A stretch of 64,000 nt of DNA. Origin: an uncultured Flavobacteriaceae bacterium. GTDB taxonomy: Bacteria; Bacteroidota; Bacteroidia; Flavobacteriales; Flavobacteriaceae. The position numbers were made by a program, and so were the translations under genes. Positions within the stretch are counted from its first letter, which is position 1. Each line of letters begins with the position of its first letter. Below the pieces are notes generated by a model. The model was not told the DNA's origin. It did not search any database and worked only from the letters and a program-made list of their open reading frames with translations. The DNA is taken from positions 1 to 64,000 of the forward strand of contig CANLWB010000017.1 in the NCBI GenBank assembly GCA_947494695.1, in the 5' to 3' direction. Below, one piece after another: positions 1 through 64,000 of the stretch.

Positions 1-33
1 AGCAGCTTTTTAAGCCAAGGTATGCGCTAAAAA

Positions 34-1182
34 ATGGGATTTTTTGCTAAAAAACGCAATGACTACTATCCCTTTGGGCAACTTCTACCTAATAGGAGCG
101 GTTCTTCGGACGGTTATCGTTATGGGTTTGGTGGCCAAGAAAAGGATAACGAGGTTAAAGGAAATGGAAATAGCTATGATTACGGTAACAGATTCCATGA
201 CCCTAGAGTAGGAAGATGGTTGAGCTTAGATGCAGTAAGTAAAGCTTATCAGGGTAATTATAATTTTGCTAGTAATAGCCCTATAATGTTTGTGGATGAA
301 GGTGGTGATGATGATTATTATTATGATAGAACTACTAACAGTGTTTACGTAATAAGAACAGGAGCTCCACATCGTTTTATTTTCACTGAGTACATATTTT
401 CAGACCCAGTAGGAGATAGTCAAATGCAGATTGGTGAGCCTGTAAATATGCTTTATCCTGTAGGTAGCAAGAAAGTACAAGAGCTCTTTTATCGTCACAA
501 CAATGTATTTCAAGATGCTCTTTATCATGCCAGAGGTGCAGACCATGAGCGTATATACAATAGCTATAATAATTTAGGGAATGCTGAAGCTGGGAAAGTT
601 ATTGCTGTTGTTGCAGCTGCTCCAGCTGTACTTGTTGTCGGATTAGAAGTTTTAGCTGCGTATGGTACTGAGACGGTTTTAACATATATTGCTAATGAAG
701 CAAAAGATGAAGTTTTATCTCAGGCAACAGGCGGAGCTAGTGATGTTTTAGATGTATCTAAGACAGCAAAAAATTTAGTTGAGTTAGGTGTAAAAAAATT
801 AGTCAAGAAATCTGATGGAGTCGTTTTAAAACCAGATTTTGTTGTTACTCCTAATGGAACTGCTGTTTCAACTGATTTAAAAAAGATTGAAAAGTCATTT
901 GATGATGCTGGCTTTGAAAAAATTGAAGTAAATCCTAAAAATAGCGTTTATGAAGTTCCTAAAGGTGATGGAAGTAGAAATAACATGTATATTAGATTGC
1001 AAGAAGGGAATACACCAAGAACTTCTGATTTTGATGGTGATAGAGTTATAACTACTAATGCAACAGGTAATACAAGAAATAAAGATTATGTAAATCCTGA
1101 TGGTAGTCGTATTACAGGACAAGCAGATAAAGCAGCAAGAAGAGAAAAAGGTCATGTTCATTTAGAAAAACCAAAAGAATAA
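34..1182 (+). CDS. Displaced RHS-repeat C-terminal tip (probable polymorphic toxin), N-terminus missing
   Basis: The first ~75 residues carry the conserved end of an RHS core: YYPFG near residue 12, then YDYGNRFHDPRVGRWLSLDA at 48-67, a signature of RHS/YD-repeat proteins just before the variable tip. The rest (residues ~90-382) has an alanine/valine-rich hydrophobic stretch at ~188-212 and a polar C-terminal domain ending in GHVHLEKPKE that I do not recognise; by position it would be the toxin. An in-frame stop at 28-30 lies just before the ATG, so the long RHS repeat body is absent. This is therefore an orphan tip rather than a complete RHS gene, or a gene broken by a frameshift to the left of the window. 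The gene 4 bp downstream is the likely immunity partner. RHS assignment is firm; toxic activity is inferred. Confidence 0.75.
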   Translation: MGFFAKKRNDYYPFGQLLPNRSGSSDGYRYGFGGQEKDNEVKGNGNSYDYGNRFHDPRVGRWLSLDAVSKAYQGNYNFASNSPIMFVDEGGDDDYYYDRTTNSVYVIRTGAPHRFIFTEYIFSDPVGDSQMQIGEPVNMLYPVGSKKVQELFYRHNNVFQDALYHARGADHERIYNSYNNLGNAEAGKVIAVVAAAPAVLVVGLEVLAAYGTETVLTYIANEAKDEVLSQATGGASDVLDVSKTAKNLVELGVKKLVKKSDGVVLKPDFVVTPNGTAVSTDLKKIEKSFDDAGFEKIEVNPKNSVYEVPKGDGSRNNMYIRLQEGNTPRTSDFDGDRVITTNATGNTRNKDYVNPDGSRITGQADKAARREKGHVHLEKPKE

Positions 1183-1186
1183 TAAA

Positions 1187-1582
1187 ATGCTCATACAAGA
1201 AGATTTAAACCTTTTGTTGAATTCTTATTTAACAAGTTTTGGTATTGTAAATCAATTTATCGAATTGAAGTTTTCCAATGATACGTACGAAGAAATTACT
1301 TTTTTTGTCGATTGTGATTTGAGTACCAACGATGCGGAATTAGAAAGGAAAAAAGAATATTTTGATAAGCTTGACAATGATGTTTCTAGTATTATTTATT
1401 TTATAAAAGCAAATAGAAAAAAAGTGGAAGCAGTCGAATTTGATAAAAACTTAAAATTAGTTTTCACCAATAATTATATAATTGAGTTTTCTCTATTCTC
1501 TGAATACGAAGAACCACTTTCAATTACATTTCAGAAAAATGGCGTAATAGAAAAATCTTTTACAATTCCTAGTTATCGATGA
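1187..1582 (+). CDS. Probable immunity protein for the RHS tip
   Basis: A 131-residue acidic, soluble protein with no signal peptide, starting 4 bp after the RHS tip stop codon. In polymorphic toxin loci the small gene directly behind the toxin tip is normally its immunity gene, and that is the only basis for the call. The sequence is rich in Phe, Tyr, Asp and Glu and alternates hydrophobic and charged residues, as in mixed alpha/beta proteins of the SUKH/Imm type. I cannot assign it to a named Imm family. Its stop codon abuts a copy of the CCCGCTGTTCC repeat box at 1583, so the natural 3' end may have been cut off and replaced. Confidence 0.55.
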   Translation: MLIQEDLNLLLNSYLTSFGIVNQFIELKFSNDTYEEITFFVDCDLSTNDAELERKKEYFDKLDNDVSSIIYFIKANRKKVEAVEFDKNLKLVFTNNYIIEFSLFSEYEEPLSITFQKNGVIEKSFTIPSYR

Positions 1583-1644
1583 CGCCCGCTGTTCCATAGT
1601 ATGCGCTACCGCTAGCATTTGCTTAGTGGCGGTAACAGTAAGAG
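1583..1644 (+). repeat. REP-like element, box B plus CCGCTAGC hairpin
   Basis: Contains box B (CCCGCTGTTCCATAGTATGC) followed by the hairpin CCGCTAGC-atttgctt-AGTGG and the tail ggtaacagtaagag. The same arrangement lies upstream of the second RAYT gene at 2811-2892, so this is the 5' flank of the RAYT unit. Confidence 0.75.
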
Positions 1645-1680
1645 AAACAAAAAGGTTAGACAAGATAGAATAAGAGCAAT

Positions 1681-1709
1681 AAAAAACTATACGTATGTAT
1701 GGTTTTTTG
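1681..1709 (+). terminator. Terminator-like hairpin in front of RAYT copy 1
   Basis: AAAAACTATAC-gtat-GTATGGTTTTT forms an 11-bp stem with one G-T pair and ends in a T-run. It sits just upstream of the RAYT start and is present again at 2923-2950 before copy 2. It may insulate the transposase from read-through or be part of the element's structured 5' end. Confidence 0.5.
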
Positions 1710-1721
1710 TATTTTAGAGTT

Positions 1722-2198
1722 ATGAGTAGGAAGTACAAGTTTCATAATAAAAATGGATTATACTTTGTAAGTTTTGCCACAATACATTGGATAGATGTTT
1801 TTACCAGGCAAGTATATTTTAATGTATTGGCCGACAGTGTTAATTATTGTAGAAAAGAGAAAGGTATGGAGCTTTATTGCTATTGTTTTATGCCCAGTCA
1901 TGTGCATTTTATATTTAGGTCTACAAAAGGGGAACCATCAGAATTATTGAGAGATTTAAAGAGACATACTTCCAGAAGAGTAATAGAAACTATAAAAGAT
2001 AATCCTCAAGAAAGTAGAAAAGAATGGTTGTTATGGATGTTTGAGAGAGCAGGAAAAAAGAATGCAACAACAAATAAATATCAGTTTTGGCAACATCATA
2101 ACAAGCCTATAGAGCTTTGGAGCGAAAGCGTTATCAAACAAAAAATAAATTACATACATAACAATCCCCCGCTGTTCCATAGTATGCGCTACCGCTAG
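1722..2198 (+). pseudogene. REP-associated tyrosine transposase (RAYT), 3' truncated at a repeat junction
   Basis: Y1 transposase of the IS200/IS605 superfamily, RAYT subgroup. The HUH motif appears as SHVHFIF and the catalytic-tyrosine helix as KINYIHNNP. The sequence is nearly identical to the intact copy at 2964-3521 up to base 2167. There the last ~35 codons are replaced by repeat sequence (box B and the CCGCTAGC hairpin), giving a chimeric tail PLFHSMRYR. Start chosen at MSRKYKF, the position conserved in both copies; the upstream in-frame ATG lies inside the hairpin. The HUH and Tyr residues remain, but the conserved C-terminal segment (VESGFVTNAVDWKYSSA in the intact copy) is gone, so it is probably inactive. 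Confidence 0.8.
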
Positions 2199-2345
2199 CA
2201 TTTGCTAGTGGCGTTCCGAGTCAGCAGGCAAGAGTCACGCTAAAGACGTGATAAATAAGAAAATATAAATTAGAAGAGCTTTTACAGAGATGTAAGGGCT
2301 TTTTTTATGAGTATGCTTTTTTACTAATCATAGTATCAATAAGCC
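2168..2345 (+). repeat. REP-like element: box B joined to long unit A
   Basis: Box B runs directly into the CCGCTAGC-attt-GCTAGTGG hairpin. It continues through TCACG-ctaaaga-CGTGA and a terminator-like hairpin (AGCTTTTACA-gaga-TGTAAGGGCT followed by T7), ending in aataagcccc. This ~175-bp unit A recurs at 4621, 4940 and 5160 and, with altered 3' ends, at 2593, 4153 and 5606. It begins exactly where the RAYT gene is cut off. Confidence 0.75.
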
Positions 2346-2387
2346 CCCGCTGTTCCATAGTATGCGCTACCGCTAGCATTTCCTTAA
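2344..2387 (+). repeat. Box B repeat with left hairpin arm only
   Basis: CCCGCTGTTCCATAGTATGC plus the left arm of the hairpin, then a switch to unrelated sequence beginning ccttaaatccg. The same switch point is seen at 4508-4555. Confidence 0.65.
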
Positions 2388-2592
2388 ATCCGTAGGTTGG
2401 GTTGATTTTTGCAATCGTTCAAATATATTGATAGTTTTTCTTTTAAAATTCTGTTGATAGATTTCTTTTATTCGGGTTTCCAGACTTGATTGGGCATAAT
2501 TTCCCTATTAAAGGTTTTATTCTTTGTTTGTCATATTTGCAGTATTTAAAAGAGCGTTGTTTTAAAATTCAGCTAGGTTTTAAAATGGATGT
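2388..2592. other. Unassigned AT-rich spacer between repeat elements
   Basis: About 205 bp with no reading frame and no repeat match elsewhere in the window. It may be a remnant of another insertion, but nothing recognisable remains. Confidence 0.4.
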
Positions 2593-2702
2593 CCCCTGAT
2601 GGCGCTAGTTTATCAAAGTAACGGCTACCGCTAGCATTTGCTAGTGGCGTTCCGAGTCAGCAGGCAAGAGTAAGAAAACATAAATTAGAAAAGCTTTTTA
2701 CA
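2593..2702 (+). repeat. REP-like unit A, internally deleted
   Basis: Begins cccctgatggcgctag and carries the CCGCTAGC/GCTAGTGG hairpin and gcgttccgagtcagcagg, but lacks the TCACG/CGTGA hairpin found in full-length copies. Confidence 0.65.
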
Positions 2703-2810
2703 TTTAAATAGTCATTAGCTTATAAGATAGGCTTTAGGGATGATTTATAACGAGTGCCGTACAAGTAATTAAAGAAAAACAAAAAATTGAGTTGTCCTAA
2801 AATAGGTTGT

Positions 2811-2892
2811 CCCCCGCTCGTCCTAGTATGTTTGTACAAGAGTGAGCGCTACCGCTAGCATTTGCTAGTGGCGGTAACAGTAAGAGCAACAA
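2811..2892 (+). repeat. REP-like element forming the 5' flank of RAYT copy 2
   Basis: A variant of box B (cccccgctcgtcctagtatg) followed by the full hairpin ACCGCTAGC-attt-GCTAGTGGCGGT and aacagtaagagcaac. REP hairpins bordering a RAYT gene are the normal arrangement of such elements. Confidence 0.65.
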
Positions 2893-2922
2893 AAAGTTCA
2901 GACAAGATAGAGTAAGAGCAAC

Positions 2923-2950
2923 AAAAAACTATAGGTATGTATGGTTTTTT
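2923..2950 (+). terminator. Terminator-like hairpin in front of RAYT copy 2
   Basis: AAAAAACTATA-ggta-TGTATGGTTTTTT, the same hairpin as before copy 1 with one base changed in the loop-proximal stem. Confidence 0.45.
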
Positions 2951-2963
2951 GTATTTTAGAGTT

Positions 2964-3521
2964 ATGAGTAGAAAGTACAAGTTTCATAATAAAAATGGAT
3001 TATACTTTGTAAGTTTTGCCACAATACATTGGATAGATGTTTTTACCAGGCAAGTATATTTTAATGTACTGGCCGACAGCGTTAATTATTGTAGAAAAGA
3101 GAAAGGTATGGAGCTCTATTGCTATTGTTTTATGCTCAGTCATGTGCATTTTATATTTAGGTCTACAAAAGGGGAACCATCAGAATTATTGAGAGATTTA
3201 AAAAGACATACTTCCAGAAGAGTAATAGAAACTATAAAAGATAACCCTCAAGAAAGTAGAAAAGAATGGTTGTTATGGATGTTTGAGAGAGCAGGAAAAA
3301 AGAATGCAACAACAAATAAATATCAGTTTTGGCAACATCATAACAAGCCTATAGAGCTTTGGAGCGAAAGCGTTATTAAACAAAAAATAAATTACATACA
3401 TAACAATCCTGTAGAAAGTGGTTTTGTAACTAATGCAGTAGATTGGAAATATTCAAGTGCCAGAAATTTTCAAGAAGATGATAGCATTTTAGAAATAGAC
3501 AGTACAGGTTTTTTAGCATGA
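2964..3521 (+). CDS. REP-associated tyrosine transposase (RAYT), apparently intact
   Basis: A 185-residue Y1 single-strand transposase. The HUH pair is in SHVHFIF and the presumed nucleophile Tyr in QKINYIHNNPVESGFV; WKYSSARNF near the C-terminus is a conserved RAYT feature. RAYTs bind REP hairpins and are domesticated relatives of IS200/IS605 TnpA. Start set at MSRKYKF, because the ATG 27 bp upstream lies in the preceding hairpin. The gene is flanked by CCGCTAGC-type hairpins at 2811-2892 and 3525-3552 and shares the region with many more copies, so it is the natural candidate for the enzyme that acted on them. It differs from the broken copy by only a few substitutions, such as Leu for Pro just before SHVHF, which points to recent duplication. 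Confidence 0.85.
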   Translation: MSRKYKFHNKNGLYFVSFATIHWIDVFTRQVYFNVLADSVNYCRKEKGMELYCYCFMLSHVHFIFRSTKGEPSELLRDLKRHTSRRVIETIKDNPQESRKEWLLWMFERAGKKNATTNKYQFWQHHNKPIELWSESVIKQKINYIHNNPVESGFVTNAVDWKYSSARNFQEDDSILEIDSTGFLA

Positions 3522-3524
3522 GTT

Positions 3525-3552
3525 AGGCACTAGTAAATACTAGCGCCAGCGT
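3525..3552 (+). repeat. Hairpin at the 3' end of the RAYT gene
   Basis: GGCACTAGTA-aa-TACTAGCGCC is an almost perfect palindrome 4 bp after the RAYT stop codon. Its core (CTAGTA/TACTAG) resembles the GCTAG core of the other repeats, so it is probably the cognate 3' REP. Confidence 0.6.
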
Positions 3553-3585
3553 GGGGCAAAATAATTTACGATTTTGAATAGAAAT

Positions 3586-3948
3586 ATGGAAGGACATAAC
3601 CAAGTAGTAGAAATAGAATATTTAAATAATTATATATATAAGAGCAATCGTAAAATTATTATTGCAATTCTATTTTTTTTGATTAGAAAAATTCAAACAA
3701 AAGAATTTTATTTGAACTCATATGAATTACAAGTGATTGAATTTGGTTTTATGGGTACTTATCCAGCAATAGGAATTAAATATTTGAGAAAAGAAATTGA
3801 TTATTATACTACTCACAAAGATTTGGAGAAAAAGATTAATAAAGAATTTAATGACGTAATTAATGAATTTAGTTTGAAAGATTTTTTGAATTTTTCTATT
3901 AAAAATGAAGAAATGATATCAAATACTTTTAATAGTTTTAGAGGCTAG
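3586..3948 (+). CDS. Hypothetical protein, possible orphan immunity protein
   Basis: About 120 residues, no signal peptide, with a hydrophobic stretch around IIIAILFFLI near residues 23-32 and a charged helical C-terminus. I do not recognise the family. It sits alone among REP elements downstream of an RHS tip; orphan immunity genes often accumulate in such places, which is the only hint of function. Start placed at MEGHNQ; an in-frame TTG 12 bp upstream is possible. Codon use is very AT-rich, as for the RHS tip and its partner. Confidence 0.5.
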   Translation: MEGHNQVVEIEYLNNYIYKSNRKIIIAILFFLIRKIQTKEFYLNSYELQVIEFGFMGTYPAIGIKYLRKEIDYYTTHKDLEKKINKEFNDVINEFSLKDFLNFSIKNEEMISNTFNSFRG

Positions 3949-3968
3949 TATACCTAAGCTATTCCCCT

Positions 3969-4100
3969 TTGTTGGCGCTAGTATGTCAAAGTAACGGTTA
4001 TCCCCCGGGTAACACGTGTCGTTACGGCTAAGCTTTGCTTAGTAGCGGTAAGAGTAAGAAAAAAGAGAAAGCTTTTACAAGGATGTATGAGCATTTTATT
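3969..4100 (+). repeat. Diverged REP-like unit A
   Basis: gcgctagtatgtcaaagtaacgg then CTAAGC-ttt-GCTTAG and gtagcggtaagagtaag, with gaaagcttttacaaggatgtatg as a decayed terminator hairpin. Same order of parts as unit A but many substitutions, so an older copy. It lies directly after the orphan gene. Confidence 0.55.
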
Positions 4101-4323
4101 TTATCTGTTATTTACTCAATACGCCACTAGTTATAAACTAGTGGTAGCGGGGGCGCTAGTTTATCAAAGTAACGGCTACCGCTAGCATTTGCTAGTGGCG
4201 TTCCGAGTCAGCAGGCAAGAGTCACGCTAAAGACGTGATAAATAATAAAATATAATTTAGAAAAGCTTTTACATCTCTGCAAAAGCTTTTCATATGTGAA
4301 GTAATGTTTAACCTGCCTATGAT

Positions 4324-4458
4324 TTAATAAGCAAAACGTTTTAGTCTTTTCCAGTTATCTTCTTGTGGGTGTCTAAGATTAGCGACGAACTTATTAGTCA
4401 ATAAATTCTCACGGGAGATACTGTTTAAATACCTTGATATTTTAGTTGATGATTTCAT
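4324..4458 (-). CDS. Repeat-borne 44-residue reading frame (copy a)
   Basis: Reads from ATG at 4458 to TAA at 4324. The peptide is basic at its end (DNWKRLKRFAY). An identical-length copy is at 5786-5920, and shorter relatives at 5981-6067 and 6161-6247 share the pattern LNS-x-xxL...W-x-x-KRxY. All four sit on the minus strand just downstream of a GGGGACT/AGTCCCC palindrome. It may be the 3' remnant of a larger gene used as a repeat scaffold rather than a translated gene. Function unknown. Confidence 0.35.
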   Translation of the reverse strand: MKSSTKISRYLNSISRENLLTNKFVANLRHPQEDNWKRLKRFAY

Positions 4459-4484
4459 TTTTAATTGATTGATGACTGATTATC

Positions 4485-4510
4485 GGGGACTGAGCGTAGT
4501 CGAAGTCCCC
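4485..4510. repeat. Bacteroidota REP palindrome
   Basis: GGGGACT-gagcgtagtcga-AGTCCCC, a 7-bp perfect stem. Other copies: 5947-5972, 6127-6152 and a decayed one at 6282-6306. The inner gactgagcgtagtcgaag is a palindrome often seen between genes in flavobacteria. Confidence 0.8.
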
Positions 4511-4555
4511 CGCTGTTCCATAGTATGCGCTACCGCTAGCATTTCCTTAAATCCG
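4508..4555 (+). repeat. Box B repeat with left hairpin arm only
   Basis: Same structure and same switch point (ccttaaatccg) as 2344-2387. Confidence 0.65.
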
Positions 4556-4574
4556 CAGGTCTGTTATAAAAAAC

Positions 4575-4612
4575 AACCGCAAACTATTTGTTTATAAAGG
4601 TTTGCGGTTTTG
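4575..4612 (+). terminator. Isolated rho-independent-type hairpin
   Basis: AACCGCAAAC-tatttgtttataaag-GTTTGCGGTT followed by ttgag. A 10-bp perfect stem with no gene upstream; probably a leftover from a lost gene. Confidence 0.5.
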
Positions 4613-4620
4613 AGTGTTTT

Positions 4621-4779
4621 CCCCTGATGGCGCTAGTTTATCAAAGTAACGGCTACCGCTAGCATTTGCTAGTGGCGTTGCGAGTCAGCAGGCAAGAGTC
4701 ACGCTAAAGACGTGATAAATAAGAAAATATAAATTAGAAAAGCTTTTACAGAGATGTAAAGGCTTTTTTTATGAGTATG
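4621..4779 (+). repeat. REP-like unit A interrupted by an IS3 end
   Basis: Full unit A from cccctgatggcgctag through both hairpins and the T-run. It breaks at atgagtatg, where the end of the IS3 fragment starts. Confidence 0.7.
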
Positions 4780-4916
4780 TCCCGTCCTGAAATAAGTTGA
4801 CAAAAAATCGACTTATTATGAAAGACAAAGACGAGCATTACGTTAAGCGCACACAGCGCGATTATAATTTAGGCTTTAAATTAGCTATTGTATCCGAAGT
4901 AGAAAAAGGCAATTAC
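4779..4916 (+). mobile_element. IS3-family fragment: left end and start of orfA
   Basis: Starts with an IS3-like terminus (gtcccgtcctgaaataagttgac), then an ATG at 4818 giving MKDKDEHYVKRTQRDYNLGF and continuing to KGNY, the start of an IS3 OrfA with its helix-turn-helix region. After 33 codons it stops at base ~4915, where box B (CCCGCTGTTCC) begins. The rest of orfA, orfB and the right end are absent. A similar terminus-like stretch (gttgtcctaaaataggttgt) lies at 2791-2810, also directly beside a box B. Confidence 0.7.
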
Positions 4917-4940
4917 CCGCTGTTCCATAGTATGCGCTAC
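4916..4940 (+). repeat. Box B repeat at the IS3 break
   Basis: cccgctgttccatagtatgc then gctac, passing straight into unit A at 4940. Third case in which a coding sequence ends at box B. Confidence 0.7.
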
Positions 4941-5130
4941 CCCTGATGGCGCTAGTTTATCAAAGTAACGGCTACCGCTAGCATTTGCTAGTGGCGTTCC
5001 GAGTCAGCAGGCAAGAGTCACGCTAAAGACGTGATAAATAAGAAAATATAAATTAGAAGAGCTTTTACAGAGATGTAAGGGCTTTTTTTATGAGTATGCT
5101 TTTTTACTAATCATAGTATCAATAAGCCCC
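4940..5130 (+). repeat. REP-like unit A, full length
   Basis: About 190 bp from cccctgatgg to aataagcccc with three hairpins in order: CCGCTAGC/GCTAGTGG, TCACG/CGTGA, and a terminator-like stem with a T-run. One of the best preserved copies. Confidence 0.75.
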
Positions 5131-5160
5131 CGCTGTTCCATAGTATGCGCTACCGCTAGC
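5127..5160 (+). repeat. Box B repeat
   Basis: cccccgctgttcc...gcgctaccgctag directly joined to the next unit A, giving an alternating A-B-A-B arrangement. Confidence 0.65.
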
Positions 5161-5350
5161 CCCTGATGGCGCTAGTTTATCAAAGTAACGGCTACCGCTA
5201 GCATTTGCTAGTGGCGTTGCGAGTCAGCAGGCAAGAGTCACGCTAAAGACGTGATAAATAAGAAAATATAAATTAGAAGAGCTTTTACAGAGATGTAAAG
5301 GCTTTTTTTATGAGTATGCTTTTTTACTAATCATAGTATCAATAAGCCCC
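5160..5350 (+). repeat. REP-like unit A, full length
   Basis: Nearly identical to the copy at 4940, including the downstream agtatgcttttttactaatcat tail. Confidence 0.75.
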
Positions 5351-5475
5351 AGATAGTGCTAGTATGTCCAAGTAACGGCTACCGCTAGCATTTGCTAGTG
5401 GCGGTAAGAGTGAGAAATAAAAAAAATAATTTAGAAAAGTTTCTACAGAGATGTAAAGGCTTTTTCTATTGAGCC
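5347..5475 (+). repeat. Diverged REP-like unit A
   Basis: ccccagatagtgctagtatgtcc then the intact CCGCTAGC/GCTAGTGG hairpin and a decayed terminator hairpin (gtttctacagagatgtaaaggc). Lacks the TCACG/CGTGA hairpin. Confidence 0.55.
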
Positions 5476-5572
5476 AGTTTTTGAGCAAAGTTAGCCTTTA
5501 GTACAAATGCAGAGAGGAAATCTTTAACAGTTCCCCAGATGGTGCTAGATTAACACGTAACGGCTACCGTCA

Positions 5573-5606
5573 CCCCCGCTGTTCCATAGTATGCGCTACC
5601 GCTAGC
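5573..5606 (+). repeat. Box B repeat
   Basis: cccccgctgttccatagtatgc joined to unit A at 5606. It follows a broken unit A start at 5533-5570 (ccagatggtgctagattaac). Confidence 0.6.
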
Positions 5607-5614
5607 CCCTGATG

Positions 5615-5972
5615 GCGCTAGTTTATCAAAGTAACGGCTACCGCTAGCATTTGCTAGTGGCGTTCCGAGTTAGCAGGCAAGAGTCACGCTAAAGACGTGA
5701 TAAATAAGAAAATATAATTTAGAAAAGCTTTTACATCTCTGCAAAAGCTTTTCATATGTGAAGTAATGTTTAACCTGCCTATGATTTAATAAGCAAAACG
5801 TTTTAGTCTTTTCCAGTTATCTTCTTGTGGGTGTCTAAGATTAGCGACGAACTTATTAGTCAATAAATTCTCGCGGGAGATACTGTTTAAATACCTTGAT
5901 ATTTTAGTTGATGATTTCATTTTTAATTGATTGATGACTGATTATCGGGGACTGAGCGTAGTCGAAGCCCCC
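5615..5972 (+). repeat. 358-bp direct repeat, copy 2
   Basis: Second copy of 4153-4510; differences include ttagcagg for tcagcagg and tcgcggg for tcacggg. Confidence 0.8.
5786..5920 (-). CDS. Repeat-borne 44-residue reading frame (copy b)
   Basis: Copy of the frame at 4324-4458 inside the 358-bp duplication. The single base change in this stretch leaves the frame open. It lies at the head of a three-unit tandem (5725-5972, 5973-6152, 6153-6306), each unit ending in a GGGGACT/AGTCCCC-type palindrome. Translation is unproven. Confidence 0.35.
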   Translation of the reverse strand: MKSSTKISRYLNSISRENLLTNKFVANLRHPQEDNWKRLKRFAY

Positions 5973-5980
5973 ATAAGATT

Positions 5981-6067
5981 CTACTTATAACGCCTTTTAC
6001 TATTCCAAGTATAACTTTTCGTGTGACTTAACGTACTACTTAACTGATTACTGTTTAATGTCCTCAT
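5981..6067 (-). CDS. Repeat-borne 28-residue reading frame (copy c)
   Basis: ATG at 6067 to TAG at 5981. Peptide begins MRTLNSNQLSSTLSHTKSY and ends in KRRYK. It differs from copy d by one residue although several bases differ, so the frame is conserved better than expected for non-coding repeat DNA. Too short to be certain. Confidence 0.35.
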   Translation of the reverse strand: MRTLNSNQLSSTLSHTKSYTWNSKRRYK

Positions 6068-6081
6068 GATTTCCTTATTTA

Positions 6082-6115
<34 letters not shown>

Positions 6116-6160
6116 GACTGATTATCGGGGACTGAGCGTAGCCGAAGTCCCCATAAGATT

Positions 6161-6247
6161 CTACCTATAACGCCTCTTACTATTCCAAGTATAACTTTTA
6201 GTGTGACTTAACGTGCTACTTAATTGATTGCTGTTTAATGTTCTCAT
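6161..6247 (-). CDS. Repeat-borne 28-residue reading frame (copy d)
   Basis: ATG at 6247 to TAG at 6161, ending KRRYR. The frame stays open further upstream, to an ATG at 6388 that passes through the decayed palindrome at 6282-6306, but similarity to copy c covers only the last 28 codons. Confidence 0.35.
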   Translation of the reverse strand: MRTLNSNQLSSTLSHTKSYTWNSKRRYR

Positions 6248-6522
6248 AACTGTTCTTATTTTGATTGATGAATTAATAATCGGGGTGAGAGCATAGCCGA
6301 AACCCCATTGTTGATTGTTTATACTAGATAGACGATCAAAAATTAATTTTGTTACAGTACTATGTATAACAAAGTAATAAATTAACATTTTTTAACTATT
6401 TTAATAGGAGAGGAGTAAGCAATTATTTAATTTTAAGACTGATAATATGCTTTAGGAATGGTTTTTGTGTTAAATGAATACAAAAAGTTGCGTACAGGTA
6501 CATATCTTTCTAGATAAAAAAA

Positions 6523-6530
6523 TATCTTTG
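6523..6530 (+). promoter_or_regulatory. Possible -7 element (TATCTTTG)
   Basis: Matches the Bacteroidota TAnnTTTG element 41 bp before the start codon at 6572. No good TTG box is seen at the expected distance. Confidence 0.35.
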
Positions 6531-6571
6531 GAGCAGGTGATTCCTGTATATTCAATGAAATAAGAAAACAA

Positions 6572-7249
6572 ATGAGAGCCCATTTTTCATTTTTTATTCT
6601 CTTTACTTTTGTGCTATCTACTTATGGTCAAGTTGATACAAGAAACCGTTCTATATCTATTCCGGCCGTGAAAAGTAAAAATGACTCATTGGATGCACGG
6701 TCTTTATTACCTTCAAAACCAATTAACAACAACAGGATTAACAGTATTAATACCCCTAAGGTATCGAATCGTCTTAATATGCCTAAAAAGGAGTTTTCCA
6801 TGTTCCCAACTGAGGAGTTTGGTAATCCTGGAGAGCTTTATGAATCACGAATTAGTAAAAGCTTGGATAATCTAAAGCTGAGCAAAGAAGAAGTAGAGGC
6901 CAAGAATGGCAGCAGCACCGATCAATATTTCGGAGATTTTAAAAGCAGTGCCGAATCTGTTAATATTGTGTACCGTGATCATGGTTATGAGGATGGTGAT
7001 GTTATTCAGGTTTTGGTTAATGATGATATTATTCAGCCCAGGGTATATTTAACCAATGGCTTTAGAGGATTTAAACTCGATTTGCAAAAGGGTTTTAATA
7101 AAATAGACTTTCTAGCCTTGAATCAAGGAGAGTCTGGACCCAATACGGCCGAATTTCAGGTTGTAGATGATAAGGGGAGCTTAGTTGCTGCAAACCGTTG
7201 GAATCTTGCCACAGGTGTAAAGGCTACGATTATTGTTGTTAAAGAGTAG
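6572..7249 (+). CDS. Secreted protein of unknown function
   Basis: 225 residues with a Sec signal peptide (hydrophobic ~5-17, cleavage after STYGQ). A Ser/Asn/Lys-rich linker follows to ~residue 125. The C-terminal ~100-residue domain contains VNIVYRDHGYEDGDVIQVLV near 128-147 and KGFNKIDFLALNQGESGPNT further on. I recall this C-terminal domain as a conserved flavobacterial secreted domain with a beta-sandwich look, but it has no function I can name. No sorting domain is present. The gene stands alone between the repeat region and a T9SS cargo gene on the same strand 91 bp downstream. Confidence 0.7.
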   Translation: MRAHFSFFILFTFVLSTYGQVDTRNRSISIPAVKSKNDSLDARSLLPSKPINNNRINSINTPKVSNRLNMPKKEFSMFPTEEFGNPGELYESRISKSLDNLKLSKEEVEAKNGSSTDQYFGDFKSSAESVNIVYRDHGYEDGDVIQVLVNDDIIQPRVYLTNGFRGFKLDLQKGFNKIDFLALNQGESGPNTAEFQVVDDKGSLVAANRWNLATGVKATIIVVKE

Positions 7250-7340
7250 TGTTTTCATTTCATTTATAGCTTGTCATTCTACAATCTATAACCTAATGAA
7301 ATAGGTTGTTTTACGCTTTCTTTTTGCCATTTCTTACAAT

Positions 7341-8021
7341 ATGTTTTCTCAAAATACTAGTGTCCCAGATGGAACGTGGTATTTACAGAATCTTATTGTT
7401 GATCATGAAGAATCTCCTAATCCTGTAAATAGTCAAAATACGCCAGTAACCTCGAATTTTGAGAACCATAATCGTGGAGATAAATATTTAAGTACTTCGA
7501 TCTGTGATTATATGGGAGCAGTTTTAAATTTTGACTTGGAAAATGGAAACTTTACTATAACAGATATTGGTATTACACTTGGTGGTTGCGTATTTGATGA
7601 GAATATTTCTAATCCTCAATCAGTGATGAGTTTTGAAAATAAACTTTACAGTTTCTATAGTAATGAAAGTATTTTTAACTACGATATCATAGAAGAAAGT
7701 TCTAGTCATTCACAAACTTTAACCATTACTGACATTAATGGAAATAAGGCCATTTACAGCAATAAAAGGTTGTCTTCTAAAGATTTTGTTCAGTCTCACG
7801 TTTCTGTTTTCCCAATTCCGGCTAAAGAAGAATTAACCATTAGCTCTATTCATGTTTCCCCATTAAAATTTCAAATTTTTGATTTTAGTAGAAAAATAGT
7901 TATGGCAAAGCAGTTATTAAGTTCTAATTCAATCAACGTAGAAAAACTGCCAACAGGGATTTATTTTATTCGAATTGAAAACAAACAAGGAAGCACTATA
8001 GTTAAAAAAATCACAAAATAA
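7341..8021 (+). CDS. T9SS-sorted secreted protein with a stop codon in its signal peptide (possible pseudogene)
   Basis: The C-terminal ~75 residues form a Por/T9SS type A sorting domain: SVFPIPAKEELTISS, then FQIFDFSRKIV, KLPTGIYFIRIENKQGS and KKITK. The region before it is unrecognised (starts PDGTWYLQNL). The first ATG that gives an open frame is at 7341 and leaves no signal peptide. Directly upstream and in the same frame lies ATG-AAA-TAG at 7296-7304 followed by VVLRFLFAISYNMFSQ, a good signal peptide. One change of TAG to AAG would restore MKKVVLRFLFAISYNMFSQ. T9SS cargo needs Sec export, so the present gene is probably inactive unless the stop is read through or an alternative start is used. 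Confidence 0.6.
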   Translation: MFSQNTSVPDGTWYLQNLIVDHEESPNPVNSQNTPVTSNFENHNRGDKYLSTSICDYMGAVLNFDLENGNFTITDIGITLGGCVFDENISNPQSVMSFENKLYSFYSNESIFNYDIIEESSSHSQTLTITDINGNKAIYSNKRLSSKDFVQSHVSVFPIPAKEELTISSIHVSPLKFQIFDFSRKIVMAKQLLSSNSINVEKLPTGIYFIRIENKQGSTIVKKITK

Positions 8022-8076
8022 TATTCCCAATAAAGACTAGATTTTCAAAAATAAAAGAATAATTTTCTCTATTCTC

Positions 8077-9090
8077 TTAAGAAATAATCCTATCAATTCG
8101 TGTTAATTCCTCTTCCGTAAAACTTAAATTGTCCAAAGCCTTTACATTTTCCTTCAATTGATTTGCAGAACTGGCTCCTACCAATACAGATGCTACCTGT
8201 GGTTGTCTCAAAATCCAGGCAATCGCCATTTGTGATACTTTTTGTCCGCGCTCTTGAGCAATCGTATTTAAGTGCTGAACTTTTTCAATATTACTATGTA
8301 CCGTATCGACATTTAAATAGGTGAGGTCTTTTGCCGCTCTCGAGCCTTCAGGAATTCCCTTTAAATATTTATCTGTTAACATACCCTGTGCCAATGGAGA
8401 AAAGGCAATACATCCCACACCATTTTGCTCTAAAGTATTTAAAAGTCCGTCTTCTACCCAACGATCTAGCATAGAGTAACGTGCCTGATGCAATATAAAA
8501 GGAACATGCTGCTGTCTAAGTAGCTCTGCTGCTTTCTGTGTCTCTTCGGGTTGGTAGTTAGAAATCCCAACATATAAAGCCTTTCCCTGTCTTACAATAT
8601 CTGCCAAAGCGCCCATGGTTTCTTCTAAAGGTGTATCGGGGTCTGGTCTGTGGTGATAAAAAATATCTACATAATCAAGTCCCATACGTTTTAAACTCTG
8701 GTCCAAACTGGCGATAAGATACTTTCGTGAACCGAAATTGCCATAGGGCCCAGGCCACATATCGTAACCTGCTTTGCTAGCGATAAACAACTCATCCCGA
8801 TACGATTTAAAATCGCTTTTAAGAAGGGTTCCGAAATGCTCTTCTGCAGAACCATATGGCGGACCGTAGTTATTCGCTAGATCAAAGTGCGTAATGCCCA
8901 GATCGAATGCACACCTAAGAATATCTCTACCATTCTGAAGACTATCAACAAAACCAAAGTTATGCCATAAACCTATAGATAGAGCGGGCAGCAGTACACC
9001 ACTTTTTCCCGTTCTGTTATAGGTCATAGAATCATATCTCTGGTTTGAAGCCAGGTATTCGGTCGCATTAGATTTGTCGTTGATTTGCAT
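8077..9090 (-). CDS. yghZ: YghZ/Gpr-type aldo/keto reductase
   Basis: A 337-residue TIM-barrel NADPH reductase, close along its whole length to E. coli YghZ (L-glyceraldehyde 3-phosphate reductase). Landmarks are SIGLWHNFGFVDS near 37-49, the FDLANNYGPPYGSAEE segment with catalytic Asp and Tyr near 71-87, SKAGYDMWPGPYG with catalytic Lys, YVDIFYHHRPD with catalytic His, and GCIAFSPLAQGMLTDKY for cofactor binding. Cytosolic, no signal peptide. YghZ relatives reduce small aldehydes including methylglyoxal and L-GAP, so a detoxification role is likely. It stands alone, with no obvious operon partner. Confidence 0.88.
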   Translation of the reverse strand: MQINDKSNATEYLASNQRYDSMTYNRTGKSGVLLPALSIGLWHNFGFVDSLQNGRDILRCAFDLGITHFDLANNYGPPYGSAEEHFGTLLKSDFKSYRDELFIASKAGYDMWPGPYGNFGSRKYLIASLDQSLKRMGLDYVDIFYHHRPDPDTPLEETMGALADIVRQGKALYVGISNYQPEETQKAAELLRQQHVPFILHQARYSMLDRWVEDGLLNTLEQNGVGCIAFSPLAQGMLTDKYLKGIPEGSRAAKDLTYLNVDTVHSNIEKVQHLNTIAQERGQKVSQMAIAWILRQPQVASVLVGASSANQLKENVKALDNLSFTEEELTRIDRIIS

Positions 9091-9171
9091 GTTTAAGGAG
9101 ACTAATAAGTGAGAAACAAATGTATAAATTAGTTTTTAATGTTAAGGTAAAATGTGCGGCTTAAAAATAGT

Positions 9172-9255
9172 CAGGTCATTACGAAGAGGATATTCATAAT
9201 GTAACCGTTTCAAATAGAATAGATTACCAAAATCACACCTTTTCGCAATGACCTG
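9172..9255. repeat. Inverted repeat element in the aldo/keto reductase - S9 peptidase gap
   Basis: CAGGTCATTACGAAGAGG and CCTTTTCGCAATGACCTG form 18-bp inverted arms with two mismatches around a 48-bp middle. The arms resemble the TCATTGCGA ends of small miniature elements common in Bacteroidota genomes. Confidence 0.55.
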
Positions 9256-9281
9256 CAAAAAACCGACCTATCTCAAGGCAA

Positions 9282-11588
9282 TTAATCCTTTAAAGGCTGT
9301 TTAATTTCTTTTTTTAAGTGTTTTGCATAGAAGCCCATCATAGATTCGTAAAGGGCAATTCGGTTCTCTTCTTTACCAAACCCATGTCCTTCATCATATT
9401 TAACCATGTAAGGAACGTCATAACCTTTAGCACGAAGAGCACTCACAATTTGATCAGATTCATCAATATTCACCCTTGGGTCGTTAGCACCCTGGACAAC
9501 AAAAAGAGGCTTCTTAATTTTATCGATTTGATATACTGGAGAGACTTCTTCCATAATGGCTTTTTCTTCAGGGATATCGGAATCATACCAAATTTCTTTA
9601 ACGATTTTTTTATAGGGTTTCCAATATTCTGGGAAGGACTCGAAAAATGTGAAAATGTTCGAGACCCCAACATAATCAACACCACAGGCATATAGATCGG
9701 GCGTTTTAGTAAGTCCTCGCAATACGGCATAACCACCATGGCTACCACCATAAATAGCTGCGTTTTCTTTGTCTACCCAGCCTTGATCAATAACGTACTG
9801 CAGGCCATCTTCTACATCATCCATCGCTTTTCTTCCTATTTGTTTAAAACCGGACTCTAAAAATGCCTTTCCGTAGCCACCAGAAATTCTAAAATTTACC
9901 TGTAGAGTCGCATAACCACGACTAGCAAAAAGCTGTGCTTCCGGATTGAAACCCCAGGAGTCTCTAATACCCTGCGGACCTCCATGAGGATTTACAATAA
10001 CAGGTACTTTTTCCCCATTTAAAGCCGCTTTTGGTAAAGTTATATATCCGTGAATGGTCTTTCCATCTCTACTTTTAAAAGTAATGGGACGCATTTCTGC
10101 CATATCGTTCTCAACAAGGTTTGGCATGAGATTATAAAGCAGTTTGAAGGCTTCTGTTTTAGAATCATAAGAATAATATGTACCATATAATTTGTCACTT
10201 TGTAAAAAGATAAGGTATTTACTTTCATCATCTGTAGCATCTGGGATCGAGTAGTTGTAACCCGGAAATTTTGCTACAATCTTTTTATGCAGCTTCCTGT
10301 AATACTTGCTTACAGGCACAACACGACTCTTTTCGCCCTCATAATAGAAGTAATCCAGTTCGTAACCACGATGTCTTGATAATCCAAGTCCGGAAACATC
10401 ATAATCGGCATTAGAAAAGAGTTTTTTTATCACCTTATCTTCTTTAAGGTCATAAAGATGTATTTGTACTTTATCACTGTCAAGATTTGAAGTTACATAG
10501 GCCTCATGCGGGTTATCTGACGCATAATTGAAGGACGAAATACTAAAGTTCTGTTTCCAGTTTAATTTCTTCTTTACCTCGTAATTTTCACCATCTAACG
10601 TATAATAAAAATCGATATTCACACCATTACGTAATTTAAAGAACCCACGAAGTTTGCCGTCTTTATCAAACACATAACTATTTATAGGATTCGTACCATC
10701 TTCATTTTTATAGAGCTGTTCCAGGGCACCAGATACAATATTAATCTTATAAGGTTCAAATATTTGCGGATTATTTTTATTCATAGATATAATCATATGA
10801 TCTTTATCTGCTTTAAGCCCTTCTAAGATATTCACTTTAACCCCCTCAAAAGGCGTTAATTCCTTGGCATTACGACCATCTATATCAACAGCAAAAAGGT
10901 GGTAATCTTCATTTCCTCCTTTGTCCATAACATAAACCAGTCGTTCTTCATTGGCCCAACCAAAACCGCGAATTAATTCTTCTTTTTCTTCAATGACCCT
11001 GGTGATTTCATTAGTTTCAAGATTTTTAACATACACATGATTTTTTGCATTTTCGTCTTTCTCACGATAGGATAAGTATGTTCCGTTTGGTGAAAAACTA
11101 AAAGACCTGGCTTTGGGTCTTGCAAAGTAATCTTTTACCGAATATTTGTAGTTCGTAGGATTCCAGTTTGCCAATTTTTTAAGCGCCTCGTCTGATGTTG
11201 GTAATGCCGTATTACCAGGTAAGGTTTTAACTGTTTTAGATAATACTAAAGGAAATTCTTTACCGCCCTGATAAAACGTACCTGTTAATTGGTTTTCTTC
11301 TAAAGTGGCAATGTATTTTATGCCTGCCTGACTAAATGTAATGGTAAGTGTATTGTTTTCAAACGAAGTGCTATCCATGGGAAGGCCTGTAGCACCTTGT
11401 GAAGGACTATCCATAGTTGAAACATAACCGTCTTCTGAGTTTTTAACGTCGAATACCAAAGGGATTTCTGAGCCTTGAACAGATATTGCGCCCTTCCAGG
11501 AACCAACAATATCTTGGGCATGTGTTGAAAGTACTGCACATAAGAAAAGTATACATGCACAGCTTAGTTTTAAGATGCTTGTTTTCAT
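9282..11588 (-). CDS. Secreted S9 family prolyl-oligopeptidase-like peptidase
   Basis: 768 residues with a signal peptide (residues 1-24, ending STHAQ). An extra ~100-residue N-terminal domain (DIVGSWKGAISVQG...FYQGGKEFPLVL) resembles lipocalin-like 'GxWxG' domains. A WD/propeller-like region covers ~150-480, followed by the alpha/beta-hydrolase peptidase domain from ~510. The nucleophile serine is in YGGSHGGYAVLRG near residue 615, the aspartate in VQGANDPRVN and the histidine in YDEGHGF near the end. The order and motifs fit the S9C/acylaminoacyl-peptidase group, which acts on short peptides; the signal peptide places it in the periplasm or outside. Monocistronic by spacing. Confidence 0.85.
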   Translation of the reverse strand: MKTSILKLSCACILFLCAVLSTHAQDIVGSWKGAISVQGSEIPLVFDVKNSEDGYVSTMDSPSQGATGLPMDSTSFENNTLTITFSQAGIKYIATLEENQLTGTFYQGGKEFPLVLSKTVKTLPGNTALPTSDEALKKLANWNPTNYKYSVKDYFARPKARSFSFSPNGTYLSYREKDENAKNHVYVKNLETNEITRVIEEKEELIRGFGWANEERLVYVMDKGGNEDYHLFAVDIDGRNAKELTPFEGVKVNILEGLKADKDHMIISMNKNNPQIFEPYKINIVSGALEQLYKNEDGTNPINSYVFDKDGKLRGFFKLRNGVNIDFYYTLDGENYEVKKKLNWKQNFSISSFNYASDNPHEAYVTSNLDSDKVQIHLYDLKEDKVIKKLFSNADYDVSGLGLSRHRGYELDYFYYEGEKSRVVPVSKYYRKLHKKIVAKFPGYNYSIPDATDDESKYLIFLQSDKLYGTYYSYDSKTEAFKLLYNLMPNLVENDMAEMRPITFKSRDGKTIHGYITLPKAALNGEKVPVIVNPHGGPQGIRDSWGFNPEAQLFASRGYATLQVNFRISGGYGKAFLESGFKQIGRKAMDDVEDGLQYVIDQGWVDKENAAIYGGSHGGYAVLRGLTKTPDLYACGVDYVGVSNIFTFFESFPEYWKPYKKIVKEIWYDSDIPEEKAIMEEVSPVYQIDKIKKPLFVVQGANDPRVNIDESDQIVSALRAKGYDVPYMVKYDEGHGFGKEENRIALYESMMGFYAKHLKKEIKQPLKD

Positions 11589-12239
11589 TTGATTGATTTA
11601 GTGAACTGGTTTAAACTTTTAGATATTGAGTTAACATGTTGTTTTTTGTCTTTTTATAACATCATAGCGATGCCATCCCCTTTAAAAAAGCCTTCAAAAG
11701 AGTAAAAGTCTTCTATGTCGTCTTTCAATCAAAAAAAATCAAACGCGTTCAGATTAAAAATTATTATTTACAAACTAAAGGTCCAAAAAAGGTGTCATTC
11801 AGAACGCCCGCCTGCCGGACGGGCAGGACGTGAAGAATCTGTAAGAATTTAAATGTTTACCTGTTAAAGTCTTAAAATTTTTCGACCGTCCGTCCCACAA
11901 GCGGGTGCTCAAAATGACAATTCTAGAACTTTTTAGTCACTCTACCTGGTTAGAAGAAAAAAAACACATTTTGTTACACGTTTTATAAGAAAAAATTCAC
12001 TTTTAAATAAAGGTAATTAGTTTCTAATGTTAGTTAGCTTTCGTGTTAATTAAGGCAACGCCATGTCTGTAGACATTAGTTAAAGGTAGCCAAAAAGGGT
12101 GGAAGAGGGGGGATTTCTTTAATTTTGGTTGTTCTTTTTTTTGTTTTGACTACTGAAATTGAAACTGCTTTAATCGACGTTGTAATTTGCTGATTTTCAG
12201 TGTCAAAAATAATGATTCGTAATTTTCTGGGAAACATTC
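11589..12239. other. Intergenic region with REP palindromes
   Basis: About 650 bp without a gene. It contains a CCTGCC-ggacg-GGCAGG palindrome at 11811-11827 within a longer element bounded by tgtcattcagaacg (11793) and ctcaaaatgacaattc (~11908-11923), an arrangement typical of flavobacterial intergenic REPs. Nothing else was recognised. Confidence 0.5.
11811..11827. repeat. CCTGCC/GGCAGG REP palindrome
   Basis: CCTGCC-ggacg-GGCAGG, perfect 6-bp stem; a related CCTGTC/GACAGG palindrome lies at 46974-46989. Confidence 0.7.
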
Positions 12240-12269
12240 TTGATAAACTGTCTAAAGGTGTTATTTTTG
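12240..12269 (+). promoter_or_regulatory. Promoter of the helicase gene
   Basis: TTG at 12240-12242, a 19-bp spacer, then TATTTTTG at 12262-12269: a full match to the Bacteroidota -33/-7 consensus. Transcription would start near 12275, about 15 bp before the ATG at 12290, which decides the start codon of the helicase. Confidence 0.65.
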
Positions 12270-12289
12270 CACGTCACAAAATTTTAGAA

Positions 12290-13843
12290 ATGTCAATTTC
12301 AGTAACCGAACTAGAAGAAAGAAAAGAAGGAAAGGAGCTCTATAGCTATCAAAAAGGAGCCATAGATAAAATTTTTAATAGTTTTGATGAATCACCTGAT
12401 GATTATCATTTGTTGTATCAACTTCCAACCGGAGGAGGAAAAACCGTAATTTTTTCTGAAATTGTTAGGCAGTATCTAAAAAACCATAAAAAGAAGGTTT
12501 TGGTTATGACCCACCGAATCGAGTTATGTAGGCAAACGTCTCATATGCTTACAGAATTTGGTGTGATGAACAAGGTGGTAGACAGTAAAGCCGATTTAAG
12601 TGATCAAACAGAGTACAGTTGCTTTGTGGCCATGGTTGAAACCTTAAATAATCGTTTAAATGATGATAAATTAGATATCTCCGATATTGGCCTGGTAATT
12701 ATTGATGAGGCGCATTATAATTCGTTTACAAAACTGTTTAAGTTTTTTAGTAAATCATTTATTTTAGGAGTAACGGCGACACCTTTAAGTTCGAATATAG
12801 ATTTACCAATGACCGACAATTACGATGAGCTCATTGTTGGAGAAAGTATAGAATCTTTAATTGAAAACGGATTTTTGGCTCGTGCAGAAATGTTTTCATA
12901 CAATGTAGGGCTTACATCCTTAGTTGTTGGAGCAAATGGGGATTATACTGTGAAATCTTCAGAAGATTTGTATACAGATAGCGATATGCTTAGCAAGCTA
13001 TTACAGGCTTACGAAGAGCGCTCTAAAGGTAAAAAGACCTTGATTTTTAATAATGGAATTAATACGTCGCTACATGTTTATGATACGTTTAGAAGAGCTG
13101 GATACCCAGTGGCGCATTTAGATAATACCAATTCTAAAAAAGAACGCGCGCTAATTTTAAAATGGTTTAAAGAAACACCCGATGCGATTTTAACATCGGT
13201 AAGTATCTTAACAACCGGATTTGACGAACCTACTGTGGAAAGTATTATTTTAAATAGAGCGACCAAGTCCTTGACGCTTTATTATCAGATGATAGGTCGT
13301 GGGTCTCGTATTTTAAAAGATAAAAACTCCTTTAGTGTGATCGATTTAGGGAATAACTTCCATCGTTTTGGTGCCTGGGGAGACAATTTGGATTGGCAAC
13401 GCATTTTTAAATCGCCTAATTACTACCTGGATGCCATTTTAAGTGATGAGGAATTAGAAAGTAATTTTAGGTATGAAATGCCAGATGCTTTGCGACAGGA
13501 GTTTGCTAATTCAAAAGAGGTCTATTTTGATATTCAAAGAACCTATGTAGAATCTATTAGAAATGGAGAATCTTCAAAAGTCGTATTGGAGCGATCTATA
13601 GAACAGCATGCAAAAATTTGTATAGAAAATAGTGAAGATGTTTATGATGCTTTAGGACTGGCAAAGATGCTTGGAGATGATATTGATTTTAGGATACAGC
13701 GTTACACAAAGTGCATTAGTAAAAGCACCTTTAATTTTGTAGAATGGTTAAAAGGAGATTATAGAAAGAAGCTTAATTCGTATTTAAGATCTAATTTTGA
13801 TGACGTTTTTGAGGCCATTCATGGCCACCCACCTGAGGATTAA
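12290..13843 (+). CDS. DEAD/DEAH-box superfamily 2 helicase
   Basis: About 517 residues from MSISVTELEERKEGKELY. A GTG start 90 bp upstream is open, but a good promoter lies inside that extension. SF2 motifs: Q-motif-like ELYSYQKGAIDKIF, Walker A QLPTGGGKTVIF, Ia MTHRIELCRQTS, DEAH box VIIDEAHYNSF, motif III GVTATPLSS, and in RecA2 LIFNNGINTSLHVYD, TTGFDEPTVESIIL and motif VI YYQMIGRGSR. This domain order is that of the stand-alone SSL2/RecG-like nucleic-acid translocases annotated as 'DEAD/DEAH box helicase' in flavobacteria. The C-terminal ~150 residues are helical and unrecognised. A housekeeping or DNA-repair role is likely; no nuclease or methylase neighbours suggest a defence system. 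Confidence 0.85.
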   Translation: MSISVTELEERKEGKELYSYQKGAIDKIFNSFDESPDDYHLLYQLPTGGGKTVIFSEIVRQYLKNHKKKVLVMTHRIELCRQTSHMLTEFGVMNKVVDSKADLSDQTEYSCFVAMVETLNNRLNDDKLDISDIGLVIIDEAHYNSFTKLFKFFSKSFILGVTATPLSSNIDLPMTDNYDELIVGESIESLIENGFLARAEMFSYNVGLTSLVVGANGDYTVKSSEDLYTDSDMLSKLLQAYEERSKGKKTLIFNNGINTSLHVYDTFRRAGYPVAHLDNTNSKKERALILKWFKETPDAILTSVSILTTGFDEPTVESIILNRATKSLTLYYQMIGRGSRILKDKNSFSVIDLGNNFHRFGAWGDNLDWQRIFKSPNYYLDAILSDEELESNFRYEMPDALRQEFANSKEVYFDIQRTYVESIRNGESSKVVLERSIEQHAKICIENSEDVYDALGLAKMLGDDIDFRIQRYTKCISKSTFNFVEWLKGDYRKKLNSYLRSNFDDVFEAIHGHPPED

Positions 13844-13870
13844 CACATCTCATTTAACGAGGTGTTTTTG
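13842..13870 (+). terminator. Weak terminator after the helicase gene
   Basis: AACACatCTC-atttaac-GAGGTGTTTTTG, an imperfect stem with a short T-run overlapping the end of the gene. Confidence 0.45.
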
Positions 13871-13905
13871 TCTGTCTATTATGACAAAGTCCTTAAATTA
13901 AGCCG

Positions 13906-13913
13906 TATCTTTG
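13906..13913 (+). promoter_or_regulatory. -7 promoter element for the EamA pair
   Basis: TATCTTTG matches TAnnTTTG and lies 17 bp before the ATG at 13931. It falls inside the longer upstream open frame and so argues against the start at 13862. Confidence 0.5.
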
Positions 13914-13930
13914 AGCTAGCCATTTGCACT

Positions 13931-14845
13931 ATGAGTTTGTCTCGAAAAACTATTCTTATTATTTTGGCATTCTTTGCCATTTATGTTATTTGGGGATCTA
14001 CCTACCTTTTTAATAAAATAGTCGTAACCGAATTACCCCCATTTTTTGTTGCAGCCATTCGTTTTACCCTTGCCGGATCGATTGTATTCGCTATTGCTAG
14101 ATTGATGAAATTAAGTTTGACTATTACAAAACGACAATTCATGAATTGTACGATTTCAGGGTTTTTGTTTTTGGTATATGGTAATGGCGTTTTTATTTGG
14201 GCTCTTAAATATATAGATAGTGGCTTGGCTGCTTTGGAAGCTTCTACACAACCGCTCTTTGTATTGCTATTAATGCGGCTCTTAGATGGAAAAAAGATGC
14301 AAAAACGATCATTAATTGGAGTTGCCCTGGGGTGTATAGGCATGTATCTGTTGGTGAGTCAGAAGTCATTAATCACTAATGAAGATAGTTTGTTAGGAAT
14401 GTCTATGGCGTTTACCTGTGTTCTAAGTTGGAGCTATGCCAGTGTTTTTGTATCGAAGGCAGACTTACCCTCAAATTATTTTGTTAGTACAGCTTACCAA
14501 ATGATTATTGCAGGTGTTTTTTTAACAGTGCTGAGTTTGGTATTAGGCGAAGAGTGGGTGTCGCCAGTAGACTGGAGTCCGAAAGTACAGTGGTCTTTAG
14601 TCTTTTTAATTGTCTTTGGAGGTGTTGTTGCATTTACAGCATTTAACTACCTACTTAAAGTGGTTTCTACTGAAAAAGCGTCAACTTCGGCTTATGTAAA
14701 TCCTATAATAGCTATCATTTTGGGGTGGTATGTACTTGACGAAACCATGACCACACAGACTATTATTGCTGCCTGTATTCTTTTAACAGGAGTATTCTTT
14801 ATTACCTCTCGGAAAAGAATAAAAACCAGAACCATTGGAAGTTAA
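13931..14845 (+). CDS. EamA/DMT family transporter 1
   Basis: About 304 residues with ten hydrophobic segments in two EamA repeats, of the drug/metabolite transporter superfamily. The N-terminal AIYVIWGSTYLFNKIVV is the classic first-helix motif of the RhaT/YdcZ-like EamA exporters, and STSAYVNPIIAIILGWYVLDE in the second repeat is the usual end motif. Start at MSLSRKTILII, chosen because the longer frame covers a promoter element. Substrate not predictable; relatives export amino acids or metabolites. The stop overlaps the next gene by 11 bp, so the two are co-translated. Confidence 0.85.
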   Translation: MSLSRKTILIILAFFAIYVIWGSTYLFNKIVVTELPPFFVAAIRFTLAGSIVFAIARLMKLSLTITKRQFMNCTISGFLFLVYGNGVFIWALKYIDSGLAALEASTQPLFVLLLMRLLDGKKMQKRSLIGVALGCIGMYLLVSQKSLITNEDSLLGMSMAFTCVLSWSYASVFVSKADLPSNYFVSTAYQMIIAGVFLTVLSLVLGEEWVSPVDWSPKVQWSLVFLIVFGGVVAFTAFNYLLKVVSTEKASTSAYVNPIIAIILGWYVLDETMTTQTIIAACILLTGVFFITSRKRIKTRTIGS

Positions 14846-15680
14846 GCGCGCTATAAAATTCATGCTTATTAGTACATTGGCATTTGCTTGTATGAATGCT
14901 ATTGTTAAACACCTCGTCCACATTGATGCGTTCGAAATTGTGTTTTTTAGATCGATAAGTTCTCTGGCCTTTACATTTACCTTTTTAATTAGAAATAAAA
15001 TTCCCTTTGGGGGAAACAAGAAAAAACTCTTGATTATACGAGGATTGGTAGGAGTGACCTCCATGTCCTTTTTCTTCATGTCGACCAAGCATTTACCCAT
15101 AGGGACGGCGGTTTCATTACGTTATATGGCCCCTATATTTGCCGCTATTTTTGCTGTTTTTGTACTAAATGAAAGCGTAAAACCACTACAATGGGCCTTT
15201 TTTGCTATGGCATTTGGAGGTGTTGTAGTATTAAAAGGTTTTGATACAGAAATAAGCACTTACGGTTTATTATTAGCATGTGTATCTGCCATTTTTAGCG
15301 GATTGGTTTATGTCACCATAAGTAAAATAGGTAAAGGTGATCATCCGGTAGTTATCGTAAACTACTTTATGATTATTTCTACCATAGTAGGAGGTGTGCT
15401 ATCTATTAAAAACTGGGTAACACCAGTAGGTATCGAATGGTTCATGCTTGTGGGCTTAGGGGTTTTTGGATACTTCGGACAGTTGTTTATGACCAAGGCC
15501 TTTCAAGTTGCTGCTACAAACCAAGTAGCACCTCTTAAATACTTAGAAGTGCTTTATACAGTACTATTTGGAGTATTTATTTTTACCGAGATTTACACAT
15601 TCTGGAGTCTTTTAGGAATGTCTCTAATTGTAACAGGCTTGGTTTTAAATATTCGGTATAAGGCAAAACAAAATAACTAA
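14835..15680 (+). CDS. EamA/DMT family transporter 2
   Basis: 281 residues starting from a TTG that overlaps the previous gene by 11 bp (an internal ATG at residue 10 is the alternative). Ten hydrophobic segments and two EamA domains: FACMNAIVKHLVHIDAFEIV in helix 1 and LRYMAPIFAAIFAVFVLNES closing the first repeat. It is more like the S-adenosylmethionine/RarD-type EamA group than like its neighbour, so the two are not simply duplicates. Probably acts at the inner membrane in the same operon; substrate unknown. Confidence 0.82.
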   Translation: MEVKRAIKFMLISTLAFACMNAIVKHLVHIDAFEIVFFRSISSLAFTFTFLIRNKIPFGGNKKKLLIIRGLVGVTSMSFFFMSTKHLPIGTAVSLRYMAPIFAAIFAVFVLNESVKPLQWAFFAMAFGGVVVLKGFDTEISTYGLLLACVSAIFSGLVYVTISKIGKGDHPVVIVNYFMIISTIVGGVLSIKNWVTPVGIEWFMLVGLGVFGYFGQLFMTKAFQVAATNQVAPLKYLEVLYTVLFGVFIFTEIYTFWSLLGMSLIVTGLVLNIRYKAKQNN

Positions 15681-15709
15681 TCTTAAGTTAAAAGTTTTGC
15701 CTTATATCG
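15654..15709. terminator. Bidirectional-looking hairpin overlapping the EamA 2 stop codon
   Basis: CGGTATAAGGCAAAAC and GTTTTGCCTTATATCG form 16-bp arms with one mismatch around a 24-bp loop that contains the TAA stop. No long T-run, so termination strength is doubtful. Confidence 0.4.
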
Positions 15710-15758
15710 AATATGACATCATTAATCGTGATACATTAATGAAAGTTAACCTAGTATG

Positions 15759-16451
15759 TTAGTCAATTTTAATTAATTGAGAATTCTCTCCCAGAACTTC
15801 CCTAACAACATCGGCATTACCTTTATAACGAAATATACAGTCTTTCTTTGCTTCAATATCAATGGTATTATTAACCGTCATATTAGCTTCGCATAAAGCG
15901 AGCATCTCTATCTTTAGATCGTCAACCTCCAAATTATATCCTTGAATTTTAGATTCAGCAAAGAGGTTTACAGTCACTTTCTTTGCCGAACCAGATATAT
16001 TGGCGTTTTTTATTATATTGATATCCAGATTGTTTACATCAATATCACCATTAAAAGAGCCTCCAGAAATTTTGAGGTAATCTGCAACTAGCGTATTTTT
16101 TAAATGAACGGTCGATGAACCACTAATGTGTGTTATAGATTTCGTTGTGATATGTACATTTAAAGTTTCATTGTCCTCTATTGCATTACTATCATTGCGC
16201 TTTATGTCCAATAGACCATTTTCTATGGTCACTTCTACTGTGCTTTGTAGGTATTCGTTAGCCTCTATTTCAATAGACTCTTCGGTATCAGAAAACGTTA
16301 TATATGTAGTAATGCCATCGTCTATTTTAACCGATGAATAGTCATTAACAGGAACCTCTTTAAAAGTAACTGTACTGTAGTCTACGCTACATGATGATAA
16401 TATAACAGACGAGATGAATGTTAGAAGTATAAAAGATTTGAGATGTTTCAT
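15759..16451 (-). CDS. Head-GIN (DUF2807) lipoprotein, copy 2 of the operon
   Basis: About 230 residues. A lipoprotein signal (MKHLKSFILLTFISSVILSS followed by the lipobox Cys) precedes a domain of repeated short beta-strands (SVKIDDGITTYITFS, then IEIEANEYL and so on), the pattern of the head-GIN/DUF2807 beta-helix adhesin-like fold. Start at MKHLKSF; an upstream ATG 24 bp earlier would add a non-signal extension. It is the last gene of the ECF sigma operon and paralogous to 17422-18147, each preceded by a paralogous barrel-like gene. Probably an exported surface or periplasmic protein tied to an envelope response; biochemical role unknown. Confidence 0.75.
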   Translation of the reverse strand: MKHLKSFILLTFISSVILSSCSVDYSTVTFKEVPVNDYSSVKIDDGITTYITFSDTEESIEIEANEYLQSTVEVTIENGLLDIKRNDSNAIEDNETLNVHITTKSITHISGSSTVHLKNTLVADYLKISGGSFNGDIDVNNLDINIIKNANISGSAKKVTVNLFAESKIQGYNLEVDDLKIEMLALCEANMTVNNTIDIEAKKDCIFRYKGNADVVREVLGENSQLIKID

Positions 16452-16525
16452 TGTTATTATTTTATAGAGATTCACTTTTATTTTGTGTGAAAAATTAATA
16501 TTAGAATTTGAAGTTATTTATTGCA

Positions 16526-17215
16526 TTAATTTTCTACGGTATCTTTTTTTATTTTTTTTATATAACGTTTACTTTCTATGTTAAAGACACCAACCTTAAT
16601 GCCAAGACCAGCAGAAAACCCGTTTATTCGTGTTAGATTGTAGGCAGGTTTAAAATTCACTTTTCCAGAAAACCTGTATTTTATTCCAGCCTCTAACTGC
16701 ACATACCTGTTAACATTGTAAAGCGCGTTAATACCAGGTTCTACAACGGGAAGTACTTTCCATTCGTAATGGCCATTTTGACCTCTTATTCCTTGTCTTA
16801 GAGATATTCCACCACCTCCAATAAGTAACGGAAGTGACATATTTATTTTAGATTTACTAAAAAAGATTGGTTCTATATGGAGACCTCCATATAATCCATT
16901 AATACTTACGCTATTGTTACCGTATTCCGCTCGCGCTTTAATGTCTTTTGGAGTTGAGAAGAATCCAACCGTAGCGAATCCAACCTCAAGCTTCCTGTTG
17001 GCAACGTATGCAACCTTAAAACTATAGGATTGCGTTTGAGTGTTGTCGGCGAATTTTTTGGCGATAGATCCATAATGCGCACCAAAGCCCAAATAAACAC
17101 CATGCACAACGTTTTTTCGGTCATTGAACTCTAGGTAATCAGATGATTCCTGAGCAGATACATTGTTTAAAAAACAAAATAGTAGTAGTAAAATAAAGAA
17201 ATGAGAGTACTTCAT
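16526..17215 (-). CDS. Outer-membrane barrel-like protein, copy 2
   Basis: About 229 residues with a signal peptide (MKYSHFFILLLLFCFLNNVS, cleaved after SAQ) and alternating beta-strands ending INGFSAGLGIKVGVFNI, consistent with a small 8-stranded outer-membrane barrel. Paralogue of 18393-19049: both contain YxEFNDRKNxVHGVYLG near the N-terminus and GLHxEPIxFSKSKxNxSxP in the middle. Start moved three codons in from the first ATG to put the signal peptide at the N-terminus. Part of the sigma-factor operon and paired with a head-GIN lipoprotein. Confidence 0.7.
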   Translation of the reverse strand: MKYSHFFILLLLFCFLNNVSAQESSDYLEFNDRKNVVHGVYLGFGAHYGSIAKKFADNTQTQSYSFKVAYVANRKLEVGFATVGFFSTPKDIKARAEYGNNSVSINGLYGGLHIEPIFFSKSKINMSLPLLIGGGGISLRQGIRGQNGHYEWKVLPVVEPGINALYNVNRYVQLEAGIKYRFSGKVNFKPAYNLTRINGFSAGLGIKVGVFNIESKRYIKKIKKDTVEN

Positions 17216-17421
17216 GTGGGACATTTTTTTTAATTATTTATTTATATAATCATCGACACAACAACATTCAAAAGGTTGCATTCAAAATGATATTTTTTTA
17301 GATATTTTATTTAAAATAAGGACGGTTATAAACGGTTATAATATGTGATTCTACAACACACAGCACCCCTTAGTATTTATTTATTAGTAAGAAAATATGT
17401 TTAAAAAGAATACAGGCAACC

Positions 17422-18147
17422 TTAATCTATTTGAACGAGTCGAGAATCGGCCTCTAGTTTTTCATTAACAATATCGGGGTCTCCTTTATAGAGCATGGTA
17501 CAATCGGCCACGGCCTCGATATCCATAGATTTGGTTACTGTTAAATTAGCGCTACAATCGGCCGACATTTTCATTATCAAATGTTCAACTGTTAAGCCAT
17601 AGCCGGAAAGCCTGGTGTCGGCCGAAAGTTTTGCGCTAAAGGTATTTACCGAACCATATAAATTAACATCCGAGTCTGCACTGGCGTCAAGGTATAAACG
17701 GTCTACATTTACTTCACCTGTAAGGAAGCTATCTGCTGAAATATATATTTTGGCCTGATCTCCAACCAAAGGGTCTTCAAGACGAATTTGAGAATTCCCT
17801 ATGGCAGAAATACTGCTAATCGACTTTGTTACAATGTAAATGTCAAGTGTTTTTTGTCCTTTAATATCTATATCCTTTTTAAGACGTATGGACAGTTTAT
17901 TATTTTCTTTTGTGGCAATAATATGATCATGTAAACGACTATTGGCTTCTATTTTAATAGACTCTTCGGTCTCCGAAAAACTAAGGTGTAAATTAAAACC
18001 ACCTGTAATAGATACTTTAGAGTAATCTGTAATATCCAAATTTTTTGTTGTTATTGAGGAGTCGGCTATTACTTTTCTGGTTTCGGGGTCACAGGACTGA
18101 AGCATAAGGCCACAGAGCGTCATGACAATGTAAATTGTGTGTTTCAT
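17422..18147 (-). CDS. Head-GIN (DUF2807) lipoprotein, copy 1 of the operon
   Basis: 241 residues. Lipoprotein signal MKHTIYIVMTLCGLMLQS-C, then short repeated beta-strand segments (VSITGGFNLHLSFSETEESI..., SISAIGNSQIRLEDP..., DVNLYGSVNTFSAKLSADTR), the head-GIN pattern. Shares the closing motif (DCxxxYKGDxDIVxExLxxxSxLxxID) with copy 2, so the pair arose by duplication. In flavobacteria such proteins often follow ECF sigma/anti-sigma genes, as here. Confidence 0.77.
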   Translation of the reverse strand: MKHTIYIVMTLCGLMLQSCDPETRKVIADSSITTKNLDITDYSKVSITGGFNLHLSFSETEESIKIEANSRLHDHIIATKENNKLSIRLKKDIDIKGQKTLDIYIVTKSISSISAIGNSQIRLEDPLVGDQAKIYISADSFLTGEVNVDRLYLDASADSDVNLYGSVNTFSAKLSADTRLSGYGLTVEHLIMKMSADCSANLTVTKSMDIEAVADCTMLYKGDPDIVNEKLEADSRLVQID

Positions 18148-18234
18148 TTTTTTAATGATGAGTGCTACGAATCCCTAATGGTTATTGGGACAGAACAAGT
18201 TTATAAATGTTAAATTGTTTGATGGGTATAAACC

Positions 18235-18396
18235 CTAATGATTCATATTTTTATTAAGTTCCATAACAGGAATCCATTGGAAGTTGATTGGATACCATTC
18301 GTTGGCTTCATTATCGATTTTTAGAAATACTTTATTATTATGAGAATGCACATAAAGTGAATTCAAACTATTTGTTTTTTTCTTGAATGTTGTCAT
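18235..18396 (-). CDS. Small 53-residue protein, translationally coupled
   Basis: Reads ATG at 18396 to TAG at 18235; the ATG overlaps the TGA of the preceding barrel-like gene in an ATGA. The product (MTTFKKKTNSLNSLYVHSHN... ending ELNKNMNH) contains KVFLKIDNEANEWYPINFQW and is soluble with no signal peptide. The four-base overlap and the absence of in-frame stops over 162 bp argue that it is a real member of the operon. No counterpart exists in the second barrel/head-GIN module. Function unknown. Confidence 0.6.
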   Translation of the reverse strand: MTTFKKKTNSLNSLYVHSHNNKVFLKIDNEANEWYPINFQWIPVMELNKNMNH

Positions 18397-19049
18397 TTTA
18401 CTTTCTTTTTATAACGATTTCTCCCCATATTAAAGACACCTACTTTTATTCCTAAACCTGCGGAAAACCCATTGATTCTTCGAATGTTATATTCAGGAGC
18501 AAAGTCTAATTTACTTGAAAGCCTGTATTTTACGCCAGTTTCCAATTGTATATATCGATTTATATTATAAAGTATATTAACCCCAGGTTCAACGACAAAG
18601 ACATGTTCCCAGTCATCATCTTCTATAACAACGGCTTCATCGGTATTATCTTCAAAGAGCACGGCAGCACCTCCTCCAATAAGTAATGGGAATGATAAGT
18701 TAACTTTAGATTTACTAAATAGAATGGGTTCTAAATGTAAGCCCCCATAAATCCCCCCAAGGTCTTTAATACTTCCATCGGACCCCATTCTGTTTAGATC
18801 CCCATAAAAGCCTACTGCAATAATACCAACCTCAAATTGCTGATTGGCCACATAAGCTACTTTAAAAGCAGAGGAAAAGCTTTCGGCTTTATCAATTTTC
18901 CCATAGCTAAGGTTTAAACCCAGATATACACCATGTACTGCATTTTTACGATCATTAAATTCTATATAATCATGAGATTCCTCCTGGGCATGCATACTGT
19001 TTTGAAAACAAAATATTAGTAATAAGAGAAACAAATTAAAGTGTTTCAT
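18393..19049 (-). CDS. Outer-membrane barrel-like protein, copy 1
   Basis: About 218 residues from MKHFNLFLLLLIFCFQNS (signal peptide, cleaved after MHAQ). Same layout and motifs as 16526-17215: YIEFNDRKNAVHGVYLGLNL, GLHLEPILFSKSKVNLSFPL, and the C-terminal INGFSAGLGIKVGVFNM. The upstream ATG at 19136 would add 29 residues with no signal character and was not used. Probably a small outer-membrane barrel regulated by the sigma factor of the operon. Confidence 0.7.
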   Translation of the reverse strand: MKHFNLFLLLLIFCFQNSMHAQEESHDYIEFNDRKNAVHGVYLGLNLSYGKIDKAESFSSAFKVAYVANQQFEVGIIAVGFYGDLNRMGSDGSIKDLGGIYGGLHLEPILFSKSKVNLSFPLLIGGGAAVLFEDNTDEAVVIEDDDWEHVFVVEPGVNILYNINRYIQLETGVKYRLSSKLDFAPEYNIRRINGFSAGLGIKVGVFNMGRNRYKKKVK

Positions 19050-19160
19050 GACTGGTTTATTTAGGTTTATATATATAGACATCATAATTTGTAAAGGGTT
19101 GCATTTAGAACGTGATTTTTTATAAAAATGGTTCAATGTTTTCCTTTTATTAGAATTATA

Positions 19161-20249
19161 TTATTCTTTAAAAATGATAATTCCTTTTTTTCCTATAAAG
19201 GAGAATATTCCAGTTCCTGGTTGCCCATAAGAACCTTTTATTTCTCGTATTCTTTTACCCTTATCGATAACATTGTTTTCAATATTGTAAAAGGTCTTGG
19301 GTAACCTTAGCAAACCTTGTTCGAGCATGGCATCAAAATTAAAAGATAGTCCATTAATACCTATGTTTATATCTGATGACTCTTGATTTATGGATACATA
19401 AGCATCTGCTTGATTTATCTGGTCTATGCGTAGTTCGGCTACTTTCATCTTGAGGATAATTTTTTCACGCACTTGTTGTATTTGAGCATTTGAAAACATC
19501 AATTCCCCATCAATCCGGGATACGCTTTGAATTTCTATATCATCTTTGCTGGATATAAGTTCGAGGTCTTTAACGTCATCAATTTCAATTTTTGTACCAC
19601 TAGTTTTTAGTAGTAACTTATCAGAGGACTCAATATCAACATCTCCATTTTTTAAACTTACAGTTCCATAAGCTATGGCTTTACTTCTTAATTTACCAAA
19701 CTTCATCGTTATTTTGGCACTAGAAATGTCTTCGTTAATCCACAAATCGCCGTGCTCTACGTAAGCTTTTAATCGTCCCGTCCAATTATCTATAATGACA
19801 TCTCCAAACTTATTGGAAATGTCGATTTCCGCATTTATGGGTAAATATATAGTGTAATTAATTTCAACGTTACTCTTATCAAATTCAAACGGATTCACTT
19901 TATTAAAGTACCTGGAAAAGAAACTGGTGTTTTTTTCTGAAATTTCCGAGCTAACATCCACAAAATCATTAACGTCTTTAAAGTTAATAACGATACGATC
20001 TAACAGGCTTTTTGCAAGTTCTTTTTTCTTGTTAGTAACCTTGATGTCAACTTTTATGGAAATTTTATTTTTGTCCCAACCACTAATATCAATATTACCA
20101 TACTTGTTGTCCAAATGAAGTTCTCCGGTATCTGTCATTCTATATACTTCATCTATAGTTTTCGTTAAAACTTCTTGAGAATACGCAGAAAAACATAGAA
20201 GCACTATCGTAATTGGGATTATTTTTTTACAAAGTATATACATCATCAC
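19161..20249 (-). CDS. DUF4097-like exported protein in the ECF sigma operon
   Basis: 362 residues, signal peptide to about residue 25 (ITIVLLCFSAYSQ). The rest is built of repeated strands such as GELHLDNKYGNIDISGWDK, AEIDISNKFGDVIIDNWTG and GTVSLKNGDVDIESSDKL. The recurring (L/I)xNxYGxIxIxxW pattern is that of DUF4097/DUF4098 beta-helical proteins, distant relatives of the head-GIN domain. Its start overlaps the anti-sigma gene by 23 bp (or 17 bp from the third Met), so the two are tightly coupled. Probably the membrane-proximal output or sensor partner of the sigma/anti-sigma pair; function unproven. Confidence 0.72.
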   Translation of the reverse strand: MMMYILCKKIIPITIVLLCFSAYSQEVLTKTIDEVYRMTDTGELHLDNKYGNIDISGWDKNKISIKVDIKVTNKKKELAKSLLDRIVINFKDVNDFVDVSSEISEKNTSFFSRYFNKVNPFEFDKSNVEINYTIYLPINAEIDISNKFGDVIIDNWTGRLKAYVEHGDLWINEDISSAKITMKFGKLRSKAIAYGTVSLKNGDVDIESSDKLLLKTSGTKIEIDDVKDLELISSKDDIEIQSVSRIDGELMFSNAQIQQVREKIILKMKVAELRIDQINQADAYVSINQESSDINIGINGLSFNFDAMLEQGLLRLPKTFYNIENNVIDKGKRIREIKGSYGQPGTGIFSFIGKKGIIIFKE

Positions 20250-20781
20250 TATCTAGTTTTTTAGAACTATTAATTTGCTCTAATAGGTTCTCAATTAATT
20301 CAATTCGTTTTTTGTAATTAATTACAATGGCTTCCATTACACGTTCGCTATCAACATTCTTTTTAAATTCTTCTTTTAGCAGCTCGTATTCTAGGTCCAG
20401 TTCGTCCATAAAGGATAAGAACTCTTTTTTTTCATCGGCAGTTAGCCGTGTGCTTTTATTCACTAACTTGACCTGGTAAGCCACCAATCCTTTATAATGG
20501 GAATCAATATCGTTAAGTTCTTGTAAGGCCAAATTATTCTCTGGACTTGTATGGGTTTCATTAACTATGAAAATATTAATTAATGAAAACAAGCCCAAAG
20601 CAATAACCACTGTTGCCGCGATTTTTATTACGGAATTGCTCCATAATTTGATGGTTTTCGTTTTATGTTGTGGTTTTTGGTCTAAACCAGCTTCAATATT
20701 TGCCCAAAGCTTGCCTTTGTCTGCTTTATGCACATCTAAAAGTGCTTTATTGTCCTTTATATATTTTTCAAAATTGTCCAT
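20227..20781 (-). CDS. Membrane-bound anti-sigma factor
   Basis: 184 residues with one transmembrane helix (IAATVVIALGLFSLINIFIV, about residues 53-72), a cytoplasmic N-terminus beginning MDNFEKYIKDNKALLDVHKA, and a periplasmic coiled-coil-like region rich in Lys, Glu and Leu. Topology and position directly behind the ECF sigma gene (stop/start overlap at 20781) mark it as the anti-sigma factor. The zinc HxxxCxxC motif of ZAS anti-sigmas is absent, which is common in Bacteroidota. Confidence 0.77.
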   Translation of the reverse strand: MDNFEKYIKDNKALLDVHKADKGKLWANIEAGLDQKPQHKTKTIKLWSNSVIKIAATVVIALGLFSLINIFIVNETHTSPENNLALQELNDIDSHYKGLVAYQVKLVNKSTRLTADEKKEFLSFMDELDLEYELLKEEFKKNVDSERVMEAIVINYKKRIELIENLLEQINSSKKLDSDDVYTL

Positions 20782-21320
20782 TATAATGTCTTTATAATTT
20801 CAATTAGTTTTTTCTTAGCTCTATGATATTGCGATTTAGAAGTAGACGAGGATATGTCTAGTATGTCTGAAATCTCCGTATGATCATAACCTTCAACTAA
20901 ATATAGGGTTATGATTTGTTGGTAACCAGATGGTAATAATCTAATGCCTCGAATAACCTTATCCATATCCATGTTTTCTGGGGTCTCTTCATATTCTTCT
21001 TTTATATGATACATTTGATTTTCTATAGGTACTACAGGTATTTTTTTCTTTTTCAATTGATTTATACTTTTATTAATTACAATACGCTTTAACCAGGAAC
21101 CAAAAGTACTTTCGTATCTAAAAGATGATAGGTTATTAAAAGCTTCAATAAAACTATCCTGTACCACATCTTCTGCATCTTCTTTTATGTGTACCATACG
21201 CATACTTATATTAAACATGGCATCAACATACAGCTCATACAGCTTGTATTGCGCATTTCTATCTCCTAACTTGCTTTGTTCAACAAGCGGTTTATGAGTG
21301 TGTAAAATGTTAATTTCCAA
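20781..21320 (-). CDS. ECF-type sigma-70 factor
   Basis: 179 residues with region 2 (LYELYVDAMFNISMRMV...EDAEDVVQDSFIEAFNNL, core-binding and -10 recognition) and region 4 (RLLPSGYQQIITLYLVEGYDHTEISDIL followed by STSKSQYHRAKKKL, the -35 helix-turn-helix). First gene of a six- to seven-gene minus-strand operon whose other products are an anti-sigma factor and exported proteins, so it most likely reads their own promoter as part of an envelope-stress-type circuit. Confidence 0.9.
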   Translation of the reverse strand: MEINILHTHKPLVEQSKLGDRNAQYKLYELYVDAMFNISMRMVHIKEDAEDVVQDSFIEAFNNLSSFRYESTFGSWLKRIVINKSINQLKKKKIPVVPIENQMYHIKEEYEETPENMDMDKVIRGIRLLPSGYQQIITLYLVEGYDHTEISDILDISSSTSKSQYHRAKKKLIEIIKTL

Positions 21321-21442
21321 TGTTGCTTCCGGCTTTTATTCTTCTTGAGAATAAGGTTATTGGTTAAACGTACTCTAATAGACAACAAAATAAATAAAGG
21401 GTTGCATTTAGCATGAAAAAAATATTTTTTTTCTACATAAGC

Positions 21443-21471
21443 TTGTTGAATTGAAAAAAAACATACCTTTG
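21443..21471 (+). promoter_or_regulatory. Promoter of the TetR gene
   Basis: TTG at 21443-21445, 18-bp spacer, TACCTTTG at 21464-21471, a full match to the Bacteroidota consensus. Its -7 box overlaps the left end of operator 1, so the regulator would block its own transcription. Confidence 0.6.
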
Positions 21472-21487
21472 TAGACGACTGGTCTAA
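21469..21487 (+). promoter_or_regulatory. TetR operator 1
   Basis: TTGTAGACGACTGGTCTAA. It matches the reverse complement of operator 2 (TTGTAGACGACTAGTCTAC) at 17 of 19 bases, so one regulator should bind both. It resembles the TAGAC/GTCTA palindromes bound by NemR-type TetR proteins. Confidence 0.7.
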
Positions 21488-21493
21488 TATATA

Positions 21494-22069
21494 ATGAGGA
21501 AAGACACCGTAAATAATATTTTAGCTATAGGAGCAGATTTGGTATTGAAAAAAGGATACAATAATGTTGGTATTCAGGAGGTTTTGGATGCCGCTAGTAT
21601 CCCTAAGGGATCGTTTTATTACTATTTTAAGAGTAAGGAAGATTTTGGATCACAACTAATACGGTATTATTCCAAGAATTCATCCAGTAATTTAGACAGT
21701 TATTTAAAGAATATAGATCTCGATCCTAAAAAGCGAATTCTCGTTTTCTTTGAAAATATGCGAGCTTATTTTGCACATAATGATTTTAAGGAGGGATGCT
21801 TGTTGGCTAATTGCAGCTTGGAATTATCGGATCAGTCCGAAAAATTAAGAACCTGTATAGATTTAGGCTGGGAACTTTGGGATAAAAGTTTTGAAGCATG
21901 CATTGCAGAAGGGCAGGAGCAGGGCGTTATTAAAAAAGATAAAACGCCCGAGAGTCTCGCCAGTTTTGTTATTTCTGGTTGGGAAGGTGCTGTGTTACGA
22001 ATGAAATCTTCAAAATCAAGCAAACCTATAGACGTTTATATCGAATTTCTGGACGAAATCATATTATAA
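21494..22069 (+). CDS. TetR/AcrR family repressor, NemR-like
   Basis: 191 residues. N-terminal helix-turn-helix: LKKGYNNVGIQEVLDAASIP then KGSFYYYFKSKEDFG, a typical TetR signature. The C-terminal ligand domain contains CLLANCSLELSDQS; the two Cys near residue 97-102 recall NemR-type regulators that sense electrophiles through cysteines. It heads a run with a RidA protein and an Old Yellow Enzyme, the standard NemR target, and the same operator lies before itself and before ridA. Autorepressed control of an electrophile-detoxification operon is the likely role. Confidence 0.85.
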   Translation: MRKDTVNNILAIGADLVLKKGYNNVGIQEVLDAASIPKGSFYYYFKSKEDFGSQLIRYYSKNSSSNLDSYLKNIDLDPKKRILVFFENMRAYFAHNDFKEGCLLANCSLELSDQSEKLRTCIDLGWELWDKSFEACIAEGQEQGVIKKDKTPESLASFVISGWEGAVLRMKSSKSSKPIDVYIEFLDEIIL

Positions 22070-22089
22070 TTTTTTTTAAAAAGTTTATA

Positions 22090-22108
22090 GTAGACTAGTC
22101 GTCTACAA
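22090..22108 (+). promoter_or_regulatory. TetR operator 2
   Basis: GTAGACTAGTCGTCTACAA, with perfect arms GTAGAC-tagtc-GTCTAC, between the regulator and the RidA gene. Its presence implies a second promoter here that controls RidA and the OYE gene. Confidence 0.7.
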
Positions 22109-22134
22109 ACCGTAAAATAATTAACACAACGAAA

Positions 22135-22593
22135 ATGAATATTAAAAAAAAATTAAAAGCTCTTAAACTGGAGCTTCCAAATGTATCCACTCCCGGAGGC
22201 TCGTATGTGTCTGTTAATATAAGAGGTAATATGGCGTATGTAGCCATCCAGTTTCCAATTATAAATGAAGAACTACATTATAAAGGAAGACTGGGAGCCG
22301 AATTAACCACAGAAGACGGTTATAATGCTATGCAAATGTGTGCTCTTAATGTGATAGCACAAATTGACGCCAAAGTTGGTTTCAATAATATTGAAGGCCT
22401 GAACCATTTAGACGCCTATTATCAATCTTACGGGGATTGGAATGAAGCCCCAAAAGTGGTTAATGGGGCGTCAGATTTATTTCTAGACCTATTAGAAGAT
22501 AAAGGAACGCATTCTAGAGCCATTTTTGGAGTCGATAAACTTTATGGTAATTTAAGTGTGGGGATAACCTGCACATTTACTCTTAATAAATAA
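22135..22593 (+). CDS. RidA/YjgF family protein (long, atypical subgroup)
   Basis: 152 residues. The sequence LPNVSTPGGSYVSVNIRGNM, GRLGAELTTEDGYNAMQMCA and LNHLDAYYQSYGDW matches the long YjgF-endoribonuclease-like subgroup of RidA proteins rather than the 125-residue enamine deaminases. I do not see the standard RidA arginine at the usual place, so deaminase activity is not assured. It lies between a TetR operator and the OYE gene and is probably induced with it, to deal with reactive imines or carbonyls. Confidence 0.75.
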   Translation: MNIKKKLKALKLELPNVSTPGGSYVSVNIRGNMAYVAIQFPIINEELHYKGRLGAELTTEDGYNAMQMCALNVIAQIDAKVGFNNIEGLNHLDAYYQSYGDWNEAPKVVNGASDLFLDLLEDKGTHSRAIFGVDKLYGNLSVGITCTFTLNK

Positions 22594-22648
22594 CCCTTTG
22601 CTGCCCCGGAAACAATCAGGATTCAGCGTAAAAACAAAACGAATAATA

Positions 22649-23716
22649 ATGAAAGTATTTGAAACCTATCAATTAGGAGGAATAACACTTAAAAACAGAG
22701 TTGTTATGGCCCCAATGACCAGATGTCGCGCTATTAATAATGTGCCGAATGAACTTATGGCCGAATATTATAAACAAAGATCCGGAGCCGGGTTGATAAT
22801 TGCCGAAGGGACATCTCCTGCTCCAAATGGTTTGGGATATCCAAGAATTCCCGGAGCTTTTAGCGATGAGCAAATAAGTGGTTGGAAAAAAATTGCCGAT
22901 GCCGTACACAATGAAGGTGGCAAAATATTTGTACAGTTGATGCATTGTGGTCGCATATCGGCAAAAACGAATTTACCAGAAGGATGCTATACCATGGCAC
23001 CATCTGCAATTCAAGCGGTGGGAGAAATGTTTACAGATAGCGGTATGGTAGCTCATGACGTACCAAAGGCGATGACTTTGGAGGATATTGAGAATACCAA
23101 AAGAGACTATGAAAACGCTTCATATAGATTAATACATGAGGCCGGCATAGATGGTATAGAATTGCATGCGGCCAATGGCTATTTACCAAATCAATTTCTA
23201 AATCCGAGATCAAATCAAAGAACAGACGTATACGGTGGAAACTATATAAATAGAAGTCGTTTTATTCTTGAAACGGTTAGTGCTATTGCCGAAAAAATAG
23301 GTTCTGATAAATTAGGAATTCGTTTATCGCCCTATGGTGCCTTTAATGATATGGAATCGCATTATGAAGATGTAGAGGCCGCATTTACCTATTTGGCAAA
23401 AGAATTGTCTGAATTGAACGTTGCTTACATTCACATTGTAGATCAACGTGTATCATTTGAAGCTCCGGAATTTACTTCTGATATTCAAAAAACGATTAAA
23501 GAAGCATTTAAAGGAACCATTATTACCGGAGGCGATGTGAATACTTCCGAAAAAGCAGAGTCCATTGTTGATAAAGGGTATGATCTCGTATATGTAGGCA
23601 GGCCATTTATTTCCAATCCAGATTTTGTAGAAAAAATTAAGCAGGAAGACGTATTGGTAACTCCCGATATGGGGTCATTCTATTCGGCGGAAGCGGAAGG
23701 GTATACCACCTATTAA
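22649..23716 (+). CDS. Old Yellow Enzyme family alkene/N-ethylmaleimide reductase
   Basis: 355 residues from MKVFETYQLGGITLKNRVVM; an in-frame ATG 51 bp upstream is open but not conserved in type. FMN TIM-barrel landmarks: VVMAPMTRCRA, AEGTSPAPNGLGYPRIPG, FVQLMHCGR, the substrate-binding HAANGYLPNQFLNPRSNQRT (His/Asn pair HAAN), and VGRPFISNPDF at the FMN phosphate end. Catalyses NAD(P)H-dependent reduction of activated C=C bonds and nitro compounds, as NemA does. Co-transcribed with ridA, and controlled by the TetR protein through operator 2. Confidence 0.88.
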   Translation: MKVFETYQLGGITLKNRVVMAPMTRCRAINNVPNELMAEYYKQRSGAGLIIAEGTSPAPNGLGYPRIPGAFSDEQISGWKKIADAVHNEGGKIFVQLMHCGRISAKTNLPEGCYTMAPSAIQAVGEMFTDSGMVAHDVPKAMTLEDIENTKRDYENASYRLIHEAGIDGIELHAANGYLPNQFLNPRSNQRTDVYGGNYINRSRFILETVSAIAEKIGSDKLGIRLSPYGAFNDMESHYEDVEAAFTYLAKELSELNVAYIHIVDQRVSFEAPEFTSDIQKTIKEAFKGTIITGGDVNTSEKAESIVDKGYDLVYVGRPFISNPDFVEKIKQEDVLVTPDMGSFYSAEAEGYTTY

Positions 23717-23738
23717 GAAAACGTTTCATATTAATAAA

Positions 23739-23777
23739 AAACATCTTGTAAATTATGGCTTTACAAGATGTTTTTTG
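23739..23777 (+). terminator. Rho-independent terminator after the OYE gene
   Basis: AAACATCTTGTAAA-ttatggc-TTTACAAGATGTTT followed by more T's: a 14-bp perfect stem, closing the TetR-RidA-OYE operon. Confidence 0.85.
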
Positions 23778-23894
23778 TTTCATCGAATGAGAAATGATGT
23801 AAGCTAACTTCTTATGGGTTTCTATTTGGTCAGCTTTTAGCTAATTTGTACTTTGTGACCCTTTGAAAATGACCAATGATTATAACATAATTTA

Positions 23895-24947
23895 ATGAAG
23901 ATACCAGGAAGAGTAAACGCTGTTAGAAGTAAAGTGATGAAGGGGTTGACAAAAAATGTTGGAAAAAATTACTCAAACCCAAAAATAAAATTAGATCGTG
24001 ATTTTAAGATAAAAAAAATACTCGTTTCGAGACCAAATCATAGACTGGGAAATCAATTGCTATTAACGCCATTAATCCAGGAGATTGTTAATACGTTTCC
24101 AGATTGTAAAATAGATTTATTCGTAAAAGGCGGCGTAGCGTATCCCATATTTGAAAATTATAAAGAGGTAGACCGTATTATTCAACTACCCAAAAAACCT
24201 TTTAGCCATTTATTAAAATATGGTTGGACTTGGCTTAAGCTAAAGAAAAGGCGCTATGATTTAGTAATAAATGCAGATAGAAACTCATCTTCCGGAAGGT
24301 TATCTACCAAATTTTCAAGAGGAACATTAAAGGTTTTTGGAGACATTGATGACGACATAAAGGAGTCGTTTGCAGATTACGAACATATTTCCAAGTATCC
24401 TGTTTATAATTTGAGACATTTTCTGGAAAAAACAGGGCTATCTCATGGTAATAATAGTATGCCAATACCAGTAATGGATATCAAACTAAGTGAAGCCGAA
24501 ATAAATAATGGAAAAAAAATATTGGATACGGTAGCCGATCCCAATAAAAACACCATATGTGTTTATACCAATGCTACCGGAGCTAAATGTTATTCTGAGA
24601 CCTGGTGGGAAACCTTCTACTCACGATTAAAAGAAGAGTATCCGCAATATAATATTATTGAAATGTTACCCATTGAAAATATTTCCAAAATCTCATTTAA
24701 GGCACCAAATTTTTATAGTAAAGATATTCGTGAAATGGGAGCTATCATTAGAAATACCTCAGTTTTTATAGCTGCGGATAATGGTGTTATGCATCTTGCC
24801 AGCGCATCTTTAACACCAACTATAGGTTTCTTTTCGGTTACAAATCAAAATATATATGAACCCTATGGTAATGGAAGTATAGCGTTAAATACTAATGATA
24901 CTACTATGGATGACTGGTTCAGGGAGATTCACAGAATCCTTAATTAA
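23895..24947 (+). CDS. Glycosyltransferase family 9 protein
   Basis: 350 residues, GT-B fold. KKILVSRPNHRLGNQLLLTP near 42-61 is the N-terminal GT9 motif (normally RxxxxGDxLLxTP), NTICVYTNATGAKCYSETWW marks the start of the second Rossmann domain, and FIAADNGVMHLASASLTPTI is the GT9 donor-binding motif. GT9 enzymes are heptosyltransferase relatives acting on LPS or glycans from ADP/NDP-sugars. The G-N-Q in place of G-D-x is a deviation in the first motif. Monocistronic, ends close to the convergent M23 gene. Confidence 0.82.
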   Translation: MKIPGRVNAVRSKVMKGLTKNVGKNYSNPKIKLDRDFKIKKILVSRPNHRLGNQLLLTPLIQEIVNTFPDCKIDLFVKGGVAYPIFENYKEVDRIIQLPKKPFSHLLKYGWTWLKLKKRRYDLVINADRNSSSGRLSTKFSRGTLKVFGDIDDDIKESFADYEHISKYPVYNLRHFLEKTGLSHGNNSMPIPVMDIKLSEAEINNGKKILDTVADPNKNTICVYTNATGAKCYSETWWETFYSRLKEEYPQYNIIEMLPIENISKISFKAPNFYSKDIREMGAIIRNTSVFIAADNGVMHLASASLTPTIGFFSVTNQNIYEPYGNGSIALNTNDTTMDDWFREIHRILN

Positions 24948-25018
24948 CGCAATCTAAATTTTAATGGACAAAGTGTTATATTATAATATAGCGACTTGTC
25001 ATGTTGATGGGGAGAAGA

Positions 25019-25942
25019 TTAGAAGGTGTATTCGAGAATGAGCCGTTGGCCTATACGTAACGTAGAAGTCTTTTTTATACGATTCGTTTTGCAAATGCTA
25101 GACATGGCTATATTATTTTTAGAGGCGATACGAGAAAGCGTATCACCACGCCTCACAATGTATACCACTTTACGCTTTTCTAAGCTAGCTATGGCCTCTT
25201 CTTTAGTCTGTAATACCTTTAATTTGGTCTGCTTTTTAGAGCTATGAAGCCCAGGTTTAGCCCAATTTTCGGTAACCCATATGTTTTTAGAGCGAATGGC
25301 ATTTTCTTTACCAAAATCAAATAAATATTCTGGGTTTATTGAGATTCCTTTGTAGTTAATACATAAATGCAAATGACTACCTCTGGCATTACCGGTAGCG
25401 CCTCCATATCCGAGAAGCTGACCTTGTCGTACCGTATCGTTAGCTTTTACAGCATATTTAGATAGATGAGCGTAGACCGTTTCAAGTCCGTTATAATGTC
25501 TTATAATAACTGTTCTTCCATGTCCCCTGCTGTAATGTGCAAAGCGCACCACGCCATTAAACATGGAAACTACGCTATCACCAGTAACAAGATCGATATC
25601 AATACCCCGATGTGCTCTACCTCGACGCCATCCAAAATGAGAGGTTACCACTTTTTTCATATTAATAGGAGAGGAGTATGTACTATCATCAAATTTGAGC
25701 TCAACCGGAAAATTAACTTTTACCTTTCTGTATGGGTTGTAAGCAGTGGTGTCCCAGTATTCTTTTTTGATATCTAAAAGCGCTTCATTGAGCTTTTTAT
25801 CAATATTTGAATTTTTTATGTCTCCAATTTTCTTTAGAAAAGGAAAATCTGAAAAACTGTTTAATTCTAAAGAATTAGGGTTTTCTTGTCCAAAACTAGG
25901 CGTACTAAATATTAAAAAAATGAGAGAGATTAAGAACTTCAT
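25019..25942 (-). CDS. Secreted M23 metallopeptidase with C-terminal LysM
   Basis: About 307 residues. Signal peptide MKFLISLIFLIFSTPSFGQ; M23 domain from VVTSHFGWRRGRAHRGIDID (zinc His and Asp) to AHLSKYAV and GSHLHLCINYKG (HxH zinc/catalytic site); LysM at the end, VVYIVRRGDTLSRIASKNNI to RIGQRLIL. Lytic endopeptidase acting on peptidoglycan cross-links, held to the wall by LysM. Start moved six codons in to the Met at the signal peptide. A cell-wall remodelling role, probably with division or separation. Confidence 0.88.
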   Translation of the reverse strand: MKFLISLIFLIFSTPSFGQENPNSLELNSFSDFPFLKKIGDIKNSNIDKKLNEALLDIKKEYWDTTAYNPYRKVKVNFPVELKFDDSTYSSPINMKKVVTSHFGWRRGRAHRGIDIDLVTGDSVVSMFNGVVRFAHYSRGHGRTVIIRHYNGLETVYAHLSKYAVKANDTVRQGQLLGYGGATGNARGSHLHLCINYKGISINPEYLFDFGKENAIRSKNIWVTENWAKPGLHSSKKQTKLKVLQTKEEAIASLEKRKVVYIVRRGDTLSRIASKNNIAMSSICKTNRIKKTSTLRIGQRLILEYTF

Positions 25943-26546
25943 ACTATTAATGCTATGCAAACTTTTTAAATTTTTGCTGGGCGAATTTAGACAAAAATCA
26001 TGGATAAACTTGTTAATGCCCTGTTAGATTTTAAACTAAAGCAATAATTAAGCCAAATAAACACCTTGTTGTTCAGTTTTTTGTGTGTTCTTAAGTTTAA
26101 GAACATAAAAAATAAGAAAGAAAAACGATGAACTAGTCATTAAAAAATATAACGATTAGTCTATAGCCGTAAACCTCAAGATAGACTTATTAAGAGAGGT
26201 GTCTAGCCCAAACTGAACAATTCAAAAAACAGAAAATACCGCGTTGTGCTCCAAACAGATAATGGTACAGAAATATAAAAAGTGCAGATATTGGATTAAT
26301 ACCTAAACTACATAAAATGAGAGATTAACGCTAAATCTTGTTTTTTGGTATTAATTTCTTATTTTTTTATCCGTTTTCATTCATTTTAATGCAAAAATCT
26401 TAATAATTTGCGCTAAAATAACGTTCATTCATCGATGATTTTTACATGCCGAATCATTTCATCGTGTAATTTCAGCGTTCGTATAGTTTTTATTTGGTTA
26501 TAGACTTTAAGGCTTAACTTTATCGTATTAATTAAGTCGTAGTCCT
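25943..26546. other. Intergenic region with a transposase remnant
   Basis: About 600 bp. Apart from the short transposase-like frame at 26222-26278 no gene, hairpin or promoter with both boxes is convincing. A palindrome-like TTCTTAAG-ttTAAGAA occurs near 26088-26103. Confidence 0.4.
26222..26278 (+). mobile_element. Remnant of an rve/DDE transposase
   Basis: Short frame SKNRKYRVVLQTDNGTEI then stop. LQTDNGTEI matches the second-Asp motif (QSDNGTEF) of IS3/IS481-type integrase-core transposases. Nothing recognisable flanks it, so only a scrap of the element survives. Confidence 0.4.
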
Positions 26547-27182
26547 ATGAAAAATCTAATAACCATTTATTGTTTTTTGTGTTTGATTGGCTTCTGTCAA
26601 ACAGGCATTGCTCAAGAATCTGCCAGCGCTTTAGACGAAAAGCCGGAGAACTTTAAGAAACGTAGTCCGATATATGATTATACGGAGAAGAAGTTGAATA
26701 ATGTCGATACGATACCCGATTTTTCAACACGAAAAAATAAACTAAAAATTACTGGTACTATTTATGAGAGTGATGGTGTAACTCCAGCTAAAAATGTACT
26801 TCTTTTTATTCATCAGGCTGATGAAAATGGAAATTTCGAATTAAAGAGGTCTAATAAAAAGCGTTATGTACACCACAGGGGATGGGTTAAAACCGATGCC
26901 GATGGTCACTATACATTCTATACATTTGTGCCAGGAAAATACATTTATGGAAACGAGTTGAAACAGATTCTTCCCATTATTAAAGAGCCTGGTAAACCCG
27001 AATATAAGATAGAAACTTATATTTTTGACGATGATCCACTATTAACAGAGTCCTGTCGTACAAGAATCAGACAGGAACCTGGAAGTGAAAGAATTCTTGA
27101 ATTAGATAAAAAAGAAGGCATCTTTGTTGCCAAGAGAGACATCATTCTCGGTAGAGAAGTTATCGATTCCTATGCCAAATAA
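26547..27182 (+). CDS. Secreted intradiol-dioxygenase-like protein lacking the iron-binding HxH
   Basis: 211 residues with a signal peptide (LIGFCQTGIAQ). PIYDYTEKKLNNVDTIPDF, KLKITGTIYESDGVTPAKNV, HHRGWVKTDADGHYTFYTFV and EYKIETYIFDDDPLLT follow the layout of flavobacterial secreted intradiol ring-cleavage dioxygenases (protocatechuate 3,4-dioxygenase beta-sandwich). In those enzymes the two histidines that bind Fe(III) sit in PxHIHxxVKEP; here the aligned segment reads LKQILPIIKEP, so both His are replaced. The protein is therefore probably not an active dioxygenase and may have become a binding protein. Stands alone, followed by a terminator. Confidence 0.75.
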   Translation: MKNLITIYCFLCLIGFCQTGIAQESASALDEKPENFKKRSPIYDYTEKKLNNVDTIPDFSTRKNKLKITGTIYESDGVTPAKNVLLFIHQADENGNFELKRSNKKRYVHHRGWVKTDADGHYTFYTFVPGKYIYGNELKQILPIIKEPGKPEYKIETYIFDDDPLLTESCRTRIRQEPGSERILELDKKEGIFVAKRDIILGREVIDSYAK

Positions 27183-27219
27183 GGATTTCATTAATATACC
27201 CACTTATATAGATAGAATG

Positions 27220-27248
27220 AGGCTTCTTTTTTGGAAGCCTTTTTTTTT
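27220..27248 (+). terminator. Terminator between the dioxygenase-like gene and the LytTR gene
   Basis: AGGCTTC-ttttttg-GAAGCCT followed by eight T's. Confidence 0.85.
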
Positions 27249-27265
27249 GCAATACATTAAGTAAC

Positions 27266-27955
27266 TTACAGCAGTAGGGCTAAGTGTTTTTTATAATTAT
27301 TGCCTATTGGAAGCTCTATCTGTTCTATCTCAACATCCTGCTTTGTATAGGCCGTAATTTTATCGCGGTTAATAATATAAGAGCGATGGATACGTACAAA
27401 TCGTTGATCCAGTAGCTTTTCAAAAGCCGACATACTAAACTTTGTAGTGATCTTCGTATCGGTTTGATGAATGGTTACGTAGTCTTTTATACTTTCAATA
27501 TATAATATATTATCAAAAACAACTTTAACCTGTTTTCGGTCTTTTGTAACAAAAATATGGTCTGTTTTAGGAGACAAAACAGCGCTATGTTCAGCGTTTA
27601 TATGCTGAGATGCTTTAAATTTTTCTATCGCATTAAAAAAGCGTCCAAAAGCAATAGGTTTTAACAGGTAATCGATAGCATTCAATTCAAAACCATCCAA
27701 TGCATAATCGCGGTAAGCAGTTACAAAAATAACCTTAGGTTTATTAACCATATTTTTTAAAAAATCGGTTCCCTTAAGAACGGGCATTTCAATATCCAGA
27801 AATAATAAATCGACCGACTGTTTTTGAAGAATTTTGCTGGCTTCAATAGCACTTTCACAGGAGGCCAATAGCTCAAAATCAGGTAACTGAGACAGATGCG
27901 TTTGTATGAGCTCTCTCGCCAATTCTTCATCATCAACAATGATACATTTATACAT
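27266..27955 (-). CDS. LytTR-type response regulator
   Basis: 229 residues. Receiver domain at 1-115: DDEELARE acidic pocket, phosphoacceptor Asp in VDLLFLDIEMPVLKGTDF, Thr/Lys in VIFVTAYRDYALDGF and YLLKPIAF. LytTR DNA-binding domain at ~130-229: FVTKDRKQVKVVFDNILYIE, VRIHRSYIINRDKI and IELPIGNNYKK. Shares one base of stop/start overlap with its kinase gene at 27955. LytTR regulators bind pairs of 9-bp direct repeats spaced one to two helical turns, which may connect it to the 21-bp repeats at 32654 and 34852. Confidence 0.92.
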   Translation of the reverse strand: MYKCIIVDDEELARELIQTHLSQLPDFELLASCESAIEASKILQKQSVDLLFLDIEMPVLKGTDFLKNMVNKPKVIFVTAYRDYALDGFELNAIDYLLKPIAFGRFFNAIEKFKASQHINAEHSAVLSPKTDHIFVTKDRKQVKVVFDNILYIESIKDYVTIHQTDTKITTKFSMSAFEKLLDQRFVRIHRSYIINRDKITAYTKQDVEIEQIELPIGNNYKKHLALLL

Positions 27956-29019
27956 TATTTACTTTTTAATTTTAAGGTGGCATGATGGTTTCCTCCTTCA
28001 TTTTTAATATACAAAGAATATGAATTTCCGTAAAGCAATTCCAATTGTTTTTTCACATTGTCTAGACCAATACCTTTATTATTACTGACTTTTAAAAAGG
28101 AATTAGAGTTTTTAATATCAAAAACAATCTCATTTTTATCTGCACTAATTTTTATAATAATAAAAGCTTCCTTTAATTCCTGAGCAACCCCATGCTTAAA
28201 GGCATTTTCTATAAAGGTTAATAGCAGAAAAGGAGCTATTTTCACCTCTTGCTCAATACGTTCGGAAAAATTAACGTTTACACGCTTTCCATAACGTAAT
28301 TTCTCTAAGGACAAATAATTCTTTATTAATTCGATTTCTTTACTAAGCAGAACAAAAGTGTCATCACAACGATATAGCATATAATCCAAAATATCGGATA
28401 ACTTTTCGATAACTTCCGGGGTTTCATCAGATTTTTTAATAGCCAGTGCGTACAAATTGTTAAGGGTATTGAATAAAAAATGCGGATTTAGTTGATGTTT
28501 TAGAGCGGTTAGTTCTGCTATTTTTTTTTGTTCATTTAACTTCAAGTAGGTTTGTTCCGTTTTATAAATACGAGCAACTAGAAGCAAGGCCGCAGGTGTT
28601 AAAAATTTGAGTGATTTCTTTAAAAAAGAATACATATTAATAAACCGATCCCAAAAGCTTTGTTGAGCTTGTTCTTTTTGTTCGGGAGTGAAATATTCAA
28701 AATACCTCACATCATAATAGTACGATTTAAAGACCAGATAGGCAGCATACATAATCACTAAAAGAACTAGGAGTAGTAAAACAAATAAAAGAGTTCTTTT
28801 CCGTTTTAAAAACTGTGGAATCAAGTAGTAAATACCAGTGTACGCCGTGATTATTTGTAAACTAACAATGGCAAAGGAAAATTCAAAAAGCTGCCTGTAA
28901 TCGCCATAATAGGTGATATTCATATAAAGAACAAAATATATGAAAACGACCAGCCAAAACATCAAATGACTGAAAGTTAAGGTTTTAAAAAAACGGTGTT
29001 TGTTTTTTGAGTGTTCCAT
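27955..29019 (-). CDS. LytS/YehU-like sensor histidine kinase
   Basis: 354 residues. Four transmembrane helices in the first ~160 residues (about 17-37, 43-65, 78-97, 135-150), then the His_kinase domain with phosphoacceptor His in LKHQLNPHFLFNTLNNLYAL and an HATPase with FIENAFKHG (N box) and NKGIGLDNVKKQLELLYG (G box). Forms a two-gene unit with the LytTR regulator. No periplasmic sensing domain is visible, so it probably senses within the membrane. Confidence 0.9.
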   Translation of the reverse strand: MEHSKNKHRFFKTLTFSHLMFWLVVFIYFVLYMNITYYGDYRQLFEFSFAIVSLQIITAYTGIYYLIPQFLKRKRTLLFVLLLLVLLVIMYAAYLVFKSYYYDVRYFEYFTPEQKEQAQQSFWDRFINMYSFLKKSLKFLTPAALLLVARIYKTEQTYLKLNEQKKIAELTALKHQLNPHFLFNTLNNLYALAIKKSDETPEVIEKLSDILDYMLYRCDDTFVLLSKEIELIKNYLSLEKLRYGKRVNVNFSERIEQEVKIAPFLLLTFIENAFKHGVAQELKEAFIIIKISADKNEIVFDIKNSNSFLKVSNNKGIGLDNVKKQLELLYGNSYSLYIKNEGGNHHATLKLKSK

Positions 29020-29254
29020 ATTAATCTTCTAAAATATCAAAGATTGCGGTATTGTTTGGTAAATATAGACAAAACAGTGTTTGGAGATGTCGAATATTGA
29101 TTTTATAAAGACAAACGCTTAAAATGACGAAAACCATATGTATAAAGGCATTAAGAGCGTATTTGTCTATTTAAAAAAAAGTTATGATTTACCCGTTTAT
29201 TTTTGGTACTGCCGAATGGCTTGTAGAGGAAAGTCATATAACTAAACCATTCAA

Positions 29255-30499
29255 ATGAATTTAAAAAAGAAATATCATGGGCTATGGCTTGTAATGATCC
29301 CGTTTTTATATTATGGGTGCCATGGCGAAAATGAGATTTTACTAAAAATTAAAGTAAAAGAAACTGGAGAGGTTGACAGGGCATTAGAATATGTGGAAGT
29401 TAGTTTACCACAGAGGAGTATGTATGTTAAGGGGATGAAAATGTATGTGTATCCACCAAATAATGAGGAAGTAATTTGCACTCAGATTATGGAATCTCCT
29501 TCAAGTGAACATAAAGGACGTTCCAAGGTTAAGTTGGTGTTTCCTGTCTCCATTAAAGCCAATGAGACCAAAGTATTTACCGTTCGTACGACGTCTAATA
29601 CATATCCGGAAGCGTATTCCGATTTGTATATTAAAGGAGAGGGGGTAAATCTGGTTGTTGAAAACAAATATTTTTCGGCTTCTTTTGAAAAGCAGCAGGG
29701 ATTTAAAGGGGATACATTAGGTGCAGGCCATTTGGGAAGTATTCTAATAAAAGGGGAGGACGAGGTGCGATTGCAACGAAAGCATCCGAATTTAAAAATA
29801 CATTGGGCTCCCAATTTTGCCAAAGAACAATTGGAATATAAAACCATGGCTCATATGACGAATCCCGATTCGGTCTTTATCTCATCCAAAGGGCCTTTTT
29901 GTTTTAGCTTTTCCCGAAGTGGTTGTGTTGATGGTTATGAAAAGATCGGTTTGAAAGGAACATATAAACTCTATGCTGGACTGCCTTACTTTATTTTTAG
30001 TAGTGATGTCTATTTTAAAGAACGCGATACCCTAAATCTTTTAAGAAATGATGAGATGACTATGGATAGCTTGTTTACGCATGTTGTTTACTCTAAAACA
30101 AAGGACGAACACTTAGAGTTACCACTTTATAAAGAAGAAACGATGTCGTATTTAGAGCAGTACCCCATACCAGACGATACGCCTTGGTTATTTTTTTACA
30201 ATAAAACAAAAACTTATGGTTTTGGAGTTATTCGATTGCTCTATGATAACCGAAATACTAGCGGAGGAGATGCACCCACTCAAAACAGACATACTAAAAT
30301 AACGGCAAGTAGGCACTCGGGTAGGTATTGGAATAGAAGGTTAATCGATAGTAGGAATACTGTGGTACCAGCAGGAAGCCGATATCGTGAAAAAAATGCT
30401 TATATCGTTTTTAAAGTAGGAGACAATATACCTACCAAAACGATAGCATATTATTCTAAATGCTTAAACAACCCTTTAGAGGTGAGTATTTTGAATTAA
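29255..30499 (+). CDS. Lipoprotein of unknown function
   Basis: 414 residues. N-terminal hydrophobic segment LWLVMIPFLYYG followed by Cys (lipobox YYGC). The remainder is beta-rich (PNLKIHWAPNFAKEQLEYKT; LPYFIFSSDVYFKERDTLNL; TPWLFFYNKTKTYGFGVIRL) and has the look of the mutarotase-like or jelly-roll proteins of polysaccharide-degrading bacteria, but I cannot assign a family. It precedes a lipoprotein alpha/beta-hydrolase homologue by 59 bp on the same strand, so the two may form a small operon; a -7-like TATTTTTG lies at 29198. Confidence 0.6.
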   Translation: MNLKKKYHGLWLVMIPFLYYGCHGENEILLKIKVKETGEVDRALEYVEVSLPQRSMYVKGMKMYVYPPNNEEVICTQIMESPSSEHKGRSKVKLVFPVSIKANETKVFTVRTTSNTYPEAYSDLYIKGEGVNLVVENKYFSASFEKQQGFKGDTLGAGHLGSILIKGEDEVRLQRKHPNLKIHWAPNFAKEQLEYKTMAHMTNPDSVFISSKGPFCFSFSRSGCVDGYEKIGLKGTYKLYAGLPYFIFSSDVYFKERDTLNLLRNDEMTMDSLFTHVVYSKTKDEHLELPLYKEETMSYLEQYPIPDDTPWLFFYNKTKTYGFGVIRLLYDNRNTSGGDAPTQNRHTKITASRHSGRYWNRRLIDSRNTVVPAGSRYREKNAYIVFKVGDNIPTKTIAYYSKCLNNPLEVSILN

Positions 30500-30558
30500 A
30501 CTTTGAGATATTGAATATTAAAAAACACATGACACAACACGAATTTAAATTATAAAAA

Positions 30559-31659
30559 ATGATTAATAATAAAATAACCTTACTCATGGCATTTGTCATT
30601 TTCTATGCTTGTTCAGATAAGTACCAAAAGCATTTTATTGATGATGAAGGAACGATTCATGTTCCGGCTTATACCTTACCACAGTCTTCTTTTTTAAGTG
30701 AGGACAGCAGGGCTATTATAAAAAAGCAACACGAAGACGAGCTAAAACTTTATAAAGAATGGGAGGTTGCATGTCCTTACCCGGAAGTCCCTACTGAAGA
30801 AACATTGGATGCCCATGAACAATGTAAGCAACAGCATTTTTACAAGACATCTACATATCGGGAAGCCTTGTCCCGGTACCCTGTGAATATCGAAATAGAC
30901 ACGATACATGGTGTTTATACCGAAGTTGTAACGCCGGCAGGAGGCGTTAAAGAAGAACATCGAGATAAGGTTTTAATAAGTCTTCATTCTGGAGCATTTC
31001 TCTATGGTTCCCGTACTGCCAGTCGTATAGAAGCGATTCCCATAGCGTCGTTAACGGGAATCAAGGTTATTAGTGTGGATTATCGAATGGGGCCTAAACA
31101 TCAATTTCCAGCGGCCAGTGAAGATGTCGCGGCGGTTTATAAAGCACTGCTTAAAGTATACAAACCAGAAAATATAGGGATTTATGGGTATGCCGCCGGA
31201 GGAGCACTTACAACACAAGCTATGGCCTGGTTTCAAAAGGAGGGTTTACCAATGCCTGGTGCTGTTGGTATGATATGTATGGCTGCCGCCGAACCACGAC
31301 CAAAAACAGATTCCATGCATATGGTGTCCGCCATTTTGGGTTACGATGGAATAGCACCGTTTACATATTTTAGGCCTTACTATGGAGAACATCCCGATTT
31401 TAACGATCCGTTACTGGTTCCATTAAAATCTGAAGCAGTGTTATCAAAATTCCCACCGTCATTGTTAATCGTTTCTACCAGAGATTTTCATCTTAGTTCG
31501 GTGGCATACACACATACACAGCTTGTAAAACTTGGGGTAGAAGCAGAATTACACATATGGGAAGGCCTTGGGCATGTGTTTATTGCTAATTCGGAACTTC
31601 CCGAATCTCAAGATGCCTATAATGTTATCGTTAACTTTTTTAAGAAACATTTAAAATAA
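30559..31659 (+). CDS. Lipoprotein alpha/beta-hydrolase homologue lacking the catalytic serine
   Basis: 366 residues with a lipoprotein signal (LLMAFVIFYA-C). The fold is that of hormone-sensitive-lipase-type esterases: VLISLHSGAFLYGSRTAS (oxyanion region, usually HGGxF), VISVDYRMGPKHQFPAASED, then IGIYGYAAGGALT, and the acid and His in STRDFHLSS and GLGHVFIAN. In active members the nucleophile elbow reads GxSAGG; here the serine is alanine (GYAAGG) and the oxyanion HGG is HSG. Asp and His remain. It is probably an inactive paralogue kept for binding. The stop overlaps the convergent slipin gene by 9 bp. Confidence 0.78.
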   Translation: MINNKITLLMAFVIFYACSDKYQKHFIDDEGTIHVPAYTLPQSSFLSEDSRAIIKKQHEDELKLYKEWEVACPYPEVPTEETLDAHEQCKQQHFYKTSTYREALSRYPVNIEIDTIHGVYTEVVTPAGGVKEEHRDKVLISLHSGAFLYGSRTASRIEAIPIASLTGIKVISVDYRMGPKHQFPAASEDVAAVYKALLKVYKPENIGIYGYAAGGALTTQAMAWFQKEGLPMPGAVGMICMAAAEPRPKTDSMHMVSAILGYDGIAPFTYFRPYYGEHPDFNDPLLVPLKSEAVLSKFPPSLLIVSTRDFHLSSVAYTHTQLVKLGVEAELHIWEGLGHVFIANSELPESQDAYNVIVNFFKKHLK

Positions 31660-32397
31660 TTTTTGTTCCTTTTGCTTCGGTAATACTTCCTCGGGGAAAG
31701 GAAACAGAATGGTGGAGTTCTTTTCGGCAGCGATATTAGACAACGTTTGATATAGCCTTAATTTTATTGCAGAAGGAGACTGATCTATTAGTTTCCCAGC
31801 TTCAAGTAATTTTCCAGCGGCCTGTTCTTCTGCCAGAGCTAAAATAATTCGTGCTCGTCTGGAACGTTCTGCTTCAGCTTGATTGGCCATCATACGTCTC
31901 ATATTTTCTGGTAGTTGAATGTCTTTAATTTTCACATCGTTAATATCAATACCCCATTCTTTGGTTTCCAATTCAACAATACTTTTAATATTCTTCCCCA
32001 TTTCTTCCCGTTTCGACAGAATGGTATCTAGTTCTACCTTACCGCACACATCTCGTAAGGCGGCCTGAGCCAGTTGGGTAATGGCAAACTTATATTCTTC
32101 AACTTCCAAAACAGCACGTTCCGGGTCGCTAATTTTAAAGAACAAAACACCGTCAATACTGCACGGAACATTATCTTCGGTCATTACTTCCTGAGAAACA
32201 ATATTAATGGTAATAACACGAATATCTACTACCTGAATAGTTTCGACTATAGGAATAATCCATCTAAACCCCGGTTTTAAGGTTTTTATATACTTACCAA
32301 ATCTAAATTTTGGAGCGCGTTTATATTCATAAACAATACGTATTCCAGCCAAAAGAAAAACGACCAGACCGATACTAAATATTTGAATAGCATTCAT
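31651..32397 (-). CDS. SPFH/stomatin-like (slipin) membrane protein
   Basis: 248 residues. One N-terminal transmembrane helix (IFSIGLVVFLLAGIRIVYEY), then a Band 7/SPFH domain: LKPGFRWIIPIVETIQVVDI, VMTEDNVPCSIDGVLFFKIS and WGIDINDVKIKDIQLPENMR, with the coiled-coil AEAERSRRARIILALAEEQA at its end. Forms oligomers on the inner membrane in lipid domains; often found with an NfeD protein, which is not present here. Stand-alone gene. Confidence 0.9.
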   Translation of the reverse strand: MNAIQIFSIGLVVFLLAGIRIVYEYKRAPKFRFGKYIKTLKPGFRWIIPIVETIQVVDIRVITINIVSQEVMTEDNVPCSIDGVLFFKISDPERAVLEVEEYKFAITQLAQAALRDVCGKVELDTILSKREEMGKNIKSIVELETKEWGIDINDVKIKDIQLPENMRRMMANQAEAERSRRARIILALAEEQAAGKLLEAGKLIDQSPSAIKLRLYQTLSNIAAEKNSTILFPFPEEVLPKQKEQKLF

Positions 32398-32653
32398 AAT
32401 TACAGGTTTTAAATTGAAATTAAGTTATAAAGTATGAGCCTTAAAGGAGAGGAGGTCTCGTATTAAAGGCATAAAAAATTAAGCACCAATGAGGCTAAAT
32501 GCCTAGAAAGTAACACTATAATATACAAAAAAACTAAGATAAATTAAAATGATTCGGCAGATTAAACTTATCTATTAAACCAGTGTGTTTTTCTACCATT
32601 AGAGCGGGGGATGTTTCTAATAGTCATCATCATGTTACTTCATGTAAATTTTG

Positions 32654-32725
32654 TTCACCATTTTTTTTGTGCAATTCACCATTTTAATTCACTCATTCAC
32701 CATTAAAATGAGTGCATTCACCATT
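32654..32725 (+). promoter_or_regulatory. Four 9-bp boxes at exact 21-bp spacing, copy 1
   Basis: TTCACCATT begins at 32654, 32675, 32696 and 32717: four identical 9-mers, 21 bp apart, so on one face of the helix. The sequence between them is not conserved. They end 74 bp before the start of the lipoprotein gene at 32799. The layout (9-bp direct repeats, 12-bp spacers) is that of LytTR-domain binding sites. Confidence 0.75.
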
Positions 32726-32757
32726 TTTACGAGTGCATTTGGCACAATCATTTAAGG

Positions 32758-32776
32758 TTGGCAAGGTATTTGCCAA
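32758..32776 (+). promoter_or_regulatory. Palindrome between the boxes and the lipoprotein gene, copy 1
   Basis: TTGGCAA-ggtat-TTGCCAA, perfect 7-bp arms, starting 41 bp after the fourth box and kept at the same distance in copy 2 (34956-34974). It may be an operator or the leader hairpin of the mRNA. Confidence 0.55.
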
Positions 32777-32798
32777 TATTCGTGAAAAATAAAACCCC

Positions 32799-34121
32799 AT
32801 GACAAATCTTATGAATTTATTTCAATTTTTTAACCTAAAAAAAACTACTGTAATGGCTCTTGTTGCATTGAGCTTGTTTAATTTGAGTTGTGATAGCGAT
32901 GATCCTCCCATGGACGAAAATCCGGATGGCGTAGAAACCCCTATAACAAGTTCAGTTAATTTTGAAAATGCCTTGATTAGAACGTTTCTATTATCTGAGA
33001 TAGAAGCTAACCACCCAGAGAAAACGACAGTAAAACAACCTACAATGCTTGATGGTGTGCCTCAAAATATGGGGAAAATTACCATAAAACTTGCGCCTAC
33101 TAGTGTTTCAAAGTTTAGCCTTAAGCAAGTAGACTTTGATACTTCAGAGTTTAGTATTTCCCCACAAGTAGGAGAACAAAATATTATTGCCGGAAAACCT
33201 ATAATCTATACCATTACTCCTGCTAAAGATCCCTCTGTTACCTTACAGTATGAGGTTAATGTTATTGTGAAACCTATAGATCCAGCAGATGAGAAACTTG
33301 CTATGAAGACATTTGGTTTTTTAATATCAGATAATGGTGAGAGTGGAATTAACTCCGATGTGTTTAGTGCAGAAATTAGAGACATAGGAGGTTTCTATCA
33401 AAGATATGATACAGCTGTCGTTATGTCTGTTCCAGATGGTACTAATTTTTCTAACCTTGTGCCTTACATTGAGTTTGAAGGAAGTTCGATTGCGTATACT
33501 ACCAATGTCGATGGAGATGATTCAGATTATAAAGAATTTACGGCAGGAACCTCTATAGACTTTAAATATCCAAATATCGTTGCCTTTAAAATATATAACA
33601 GTGATAAATCGAGGTTTCATAAAGTAGTTGTTTATGTAGATATTGAGAATCCTATCGTTTTCGATAGCCCAAGTGTTACACTTAACGATGGAAAAATAGT
33701 GACTACAGGTGGTATTGATAATTATGATAATGTAATAGAATTCACAAACAAAGGAAATTACCCTATAAAAACTTCTAGGTTGAATGCATCTGAGGCGGAG
33801 GTGATCGAAACACCAGAAGCGCAGCCTAGATTATATTATTCTCCTATTAGTTTAAGAAAGGATAAAGACGAGTTACACACTGGTGAAAAAGGGAGGTTGG
33901 CACTTACAGCTAATTTTCCATTTACCCTAACCGGAGAACCAGGTGCAGGAAGCGGTATCGTTGCGAAATCATATGTTGTAAAAGTTCAGTTTAAAACGAT
34001 GCTTAGCTCTGATGCCATAAAGGCTTTTTCAACAAGTAATAATTCGAGTAATATAAATTTTGAGATTTATAATCCCGCTGAGATTGAAATCAAGGCAAAT
34101 GTATATGTTGAATATAATTAA
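32799..34121 (+). CDS. Tandemly duplicated lipoprotein, copy 1
   Basis: 440 residues. Signal with lipobox (MALVALSLFNLS-CDSDD, from residue 19), so the mature protein is a lipoprotein exposed to the periplasm or surface. The body has several ~80-100-residue beta-sandwich segments (TPAKDPSVTLQYEVNVIVK; YKEFTAGTSIDFKYPNIVAF then KIYNSDKSRFHKVVVYVDIE), similar to the DUF5018/BACON-type domains of Bacteroidota surface lipoproteins. Nearly identical to copy 2 (34997) over the first two thirds and diverging toward the C-terminus (from ~residue 300), as for proteins whose C-terminal face is under changing selection. Upstream: four 21-bp-phased boxes; downstream: a terminator. Confidence 0.75.
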   Translation: MTNLMNLFQFFNLKKTTVMALVALSLFNLSCDSDDPPMDENPDGVETPITSSVNFENALIRTFLLSEIEANHPEKTTVKQPTMLDGVPQNMGKITIKLAPTSVSKFSLKQVDFDTSEFSISPQVGEQNIIAGKPIIYTITPAKDPSVTLQYEVNVIVKPIDPADEKLAMKTFGFLISDNGESGINSDVFSAEIRDIGGFYQRYDTAVVMSVPDGTNFSNLVPYIEFEGSSIAYTTNVDGDDSDYKEFTAGTSIDFKYPNIVAFKIYNSDKSRFHKVVVYVDIENPIVFDSPSVTLNDGKIVTTGGIDNYDNVIEFTNKGNYPIKTSRLNASEAEVIETPEAQPRLYYSPISLRKDKDELHTGEKGRLALTANFPFTLTGEPGAGSGIVAKSYVVKVQFKTMLSSDAIKAFSTSNNSSNINFEIYNPAEIEIKANVYVEYN

Positions 34122-34256
34122 TCCGTTGAATATTTTAATATGATTCTGATATACTGAGGATCGTTACCGTTAATGCTAAGTGATAAAATTCATTATAAAA
34201 TGATGACTGGCACTATCGGTTCGAGTTGAGTCTTTAGTCGGCATATTAAATACATT

Positions 34257-34306
34257 AAAACCATAAAAATGAGGTGAAATTACATCTCGTTTTTATGGTT
34301 TTTTCT
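34257..34306 (+). terminator. Terminator of lipoprotein copy 1
   Basis: AAAACCATAAAAATGAG-(12)-CTCGTTTTTATGGTTTT, a 17-bp stem with one wobble, then more T's. An identical terminator follows copy 2. Confidence 0.85.
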
Positions 34307-34489
34307 TTTAAAATAAAAAGGTGTTTAAATAAACTATTTCAGGTGCATCATCTAGATATTTTAAGCTATAATACTAGGTAGAACGTTAAGTTTTTTAATA
34401 TTCGTGACGTTGATAAACCTAAAGGTTACAGAAAATAATTTTGATTATATATCGGGGTATTTACATTAGTGATGTGATAAATTCAACCA

Positions 34490-34851
34490 AGAGGATAAAT
34501 TTGAAGACAGACTACCTCATATAAGATCAAGACAAAACAGACTTAGGGCATCAATAGTTAAAATTAAATTGATGTCTGGCACTGGAGTTGTAGAAAAACA
34601 TTATTATTCTAAGTATAGTGACCTCAAAGTCGCTAAAGTGTCCCCAAAGTTATAAATGAATAATATTATAGTTTAAAAGGTGAGCATGAAAACACAATTT
34701 CACTAATTTTCCAGTCTTTTTACGGGTTCTACAAATGCAAAGACTGATTTGTGTTTTTGACAGGGACTATTCGCCATAATCACAAGAGATTCTATGCATG
34801 GTTATTCGTGTATTCGTGGTTTAGTATCATATCATATCATAAGAGTTTATG
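34490..34851. other. Unique spacer between the duplicated units
   Basis: About 360 bp with no open frame of note and no similarity to the region after the second copy, so the duplication is two ~1.85-kb units (about 32651-34490 and 34849-36680) held apart by unrelated DNA. Contains the short direct repeat atcatatcatatcat near 34827-34841. Confidence 0.45.
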
Positions 34852-34923
34852 CTTACCATTTATTTTGTGTAACTCACCATTTTAATTCGTTCATTCACCA
34901 CTAAAATAAGTGTATTCACCATT
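34852..34923 (+). promoter_or_regulatory. Four 9-bp boxes at exact 21-bp spacing, copy 2
   Basis: CTTACCATT (34852), CTCACCATT (34873), TTCACCACT (34894) and TTCACCATT (34915). Each of the first three has one or two substitutions relative to copy 1, yet the 21-bp phase is kept, which points to selection on spacing. Confidence 0.72.
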
Positions 34924-34955
34924 TTGATAAGTGCGTTTGGCACAATCATTTAAGG

Positions 34956-34974
34956 TTGGCAAGGTATTTGCCAA
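34956..34974 (+). promoter_or_regulatory. Palindrome before the lipoprotein gene, copy 2
   Basis: TTGGCAA-ggtat-TTGCCAA, identical to copy 1 and at the same distance (41 bp) from the last 9-bp box. Confidence 0.55.
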
Positions 34975-34996
34975 TATTCGTGAAAAATAAAACCCC

Positions 34997-36316
34997 ATGA
35001 CAAATCTTATGAATTTATTTCAATTTTTTAACCTAAAAAAAACTACTGTAATGGCTCTTGTTGCATTGAGCTTGTTTAATTTGAGTTGTGATAGCGATGA
35101 TCCTCCCACGGACGAAAACCCGGATGGCGTAGAAACCCCTATAACAAGTTCAGTTAATTTTGAAAATGCCTTGATTAGAACGTTTTTATTATCTGAGGTA
35201 GAAGCTAACCACCCAGAGAAAACGACAGTAAAACAACCTACAATGCTTGATGGTGTGCCTCAAAATATGGGGAAAATTACCATAGAACTTGCGCATACTA
35301 ATATTTCAAAGTTTAGTCTTAAGCAAGTAGACTTTGATACTTCAGAGTTTAGTATTTCCCCACAAGTAGGAGAACAAAATATTATTGCCGGAAAACCTAT
35401 AATCTATACCATTACTCCTGCTAAAGACCCTTCTGTTACCTTACAGTACGAGGTTAATGTTATTGTGAAACCTATAGATCCAGCAGATGAGAAACTTGCT
35501 ATGAAGACATTTGGTTTTTTAATATCAGATAATGGTGAGAGTGGAATTAACGCCGATGTGTTTAGTGCAGAAATTAGAGACATAGGCAGTTTTTACCATA
35601 GATATCATACAGCTGTAGTTATGTCCGTTCCAGATGGTACTAACTTTTCTAATCTTGTGCCTTACATGGAGTTTGAAGGAAGTTCGATTGCGTATACTAC
35701 CAATGTCGATGGAGATGATTCAGATTATAAAGAATTTACAGCAGGAACCTCTATAGACTTTAAATATCCAAATATCGTTGCCTTTAAAATATATAACAGT
35801 GATAAATCAAAGTCGCATAAAGTAGCAGTTTATGTAGATATTGAGAATCCCATCGTTTTCGATAGCCCAAATGTTACACTTAACGATGGAAAAGTTGTAT
35901 CTTATAATAATTTCTATGATAATGTAATAGAATTCACAAACAAAGGAAATTATCCTATAAAAACCCCAGAGATTAAAGTATCGGAAATTGAGGTGATCGA
36001 AACAGCGGAAGCCACACCTAGAGTGTATTATTCTAGTATTAGCTTAAGAAAGGATAAGGACGAGTTACTTACTGGAGAAAAAGGGCGTTTGTATATTGGA
36101 ACAAATTTTCCAGGGAATTTTACGGGAGAACCCGGTAGTGGTATAGGTACAGTTATAAAACCATACGTACTTAATGCAAAGTTTAAAACCATGCTTAGCC
36201 ATGATGGCATAAAGGCTTTTACCTCTAATAATAATAGCTCGGTTAATATAGATTTTGATATTTATAATCCCGTTGATCTTGAAATAACAGCAAATGTATT
36301 TGTTAAATATGATTAA
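34997..36316 (+). CDS. Tandemly duplicated lipoprotein, copy 2
   Basis: 439 residues, same start, signal and domain plan as copy 1. Differences cluster in the last third: after ENPIVFDSPNVTLNDGK the two proteins differ at many positions (for example SYNNFYDNVIEF against TTGGIDNYDNVIEF) but keep similar length and the same closing motifs (LSxDxIKAF, then NANV-like ends). Likely a surface-exposed pair undergoing diversification. Its downstream terminator and further ~180 bp are also duplicated. Confidence 0.75.
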   Translation: MTNLMNLFQFFNLKKTTVMALVALSLFNLSCDSDDPPTDENPDGVETPITSSVNFENALIRTFLLSEVEANHPEKTTVKQPTMLDGVPQNMGKITIELAHTNISKFSLKQVDFDTSEFSISPQVGEQNIIAGKPIIYTITPAKDPSVTLQYEVNVIVKPIDPADEKLAMKTFGFLISDNGESGINADVFSAEIRDIGSFYHRYHTAVVMSVPDGTNFSNLVPYMEFEGSSIAYTTNVDGDDSDYKEFTAGTSIDFKYPNIVAFKIYNSDKSKSHKVAVYVDIENPIVFDSPNVTLNDGKVVSYNNFYDNVIEFTNKGNYPIKTPEIKVSEIEVIETAEATPRVYYSSISLRKDKDELLTGEKGRLYIGTNFPGNFTGEPGSGIGTVIKPYVLNAKFKTMLSHDGIKAFTSNNNSSVNIDFDIYNPVDLEITANVFVKYD

Positions 36317-36451
36317 TCCGTTGAATATTTTAATATGATTCCGATAGATCGAGAATCGTTACCGTTAATGCTAAGTGATAAAAGTCATTATAAAATGATG
36401 ACTGGCACTATCGGTTCGAATTGAGTCTTTAGTCGGCATATTAAATACATT

Positions 36452-36499
36452 AAAACCATAAAAATGAGGTGAAATTACATCTCGTTTTTATGGTTTTTT
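36452..36499 (+). terminator. Terminator of lipoprotein copy 2
   Basis: Same stem as at 34257 (AAAACCATAAAAATGAG / CTCGTTTTTATGG) with a T-run. Confidence 0.85.
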
Positions 36500-36692
36500 C
36501 TTTTAAAATACAAAAGTGTTTAAATAAACTATTCCTGGTAGTCATCTACACATTTTAGGCTATAATACTAGAGGAAATGTTAAGTTTTTAAAATTCGTAA
36601 CGCTTACTAACTTAGAGGTTATAGAAAATAATTTTGAAAACAAGAAGTATTTACTTACATTAGCGATACGGTAAATCTCCCTTTACTAAGAA

Positions 36693-37130
36693 TTGGTAAT
36701 AGTCAAATTAATTACTAACTCTAAAACAAACATTTTGGAAAAATCTAATGAAATATCCTTTGCTCAGGAGGCTGGAGAAATTAGTAAGTCACTGGCAAAC
36801 GAAAGTTCTATTTTAGCTGAAATTGCCACAGCAGAACCAGCCGTAATTAGCGAAATAATGTCTGCCGAACCGGCAATGATGGAAAAATTATTAACATCAG
36901 AGCCAGCGATGCTATCTGAAATTGCTTCAGCAGAGCCCGCCATTCTTGCGGAATCTATTGTTGCAGAACCGACCTTATTTGCAGAGATTGCATCGGCAGA
37001 ACCCGCGCTTTTATCTGAAATCGCATCGGCCGAACCTGTTATTTTTTCTAAACTAGCAGCAGCAGAACCTATTACTTTTGGTAAAGCAATATCAGGAGTT
37101 ATTTCTGAAATTGCAAGCTCAAAAAATTAA
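36693..37130 (+). CDS. 11-residue repeat protein (A-E-P repeats)
   Basis: Up to 145 residues; no ATG at the start, so TTG at 36693 or TTG at 36735 (giving EKSNEISFAQEAG...) is used. From about residue 42 it is built of eight consecutive 11-residue units of the form x-hydrophobic-hydrophobic-x-E-hydrophobic-x-x-A-E-P, for example AMLSEIASAEP and ALLSEIASAEP, with a last partial unit. The Pro codons vary (CCA, CCG, CCC, CCT) and so do the Ala and Glu codons, so the protein repeat is kept by selection rather than by recent DNA slippage. No signal peptide. It lies 115 bp ahead of a five-gene enzyme cluster on the same strand. Family not recognised; it could be a structural solenoid, a carrier or a modified peptide substrate. 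Confidence 0.65.
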   Translation: MVIVKLITNSKTNILEKSNEISFAQEAGEISKSLANESSILAEIATAEPAVISEIMSAEPAMMEKLLTSEPAMLSEIASAEPAILAESIVAEPTLFAEIASAEPALLSEIASAEPVIFSKLAAAEPITFGKAISGVISEIASSKN

Positions 37131-37244
37131 AATTACCATACATCCCTTTAAGCCTTATTTTCTAAGTTTTCGGTTTACTAATGAAAAATCCCTAGATACC
37201 ATCGCTTAGAGAATTTGGCTTTTCCTTAAAACATTGTTACTCCT

Positions 37245-38711
37245 ATGGATGACCAAGCACTCCTTACCAAAAAGGGTCATACAACAATGACTCCAGATGC
37301 TTTTATTTCAACAATTAAAGAACTACCCGAAACACTTGAAGCCAAAGATGTGGGGTCGAATATTTTGGCTCCTTTGTTTTCTTATCTTATTACAGAACCT
37401 TCAAAATACCATGAAGGCTGTGAATTACTTCAAAACAAACTGCTGGATCTAACCATAAAAACCGCAGTAGAACATACATCTTATTATTCTAAAGTGGTTC
37501 CGCATCTTGAAATTTGGGATAAAACCAGGTTAAACGAGATCCCCACATTAAATAAACAAACGCTTTATCAAAATCAATCAGGCATATTGTCAAAAGTGAC
37601 CACCTTTGGCTTTGTTACATTTACTACAGGAACGACCAAGCAGGCCCCATTACTTATAGAAAGGTCGCAAGAAGAACAATTATATCTTCAGAATTTTTTT
37701 TCCATCCTACAATCTGGGATGTCGCAGTCCAATATGCTAAAACCATTAGGGATTGTAGAAGGCTCTATGAATCACGGTTCTGTTTTAAGACTACCTGGCA
37801 TCGGATATAATTTCATGATCGAATTAACCAAGGATTACGGGGTCATTAGAACAGCGTGGTTATTACAAAATGGATTTAATTTTAATGGCATTGCACCTAA
37901 AGTGAGTCAGTTGAATACCACCGTAATGGGATTGAGCTATTTACACCAGTATTTAACAGAAAATAATATTGAAATTCCGGAAGATCAACTTAATTCTATT
38001 ACAGTTTTTGGTTGGCCAGTTCCAAAAAGCCGACGTCAAAAATTTGAAGACTATTTTAACGTAAAGATTAGTGATAACTATTCAATGTCTGAAATGTTCG
38101 GTGGCGCCAAATACTGCCATAAGTGCGATGGTTATCATTTTGATCCGTTTGTCATTCCAGAATTAATAGATTTAGAAACCGGTGAACCATTACAGGAAGG
38201 AACAGGAGAGTTGGTTTTAACCCCTCTTTTTCCGTTCACCCAACGTTTTGTTCTCTTAAGATATCGTACCGGAGATCTTGTAGATGCCTTTAGGGTAAAC
38301 TGCGATAAAGGAATGATGGTTTATAAGATTAGAGGACGTCTTAAGCGATGTGTTAAAATGAATAAAGACCTGTATTTCGGAGAAGCCGAAATAGCCAAGG
38401 CTATTGATGAAATTGAAGAACTTAACAGGGCATCTACCGGATTTACCATTTTCGCAGATAATGATAAAAATAACTGGCCCTTGTTTAAAATGGTTAAAAA
38501 TGGGGCGCAGTTTGAAATTTTAGTAGAATTAAAGTTCGATCCTCAGGACAATCAAATGAAATCTAAAGAGATCTCTAAAAGCATATACGAGAAACTACTT
38601 TTAGAACTTCCTCAATCGGTAACCCATTGGATACAACAACATCCAGATGACTTTAAAATAACATTAAAACCTCCTCATAGTTTCGATAAAAGAGACTATT
38701 GGAATTTATAA
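37245..38711 (+). CDS. PaaK/CapK-like adenylate-forming enzyme
   Basis: 488 residues of the ANL superfamily, phenylacetate-CoA ligase-like branch. TFTTGTTKQAP is the phosphate loop, ISDNYSMSEMFGGAKYCHKC resembles the core motif of PaaK/CapK enzymes, LLRYRTGDLVD is the A8-like hinge with its Asp, and KIRGRLKRCVKM contains the expected Arg/Lys. Activates a carboxylic acid as an acyl-adenylate, and possibly a thioester. The substrate cannot be read. The Met at residue 15 (MTPDAF) is an alternative start. First enzyme gene of a closely packed cluster: 16 bp to the PurC-like gene. Confidence 0.82.
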   Translation: MDDQALLTKKGHTTMTPDAFISTIKELPETLEAKDVGSNILAPLFSYLITEPSKYHEGCELLQNKLLDLTIKTAVEHTSYYSKVVPHLEIWDKTRLNEIPTLNKQTLYQNQSGILSKVTTFGFVTFTTGTTKQAPLLIERSQEEQLYLQNFFSILQSGMSQSNMLKPLGIVEGSMNHGSVLRLPGIGYNFMIELTKDYGVIRTAWLLQNGFNFNGIAPKVSQLNTTVMGLSYLHQYLTENNIEIPEDQLNSITVFGWPVPKSRRQKFEDYFNVKISDNYSMSEMFGGAKYCHKCDGYHFDPFVIPELIDLETGEPLQEGTGELVLTPLFPFTQRFVLLRYRTGDLVDAFRVNCDKGMMVYKIRGRLKRCVKMNKDLYFGEAEIAKAIDEIEELNRASTGFTIFADNDKNNWPLFKMVKNGAQFEILVELKFDPQDNQMKSKEISKSIYEKLLLELPQSVTHWIQQHPDDFKITLKPPHSFDKRDYWNL

Positions 38712-38727
38712 CTAAACAATAAAAATT

Positions 38728-39450
38728 ATGTCAGTAGAAATAGTTAACGACGTTTTAAATGAAGAACCCCTTGTAAAAGGGAAAAGCAAGCTTTTATTCG
38801 GGTATGATACAGATCATTATGTAGCTCAATTAATTCCATCCTTATCAAGCTTTACGTATAACAGATACGAGATGGTTGAAAAAACTCAAAACCTACGTTT
38901 GGATTTTTATGAAATGGCTGTCGCCTTATTAAATGCACACGATGTTCCCACAGCTTTTGTGAAGCGCTTAGATGGAGATAAATACCTAACACGAAAATGT
39001 ACCAGTCCTCCGTTTGAGGTTATTGTAAAGAATTACGCTGTGGGCTCAACGCAAAGAAAATATCCGGGCTTATTTCCCAAAAACCATAAGTTTGAAGAAC
39101 CTATTGTAAAATTCGACTATAGAATCGATCCAGAGGATGTTCCAATTTCAGATGACTACTTAAAAGCATATGGAGAAGATCCTGAATTGCTAAAAAAACT
39201 AGCTTTGAAAACCAATGCGCTTTTATGTGAGTGGTTATATCCTAATGTGCTTGTTGATTTCTGTTTAATTTTTGGAGATAACAGCGACGGAGAACTTTGC
39301 ATTACTTCCGAAATTTCACCGGATTGCATGCGCTTAAAATCACCGAATGGTGAGTCGTTGGATAAGGATCTATTTAGAGATGGCAAAGCACACGACGAGA
39401 TTGTTGATACCTGGACGCAATTAATTTCAGATATAAGATCAAAAAAATGA
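38728..39450 (+). CDS. SAICAR-synthetase-like (PurC fold) ATP-dependent amide ligase
   Basis: 240 residues. PurC motifs are present: VKGKSKLLFGYDTDHYVAQL (GKxKxxY region), VIVKNYAVGSTQRKYP (usual RNxxxGS), ISDDYLKAYG, VLVDFCLIFG (VDxKxEFG) and ITSEISPDCMRL (ADEISPDxxRL). True PurC joins CAIR and aspartate in purine synthesis, but here substitutions occur in the ligand-binding motifs (KNY for RN, CLIF for KxEF) and the gene is not with purine genes. A recruited ligase forming an amide on another carboxylate is more likely. Overlaps the next gene by 4 bp (ATGA). A housekeeping PurC duplicate cannot be excluded. Confidence 0.78.
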   Translation: MSVEIVNDVLNEEPLVKGKSKLLFGYDTDHYVAQLIPSLSSFTYNRYEMVEKTQNLRLDFYEMAVALLNAHDVPTAFVKRLDGDKYLTRKCTSPPFEVIVKNYAVGSTQRKYPGLFPKNHKFEEPIVKFDYRIDPEDVPISDDYLKAYGEDPELLKKLALKTNALLCEWLYPNVLVDFCLIFGDNSDGELCITSEISPDCMRLKSPNGESLDKDLFRDGKAHDEIVDTWTQLISDIRSKK

Positions 39451-40139
39451 GCGAAAAAACACTGTTAATTACAGGTTCTAACCGAGGTGCCGGCTATGGT
39501 ATTGCCAAGTATTTTTATGATCAGGGGTATAAAATTTTGTCATTAAACAGATCATTAAAAAATGAAGCATGGTTGGGAGAAATGGAGTGTGATCTCAGTC
39601 AGCCGGCCCAGGTTATTAACATATGCCGAGACCTTGTAAAGGAATCTATTCATATTGATGTTTGCATTCTTAATGCTGCTATTAGAAAATTGTCTTTTAT
39701 TGAAGATATGTATTATAAAGACTGGGAAGATTCTATAGCTACCAATTATTCCGCAAATTTCTACCTATTGCAGTCACTTTTGCCTATATTTAAGAGGTCG
39801 AAGACTTATATCATTGTAATGGGAAGTCATGCGGCTACCCATTATTTTGAAGGAGGTGTAGCTTATTGTAGTACTAAAGCAGCTCTTAAAGCATTAGTTG
39901 AAGTGTTTATACAGGAAACCAGAGATTTCGGTATTAGAACAACTTTAATCAATGCAGGAGCTATTAATAACCGCCCTAAAGGTAATGATGATAAAAAATT
40001 ACAACCCGAAAGTATAGGCAAATGTATTTTTTCTATAGTAAATTCAAATACAGATGTTCTTTTGGGAGAAATCGAAATTCGTCCTTCAATACCTATAAAG
40101 TCAGCAGACAAAGGAATAAGTAAATTACAGTATGTATAA
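39447..40139 (+). CDS. Short-chain dehydrogenase/reductase
   Basis: 230 residues, Rossmann fold: LLITGSNRGAGYGIAKYF (TGxxxGxG), ILNAAIRK (NNAG position), and the catalytic Ser/Tyr/Lys in VMGSHAATHYFEGGVAYCSTKAA. Starts inside the stop of the PurC-like gene (ATGA overlap) and overlaps the HAD gene by 8 bp, so it is translationally coupled on both sides. Presumably reduces a ketone or oxidises an alcohol in the product of the cluster. Substrate unknown. Confidence 0.85.
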   Translation: MSEKTLLITGSNRGAGYGIAKYFYDQGYKILSLNRSLKNEAWLGEMECDLSQPAQVINICRDLVKESIHIDVCILNAAIRKLSFIEDMYYKDWEDSIATNYSANFYLLQSLLPIFKRSKTYIIVMGSHAATHYFEGGVAYCSTKAALKALVEVFIQETRDFGIRTTLINAGAINNRPKGNDDKKLQPESIGKCIFSIVNSNTDVLLGEIEIRPSIPIKSADKGISKLQYV

Positions 40140-41004
40140 ACAGCCGAGTTTTTCTAATACCATTTTTTATTCGGATTTGGATGGCACGTTATTAAATAAT
40201 AATGCCGAGTTGTCACCCAAATGCTATGCCGATCTTTACAGATTAATGGATGAAGGACTTTTGTTTAGCGTTGCAAGTGCAAGAAACTTAACCACAATAC
40301 GGGACATGCTATATGACATACCACTTAGTTTACCGGTTATAAATCTGAATGGAGCCTATATCTCAGATATAAAAAAAATGCAGCACATTCGAATAAATGG
40401 TATTGAAGCTCCAATAAAAGAAAGTATAGCACAGTTTATTGAGACGCATAATTTGGGCGTTTTTATTTCAGTTCATCAGGGTAATAAAGATGGTATCATT
40501 TATTATAAATTAAAAAATTATGGTGAACACTGGTATTTAAGTGACAGGCAAAGTTGTAAGGATCAAATATTGGTGACGGTAGATCGCTTGTCTCAAGCGG
40601 TTTCAAGTGAAATCACCTGTTTTACATTTATAGACAAAAAAGAGAAATTGGAAGAGGTAAGAGCTTTTATTCATGAAAATCATGCTCACGGCGTAAAAAC
40701 GCATCTGTTTGAAAATCAATATTCAAAAGGGTGGTTTTGGCTAACCGTACATAGCAATTTAGCCACAAAATCTCAAGCTCTGCAATTTATAAAAGAAGAG
40801 TTTAACTATAAAGATAAATTTTTAACCGTTTTTGGAGATGGGATCAATGATATAGAAATGTTTGAGTTAGCCGATACAGCCATTTCTGTAAATAATGCTA
40901 TTACGGAGATCAAGGAAAAATCAGATCTCGTGATTGGTAGCAATGAACAAGGAAGCGTTGTAAATTATCTTAGCAACATTAAAAAAGAATCAGTTGAACT
41001 CTAG
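40132..41004 (+). CDS. Cof-type HAD-superfamily phosphatase
   Basis: 290 residues. HAD motif I FYSDLDGTLLNNN (nucleophile and acid Asp), motif II in FSVASARN, and motif IV FGDGINDIEMFELAD; a type IIB cap between ~85 and 200. Cof-like enzymes dephosphorylate sugar phosphates, FMN or similar. Overlaps both neighbours (8 and 11 bp). Paired with a kinase-like gene, it may form a phosphate-on/phosphate-off step in the pathway. Confidence 0.85.
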   Translation: MYKQPSFSNTIFYSDLDGTLLNNNAELSPKCYADLYRLMDEGLLFSVASARNLTTIRDMLYDIPLSLPVINLNGAYISDIKKMQHIRINGIEAPIKESIAQFIETHNLGVFISVHQGNKDGIIYYKLKNYGEHWYLSDRQSCKDQILVTVDRLSQAVSSEITCFTFIDKKEKLEEVRAFIHENHAHGVKTHLFENQYSKGWFWLTVHSNLATKSQALQFIKEEFNYKDKFLTVFGDGINDIEMFELADTAISVNNAITEIKEKSDLVIGSNEQGSVVNYLSNIKKESVEL

Positions 41005-41992
41005 TCAAATAATCAACCTGTGTCGGTCTGCAGAACTACAACAGAAATATAGATACGAAAAGACAATCGAAACCCATATATCCTACATTATATTGTGTGA
41101 GGACTATGTATTTAAAATTAAAAAACCGGTAAAGCTTGAATTTCTCGATTTTTCAGAAGTATCTAGTAGAAAATTTTACTGCGATAAGGAACTCGGGTTA
41201 AACCAAAGGTTTTCTCCAGGTATATATATAGAGGTTATACCTGTTATAGGGCAACAAAATCAATTTAAACTAGGAGGAACTGAAGGAGACATCGTCGACT
41301 ATGCCGTGAAGATGAAACGCTTGGATGATGCCTGTCTGTTATCTAATCGTATTAAAAAAAATCCCTTAAATCCAAAAGAGTTATCGAATTTGTCGTCTTA
41401 CATTCACAAGGTTCATAGCAGCTGTGAAGTTTGCTCAGACTTTGATACCAGTGTTTTAAAAAGAAAGCTAAATCAAGCGTTTGAACTTAAAAATCTTATT
41501 TCTAGCAAAATAGGGAATACATCTATAAAGTTTTTACAAGAAGTAATAGCAAGCTCTAATCGCTTTCTGGAAGCTTATAAGGACATATTTAAAGAAAGGG
41601 TGAAGCAGCAATTTATAAGGCAGGTGCATGGTGATTTACATTTAGGGAATATTTTTCTTCAAGACGAACACATAAACCTTATCGATTGCATTGAATTCGA
41701 AGACGATTATATAAATATTGATGTATTGGATGATGTATCTGCTATATTAGTTGATTTTGATTTTTACAACCGATCTGAAGACGCTACGACTCTGGTTACG
41801 CAATATGCCATGTGTTTTGAAAATAGCCCTTTAGATCTCAAACTGCTAAACTATTATAAACTGCTTCGAGCCATTACACGGTTTAGCGCTGCTATTTTAA
41901 GAAAAGATAAGCCAAGTCTTGTTAAAGCAAAAAAATATTACACGTTAACAAAGCAATATCATGTGGAGATCTCTAAAGTCTTAGAGGTATAA
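40994..41992 (+). CDS. Aminoglycoside-phosphotransferase-like small-molecule kinase
   Basis: 332 residues starting at a TTG inside the HAD gene. Matches the kinase half of the bifunctional APH/ATPase proteins: THISYIILCEDYVFKIKKPV (ATP-binding Lys region), LDFSEVSSRKFYCDKELGLN, catalytic loop HGDLHLGNIF and metal site LIDCIEFEDDYINID. The C-terminal ATPase half of those bifunctional proteins is absent, so this is a stand-alone kinase. Last gene of the cluster. Target probably a small hydroxylated intermediate rather than an antibiotic. Confidence 0.8.
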   Translation: MNSSQIINLCRSAELQQKYRYEKTIETHISYIILCEDYVFKIKKPVKLEFLDFSEVSSRKFYCDKELGLNQRFSPGIYIEVIPVIGQQNQFKLGGTEGDIVDYAVKMKRLDDACLLSNRIKKNPLNPKELSNLSSYIHKVHSSCEVCSDFDTSVLKRKLNQAFELKNLISSKIGNTSIKFLQEVIASSNRFLEAYKDIFKERVKQQFIRQVHGDLHLGNIFLQDEHINLIDCIEFEDDYINIDVLDDVSAILVDFDFYNRSEDATTLVTQYAMCFENSPLDLKLLNYYKLLRAITRFSAAILRKDKPSLVKAKKYYTLTKQYHVEISKVLEV

Positions 41993-42231
41993 AAAGATTT
42001 TGATGGTTCCATTGTCAGATTGAATTTGATCTAAATTTTAATATTGATTTAGCTATAAATGGCCTGGGGTTTTATTTTGAGTTTTTAGGTAACTTGCGCT
42101 GTGCTCTTGTAAATTTTAAGAGGCATTTCACGAAGTAGACTTTTCAGTATGCCCATTAAAACTATGGATTTTAAATTCATCGTAGTTTATTTCATTAATA
42201 ATTAGTAACTTAAAGGGGTGAAGTTTTTAGG

Positions 42232-42663
42232 GTGAAAAAGTATTTCAAATCAATATTATTCTTTCTTGCAGGTGTTGGTAGTAGTATGCTAACAGCACAA
42301 ACCAATCCCTCAATTGATGAACTACATGATTTTTTTAATAATCAACAACTTCTATTGACGTATAGGGAAGGCGAGGTGGTATACGGTACATATTACTTTA
42401 TTGAAATTCATTATTGTGCGAATGGCTACTATGGTCTGTATGGACATACGGTGAAACAAACCGTGCTTGGTAACGAACAAAAATCAAACTGGAAAGAGTA
42501 TGGTACCTGGAAGATAATAAATCAAGGCGGTGTTAATGGTATCTTTTGTCAGGCAACCACTGGAAATATACAGTTTTATCCCATTTATAAACTAGCTAAC
42601 GGTGATTTTTTTGTTAAAGAGGGGGTAAGCATTGTTAAAAAAGGTTTGGCCATTTGTCAATAA
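42232..42663 (+). CDS. Small secreted protein of unknown function
   Basis: 143 residues from a GTG start; signal peptide with hydrophobic SILFFLAGVGSSML and cleavage after TAQ. Mature part of ~120 residues with GYYGLYGHTVKQTVLGNEQ and a C-terminal FVKEGVSIVKKG; four Cys in total, but no recognised domain. Resembles lipocalin-like 'GxWxxxY' small beta proteins (EYGTWKIINQGG). Neighbours are not informative. Confidence 0.55.
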   Translation: MKKYFKSILFFLAGVGSSMLTAQTNPSIDELHDFFNNQQLLLTYREGEVVYGTYYFIEIHYCANGYYGLYGHTVKQTVLGNEQKSNWKEYGTWKIINQGGVNGIFCQATTGNIQFYPIYKLANGDFFVKEGVSIVKKGLAICQ

Positions 42664-42792
42664 GATTATTACGGATTGAGGTTGTTTACTACCCTCTTCA
42701 TTTAAATTGATGTGTTATATATATGAGGTAATTAACTTTTACGGATTTATCTTAATTTTTCGTATCTTTTTAAGCAGTTCAAGTTAAAAAAA

Positions 42793-43347
42793 ATGAGAGG
42801 TATCTACTTTTTTATAGGCATTGGAATTCTACTTACCTTTTCTTGTAAGGGGGCAAAGTCTGTGGCCACTCAAGCCGAAATAGATGCGTTGAATACCATT
42901 GTACAAACGCAGAAGTTTAGTATAGATTCGAATACAGCATACCCACAAACGACTTTTGCCATGCAACAAGTGCTTAGTTCCGGATTAATGCAGCCCGGTA
43001 GTACTCCAAATGCTATTTCTTTAATAGGAAATAGTAATTTTTTAACCATATCTGGGGATAGTATAACGTCTTATCTGCCTTATTTTGGTGAAAGACAGAT
43101 GCATATTGCGTATAATGGAGACGATAGCGCCATTCAGTTTGATGGACTTTTAGAAGACTATAAAGTGGTTCAAAAAGGAAACAATAGCTATTCCATATCG
43201 TTTAGATCGAAAAGCAAATCGGAAGATTTTAGAGTATTTATAGAATTGTATCCAAATCTAAGGGCACGAATAAATTTAAATGGAAGTTCACGATTTCCAA
43301 TTAGTTACTCCGGATTCGTTAAACCGTTAAAGAAAGATAAACCTTAA
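42793..43347 (+). CDS. DUF4251 lipoprotein
   Basis: 184 residues, lipobox at GILLTFS-C. The body carries the DUF4251 signature: NAISLIGNSNFLTISGDSIT, SYLPYFGERQMHIAYNGDD, YSISFRSKSKSEDFRVFIEL and FPISYSGFVKPL. DUF4251 proteins are periplasmic or outer-membrane lipoproteins common in Flavobacteriia with no known function. Monocistronic. Confidence 0.82.
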   Translation: MRGIYFFIGIGILLTFSCKGAKSVATQAEIDALNTIVQTQKFSIDSNTAYPQTTFAMQQVLSSGLMQPGSTPNAISLIGNSNFLTISGDSITSYLPYFGERQMHIAYNGDDSAIQFDGLLEDYKVVQKGNNSYSISFRSKSKSEDFRVFIELYPNLRARINLNGSSRFPISYSGFVKPLKKDKP

Positions 43348-43657
43348 CATGTTTCTTTAGATATTGTTTATAACACCTTTTCAGCTTTATGAACCAAATA
43401 AAGTTGTAAATAATTATATGCCTTCGCTTTAATCCCATGCATTATGAGGGATTTATTAGATTTTATATCTCGCAAATAAACCCTTATAGCTAAAAAGCTA
43501 TGGAGTATTTAGAGGTTGATACATCTAGTTATTATGGCTGTCTATTCTACTGTTTTTAAGATCATGAAATAATAGTTTACTCTGACGAAATTATCATTTC
43601 GACAACTTTTATGAGTTATTTGGACGTATTTGGCAGAATAATTCTAATTAAAAAGTT
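43348..43657. other. Intergenic, nothing recognised
   Basis: 310 bp before the DJ-1/PfpI gene. No open frame, no strong hairpin and no complete promoter match. Confidence 0.4.
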
Positions 43658-44752
43658 ATGTTGAAAAAACATCCCATCCTTAAATGGATACTCGTTTCAG
43701 TTTTATGCTTAATTCTATTAATTGTTTGTTTTGGATTCTGGTTTATGAGTTTAATACCTCCAAAAACTCCAGGACTGGAAAAGACCCACGTAGCGGACCT
43801 TCCATATCTGTCCGAAAACGTTTTGCCGGTTCGTGGTAAGATTTTAGCCATAGTTACTAGTACTGATATGATTGGTAATACTGAAAAAACTACAGGTTAT
43901 GAATTAACAGAACTTTCTCGTGCTTACTATGTTTTCAAAGCAAATGGGTTTGACGTTGATATTGCAAGTCCCAAAGGGGGGAAACCACCTGTTGTTATAG
44001 ATGATGATGATATGGGCGTATTTGACTTCGCATTTTTAAACGATCCCGATGCTCAATACAAAGTAAATAATACGATCCCGGTAGAAGATGTTATTGCAGA
44101 TCACTATCAGGCCGTTTTTTTCGCAGGAGGTAAGGGCGCCATGTTTGATTTTCCTGAAAATGAGGCCATTCAATCCATTGTTCGAAACCACTATCAATCA
44201 AATAAAGTCGTGGGAGCAGTATGTCATGGGCCAGCGGCTCTGGTAAATGTTACCTTAGATAATGGCCGTTCATTATTAAAAGAAAAAGAAGTTAGTTGTT
44301 TTACCAATCAGGAAGAGTTGCTTCTTATTTCAGATGCCAAAACGATATTCCCATTTTTACTTCAGGACAAAATGGTCTCTAAAGGCGCACGATTTAATGA
44401 GGGTGCCATGTATTTGGAAAACGTTAGTCATGATAGCAATTTAATAACCGGACAAAACCCTTGGTCTACCTGGGGAACGGCAGAGGCCATGATTAAACAA
44501 ATGGGCTATACCCCAAAATATAGAGAGATTACAGGAGAAGAGCATGCGGTTAATGTTTTATCGACTTATGATGCTCATGGTTCACAAGAAGCGAAGGATA
44601 TGATAGCGACCTTGTTAACTCAGGAAAAAAAGCCGGTTAACAGGGTATTGATAGCTTCTCATAGCATTGTTGCAGCAATGAAAGGTGATATTGGACGTTT
44701 TTTTGATATGATAGGACTCGTTTCTCATGCCAAAAAATATGACACTATTTAA
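43658..44752 (+). CDS. Membrane-anchored DJ-1/PfpI family protein
   Basis: 364 residues. One N-terminal transmembrane helix (WILVSVLCLILLIVCFGFWF), then a class I glutamine-amidotransferase-like domain: GKILAIVTSTDMIGN, TGYELTELSRAYYVFKANGF, DIASPKGG, FFAGGKGAMFDFPEN and the nucleophile elbow VVGAVCHGPAALVN with Cys followed by His. This is the Hsp31/YhbO-like DJ-1 fold (deglycase/chaperone claims). An extra ~100-residue C-terminal region (HAVNVLSTYDAHGS...) follows. The helix would place the domain outside the cytoplasm. A regulator gene follows 35 bp downstream. Confidence 0.82.
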   Translation: MLKKHPILKWILVSVLCLILLIVCFGFWFMSLIPPKTPGLEKTHVADLPYLSENVLPVRGKILAIVTSTDMIGNTEKTTGYELTELSRAYYVFKANGFDVDIASPKGGKPPVVIDDDDMGVFDFAFLNDPDAQYKVNNTIPVEDVIADHYQAVFFAGGKGAMFDFPENEAIQSIVRNHYQSNKVVGAVCHGPAALVNVTLDNGRSLLKEKEVSCFTNQEELLLISDAKTIFPFLLQDKMVSKGARFNEGAMYLENVSHDSNLITGQNPWSTWGTAEAMIKQMGYTPKYREITGEEHAVNVLSTYDAHGSQEAKDMIATLLTQEKKPVNRVLIASHSIVAAMKGDIGRFFDMIGLVSHAKKYDTI

Positions 44753-44787
44753 AGAAAAATTAACTTAAATTTGAGAAAAGTATTTAA

Positions 44788-45843
44788 TTGAGTTTTTCAG
44801 ATATATTCCTAGTTATTATAAGTAGTGCCGGATTACTTCATGGCGTACTATCGGCCGTTTATTTATGTTTTTTTAAAAAGAAAAGGACAGTATCTAATAT
44901 TTTACTAGGGCTAATCCTCATTTTTATGGCATTTAGGATTGGTAAATCTGTTATGATGAATTTTGGAAATGGATTAGAACCACTTTTTATTTTCATAGGA
45001 TTGGCCTTTTTACTTTTAATAGGCCCTTTGTTAAGATGGTACCTGTTAACCATGACGCAGTACAATTTTAAATTTCAAAGACGCTTTGCCTTGGAGTTAG
45101 TACCATTTTTTTTGGTATTAATTGTGAGTTCCTTTGTTACCGGCGATTGGTTTAATACAAGCAATAGAAAAGCTATTATACTTTTTGCAAGTGTTCTTAT
45201 CTTTATATATCTACATCTGGCCTTTTATATTATTATTTCAGGCAGGCAGTTAAGAATACTGAGAAACATCTATAAAGAAGACAAACAAACGAAATCTCAA
45301 AAAGCTATATTTAAGTGGTTACGTCTTGTTATTATTGGTTTTGCTATTATTTGGTTGTCTTATGTTTTAAATATAGTTGAAAAGACCGTACCCTATATTG
45401 TTGGTCCTGTTGTTTATTCGGTAGCTATTTATTTCTTAAGCTTTAAAGCGTTTCAGTTAAAATCTACAGATATTGATGGTAGCGTATTTAAAGAGAACGA
45501 CAATGCCTCGTTATTCAATCAAATATCAGAACTAGTTATAGGAGAAAAAATGTATTTGGAGTCCAGTTTGTCGCTGTCAATATTAAGTAAGCTACTGGGA
45601 CAAAGCACTCAAAAAACGTCTGAAGTAATAAATCAATATGCAAAGCAGAACTTCAACGATTTTATTAATTATTATCGCATTCAGGAGGCGAAAAAAACGC
45701 TTTTGGATGAAAACAGTATGAATTATACCATTTCTTCCATCGCTTTTGGTGTAGGTTTTAGTAGTTTATCCTCATTTAACAGCGCATTTAAAAAATTTGT
45801 GGGCAAAACACCATCGGTATATAGAAAAACAACCAACAAATAG
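44788..45843 (+). CDS. Membrane-bound AraC-family regulator
   Basis: 351 residues from a TTG start. Seven hydrophobic helices in the first ~225 residues (FLVIISSAGLLHGVLSAVYL; LLGLILIFMAFRI and so on), then an AraC-type helix-turn-helix: YLESSLSLSILSKLLGQSTQ (first HTH) and ISSIAFGVGFSSLSSFNSAF then KKFVGKTPSVYRK (second HTH, AraC signature). These 7TM-AraC proteins are common in Flavobacteria and Cytophagia and respond to signals at the membrane. Close behind the DJ-1/PfpI gene, which it may regulate. Confidence 0.87.
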   Translation: MSFSDIFLVIISSAGLLHGVLSAVYLCFFKKKRTVSNILLGLILIFMAFRIGKSVMMNFGNGLEPLFIFIGLAFLLLIGPLLRWYLLTMTQYNFKFQRRFALELVPFFLVLIVSSFVTGDWFNTSNRKAIILFASVLIFIYLHLAFYIIISGRQLRILRNIYKEDKQTKSQKAIFKWLRLVIIGFAIIWLSYVLNIVEKTVPYIVGPVVYSVAIYFLSFKAFQLKSTDIDGSVFKENDNASLFNQISELVIGEKMYLESSLSLSILSKLLGQSTQKTSEVINQYAKQNFNDFINYYRIQEAKKTLLDENSMNYTISSIAFGVGFSSLSSFNSAFKKFVGKTPSVYRKTTNK

Positions 45844-46062
45844 TTTTGTTTGTCTGTTATATTTCAAATAAATAGATATATTATTGTTTCATTTACAGCG
45901 TGAATGTCTCTAGCATAATCGAAGACAAACGAGAGCATGGATTTGGTAATCAGTCAGAAAAATGGCTAGCATAACGGGGCATCTACAATCAGCAGAAATA
46001 CAGAAATTATTTTCTGTTAATTCATTAAAAATCATGCATTTGTCGTATAAATACACTTAAAT

Positions 46063-46083
46063 AAATACCAACCGGTATTTTTG
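46063..46083 (+). promoter_or_regulatory. TetR-type operator overlapping a -7 element
   Basis: AAATACCAACCGGTATTT is a palindrome with 7-bp perfect arms (AAATACC/GGTATTT) around aacc. The sequence continues as TTG so that TATTTTTG (46076-46083) matches the -7 consensus. Operators of this style control TetR-family genes, but no regulator or target gene follows. Confidence 0.5.
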
Positions 46084-46438
46084 TGGTTTAACCGCAAAAT
46101 AATCCAAAAAAACTTCCTTAACTTTAAGTGATACAAGTGTTTTTAAGTGGCTGATTCAAAAAACCAGGTATTATAAAAACGTTATAGAGCTTAAAACGTT
46201 AAAGTATAATGATTACGCTATTTCGTGTAGTGTTTTTATAATATGCTTAGGTAAAAGTTATCCAGGTCACTATTGAAAACACAGCTATAGGAAGAATATA
46301 TCACTTGATATGAAAGCTATGGGCTCATTACTTTATATCCTGCACGTTTCGGGCAAATTTGCGAGGTATGAACAAATTTATAAGGCCCATAGATCTAAAA
46401 TAATCCATTTAATGATTGTTTTATATTTAGTCAATGCT

Positions 46439-46472
46439 AAAAGGATCATGATAGTAATCATGGTCCTTTTTA
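46439..46472 (+). terminator. Terminator hairpin without an upstream gene
   Basis: AAAGGATCATGAT-agta-ATCATGGTCCTTT with T's after it; 13-bp stem with one wobble. It would end a transcript starting at the operator at 46063, ~390 nt long. Confidence 0.65.
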
Positions 46473-46973
46473 ATTGGTAATGGTCTAAAAGGCAAAATCT
46501 TGAACTGTTATTGTTCTTATGCAATAACGTACCGCTGTTTTTTATCTCGGGGAAAAAGAAAACACAAGCTTATATAGTTGCGGTTAGGTTTTACTTTGAA
46601 GCATAAGGGGAAAAGGTGAATTTTTATTGATAATCTATTGATATAATTTATGTTATATCAGTTTTTGTAACTATTCGAGCCAGGTGTAAACGAATAAAGT
46701 AAAGGTGTTTTATTTCGATTTTAGGTTATTTTGAGCCTGGTCAGCGTATTTAAGTTAAACTAATGCTGAAAATACGCTCTTCTATGGAGCTACCACTGGT
46801 ATGACTCGTTGTAAGAAATTATTAATAAAAAATGGAAGAAGACTATCTCAAAAGTTTATTCTGAATAATATGGTTACTTTCAAGACAGCCTTCTTAATTT
46901 AAGGTTATAATACAATTGGATATCCTTATTCATTTATAATCCTATGTTTTGCCATTTCGACAAAGGAGCCATG

Positions 46974-46989
46974 CCTGTCGGCAGACAGG
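46974..46989. repeat. CCTGTC/GACAGG REP palindrome
   Basis: CCTGTC-ggca-GACAGG, perfect stem, in a typical flavobacterial intergenic REP context (…gggaatctcaag). Confidence 0.7.
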
Positions 46990-47106
46990 GAATCTCAAGA
47001 ATCATTAATAGATTCTTCATGTAGTTTCTCTCCATTCAAAATGACAGAATCACTAGGTTTTCAGGTTTATAACAAATAACAGACATTCATAATAATAAAT
47101 TAGGAA

Positions 47107-49236
47107 CTACTCTTTAACAATCTTTTTATTTATAATACGACCTGTTTTAGTATTTTGAGCTTCCAAAATATAAATTCCGGGTTGAAGCCCTTCAAGGTTT
47201 ATAGTACTTCGTTTTTGAACATCTTTAAGACGGTTCAGTAAAACAACTCTTCCAGTTAAGCTTACAACTTTCACTACAGTATGTTCTAAGCTTTGGTTAC
47301 TGGAAATAGTTATAGCCTCGGTAGCAGGATTTGGAAAAAACCTGAATGCTTCGTTTGTAAAATCTTCATTTTTAGTTAGTGGATTTCTAGAAAGTGCTGT
47401 CACAGTACTACTACAGTCTGGCTGAGTGTCTGAATTACTAAAATATAGTGTGAATCCACTTGTTTTAGATACCATAACAAAATTATCCGAGTCCATAATA
47501 ACCCAATAAACACCGTCTAATCCCGCAATGCCCGTACCTGAAAATGTTGCATCGGGCTGTGCTGTGTTAAAATTGATGGTAAGACTATTGCTTAGGTCAA
47601 TGTACCAGTTGGGAGTACCATTGTTGGTATTAAATGAGAATTGATATAAGGAACTATTCTCCAAACTCCAATTGATGGTAAACGTCGTAACATTATTCAA
47701 GTCTGGTCCTCCAGTTCCTAATACATGAACGTTTTGATATGAGGTGTTTAAGCTTGTTAAAGCATCGGATGAAGGCGCGCCAAATGTACAGTTGTTAGCA
47801 CCTTCTCCTTCTGCTAAAATAGTCATGGTTACAGGCGCAGAATCCACCTGCCCATCGTTTACAATAAGCGTTACCGTATAAGGTCCCGGTTCGTCGTAAG
47901 TGGTCGTTGGTGTAACTAAACTAGATAGTTCTCCATTCCCAAAATCCCAGCTGTACGATAGTGTATCACCGTCAATATCAGACGAATTGGCAGCATCAAA
48001 CTGCACGGTTAAAGGCGCTGGTCCTGACATGGTTGAAGCTGTAAAGCTAGCAGTAGGAGGGGTATTTGTATTGCCTCCAACAACATTAGGAATTAAAGGT
48101 GCCAGGTGTGGACTTAAAATGTCCATTTTCCATTGGTTTATACTCACCCAGTCGTCTTTTAAGATACCTCCGGTATCACCAGAGTTTGGATTCATAGTCC
48201 AAAAGGTCCAGGAATAAATGTCTCCCATAAAATTCATCCATTCGGTGAACCAAGTATAGGCAACAGTATTGCTTTGGTCTTTAATTCCAAATTCACCAAT
48301 AAATAGGGGAGACGTGTTATTTTCGTATAAATAGTGAAAATTCTCCTCCCAAATATCTGGCATATTACCAGGAAAACTTGATGCTTCGAACCAATCTTGC
48401 GGTGCGACTTCCGGACCGTATTCATGTGCTGAATAAAACAGTTTACTTGGATCGGATAATTGTACCGGGTATTGGGCAGCACCTTTAAGCTGTCCACCCC
48501 ACCAATAGGAGTCACCTTCAAACTCACCAACACCTTCCACGATGATTAAAACATCAGGGTGTGCAGCTAGAATTGCATTACCACATCGCTCGGCAGCTTT
48601 ATTCCAATCTGTGCCAGGGCTACTATCTCCCCAGGTTGCACCATGAGGTTCGTTGTTAATATCCATAGCAACTACAGCCGAAAAGTTTTTGTAACGATTC
48701 GCCATAAATACCCAATCTTCAATCCATTGTTGTTCAGAAAACGTATCCGTGTACCACAAGTCTTCGTTTAAATAGCCATCTGCAGCTCTTGAATGGTTGT
48801 CTAAAACAATTTTTATATTGTTCTCTTGACACCAATTCACCACAACATCCATGAGTTCAATAGGTTTTGTTAATGTACCCTCCACCTCATTCATTGGTGA
48901 AACTCCAGTATAAGGATCAGAACCATATGAATTTATGTTTATTGTTGCGCCGGGGTTTAGCATTTCGTTAGTCCAGGGAACTCTTATGGTATTAAAACCA
49001 AGATCCTTGATCTGTTGTAAAACACTTTTCGTATCTCGAATCCAAATACCATGAGGACTATACAAGGACGTTTCAAAACCAAACCAGTTTACACCAGTAA
49101 GGCGCACCTCTTTACCTGTTGAATCGAATAATTTATTTCCGGAAACAGATAAAAAGTTTTGCTGTTGAGCATGCAGATTTGTTACGAAACAAATAAAGCA
49201 TGTCATCCAGAACATTTTATATTTAAAATATTTCAT
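47107..49236 (-). CDS. GH5 cellulase with PKD, shared module and T9SS sorting domain
   Basis: 709 residues. Signal peptide to ~23 (CFVTNLHAQ). GH5 catalytic domain ~25-385: NWFGFETSLYSPHG, FNTIRVPWTNEML, VVAMDINNEPHGATWG (acid/base Glu in NEP), FYSAHEYGP and PLFIGEFGIKDQ (nucleophile Glu). PKD domain ~392-475 (PTASFTASTMSGPAPLTVQF). The ~125-residue module shared with the GH48 and GH9 proteins at ~480-610. Sorting domain from ~630 (FRFFPNPATEAITISSNQSL ... NKKIVKE). An endoglucanase or related beta-1,4-glucanase exported by T9SS. Last gene of the cellulase locus, 15 bp after GH48, so co-transcribed with it. Confidence 0.9.
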   Translation of the reverse strand: MKYFKYKMFWMTCFICFVTNLHAQQQNFLSVSGNKLFDSTGKEVRLTGVNWFGFETSLYSPHGIWIRDTKSVLQQIKDLGFNTIRVPWTNEMLNPGATININSYGSDPYTGVSPMNEVEGTLTKPIELMDVVVNWCQENNIKIVLDNHSRAADGYLNEDLWYTDTFSEQQWIEDWVFMANRYKNFSAVVAMDINNEPHGATWGDSSPGTDWNKAAERCGNAILAAHPDVLIIVEGVGEFEGDSYWWGGQLKGAAQYPVQLSDPSKLFYSAHEYGPEVAPQDWFEASSFPGNMPDIWEENFHYLYENNTSPLFIGEFGIKDQSNTVAYTWFTEWMNFMGDIYSWTFWTMNPNSGDTGGILKDDWVSINQWKMDILSPHLAPLIPNVVGGNTNTPPTASFTASTMSGPAPLTVQFDAANSSDIDGDTLSYSWDFGNGELSSLVTPTTTYDEPGPYTVTLIVNDGQVDSAPVTMTILAEGEGANNCTFGAPSSDALTSLNTSYQNVHVLGTGGPDLNNVTTFTINWSLENSSLYQFSFNTNNGTPNWYIDLSNSLTINFNTAQPDATFSGTGIAGLDGVYWVIMDSDNFVMVSKTSGFTLYFSNSDTQPDCSSTVTALSRNPLTKNEDFTNEAFRFFPNPATEAITISSNQSLEHTVVKVVSLTGRVVLLNRLKDVQKRSTINLEGLQPGIYILEAQNTKTGRIINKKIVKE

Positions 49237-49251
49237 TTTTTTGATTTAAAA

Positions 49252-52200
49252 TTACTTCTTGACTATCTTTTTATTCGTTTTCACTCCGGTTTTACCGTGA
49301 GTTACTTCTAGAACATAAATACCAGATTGAAGGGCGTTAATATCCATTACTTTTCGTGACTGAGCATGTTCTATAGTAAAAGATTTGACTACCCGACCGT
49401 TAAGACTAATGATTCTAACTTTAGAATGCTGTAAGTCTGTGTTACTGGATAACGTTACGATACCTTCTGTTGGGTTAGGGGAAAACTTCACAATACTCTC
49501 TGCTAACTTTTGCTTTTCTGGAAGTTTTGCAGATTTTCTACTGATAGTCGAACTGGCAGGCGATGTGTTTCCTCCAAAAAAGAACCCATACTCGGCATTG
49601 GCAAGAGCGATTTCTATTTGTGCCCAACTTCTGTGATAATTCTGAGTAAAGTCTTCACCAGAATTATAATCTGATAAGAGTCTACTGTACTCGGGATCGT
49701 TTGCATAATTAGAACGGATATCCAGGAAAGAAGCTCCCGAAGTAATTTGATCTCCATTTGGCATAGTTCCATTAAATCCACTAGGTATGTAAACTTCCTG
49801 TTCAAATATCCTTTTGAAATCGCCTCTCGTTTCAGGACTTGATAAGCCTTTATCATCTCTATATTTAGTCCACATTCGATCCAGTACCTCTTTAGCAAGA
49901 TCTCTAGATGCTGTATCTAAGGTTGCATGTTTTTCTGTGGCAGCAGCATAGTAAATTAGTGCTTTGGCCATAGACGCAGCAACTCCTAAATCCTTACCAT
50001 AGTCTGTTATCGTAACATTTAGATTGCTATTCGCTCCAGGAGAACTAGGATTCCAGGTGTCTGGTTCTCCTGTCCATTCCAAAGTAGCAGGAATTAAGAA
50101 GTCGTCTGTTCCAACCAGTTGAACGGCACTTTTAACCCAGGTTGCCCATTTATCCATTAAATTTTTGGCTGTCGGGTCGTTTGTGATATAATAATATTCT
50201 GCAACACGCTCCATAGACCAGGCTTGCCATCCAAACCAAGTTCCACTTCCAGGGTCATGGTATACGGGGTCATTATCGTAGGCCATATCATAGAATGTCG
50301 ATTTCCCCGCTGGATATGTACTATAATTACCATTCCAACTATTGGTTGCTCCTCCAGCAATAGCGCCTTCATCAGATTGTAACCAGGTATAAAATTCCAT
50401 TTGTCTTTTTAAACTTTCTGTCCAATCGGTTACACCGTTTTGTGACTTTGGCTTCAACTCGTCAATTTGTGTTAGCGCATAAGCGGCTATAGGATTTTGA
50501 TATCCAAAATGACAATGGCTAGAGCTAATTCTAAACGCCCAGGCAGCCGATGTATCTACGGCACCACCCCATGAGATGTACCAGGACATCAAATAATGTG
50601 CACTATTGTATCCTTGACCAGCGCCAGTAGTTGCACTTTGCACACCCAATGGTTTAAAGTATTTATCAAACATAGCAAGTCTTAAGTAATCCCCCATTTT
50701 AGATGCTTTATCAAGCAAGTCTGTACTAATGGTAGATTCTTGTTCGTTGGCATATTGCATTGCCCAATACATGGCCTGAACGGCTCTGGCATCCGCATCC
50801 GGTGCACTGGTATAGCGCCATTGCTTTGAATAGTTTTGATCTACTGTAAATAGTGGCAAGTAACCATCAGGGCCTCCCCAATTAAAGGCTTCCCAGGATG
50901 GGTGCGGAACGGTTTCAAAAACAGATTCTTGTTCTCCTCTTTGAAATGTATTAATATACGAAGGTGTACTAACGCCATCACCTCTGTTTCCATAACCGTA
51001 GAAGTTATCGTTATCTAATAACCAGTGCATTTGGTAAACATCTGATCCATAAGCCGCAGTAAGATCAGAAGATACAGGATCTTCTCCAACTGGAGCATTA
51101 AATAGTAATGGTGCTGGATAATTTTCCGGTAAAGGGAATTCGCTGGCATATGCCGCAGGACTAGAAGGGTCGTATGCCGAATTCGTTGGCTGGTCTAAGT
51201 TTGTAGGAATGATAAATTGCTCGATGGCATCCCAAACATCTGTAAGTGGCTCCCAGTCTCTTGTAATTCTTCCGTTCATAACTTCTAACCATACCCAATA
51301 AGAATACAGCTCACTTGTAGATTCATGACCGTAATCTGGAGCCTCAACAATTAGTGTTTCTATAGAATGGTGAGGTGATCCATCTGCACTGAAATAACCA
51401 TTTGCAGGGTCGTAGAATTCATCTCTAATTTCGATAAAACGATCAATGTATTCATTATTAGGAGGACAACCAGGACAGCCGCCTCCAGTATCGGTTTTGT
51501 TTACGGTAATGGAATTAGACAGGTCGAATTCACCTGTTAAATCGTTGGTGCTATTTCCAATGGTAAGTCCAGTAATAACGCCATTATAGCTTAAATGCCA
51601 TATTAATGCCGTACCGGGTGATTGTGTGTCAAAATCAACAAGGTCTGGATTGGTTGGTAGCGCTATGATGCTATTTTGTGCATCTGTAATCACCCATTGA
51701 GAGCTATCTCCATCATTATCAGATAAAGTAATTCCAGATACATTATCCGGTGTTCCATCGCCAACAGTAAAAGCGAAGGGCCCTCCAGCTATAACGCCAC
51801 CGTCTACATTTGGATTATTCACGCCACAATCGGGAGGTGTTGACGACGCACTAAAGTATATGGTAAAACCACCGGTTTTAGACACCATAACAAAATTACC
51901 AGTATCCTCGGTTACCCAATAAGAACCGTCTAAACCAGTAATTCCGGTATTTGTGAAAGTTATTTCGGGCTGGGATGTATTAAAACTGTAGGTGAAATTA
52001 TTTCTTAAATCTATATACCAATTTGGAGTACCATTATTGGTATTAAATGAAAATTGATATAGTCCATTATTATTTAAATCCCAGTTAAGGGTAAAAATAG
52101 TAACATTATCCAGGTTAGGTCCTCCGGTTCCCAAAACATGAATATTTTGGTAGGCCGTATTTAAATTAGGTAATGAACTTGGTCTAGGGGTATCAAATGT

Positions 52201-52311
52201 ACAATTTTGAGCATACAAATTCGGTGTTAGAGATACTAGAAATAGTATCAGTGTTATAATACGCCTCCGCAAGAGCGTATTTGTTTTGCGTTTTTTTATG
52301 TTTTCTTTCAT
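49252..52311 (-). CDS. GH48 reducing-end cellobiohydrolase with T9SS sorting domain
   Basis: 1019 residues. Signal peptide to ~35; shared ~125-residue module at 36-165; a second module ([20 protein letters not shown]...) at ~168-275; GH48 domain ~285-930; sorting domain at ~940-1019 ([20 protein letters not shown] ... NKKIVKK). The GH48 call rests on [20 protein letters not shown] with the general-acid Glu in [54 protein letters not shown] and [15 protein letters not shown], which follow the CelS/Cel48F pattern closely. GH48 enzymes are processive exo-cellulases, key to clostridial and actinobacterial cellulose breakdown. I do not know of GH48 as a normal Bacteroidota enzyme; see findings. 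Confidence 0.92.
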
Positions 52312-52458
52312 TATTTCGTGTTTTAAAAATTAAATGGATGATGTTCACTCTACCCTGTTGAATTCCATTTGGACTAAGTTGCATAGCCAATCTTAAACAT
52401 TCACAAAAGGTGAAGTTTATCAACAAATATAAAGCGTCCCATGAACCATGGGTAAAGC

Positions 52459-52496
52459 ATCCAGGAGAATTTATAGGTTTGTCAATTCTCCTGGAT
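52459..52496 (-). terminator. Intercistronic hairpin between GH9 and GH48
   Basis: ATCCAGGAGAATT-(12)-AATTCTCCTGGAT, a 13-bp perfect stem just after the GH9 stop, without a strong T-run on the minus strand. It may be a partial terminator or a processing/stability element setting different GH9 and GH48 levels. Confidence 0.6.
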
Positions 52497-52522
52497 TAAG
52501 CCATAGTTAGTCTGTTAGAACG

Positions 52523-55450
52523 TTAGTTTTTAACGATCTTTTTATTCATGATGACCCCTGTTTTTGTATTAAGGATTTCCACGATGTAGACACCAGGTTT
52601 TAAGCCTTCAAGACTAATAGCCTTTTTATCCTGACGACTTTTAATATTATCCATAAAAACAACTCTACCGGTAAGGCTTGTTACCTTAATTATAGAGTGC
52701 TGTAAGTTTGTATTACTGGAAAGTGTTACAAGGCTAGATGTGGGGTTAGGGGATAGTTTTAAAACATTAGTACTAGGTTTTTTATTCTTAGACATTGTTG
52801 CTAAAGCCACTGTACATACAGGTGGTACTGCCGAGTTGCTAAAGTATATAGCATATCCACCTGTTTTAGAAGCCATAACAAAATTTCCTGAATCTATAGT
52901 CACCCAGTAAGCTCCGTCGAGTCCAGCAATACCGGTACCTGAAAATGTTGCTTCCGGTTGTGGTGTATTAAAACTATATGTAAGGTCATCTCTTAAATCG
53001 ATGTACCAATTTGGCGTACCATTGTTGGTATTGAAGGAAAATTGATATAACCCGTTATTGTTCAAGTCCCAATTAATGGTAAAAGTCGTAACATTATCTA
53101 GGTTAGGACCTCCAGTTCCAACGACATGTACATTATCAAAGGCGGTATTAATACCAGGCAATGCCGTAGCAATAGGGGTTCCAAACCCACAATCTCCACC
53201 ACCTTCAGGTGTTCTAATTACAGTAATTGAATTTGAAAAATCGCGATCTCCTGTTACGGCCGAAATGTTGTTTCCAACAGCAAGACCATCTATGGTATCA
53301 TTATAGCTAAGGTGCCATATAAGGCACGTACCAGGCTCGGCAGTATCGAAATTCACATCTTCTGGGTTTTCAGGTAAACCTAAAATAATGTTCGAGGCAT
53401 CTGTTACAACCCATTGCGAACTGTCACCATTAGTATTAGTTAAAGTAATACCAGAAACATGATCTGGCGTACCATCACCAACGGTAAAGCTAAAAGGACC
53501 TCCTGAAATAACGCCACCATTTACGTTAGAACCTTCTCCCGGTTCGTCACCAAATACAAGTACACCATTGTCATAAACAGGAATATTAGTACTTTCAATT
53601 TCAGAGCTTCCATTCATACCCTGAGCAGACCAGTCATTTGCAGTGTCGTATGGTACTCCATTTTGAACTCTAATATTAATTTGAGTTTCTCGTCTAAATT
53701 GAGGATCTCCTATAGGAGCTATTTGCTCTCCTGCTAACGAAACTTCCATATAGTAGATATTATTAGCGGCATCCCAAAGTTTAATTTCAGAGGAACTATT
53801 TCCTTGAACCGAGTTAAGTGTTATGTCATAGTCGGCAATAGTAAAACCTTGTTCTACACCTTCAGAAATATCAAAGAAATATCTATAAGATAAGTTATCT
53901 GTTACTCTGGCAGGCCAGGCGGTTCTATTTTGAACCAAAATTTTTACAGTACTACCATAGGCATTATCACTGTTAAATTTAGAGAACGATCTAATTTCTG
54001 CTCTGGTAGGGGTCTCTTCAACAGGAAAACCAGTTAATGGGTCTCCCCCAAATTCATCATACATTCTTACAAGGTTTCCTGTAAAACAAGCGTTGTAATC
54101 ACAAGCCACCTCATTAGCAATGAAATCCTCGCGATTGTCTTCAAATTGGTCGTTTGCTTCTGCAGGGCCTCCAACAAGTGCTCCATAAAGGGTATGACTT
54201 GGCAAAGCTGGTTTACCCGGCACACTATTTCCCCAAGTGCCATGAGCCGATCTATGGTGTGAGTTATTTGCTGGATCATTTCCAAAACCAATCATGAAAC
54301 TTCTGTTTAACGGGTTGTCTCCTAAAGCGTAGTTAACCTGATCTACAGCAAAGTCATGATATTTTGTTTTGTTCGCTGTACTGGTAGGCACCTTATCGCT
54401 ATAAATAAATGCTAAAAACGAGGTGTTGGCAGCATAGCGTAGTGATCCCCATTGAATGAGGTGAGCCTGGCCTCCTGGACTATACGTAACGCGATCTCCA
54501 TTAACACCACTGGTCCAAAAGTCAAGAAAACGCTCGGCGTCTTCTTTATACTTTTGTTTATCTGTTAATTGAGCTAATAAAACATAAGAGGCATAGCCTT
54601 TATCGTCCCAGGACGTTGTAAATTTATAGGCTTTAAGAGGGCCTTGACCTTGAGTCCCCAAGTTATCGTATTCTAACTCGGCTTTGGCCAGGTATTCGGG
54701 GTTATTAGTTGCTCGATACATCCAAATTGCTCCCCAAACCAGTTCATCATTATAACCATTAAAGGATCTATAAAATGCTGCGGCATCTGTAATAGACTCA
54801 GAGTATACACCTCTATAGGTATCTGCGAAATTATACAGTTGTTCAGCATGTGCTATTAGGGTTTCACTATATGCCGGATCGGAATCCTTAAAAAGCATAC
54901 TAGTGGCTGCCATTGCCGCTGCTGTTTCGGCGGCCAGTTCAGTTCCTGGGTTATTAGCATCTATCTTATAAGCAGGACGATCCATGACCATAACTTCAGG
55001 TGAGCCCCAAAAGGCATGATCGACACCACCAGTACCTACTTGTCCGTAAAATTCATTCGGAGCCGTGTGACACTTTATAAAATAATCTGTTACAAAACGA
55101 AGATTTCGTTTTAAAACATCCATTTGACCAGAGCGTTCGTAAGCGTCTTTGTAAGCAATTCCTCCCCAGGCCAGTGACGTTACACTAAAGGCCATAGGGA
55201 ATCCAAATTTAACGTGATCTCCGGCATCATACCAACCTCCAGAGAGGTCTAATCCAACATCGGAACCATCATCAAGAGCCGAGTCTCCCCGCCAACTTAC
55301 ACGGTTCCATTCTGGAAGTGATCCAGATTGTTGCGCTTCGTAAAAGAAAAACGATTTCTGCAAGGCTTCGCCATAATTTTTTTGCGCAAAGCTACTAGCG
55401 AAATTAAGGTATAGCAATACAGCCACACCGTGGATTATAAACTTTTTCAT
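52523..55450 (-). CDS. GH9-CBM3c cellulase with shared modules and T9SS sorting domain
   Basis: 975 residues. Signal peptide to ~22; GH9 domain ~24-455 with GGWYDAGDHVKFGFPMAFSV (catalytic Asp in DAGD), SHHRSAHG (His) and FIANEVACDYNACFTGNLVR (proton-donor Glu). CBM3c-type module ~470-625 (NRTAWPARVTDNLSYRYFFD; TQINIRVQNGVPYDTANDWS). Then the [20 protein letters not shown] module ~645-745, the shared ~125-residue module ~755-880 and the T9SS sorting domain. GH9 with a following CBM3c is the architecture of clostridial processive endoglucanases (Cel9G/CelI) and Thermobifida E4. First gene of the cellulase run. Confidence 0.92.
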   Translation of the reverse strand: MKKFIIHGVAVLLYLNFASSFAQKNYGEALQKSFFFYEAQQSGSLPEWNRVSWRGDSALDDGSDVGLDLSGGWYDAGDHVKFGFPMAFSVTSLAWGGIAYKDAYERSGQMDVLKRNLRFVTDYFIKCHTAPNEFYGQVGTGGVDHAFWGSPEVMVMDRPAYKIDANNPGTELAAETAAAMAATSMLFKDSDPAYSETLIAHAEQLYNFADTYRGVYSESITDAAAFYRSFNGYNDELVWGAIWMYRATNNPEYLAKAELEYDNLGTQGQGPLKAYKFTTSWDDKGYASYVLLAQLTDKQKYKEDAERFLDFWTSGVNGDRVTYSPGGQAHLIQWGSLRYAANTSFLAFIYSDKVPTSTANKTKYHDFAVDQVNYALGDNPLNRSFMIGFGNDPANNSHHRSAHGTWGNSVPGKPALPSHTLYGALVGGPAEANDQFEDNREDFIANEVACDYNACFTGNLVRMYDEFGGDPLTGFPVEETPTRAEIRSFSKFNSDNAYGSTVKILVQNRTAWPARVTDNLSYRYFFDISEGVEQGFTIADYDITLNSVQGNSSSEIKLWDAANNIYYMEVSLAGEQIAPIGDPQFRRETQINIRVQNGVPYDTANDWSAQGMNGSSEIESTNIPVYDNGVLVFGDEPGEGSNVNGGVISGGPFSFTVGDGTPDHVSGITLTNTNGDSSQWVVTDASNIILGLPENPEDVNFDTAEPGTCLIWHLSYNDTIDGLAVGNNISAVTGDRDFSNSITVIRTPEGGGDCGFGTPIATALPGINTAFDNVHVVGTGGPNLDNVTTFTINWDLNNNGLYQFSFNTNNGTPNWYIDLRDDLTYSFNTPQPEATFSGTGIAGLDGAYWVTIDSGNFVMASKTGGYAIYFSNSAVPPVCTVALATMSKNKKPSTNVLKLSPNPTSSLVTLSSNTNLQHSIIKVTSLTGRVVFMDNIKSRQDKKAISLEGLKPGVYIVEILNTKTGVIMNKKIVKN

Positions 55451-55827
55451 TCTAAGGGTTTATTTTAAAGAAACATTAAGATTTGTGAATAAAATGGCAA
55501 TATTGCTATCTATTCACAGATCAATTTAATAATGAAATTAACAACTGGCTAGTAGTTGAAAAAATCAGTTTTCGACACAATAAATTAGAAATAGCAATTT
55601 TATTAGTAATTCTTAATTTTTAATAGAGAGAAGACACGAAGCAGAATAATTTTTGCTAGCAGGATTGCTTCGTACATTAAGAATATCAACAATTCTATGC
55701 TAAATTAAACAAAGATTTTTGTTTTTTATTATGCAAATAATTCAATTATTGATACTATTTTGTTTAAAGTGAATTCTTAATAAGTAAGTTAAGGCTTACA
55801 AGTTAAATGTAACACATCTGTTAATCA
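55451..55827. other. Upstream region of the cellulase locus
   Basis: 377 bp between the LysR gene and GH9. On the minus strand TTG-(17)-AATCTTTG near 55710-55740 resembles a promoter with one mismatch in the -7 box. No strong operator palindrome was seen. Confidence 0.35.
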
Positions 55828-56715
55828 TTATTCTAAAAAGTGCTCCTGAAAATTAGTGACAAATTCATGAATATATTTTTTATTTCTATTCTCGGTTTTC
55901 ATCACCAAATAATGGTTTCTTTTAAGGCCATATCTGCCAATTCGCTTAAAAATGATGTCCTCTAAATTTTTAAATTCTTTTACCTGCCATTTTGGTACAC
56001 ACATAATACCTAAATTAGCTTTAACCATAGATAGAGAAGCTTCAGTAAAGGGAATAGCCGATATGTTCTTGGGTGTAATATTACTTAGTTTTAGAAAATA
56101 TTCATAGACCCAGACACTTTCTAATGGAAATGCGTTTATTAATAAACGATCATCTAAAAAATGACCGGCCTCAAGGTACTCAAATGTACTCAAAGCATTT
56201 TCATAATGTACTAAAGCAAAAATTTCATCTTCAAAGATTTTAATACATGTTAACTCTTCTGAAGGAGGGATGTAAGTTACCAATGCCATATCAATTTCAT
56301 TCGATAAAACTTGAGAAATGGTTTTACGAGAGGATTCGAGGGCTAAATTTATTTCTATTTGAGGATATAGAAATCCCATCTTTTGAATAAAAGATGGAAT
56401 ACAGTGACGGAAAGATTGGCATTCCACACTAAATTTAATGGACCCTTTAGATCCCTCTTTTATACGTTTAATACTTTCAAAGCTTTCATTTATTGAAGAG
56501 AATAGCTTATTGGCCAGCTTGTACAATTCTTGTCCTTCATGCGTTAGTTCCCACTTATTTCTACTTCTAAGAAATACTTTAAACCCTAACCGTTCTTCGA
56601 GGTCTTTTAATTGATGACTGAGTGCTGATTGTGTTAAAAATAATCGCTCGGAAGAATTGGCAAGATTGCCCTCTTCGGCAATGGTTTTTATGAGTCTAAA
56701 GTATTTCAATTCCAT
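55828..56715 (-). CDS. LysR-family transcriptional regulator
   Basis: 295 residues. N-terminal winged HTH: MELKYFRLIKTIAEEGNLAN, LTQSALSHQLKDLEERLGFK and VFLRSRNKWELTHEG, the LysR signature. A periplasmic-binding-like effector domain follows from ~90 (GSIKFSVECQSFRHCIP). TATCTTTG on the minus strand ends only ~4 bp before its ATG, so the mRNA is nearly leaderless. It faces away from the racemase gene, the usual LysR target arrangement; a role in cellulase control is possible but not supported by position alone. Confidence 0.88.
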   Translation of the reverse strand: MELKYFRLIKTIAEEGNLANSSERLFLTQSALSHQLKDLEERLGFKVFLRSRNKWELTHEGQELYKLANKLFSSINESFESIKRIKEGSKGSIKFSVECQSFRHCIPSFIQKMGFLYPQIEINLALESSRKTISQVLSNEIDMALVTYIPPSEELTCIKIFEDEIFALVHYENALSTFEYLEAGHFLDDRLLINAFPLESVWVYEYFLKLSNITPKNISAIPFTEASLSMVKANLGIMCVPKWQVKEFKNLEDIIFKRIGRYGLKRNHYLVMKTENRNKKYIHEFVTNFQEHFLE

Positions 56716-57034
56716 GCCTCAAAGATACAATTCTTTGTTTCTGATAGTAGATGAAATAATTTCAATTAACCGGATAAAAACATTCAATTTCCTTTAAGTG
56801 TGTGTGGGCATTCTCATGTTAACTTTGTAGTGATAAGGCCTTTGATATGATTAGAATTCATTTCATAATAGGCGTTTCATTTGATCGATTGAGATTTCAC
56901 TTTGTGATTCATTTTTAGTATAAACCTGATTCGGAAAGATGTCTGGTATTAGGCCTTGAGAATAACCAGTTTTGATTGTTTTAAGGAACGTGTATAAAGT
57001 AACCTAAATAACCAAATTTTTAAAATTAAAATTT
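56716..57034. other. Divergent regulatory region of LysR and racemase genes
   Basis: 319 bp. TAACTTTG at 56820-56827 matches the -7 box in the racemase direction, with a poor -33. No clear T-N11-A LysR box was singled out. Confidence 0.35.
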
Positions 57035-57892
57035 ATGCAGCAAGACATAAAAACAATAGGTTTAATTGGAGGGATGGGATGGGAGTCCTCCAAAATATAT
57101 TATGAAAGAGCCAACAGACGGGTTAATGAACTTTTAGGAGGATCACATTCTGCAAAGCTTATCATGGTTTCTGTTGATTTTGCCGAAATAGAAGCTCTGA
57201 CTTTCGCCAATAAATGGGATGGAATTGCAAATATTGTAGTAACAAGTGCTAAACAATTGGAACGGGCAGGAGCCGATATGATTGTACTGTGCACCAATCT
57301 TATTCATATTGTGAGTGATGCTATTACTGCACAAGTAACAATCCCATTTTTACATATTGCTATGGCCACAGGAAAGGCCGTCCAAGAGCAGAAGCTTAAA
57401 AAGCTATTGCTTTTAGGTACTAAACATACTATGGAGAAAGACTTTTATACCAAAACTCTGCGAGATCATTACGGTTTGGATATTGTAATACCAGATGAGA
57501 TGCAAAGAAATCAAATTCATGATATCATTTACAAAGAGCTGATGCGTGGTTCATTTACCAATAGCTCTAAACGACAAATTGTTGAAATAATTCACAGAGA
57601 ACAAGCCAAAAAGGGGATGGAAGGGGTAATTCTAGCGTGTACCGAACTCCCGATGCTTATAAAAAAGGAAGATCTGGATATTCCGATGTTTGATACCAGT
57701 AATATTCATATTAATCAAGCTGTAGACGAGGCCATCAAGAACGGTAATGATGGTCAGTTGACTAAAAACAGCAGCATCTTAGAGACCTTATTTTCTAAAT
57801 ATGTTAAAGGGATGAGCGGATTGTTTTCAACAAATGACAATGACACTATAGATGTTATAGATGCTATAGGTAAAATGATTCATAAGTTATAG
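57035..57892 (+). CDS. Aspartate/glutamate racemase family protein
   Basis: 285 residues. GLIGGMGWESSKIYYERANR at the start is the Asp/Glu racemase signature; the two catalytic Cys are in IVLCTNLIHIV and GVILACTELPML. A ~45-residue C-terminal extension (LTKNSSILETLFSKYVKGMS...) is beyond the usual ~235 residues. Interconverts L- and D-Asp or Glu, or is a related hydantoin/maleate-type enzyme. Divergent LysR gene upstream, GNAT gene 29 bp downstream on the same strand. Confidence 0.87.
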   Translation: MQQDIKTIGLIGGMGWESSKIYYERANRRVNELLGGSHSAKLIMVSVDFAEIEALTFANKWDGIANIVVTSAKQLERAGADMIVLCTNLIHIVSDAITAQVTIPFLHIAMATGKAVQEQKLKKLLLLGTKHTMEKDFYTKTLRDHYGLDIVIPDEMQRNQIHDIIYKELMRGSFTNSSKRQIVEIIHREQAKKGMEGVILACTELPMLIKKEDLDIPMFDTSNIHINQAVDEAIKNGNDGQLTKNSSILETLFSKYVKGMSGLFSTNDNDTIDVIDAIGKMIHKL

Positions 57893-57921
57893 ATTAGCAT
57901 TAATAATTGAAGACATAATGA

Positions 57922-58746
57922 ATGATTGTTAAAAGTTTAGAAAATATCCCATTTTCAGAGATTATATCATGCTTTTTAAAGGCTTTTGAAAACTATTTTG
58001 TCAAGATGCCATTAGATCACGAATACTATAAACAAAGGTGGGAGATGGCAAAAGTGAATTTTAATCTGTCTTATGGAATCTTTGATGACGGCATTTTGGT
58101 TGGATTTATAATTAATGCTATAGATAAACGAAACCATCAAGTTATTGCTTTTAATACAGGCACCGGTGTTCTTCCGAAGTATCGGGGACAAGGTATTGTA
58201 AAGACTATCTATACTTATGCTATTCCGGAACTATTAAAACATGGTGTTTCAAGATGCAGACTTGAGGTGATTAAAGAAAATATAGCCGCTATAAAGGCTT
58301 ATGAACGTGTTGGATTTAAAATTAATAAGCATTACAAATGCTACAGTGGTTCTATTGAACTTAGAAATAAGTTAGAAGACTTTCATTTAAAACAAGTCGA
58401 TATCGATGACTTTAATTGGAATGCCATAAATCAGGGGGCTTACTCCTGGGATAATCAGATTGAAACAATTAAGTCTGAAACTTATAAATATTATGTAGTC
58501 CTTGTAGATGGTATTTGGAATGCCTATTTCGTTATAAACGTAGATAATGGCTATCTGGCACAGTTTGATGTTATAATAAATTCCGAATCCAATTGGTTTC
58601 GCCTATTTACTGCTATAGAACGCATTTCCAGCACTGTAAGGATTAACAATGTTAATGAGGCATTAGTTGACAAAATGAAATTTTTATCTCAGATTGGTCT
58701 GGAGAATACGGTAGATCAATACGAGATGGAGATGGGGCTAGTGTAA
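57922..58746 (+). CDS. GNAT-family acetyltransferase
   Basis: 274 residues. GNAT domain in the first ~150: FNTGTGVLPKYRGQGIVKTI (acetyl-CoA loop RxxGxG), LEVIKENIAAIKAYERVGFK (motif B). The second half (~150-274) looks like a degenerate second GNAT-like fold (WNAYFVINVDNGYLAQFDVI), as in two-domain GNATs. Co-directional and close behind the racemase gene, so it may acetylate a D-amino acid or similar, which is inference. Confidence 0.82.
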   Translation: MIVKSLENIPFSEIISCFLKAFENYFVKMPLDHEYYKQRWEMAKVNFNLSYGIFDDGILVGFIINAIDKRNHQVIAFNTGTGVLPKYRGQGIVKTIYTYAIPELLKHGVSRCRLEVIKENIAAIKAYERVGFKINKHYKCYSGSIELRNKLEDFHLKQVDIDDFNWNAINQGAYSWDNQIETIKSETYKYYVVLVDGIWNAYFVINVDNGYLAQFDVIINSESNWFRLFTAIERISSTVRINNVNEALVDKMKFLSQIGLENTVDQYEMEMGLV

Positions 58747-58819
58747 AAATACCAGCTACTGGGTATGTTTCTCCCTTTATATGCATGTTAATTTTATCTT
58801 CAAGTTAAAACATGCAATC

Positions 58820-59065
58820 ATGGCAAATAAAATTTTAAGTTATTCGGCACTTTGGGACTTCGATGATCAAAAAGGTTCAGTAACCCTTGAATACGAAAAG
58901 GGCAAGTTTAAAACTCTGGAATCTTCAGACTCTAATCAAGTACTTTTAGCATTAGATATGCTCAGGAATGAAGGGCCTGTATACCTGGATTTAAACAGAA
59001 ATTACATAAGGTTAGGGAAGGAGCCAGTAGGAACCTGGGATAAGCGTAAGAAACCCGATAATTGA
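58820..59065 (+). CDS. Small conserved-looking protein of unknown function
   Basis: 81 residues from MANKILSYSALWDFDDQKGS; the longer frame adds 13 residues of poor quality. Contains VTLEYEKGKFKTLESSDSNQ and YLDLNRNYIRLGKEPVGTWD. No signal peptide. Starts a run of unrecognised genes. Confidence 0.5.
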   Translation: MANKILSYSALWDFDDQKGSVTLEYEKGKFKTLESSDSNQVLLALDMLRNEGPVYLDLNRNYIRLGKEPVGTWDKRKKPDN

Positions 59066-59281
59066 TTTGAAATAGAGATGGTTATACTACCCGTTTTTCA
59101 TTTTCCCTGTGTAAATATTAGGCAATTAGTATAATAATCATTTTAAAATTTAATTGTTACAGGGAGTTTTCAAATAAGGCATTAGATCTCTTTTATCTAT
59201 TGTATTGAAGCGGTTTCTGATAATTTAGACCAAGTCTTCACTTGTTTAATCGGAATGATTAATAAAACAAACTAAGTAATC

Positions 59282-59827
59282 ATGAGTTTTATAGGTAAGT
59301 TTTTAGTAGCAATAGACCAGTTAGGAAACGTTTTAGCGGGAGGAAACCCAGATAATACGATATCGGCCAGAGTTGGGTATTTTGCAAATTTCGGGGTTAG
59401 AAGGTATCGATGGTATTGGAAAATATTAGAAAAAATAATAGACATAACATTCTATCCGTTGGATGGCAAAAGACATTGTCTTCAAGCCTATTATAACGAC
59501 GCGGGAGAAGAATTTAAACCTGGAGGTTATGCATGGATTTACTTCTTTCTAAATATCTTAATTATTTTATCGTGCATACCGCTCTTTGTCCTATTCTATC
59601 TGTTATTTCTTTTAGGTGTTCGGCCTAAAGAAAACATCAAATTAACTAATTTAAAACGTAGACTTCAAGCTAGCGATAGAAAATTGGCTGGTATAAAATC
59701 GGAATTTAAGTTCACCGATTTATTAGCAGACGAAGAAGCTTTGGCATTAGCTGAAGCGGTCATCCAAAAGGCTAAGAAAATAAAGAAAAAGATAGAACCT
59801 CGTATCGCTAAAGAATCGAACTTGTGA
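59282..59827 (+). CDS. Small membrane protein, phage-like signature
   Basis: 181 residues. DNTISARVGYFANFGV..., then KIIDITFYPLDGKRHCLQAY, a hydrophobic segment (WIYFFLNILIILSCIPLFVL, one hairpin or two helices) and a Lys/Glu-rich coiled tail. I associate the DNTISARxGYFA / IDxTFxPLDGxxHC pattern with small proteins seen in prophages and plasmids, from memory only and not certain. Overlaps the next gene by 4 bp (GTGA). Confidence 0.5.
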   Translation: MSFIGKFLVAIDQLGNVLAGGNPDNTISARVGYFANFGVRRYRWYWKILEKIIDITFYPLDGKRHCLQAYYNDAGEEFKPGGYAWIYFFLNILIILSCIPLFVLFYLLFLLGVRPKENIKLTNLKRRLQASDRKLAGIKSEFKFTDLLADEEALALAEAVIQKAKKIKKKIEPRIAKESNL

Positions 59828-60327
59828 ATATGACCTATGTCTTAATACACGACGCATTCGATTGGATAAATACGATGTCTCAGGCTGTAATGGCCTTAAC
59901 TACTGTAATCATGGGAGTTTTAGCTTATAAGACATATCTAGAATCTCCTAACCAAAAGGATGTATCTGACGAACCTAACACATCTGTAAAGGGTGATGAC
60001 TATCATTTGATGGAAGACGTTGTTTTTAATACTTCAAAACAAACAACAACATTAAAAGTTACCAACCTTGGTCTTGAGTGTCATCTTGATGATTGGCGTG
60101 CAAAAAAGGGAGGTTTACAATGGATCATTTCTAAAGAAGATTGTAAAAGGGTACTTGAAAATAATATGTATTCTGTTAACCCTGGTTCTAGAGCCTTGTC
60201 CGGTAGGTTTAACATTGGTAGAAAAAGAAATTGGCTGTATTCCAAAAGGCTCTTTCCGGAACCCGATTATTTAAAAGGTGTTTTAAAAGAATTGTTGACA
60301 AATGCTGCAGATCAGAATACAAATTAA
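59824..60327 (+). CDS. Membrane-anchored protein of unknown function
   Basis: 167 residues, GTG start overlapping the previous stop (an ATG two codons later is possible). One transmembrane helix (MSQAVMALTTVIMGVLAYKT), then a soluble region with LKVTNLGLECHLDDWRAKKG and GSRALSGRFNIGRKRNWLYS. No known domain recognised. Ends ~30 bp before the next gene. Confidence 0.5.
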   Translation: MNMTYVLIHDAFDWINTMSQAVMALTTVIMGVLAYKTYLESPNQKDVSDEPNTSVKGDDYHLMEDVVFNTSKQTTTLKVTNLGLECHLDDWRAKKGGLQWIISKEDCKRVLENNMYSVNPGSRALSGRFNIGRKRNWLYSKRLFPEPDYLKGVLKELLTNAADQNTN

Positions 60328-60356
60328 ACCTTAACGAACTAAAAGAAAACTATACA

Positions 60357-62150
60357 ATGAAAAAACATGTTACTCTCTTTATTTGTTTAACCTTATGCTT
60401 GGCAATTTTTGCTCAGAATGCCCCTAAAGTACATGTCGTTCAAGTAGATCCCGAAACTGGATTGGTAAATGGAGGCTTCCCTTTTGATCGGAATTTTTAC
60501 ATTCAAATTAAAATAAAAAAAGCTACCGATGTTATCGCCGTAAATTTACAAAAGACTTATGGACCCAATTTCACACTGAAAACTAACAAACCCACTATTT
60601 ATGAAGATTTAAAATTTAGAACCGAAGCTATAAAAGGTGATGATGAGTATAAACATCTCATGGTTCTGGCACCGCCATTGGCACCCAATGGACAATATGA
60701 AATTGTGCTTACCAGAAAATATCTAGATTCAGATTTAGCCTATGTTTTGGATTTATTTTCACTGTTATATGAAGGGGTTGGTCCAGAATTTGGCAGAATT
60801 TTAAGAGAAGAAGGTAGCTATACTTTAAAGGATGGAGATCATTCAAAGATGTCATCCAAGGCGCTTGCATTCTATAAAAAAAGTAAAGCATACTTTGATT
60901 CTACTATTGTAGATTTTACAGCTTTTGAAAGAGATATGAAGAGTAGGTATCTTGAACTGTATGAACGTATTGCTAAGGGTGATGGGAATAATTGTAGCAC
61001 TTTACCCGTAAATTCTGTAGAAAGAATTATTTGTGAGAGGGATCCCAAAACTTTAAAGTTGGTAAAACAATATTTAAAGCTAATCTCTAATGTTTGTGGA
61101 GATAATAACAAATGTGAGGGGCTGTTTCCTTATAACCTGGGTGCATATAGCGATGTATTTAGGGATGAGTTTAAAACATTATATCACGATCTGAAGTCAT
61201 TTTATGTACCAAATGAAACAGATACTCCGCATCTATTGGACGACGATTATCAATCTAAGCTTGCTTCTATTTTTACAGATTTACAGGTTCTTAAAAAGGA
61301 TAAAGACCTCTTTACAACGTCATTAAAATTATTATCAAATTTTAAATCATTTGAATGTGCAGACATATTAGAACTTCTAAACGGAGAAGGTCTTATAACA
61401 GGGAACCTTAATCAGAAGAGGGAAACTAATTTAACATCAAAAATTAAAAATATAAACAAAAATATTGATGCGCTTAACTTGTTTATCGAAGATTTGAAAG
61501 ACATACGGTTATTGTATCCCCAGTTAGACGCTATGTTTGACGATTTAATATCTGAAACCAAAGCATTAATAGTTCTTTTGAAGAAATTTAAAGGTGAAAT
61601 GGAAACTATAATTTCTAAAATTCTCAAATTGGATGTTCATGTTATCGATGAATTTATTTTTACCAATACGCAATTCGAAAAAATAAGTAAGGAAGCAGCT
61701 CATTGGGTTCTACCTGATGTAGGGGTGCTCTATGCATTTAATAAGAATTATAACGTAATAAGGCCTTTTCTGGGGGTTAATATCAATTTTGGACCTGTTG
61801 ATAAAGATATTAAAACGAGATACATTACAAGAGACAACGATGTTGTGGGAGCCAATAAATTAAGTCGTTTCCTAAGACAGCATACGTCTTTGATGTTAGG
61901 TGTTTCGTTTGGCACTTTAAAAATAGAAAATGAAAGAGACGATCTTTTTAACTCTATAAACCTTATAACCGGTTTTGGGGTTCGATTAAACAGAGCATTA
62001 AGAATTTCCGGGGGAGCACTGTGGTATAAGCAGGTTAACCCAAATCCACTTATTTCAGATAAAAAAACAAAGGCCATGGGCTATTTATCCGTGTCCTTTG
62101 ATATTGAATTTAGAAACGCAACTCAAGGTAATTTAAATAAGCTATTTTAA
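60357..62150 (+). CDS. Large secreted protein with a barrel-like C-terminus
   Basis: 597 residues from MKKHVTLFICLTLCLAIFAQ (signal peptide). The middle part (150-430) is helical, rich in Lys, Leu, Asp and Asn, with a Cys-rich patch (NNCSTLPVNSVERIICERD). The last ~150 residues alternate hydrophobic and polar residues in a way that suggests an outer-membrane barrel (VGVLYAFNKNYNVIRPFLGV; TGFGVRLNRALRISGGALW). An upstream frame would run 126 bp into the previous gene and lacks the signal peptide. Not recognised. Confidence 0.6.
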   Translation: MKKHVTLFICLTLCLAIFAQNAPKVHVVQVDPETGLVNGGFPFDRNFYIQIKIKKATDVIAVNLQKTYGPNFTLKTNKPTIYEDLKFRTEAIKGDDEYKHLMVLAPPLAPNGQYEIVLTRKYLDSDLAYVLDLFSLLYEGVGPEFGRILREEGSYTLKDGDHSKMSSKALAFYKKSKAYFDSTIVDFTAFERDMKSRYLELYERIAKGDGNNCSTLPVNSVERIICERDPKTLKLVKQYLKLISNVCGDNNKCEGLFPYNLGAYSDVFRDEFKTLYHDLKSFYVPNETDTPHLLDDDYQSKLASIFTDLQVLKKDKDLFTTSLKLLSNFKSFECADILELLNGEGLITGNLNQKRETNLTSKIKNINKNIDALNLFIEDLKDIRLLYPQLDAMFDDLISETKALIVLLKKFKGEMETIISKILKLDVHVIDEFIFTNTQFEKISKEAAHWVLPDVGVLYAFNKNYNVIRPFLGVNINFGPVDKDIKTRYITRDNDVVGANKLSRFLRQHTSLMLGVSFGTLKIENERDDLFNSINLITGFGVRLNRALRISGGALWYKQVNPNPLISDKKTKAMGYLSVSFDIEFRNATQGNLNKLF

Positions 62151-62152
62151 AG

Positions 62153-62905
62153 ATGAAAAAGTTAATTTTTGTAGTAATTGCAATGTTTCAACTTCTTTAT
62201 TCCTGTGAAGATGAAATAACCCCAAAAGACATTATAGGCATACAGTTATTGAGCGATTCTAATACTATTCCAGCAGATAATAACTCGACGTTGGAGTTTA
62301 GGGCATACATTTCTGTGGATGCCGATGACGATAAGCGGGACATTGAGTTTGAAACGTCTTCTGGAGTGTTTTCAAAAAATAATGAAAATGTTCTTACAAT
62401 GACAGCTAAAGATACCATACAACTTAATAATGAAAACTTCCTTAGTGCTTCAGTCTCCTTAACGTCCAGTAATGTTGTTACCGATACGGTTACAATAACC
62501 GCAAAAATAGCGTCCTTCAAGGCCAGATCAGAGGCGAGTTTTACAGCATCTATTCCAAATTCGATAACCGTTTCTGCGGACACCTTTGGTCTAACAAACA
62601 CTTTTGATTCTGAAGCTACGTTAACCGCTATAGTAAAATCGGAAACAGGTTTTCCTTCTTCTGGAGAGCAGGTTGAATTTTTGATTTTTAATTCTAATGA
62701 CCATTCTCAATTTACAGATTTACGGTTTAGAAATGAAAAACTTAAGGTTAATGCTAATGGCGAAGCATCGACTCTATTTACGGCAGGAAACCTCACTAAT
62801 GGTGCATCTCCATTTGTTGGAGATGTATTAGTTGTAAGTCGCGTAATAGGTCGGGAAGCGATATCAGATACTCTAAAATTAAATGTAACCTCTAAAATAG
62901 ATTAA
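62153..62905 (+). CDS. Ig-like lipoprotein
   Basis: 250 residues, lipobox MFQLLYS-CEDE. Two Ig-like segments: IGIQLLSDSNTIPADNNSTL to ~120, and SITVSADTFGLTNTFDSEAT to the end, of the bacterial Ig/invasin type. Only 2 bp separate it from the previous gene, and 2 bp from the next, so it belongs to one operon. Probably the partner of the secreted barrel-like protein. Confidence 0.65.
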   Translation: MKKLIFVVIAMFQLLYSCEDEITPKDIIGIQLLSDSNTIPADNNSTLEFRAYISVDADDDKRDIEFETSSGVFSKNNENVLTMTAKDTIQLNNENFLSASVSLTSSNVVTDTVTITAKIASFKARSEASFTASIPNSITVSADTFGLTNTFDSEATLTAIVKSETGFPSSGEQVEFLIFNSNDHSQFTDLRFRNEKLKVNANGEASTLFTAGNLTNGASPFVGDVLVVSRVIGREAISDTLKLNVTSKID

Positions 62906-62907
62906 AA

Positions 62908-63117
62908 ATGAAAGATGAAATATTTGAATTAGCGGATAACTCTAAGTTCGACATTGTCACCATGGAAAATCAAGTTGAATCTCTACTAGGACAGGTTAAG
63001 GAAAAATTCAACCTTCCTGAAGATGCCAAAATTGAAAGCTTTAAAATAGACTGGCTTAAGAAATGTCGAAAGGTGTGTTTGCGAATACATGGAAGACGAG
63101 TTTGTGTATGCGTTTAA
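62908..63117 (+). CDS. 69-residue protein with a Cys-rich C-terminus
   Basis: Starts 2 bp after the lipoprotein gene. First part acidic and helical (FELADNSKFDIVTMENQVES), last part CRKVCLRIHGRRVCVCV with four Cys spaced C-x3-C-x8-C-x-C. No signal peptide, so disulfides are unlikely; metal binding or modification are possible. No modifying enzyme nearby. Unrecognised. Confidence 0.5.
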   Translation: MKDEIFELADNSKFDIVTMENQVESLLGQVKEKFNLPEDAKIESFKIDWLKKCRKVCLRIHGRRVCVCV

Positions 63118-63296
63118 AGTTTCTTAAATGATTTAAGGTGTTTTAGGGTTATCGTTTGTTTATCAATATGATAGCCCTTTGCCTTGTTAAATATTCTCAT
63201 CCATTCAATACGTTGAGTCTTCCCTTAGTTTTATAAAATCGTTCAGGTTATGCCAAATTTTTCCTTCTAAAGTACAAGTAGTTATAATAATTCTGT

Positions 63297-63304
63297 TAAA
63301 TTTG
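63297..63304 (+). promoter_or_regulatory. -7 element of the last gene
   Basis: TAAATTTG matches TAnnTTTG 17 bp before the ATG at 63321; no clear TTG at -33. Confidence 0.4.
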
Positions 63305-63320
63305 ATTTCCAAAAATTAAA

Positions 63321-63992
63321 ATGCAGAAAAAGGGATTCAAGTTATTTTTTTTAGTATTACTCGTTCTTTGTACGAGTTGTTTCGAAATTATAGAGGAAGT
63401 TAGTTTTAATAAAGATGGTACTGGGCATGTTAAGCTTACCATGAATTTAAGTCAGAGTAAAACCAAACTTAATTCTATGATGCTACTTGATAGTGTTAAC
63501 AATTATGAGATACCCTCAAAAACAAAAATTAAAAATAAGATAGGTGAAGTCATTCAGAAAGTAAAAAGTATTGAAGGTATTTCGAATGTACAGAATTCGT
63601 CTAATTTTAATGACTATATTTTTACTGTTTCCTGTGATTTTACAAATGTAGAAGCTTTAAATAAAGTCATTTCCAAGTTTAGCTCCAAAAAAGATGCGAC
63701 GATTATAAAGCAACATCAACATTTTAGTTTCAATACATCTCAAAATACGTTTACAAGAAACTATCATTACGATCTTTCTAAGGCATTTCAAAAAACGAAA
63801 GTGAAAGATCGTAAGGTATTTGAAAATGCGACAATGACTACCATCTACCGTTTTGAAACACCTATTATTTCTTCAAAAAACCCCATTGCTAAAATATCTG
63901 GAAGTAAAAATGCTATCATGTTAAGGGTAAATGCCCAAGATCTTATACAAAATAAAAAGACAATTAAGAACCAAATACAATTACAGAAGTAA
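63321..63992 (+). CDS. Lipoprotein of unknown function
   Basis: 223 residues, lipobox LVLCTS-CFEI after a hydrophobic stretch. EEVSFNKDGTGHVKLTMNLS near the start is a pattern I know from flavobacterial lipoproteins of a single uncharacterised family. No catalytic motifs. Own promoter-like box; ends 8 bp before the window end. Confidence 0.6.
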   Translation: MQKKGFKLFFLVLLVLCTSCFEIIEEVSFNKDGTGHVKLTMNLSQSKTKLNSMMLLDSVNNYEIPSKTKIKNKIGEVIQKVKSIEGISNVQNSSNFNDYIFTVSCDFTNVEALNKVISKFSSKKDATIIKQHQHFSFNTSQNTFTRNYHYDLSKAFQKTKVKDRKVFENATMTTIYRFETPIISSKNPIAKISGSKNAIMLRVNAQDLIQNKKTIKNQIQLQK

Positions 63993-64000
63993 TATCATGA

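Follow-up and report, generated by a model that had tools for sequence, protein, structure and literature searches.

A T9SS-tailed GH48 protein encoded between GH9-CBM3 and GH5 genes in an uncultured Flavobacteriaceae bacterium

How Bacteroidota with no known exo-cellulase break down crystalline cellulose has long been asked, mainly with soil and rumen species in view. A related question is raised by a GH48 gene in a 64,000-nucleotide stretch of DNA (the window; positions 1 to 64,000 of contig CANLWB010000017.1, assembly GCA_947494695.1) from an uncultured Flavobacteriaceae bacterium that is presumably marine, judging by its relatives: what would a GH48 protein do in such a genome, with which partners would it act, and from where did the gene come? 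A first-pass annotation had read it as an exo-cellulase gene acquired by transfer and refitted for export, an oddity in a phylum whose well-studied cellulose degraders are described as lacking the family. Its statement that Cytophaga hutchinsonii lacks GH48 agrees with a 2014 paper, in the accessible passages of which no GH48 was identified in that species (PMC4189754).

Architecture of the GH48 protein and its partners

The features of the locus are collected in Table 1. The 1019-residue reading frame, which starts with ATG, is certainly a member of family GH48: in a Pfam scan, PF02011 matched it across the entire 619-position model (961.5 bits, E 2.6e-289), and the full GH48 domain claimed at first pass is thus borne out by a profile search. 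A whole-genome scan for GH48 found one copy (963.7 bits), with no internal stops. The NCBIfam exoglucanase model CbhB scored 861 bits against the same region, under its equivalog cut-off of 1950. A PDB sequence search returned 14 distinct GH48 sequences, the best being 4l0g (E 1.2e-268, 61% identity over the domain), which we take to be the GH48 domain of Caldicellulosiruptor bescii CelA, as well as 9kvn at residues 37-160. Relative to the GH48 domain of 4l0g, that of the window has seven more residues, of which one lies where the domain starts and two at its C-terminal end, and lacks two; each difference is one or two residues long, which leaves the larger loops alike.

Table 1. Positions of features of the GH48 locus in the window (aa, residues of the protein named)
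Feature	Position	Strand	Basis or remark
GH48 protein, 1019 aa: probable signal peptide - UKD/CBM113 - X module - GH48 - T9SS type A tail	49252..52311	-	ORF list, Pfam, NCBIfam, PDB search
Probable Sec signal peptide of GH48 protein, aa 1-35	52207..52311	-	Read from translation: basic start, hydrophobic core, end ...LYAQ
UKD/CBM113 carbohydrate-binding domain of GH48 protein, aa 37-162	51826..52203	-	PDB 9kvn match
X module of GH48 protein, aa 168-277	51481..51810	-	Without Pfam match; predicted beta-sandwich
GH48 catalytic domain, aa 288-912	49576..51450	-	PF02011
Codon of Glu334, TSE glutamate	51310..51312	-	Invariant in 59 of 59 aligned rows
T9SS C-terminal sorting domain of GH48 protein, aa 945-1017	49261..49479	-	PF18962, TIGR04183
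GH9 partner, 975 aa: GH9 - CBM3 - X - UKD - T9SS tail	52523..55450	-	Upstream of GH48 gene after 211 bp
GH9 catalytic domain	54077..55375	-	PF00759, 508 bits
CBM3 module immediately after GH9, aa 494-570	53741..53971	-	PF00942, 41.4 bits
UKD/CBM113 of GH9 protein	52814..53191	-	75% identical to UKD of GH48 protein
GH5 partner, 709 aa: GH5 - PKD - UKD - T9SS tail	47107..49236	-	15 bp downstream of GH48 gene
RNA hairpin in GH9-GH48 gap; perfect 13-bp inner stem 52459-52496	52444..52508	-	Folding
LysR-family regulator directly upstream of trio	55828..56715	-	Pfam scan

The active site was compared in an alignment of 59 GH48 rows, kept from 73 collected after 14 had been dropped at 96% identity or more, and spanning Bacteroidota, Chloroflexota, Pseudomonadota, Bdellovibrionota, Actinomycetota, Bacillota and one phage. 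Across these rows 110 positions of the window's domain are invariant, including Glu323, Glu334 and Asp505, which we take to have catalytic roles. Glu334 closes the TSE motif noted at first pass (residues 332-334) and is, by offset, the equivalent of Glu55 of Cel48F, presumably the general acid. The cellulosomal enzymes Cel48F and CelS belong to the same family (PDB 1f9o and 8zu1 were both matched, 8zu1 being 56% identical and having TSE in its row). Unlike them, the window's protein has no dockerin among its Pfam or NCBIfam matches (E ≤ 0.01 for each), in keeping with its first description as a free enzyme, and it carries a T9SS tail and a binding domain of its own. The tail, also recognised at first pass, scores above the curated cut-offs of both PF18962 (46.6 bits against 27) and TIGR04183 (41.4 bits against 23).

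The binding domain is a UKD: besides the PDB search (E 2.4e-41), a direct comparison matched residues 1-124 of the 126 of PDB 9kvn, the UKD of CelAly (E 2.5e-43). CelAly of Aquimarina (GH5-PL31 with UKD/CBM113 and a T9SS tail) resembles the trio described here in its CBM113 family, its T9SS tail and its multimodular form. The accessible passages of the CelAly paper propose its UKD as the founding member of CBM113; they report binding of this domain to insoluble cellulose, for which Tyr50, Tyr63 and Tyr64 are important, and to alginate, in which Arg36, Lys100 and Lys110 may take part, and they place CelAly homologs mostly in Aquimarina; GH48 is mentioned there in the introduction and reference list only (PMC13235733). 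Aquimarina is also the source of most of the GH48 loci described below.

Three UKD copies were found in the genome (E ≤ 0.001), every one within the trio and 69-75% identical to one another. The cellulose-binding positions 50, 63 and 64 are Tyr, Trp and Tyr in all three, and are aromatic in all of 124 UKD copies (3 from the window and 121 from fetched loci). Among the basic residues implicated in alginate binding, Arg36 is replaced by Thr and Lys100 by Glu, Ile or Met in the window's copies, and Lys110 is kept; all three residues are present in none of the 124 copies, two in 19, one in 82 and none in 23, by a criterion drawn from the founding UKD that perhaps does not hold family-wide. Because Arg36 and Lys100 are replaced in all three copies, alginate binding seems less likely for the window's UKDs than for CelAly, which joins a cellulase to an alginate lyase, whereas the trio consists of cellulase families only.

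The 110-residue X module, which has no Pfam match, is 66% identical to that of the GH9 neighbour. Its AlphaFold2 model (18 rows) has a mean pLDDT of 94 and eight strands of at least three residues. No PDB match was obtained below E 0.07, and the best 50 of 300 fold matches had query TM-scores of 0.49 or less, mostly to Ig-, cadherin- or FnIII-like folds; as there is no confident match to a solved structure, the module is called a beta-sandwich and nothing finer. The first-pass annotation had supposed local modules on the GH48 protein, and these are the UKD and the X module; the UKD domain itself, the X module common to the GH9 neighbour and the setting in a T9SS-tailed trio were absent from it.

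All three genes of the trio, GH9-CBM3, GH48 and GH5, lie on the minus strand, and each of their proteins has a UKD and a T9SS tail. The CBM3 of the GH9 protein is labelled CBM3c by its position rather than by a subfamily test. The trio may be co-transcribed, and a predicted hairpin in the gap between the first two genes could separate transcription of GH9 from that of GH48. It folds at -27.5 kcal/mol (z -6.35, with 0 of 200 shuffles equally stable, a control that applies to the window's hairpin, hairpins outside the window having been folded without it); there is no U-run after it, and Rfam gave no match within the window at the gathering threshold. The LysR-family regulator is a possible regulator of the trio, and a tight link between the two is disfavoured by the genus mate G248, in which some 16 kb separate the trio from a LysR of 73% identity. 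Two genus mates without GH48 (G300 and G307) retain the DJ-1/AraC pair found beside the trio, with LysR matches of 25% or less; the LysR flank is not conserved there, so these genomes offer no clean empty site.

The genome of the window (5.49 Mb, 77 contigs, 99.89% complete) has its sole GH48 and sole GH9 in the trio. There are five GH3 matches and four GH5-family matches; three in-frame stops interrupt one of the latter. A T9SS translocon gene is present, SprA_N being found twice in a single 2439-residue frame on contig C11.

Distribution, and fused and split relatives

GH48 was found in 3 of 12 genomes of the window's genus, in 4 of 299 genomes of a family sample and in 4 of 395 of a phylum sample (E < 0.001; three above cut-off, the fourth a 22-bit fragment), the window's own genome being included in each count. 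Some genomes labelled as members of the window's family have GH48 sequences 100% identical to those of named Flavivirga, Aquimarina and Tenacibaculum loci. A contig scan yielded 57 loci, 46 of them from Bacteroidota, which is not an unbiased share because the scan patterns came from the window's protein and favour close relatives. The 46 are mostly from Aquimarina, then Tenacibaculum, with single loci in Flavivirga, Reichenbachiella, Fulvivirga and an uncultured Cyclobacteriaceae and two in Flavobacteriaceae without genus; a Persicobacter plasmid record carries an additional GH48, 61% identical. Thus, GH48 is absent from most of the sampled genomes of the phylum, yet recurrent in some marine genera. 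Its portrayal as an oddity in Bacteroidota is not supported by these loci, nor by the literature: passages of a 2024 survey count Bacteroidota among the phyla with GH48 (PMC11238990), and those of a 2023 paper give one GH48 per strain in three Fulvivirga strains (PMC10113389). Close GH48 proteins are therefore many among Bacteroidota genomes; in print, the accessible passages mention GH48 there at family level only, and nowhere in the open-licence literature, as represented by titles, abstract openings and some passages, were GH9-GH48 T9SS proteins found described.

More interesting than the rarity of GH48, which had been overstated, is the CelA-like giant protein of most of the relatives found. 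GH48 and GH9 share one open frame of 1,694-2,355 residues at 40 of the 46 Bacteroidota loci, with GH9-CBM3 leading, GH48 following and PKD, UKD and X modules between them. Among these 40, BLAST with the window's domains found a UKD in 39, a T9SS tail in 33 and a GH5 gene at the locus in 29, and a T9SS tail was found in 38 of all 46; as the queries were the window's own domains, divergent modules, T9SS tails above all, are missed in these counts. The four cassette proteins and three neighbours from relatives that were checked with Pfam included two fused Bacteroidota proteins, L032 and L006, in each of which the order and the T9SS tail were confirmed; the check also bore out a GH5-GH48 fusion at L052. 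The window holds the less common, split version, GH9-CBM3 and GH48 being two genes 211 bp apart and not a CelA-type single polypeptide. The other six Bacteroidota loci include three that are split likewise (L027, L029 and L030) and the GH5 fusion of L052; L015 begins at its contig end and may be of either type, and the Fulvivirga locus (L043) has no GH9 nearby. The genus mate G303 has neither GH9 nor GH5 within the 20 kb fetched.

CelA of C. bescii (GH9-CBM3c-CBM3b-CBM3b-GH48) is like the window's pair in joining GH9-CBM3 with GH48 free of a cellulosome. It is one chain, however, whereas the window has two genes, UKD and X in place of CBM3b, T9SS tails and GH5 as a third member; the fused marine relatives have CelA's order, but with PKD, X and UKD linkers and mostly a T9SS tail. 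As excerpted, the CelA paper gives this fused order, GH9-CBM3...GH48, and reports that deletion of celA in C. bescii lowered sugar release from Avicel 15-fold, no other secreted enzyme replacing the exoglucanase activity (PMC4195899). Hahella (L053) has adjoining GH9-CBM3 and GH48 genes, as in the window (GH9 59% and GH48 61% identical), but no UKD, X or T9SS tail by BLAST with the window's domains. Within Bacteroidota, the proteins of Fulvivirga (L043) and Persicobacter (L066) are sister to the flavobacterial-type GH48 clade (100/96) and have an adjoining GH5 gene; they are 61-64% identical to the window's, and neither a UKD in the protein nor a GH9 neighbour was found by BLAST.

The split arrangement may have been ancestral and the giant enzymes derived from it by fusion, a tentative reading that we rate as possible and rather doubtful. 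Split GH9 and GH48 neighbours do occur outside Bacteroidota, in a member of the Cellvibrionaceae (L049) and Nonomuraea (L067) as well as in Hahella, but the fused order too reaches beyond the phylum, to Chloroflexota (L045, Pfam-checked, L050 and L051) and to CelA of C. bescii (PMC4195899). Among Bacteroidota the unfused rows are few (the window, G248, G303, L027 and L029/L030) and scattered among fused ones, although the minimum of five changes over 28 scored Bacteroidota rows gives no direction, and UKD orthology, as a test of fission against fusion, favoured the two equally, 16 of 32 either way.

Proposed function of the trio

The trio is very probably a compact, cellulosome-free cellulase set of marine-type Bacteroidota, in which GH48, GH9-CBM3 and GH5 enzymes would be exported by the T9SS and held by their UKDs. 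Judged from sequence, a cellulase function of the GH48 protein is very likely, and exo/endo hydrolysis of cellulose outside the cell, without a cellulosome, is the likely role. The three enzymes from adjoining genes would be secreted by Sec export followed by T9SS passage and, by virtue of the type A tail, would be attached to the surface or released, as suggested by the tails together with SprA. The UKD on each would anchor it to insoluble cellulose, as its homology and the aromatic residues kept in every copy suggest. From what is known of the families, GH9-CBM3 and GH5 would open chain ends, and GH48, most likely a processive exo-cellobiohydrolase and presumably one preferring reducing ends, would run along the chains; in cooperation, the trio would do the work that CelA of Caldicellulosiruptor performs as a single chain.

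It is also conceivable, if unlikely, that GH48 acts on chitin or on soft algal-wall beta-glucans and that the trio is an algal-wall system rather than a cellulose system. By the available passages, the family contains chitinases too (PMC11238990), and having a GH48 does not prove that a strain degrades cellulose, since the three Fulvivirga GH48s are tabulated under chitin and their strains were cellulose-negative in vitro (PMC10113389); the founding UKD, moreover, binds alginate besides cellulose (PMC13235733). However, the best PDB matches of the window's GH48, 4l0g first, are cellulases, its neighbours are GH9-CBM3 and GH5, and in the window's UKDs only one of the three basic residues for alginate binding is present, the full set being found in no copy, whereas the aromatic face is kept in all. 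The Fulvivirga protein at L043, which comes from another species than the cellulose-negative strains, is more distant, being 64% identical to the window's, and neither a UKD nor a T9SS tail was found in it by BLAST with the window's domains. Counted against the cellulase reading of the trio were the absence of AA10 LPMO genes from the genome, the single GH9, and the absence from the GH48 protein of any classical cellulose CBM in the Pfam scan.

Phylogeny, transfer and composition

The GH48 tree comprised 47 rows and 632 columns (the 59 aligned rows minus the phage, Oligoflexaceae and 10 thinned Aquimarina and Tenacibaculum rows), few of them from Firmicutes or actinobacteria. Its 31 Bacteroidota rows, the window's protein included, form one distinct clade (100/96), within which 29 flavobacterial-type rows form a nested clade (100/100). 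The latter contains Reichenbachiella, the inner place of which the tree leaves open, and an uncultured Cyclobacteriaceae sequence inside a mainly Aquimarina fork (93/89); the GH48 gene thus seems to have crossed families. The window's protein pairs with that of the genus mate G248 (100/98; domain identity 87%), and that of G303, the third carrier in the genus, has Flavivirga as its partner (100/100). Forcing the three into one clade costs 79 log-likelihood units (AU p 0.0051, for a group chosen after the tree had been seen), which points to at least two GH48 histories in one genus. In the GH9 tree (54 rows, of which 22 were dropped at 93% identity and 32 left) the Bacteroidota partners again form one clade (100/99), the window's being beside that of G248 (100/99). 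Transfer of GH48 among Bacteroidota is supported by its presence in 3 of the 12 genus genomes and by the failure of these carriers to form one clade, so that the first-pass inference of acquisition by transfer stands within the phylum; the tree singles out no donor outside it, and GC3 gives no hint that the DNA is recently foreign.

On evenly balanced grounds, marine Bacteroidota may possess a distinct, T9SS-exported equivalent of CelA, a CBM113-bound set of GH9-CBM3, GH48 and GH5 that would have spread within the phylum by transfer, switched repeatedly between fused and separate genes (as GH9-GH48, GH5-GH48 or three genes) and supplied the exo-cellulase that published surveys call lacking; the window would be a split form of it, in which the hairpin may set the dosage of GH9 and GH48. 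A marine clade with T9SS-tailed GH48, mostly in CelA-like giants, would be a different and testable answer for the cellulose of seaweed and marine detritus, and the natural split, fused and re-fused forms allow a direct test of how important it is that exo- and endo-cellulase be covalently linked.

AU tests with the Bacteroidota rows as sister to Bacillota, Pseudomonadota or Chloroflexota rows gave p values of 0.33, 0.294 and 0.131, so none of the three candidate outside sisters was rejected. Recent capture of the gene from a Firmicute or an actinobacterium, as the patchy occurrence of the cassette (3 of the 12 genomes of the genus and 4 of the 299 sampled in the family) and the higher overall GC of the trio might suggest, is highly improbable, the protein being nested within the Bacteroidota clade (in a tree with few such outside rows), its identity to Firmicute and actinobacterial rows being 45-61% (the phyla of the PDB rows being as we take them), and its GC3 lying at background. 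The GC content of the trio is 0.39-0.41, against 0.350 ± 0.026 for 41 other ORFs of the window (five overlapping ORFs having been left out), and its GC3 is 0.29-0.32, against 0.293 ± 0.032. On composition, recent cross-phylum transfer was rejected; the GC excess is confined to codon positions 1 and 2, and the difference is thus one of amino acids.

Partnerships of GH48 with other cellulase domains

The GH48 locus L052 has the reverse partnership, in which GH5 rather than GH9 is joined to GH48, and the GH9-CBM3 gene is a separate neighbour of the fusion. Two GH9 types stand in tandem at loci L018 and L025, with their positions exchanged between the two genomes: whichever type is joined to GH48 at one locus forms the separate neighbouring gene at the other. 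GH48 is also encoded by 17 of 50,697 phage records (H7-H23; 37-38% identical), all of them Erwinia phages; in Erwinia phage phiEaP8 (L070), a gene with a GH5-like domain precedes the GH48 gene.

Features of the window and of related loci
Feature	Source	Position	Strand	Remarks
GH5-GH48 fusion	L052	6834-12044	+	1737 aa, T9SS-tailed
Strong hairpin between split GH9 and GH48 genes	window	52444-52508	-	z -6.35
X module copies	window	51481-51810, 53198-53527	-	110 aa, no Pfam model
GH5-family match	G000 (the window's genome), C10	171543-172187	-	three in-frame stops
Three proteins	window	32799-34121, 34997-36316, 37245-38711	+	439-488 aa
Multidomain haem protein	L029	12025-19014	+	2,330 aa; Pfam scan; adjoins Aquimarina cellulase genes

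The intergenic hairpin and the X module

Folding of the gap between separate GH9 and GH48 genes predicted a hairpin in four of five such loci (the window, the genus mate G248, L029 and L030), L029 and L030 being near-identical to each other, and none in the gap of the fifth, L027; the shuffle control applies to the window hairpin, the other four gaps being assessed by folding alone. This hairpin is possibly a transcript-dosage device. The X module has a predicted beta-sandwich fold; the fetched loci yielded 102 copies with a length of 98 aa or more, and five occur consecutively in L028.

Other genes of the window's genome

The GH5-family match on C10 is probably a decayed gene. None of the three tabulated window proteins has a Pfam match at E <= 1e-4; the first two look like a tandem duplication, because both match a single place in G248 (49-51%).

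A haem protein beside Aquimarina cellulase genes

In the L029 haem protein, the Pfam scan shows CBM3, PKDs, UKD and a T9SS tail in addition to cytochrome c and MauG/RoxA-like haem domains. The protein is a candidate redox partner that would act outside the cell and be directed to cellulose. L030, L018 and L015 contain long frames that resemble it in size and in PKD and UKD matches; domain content was assigned by Pfam for the L029 frame only.
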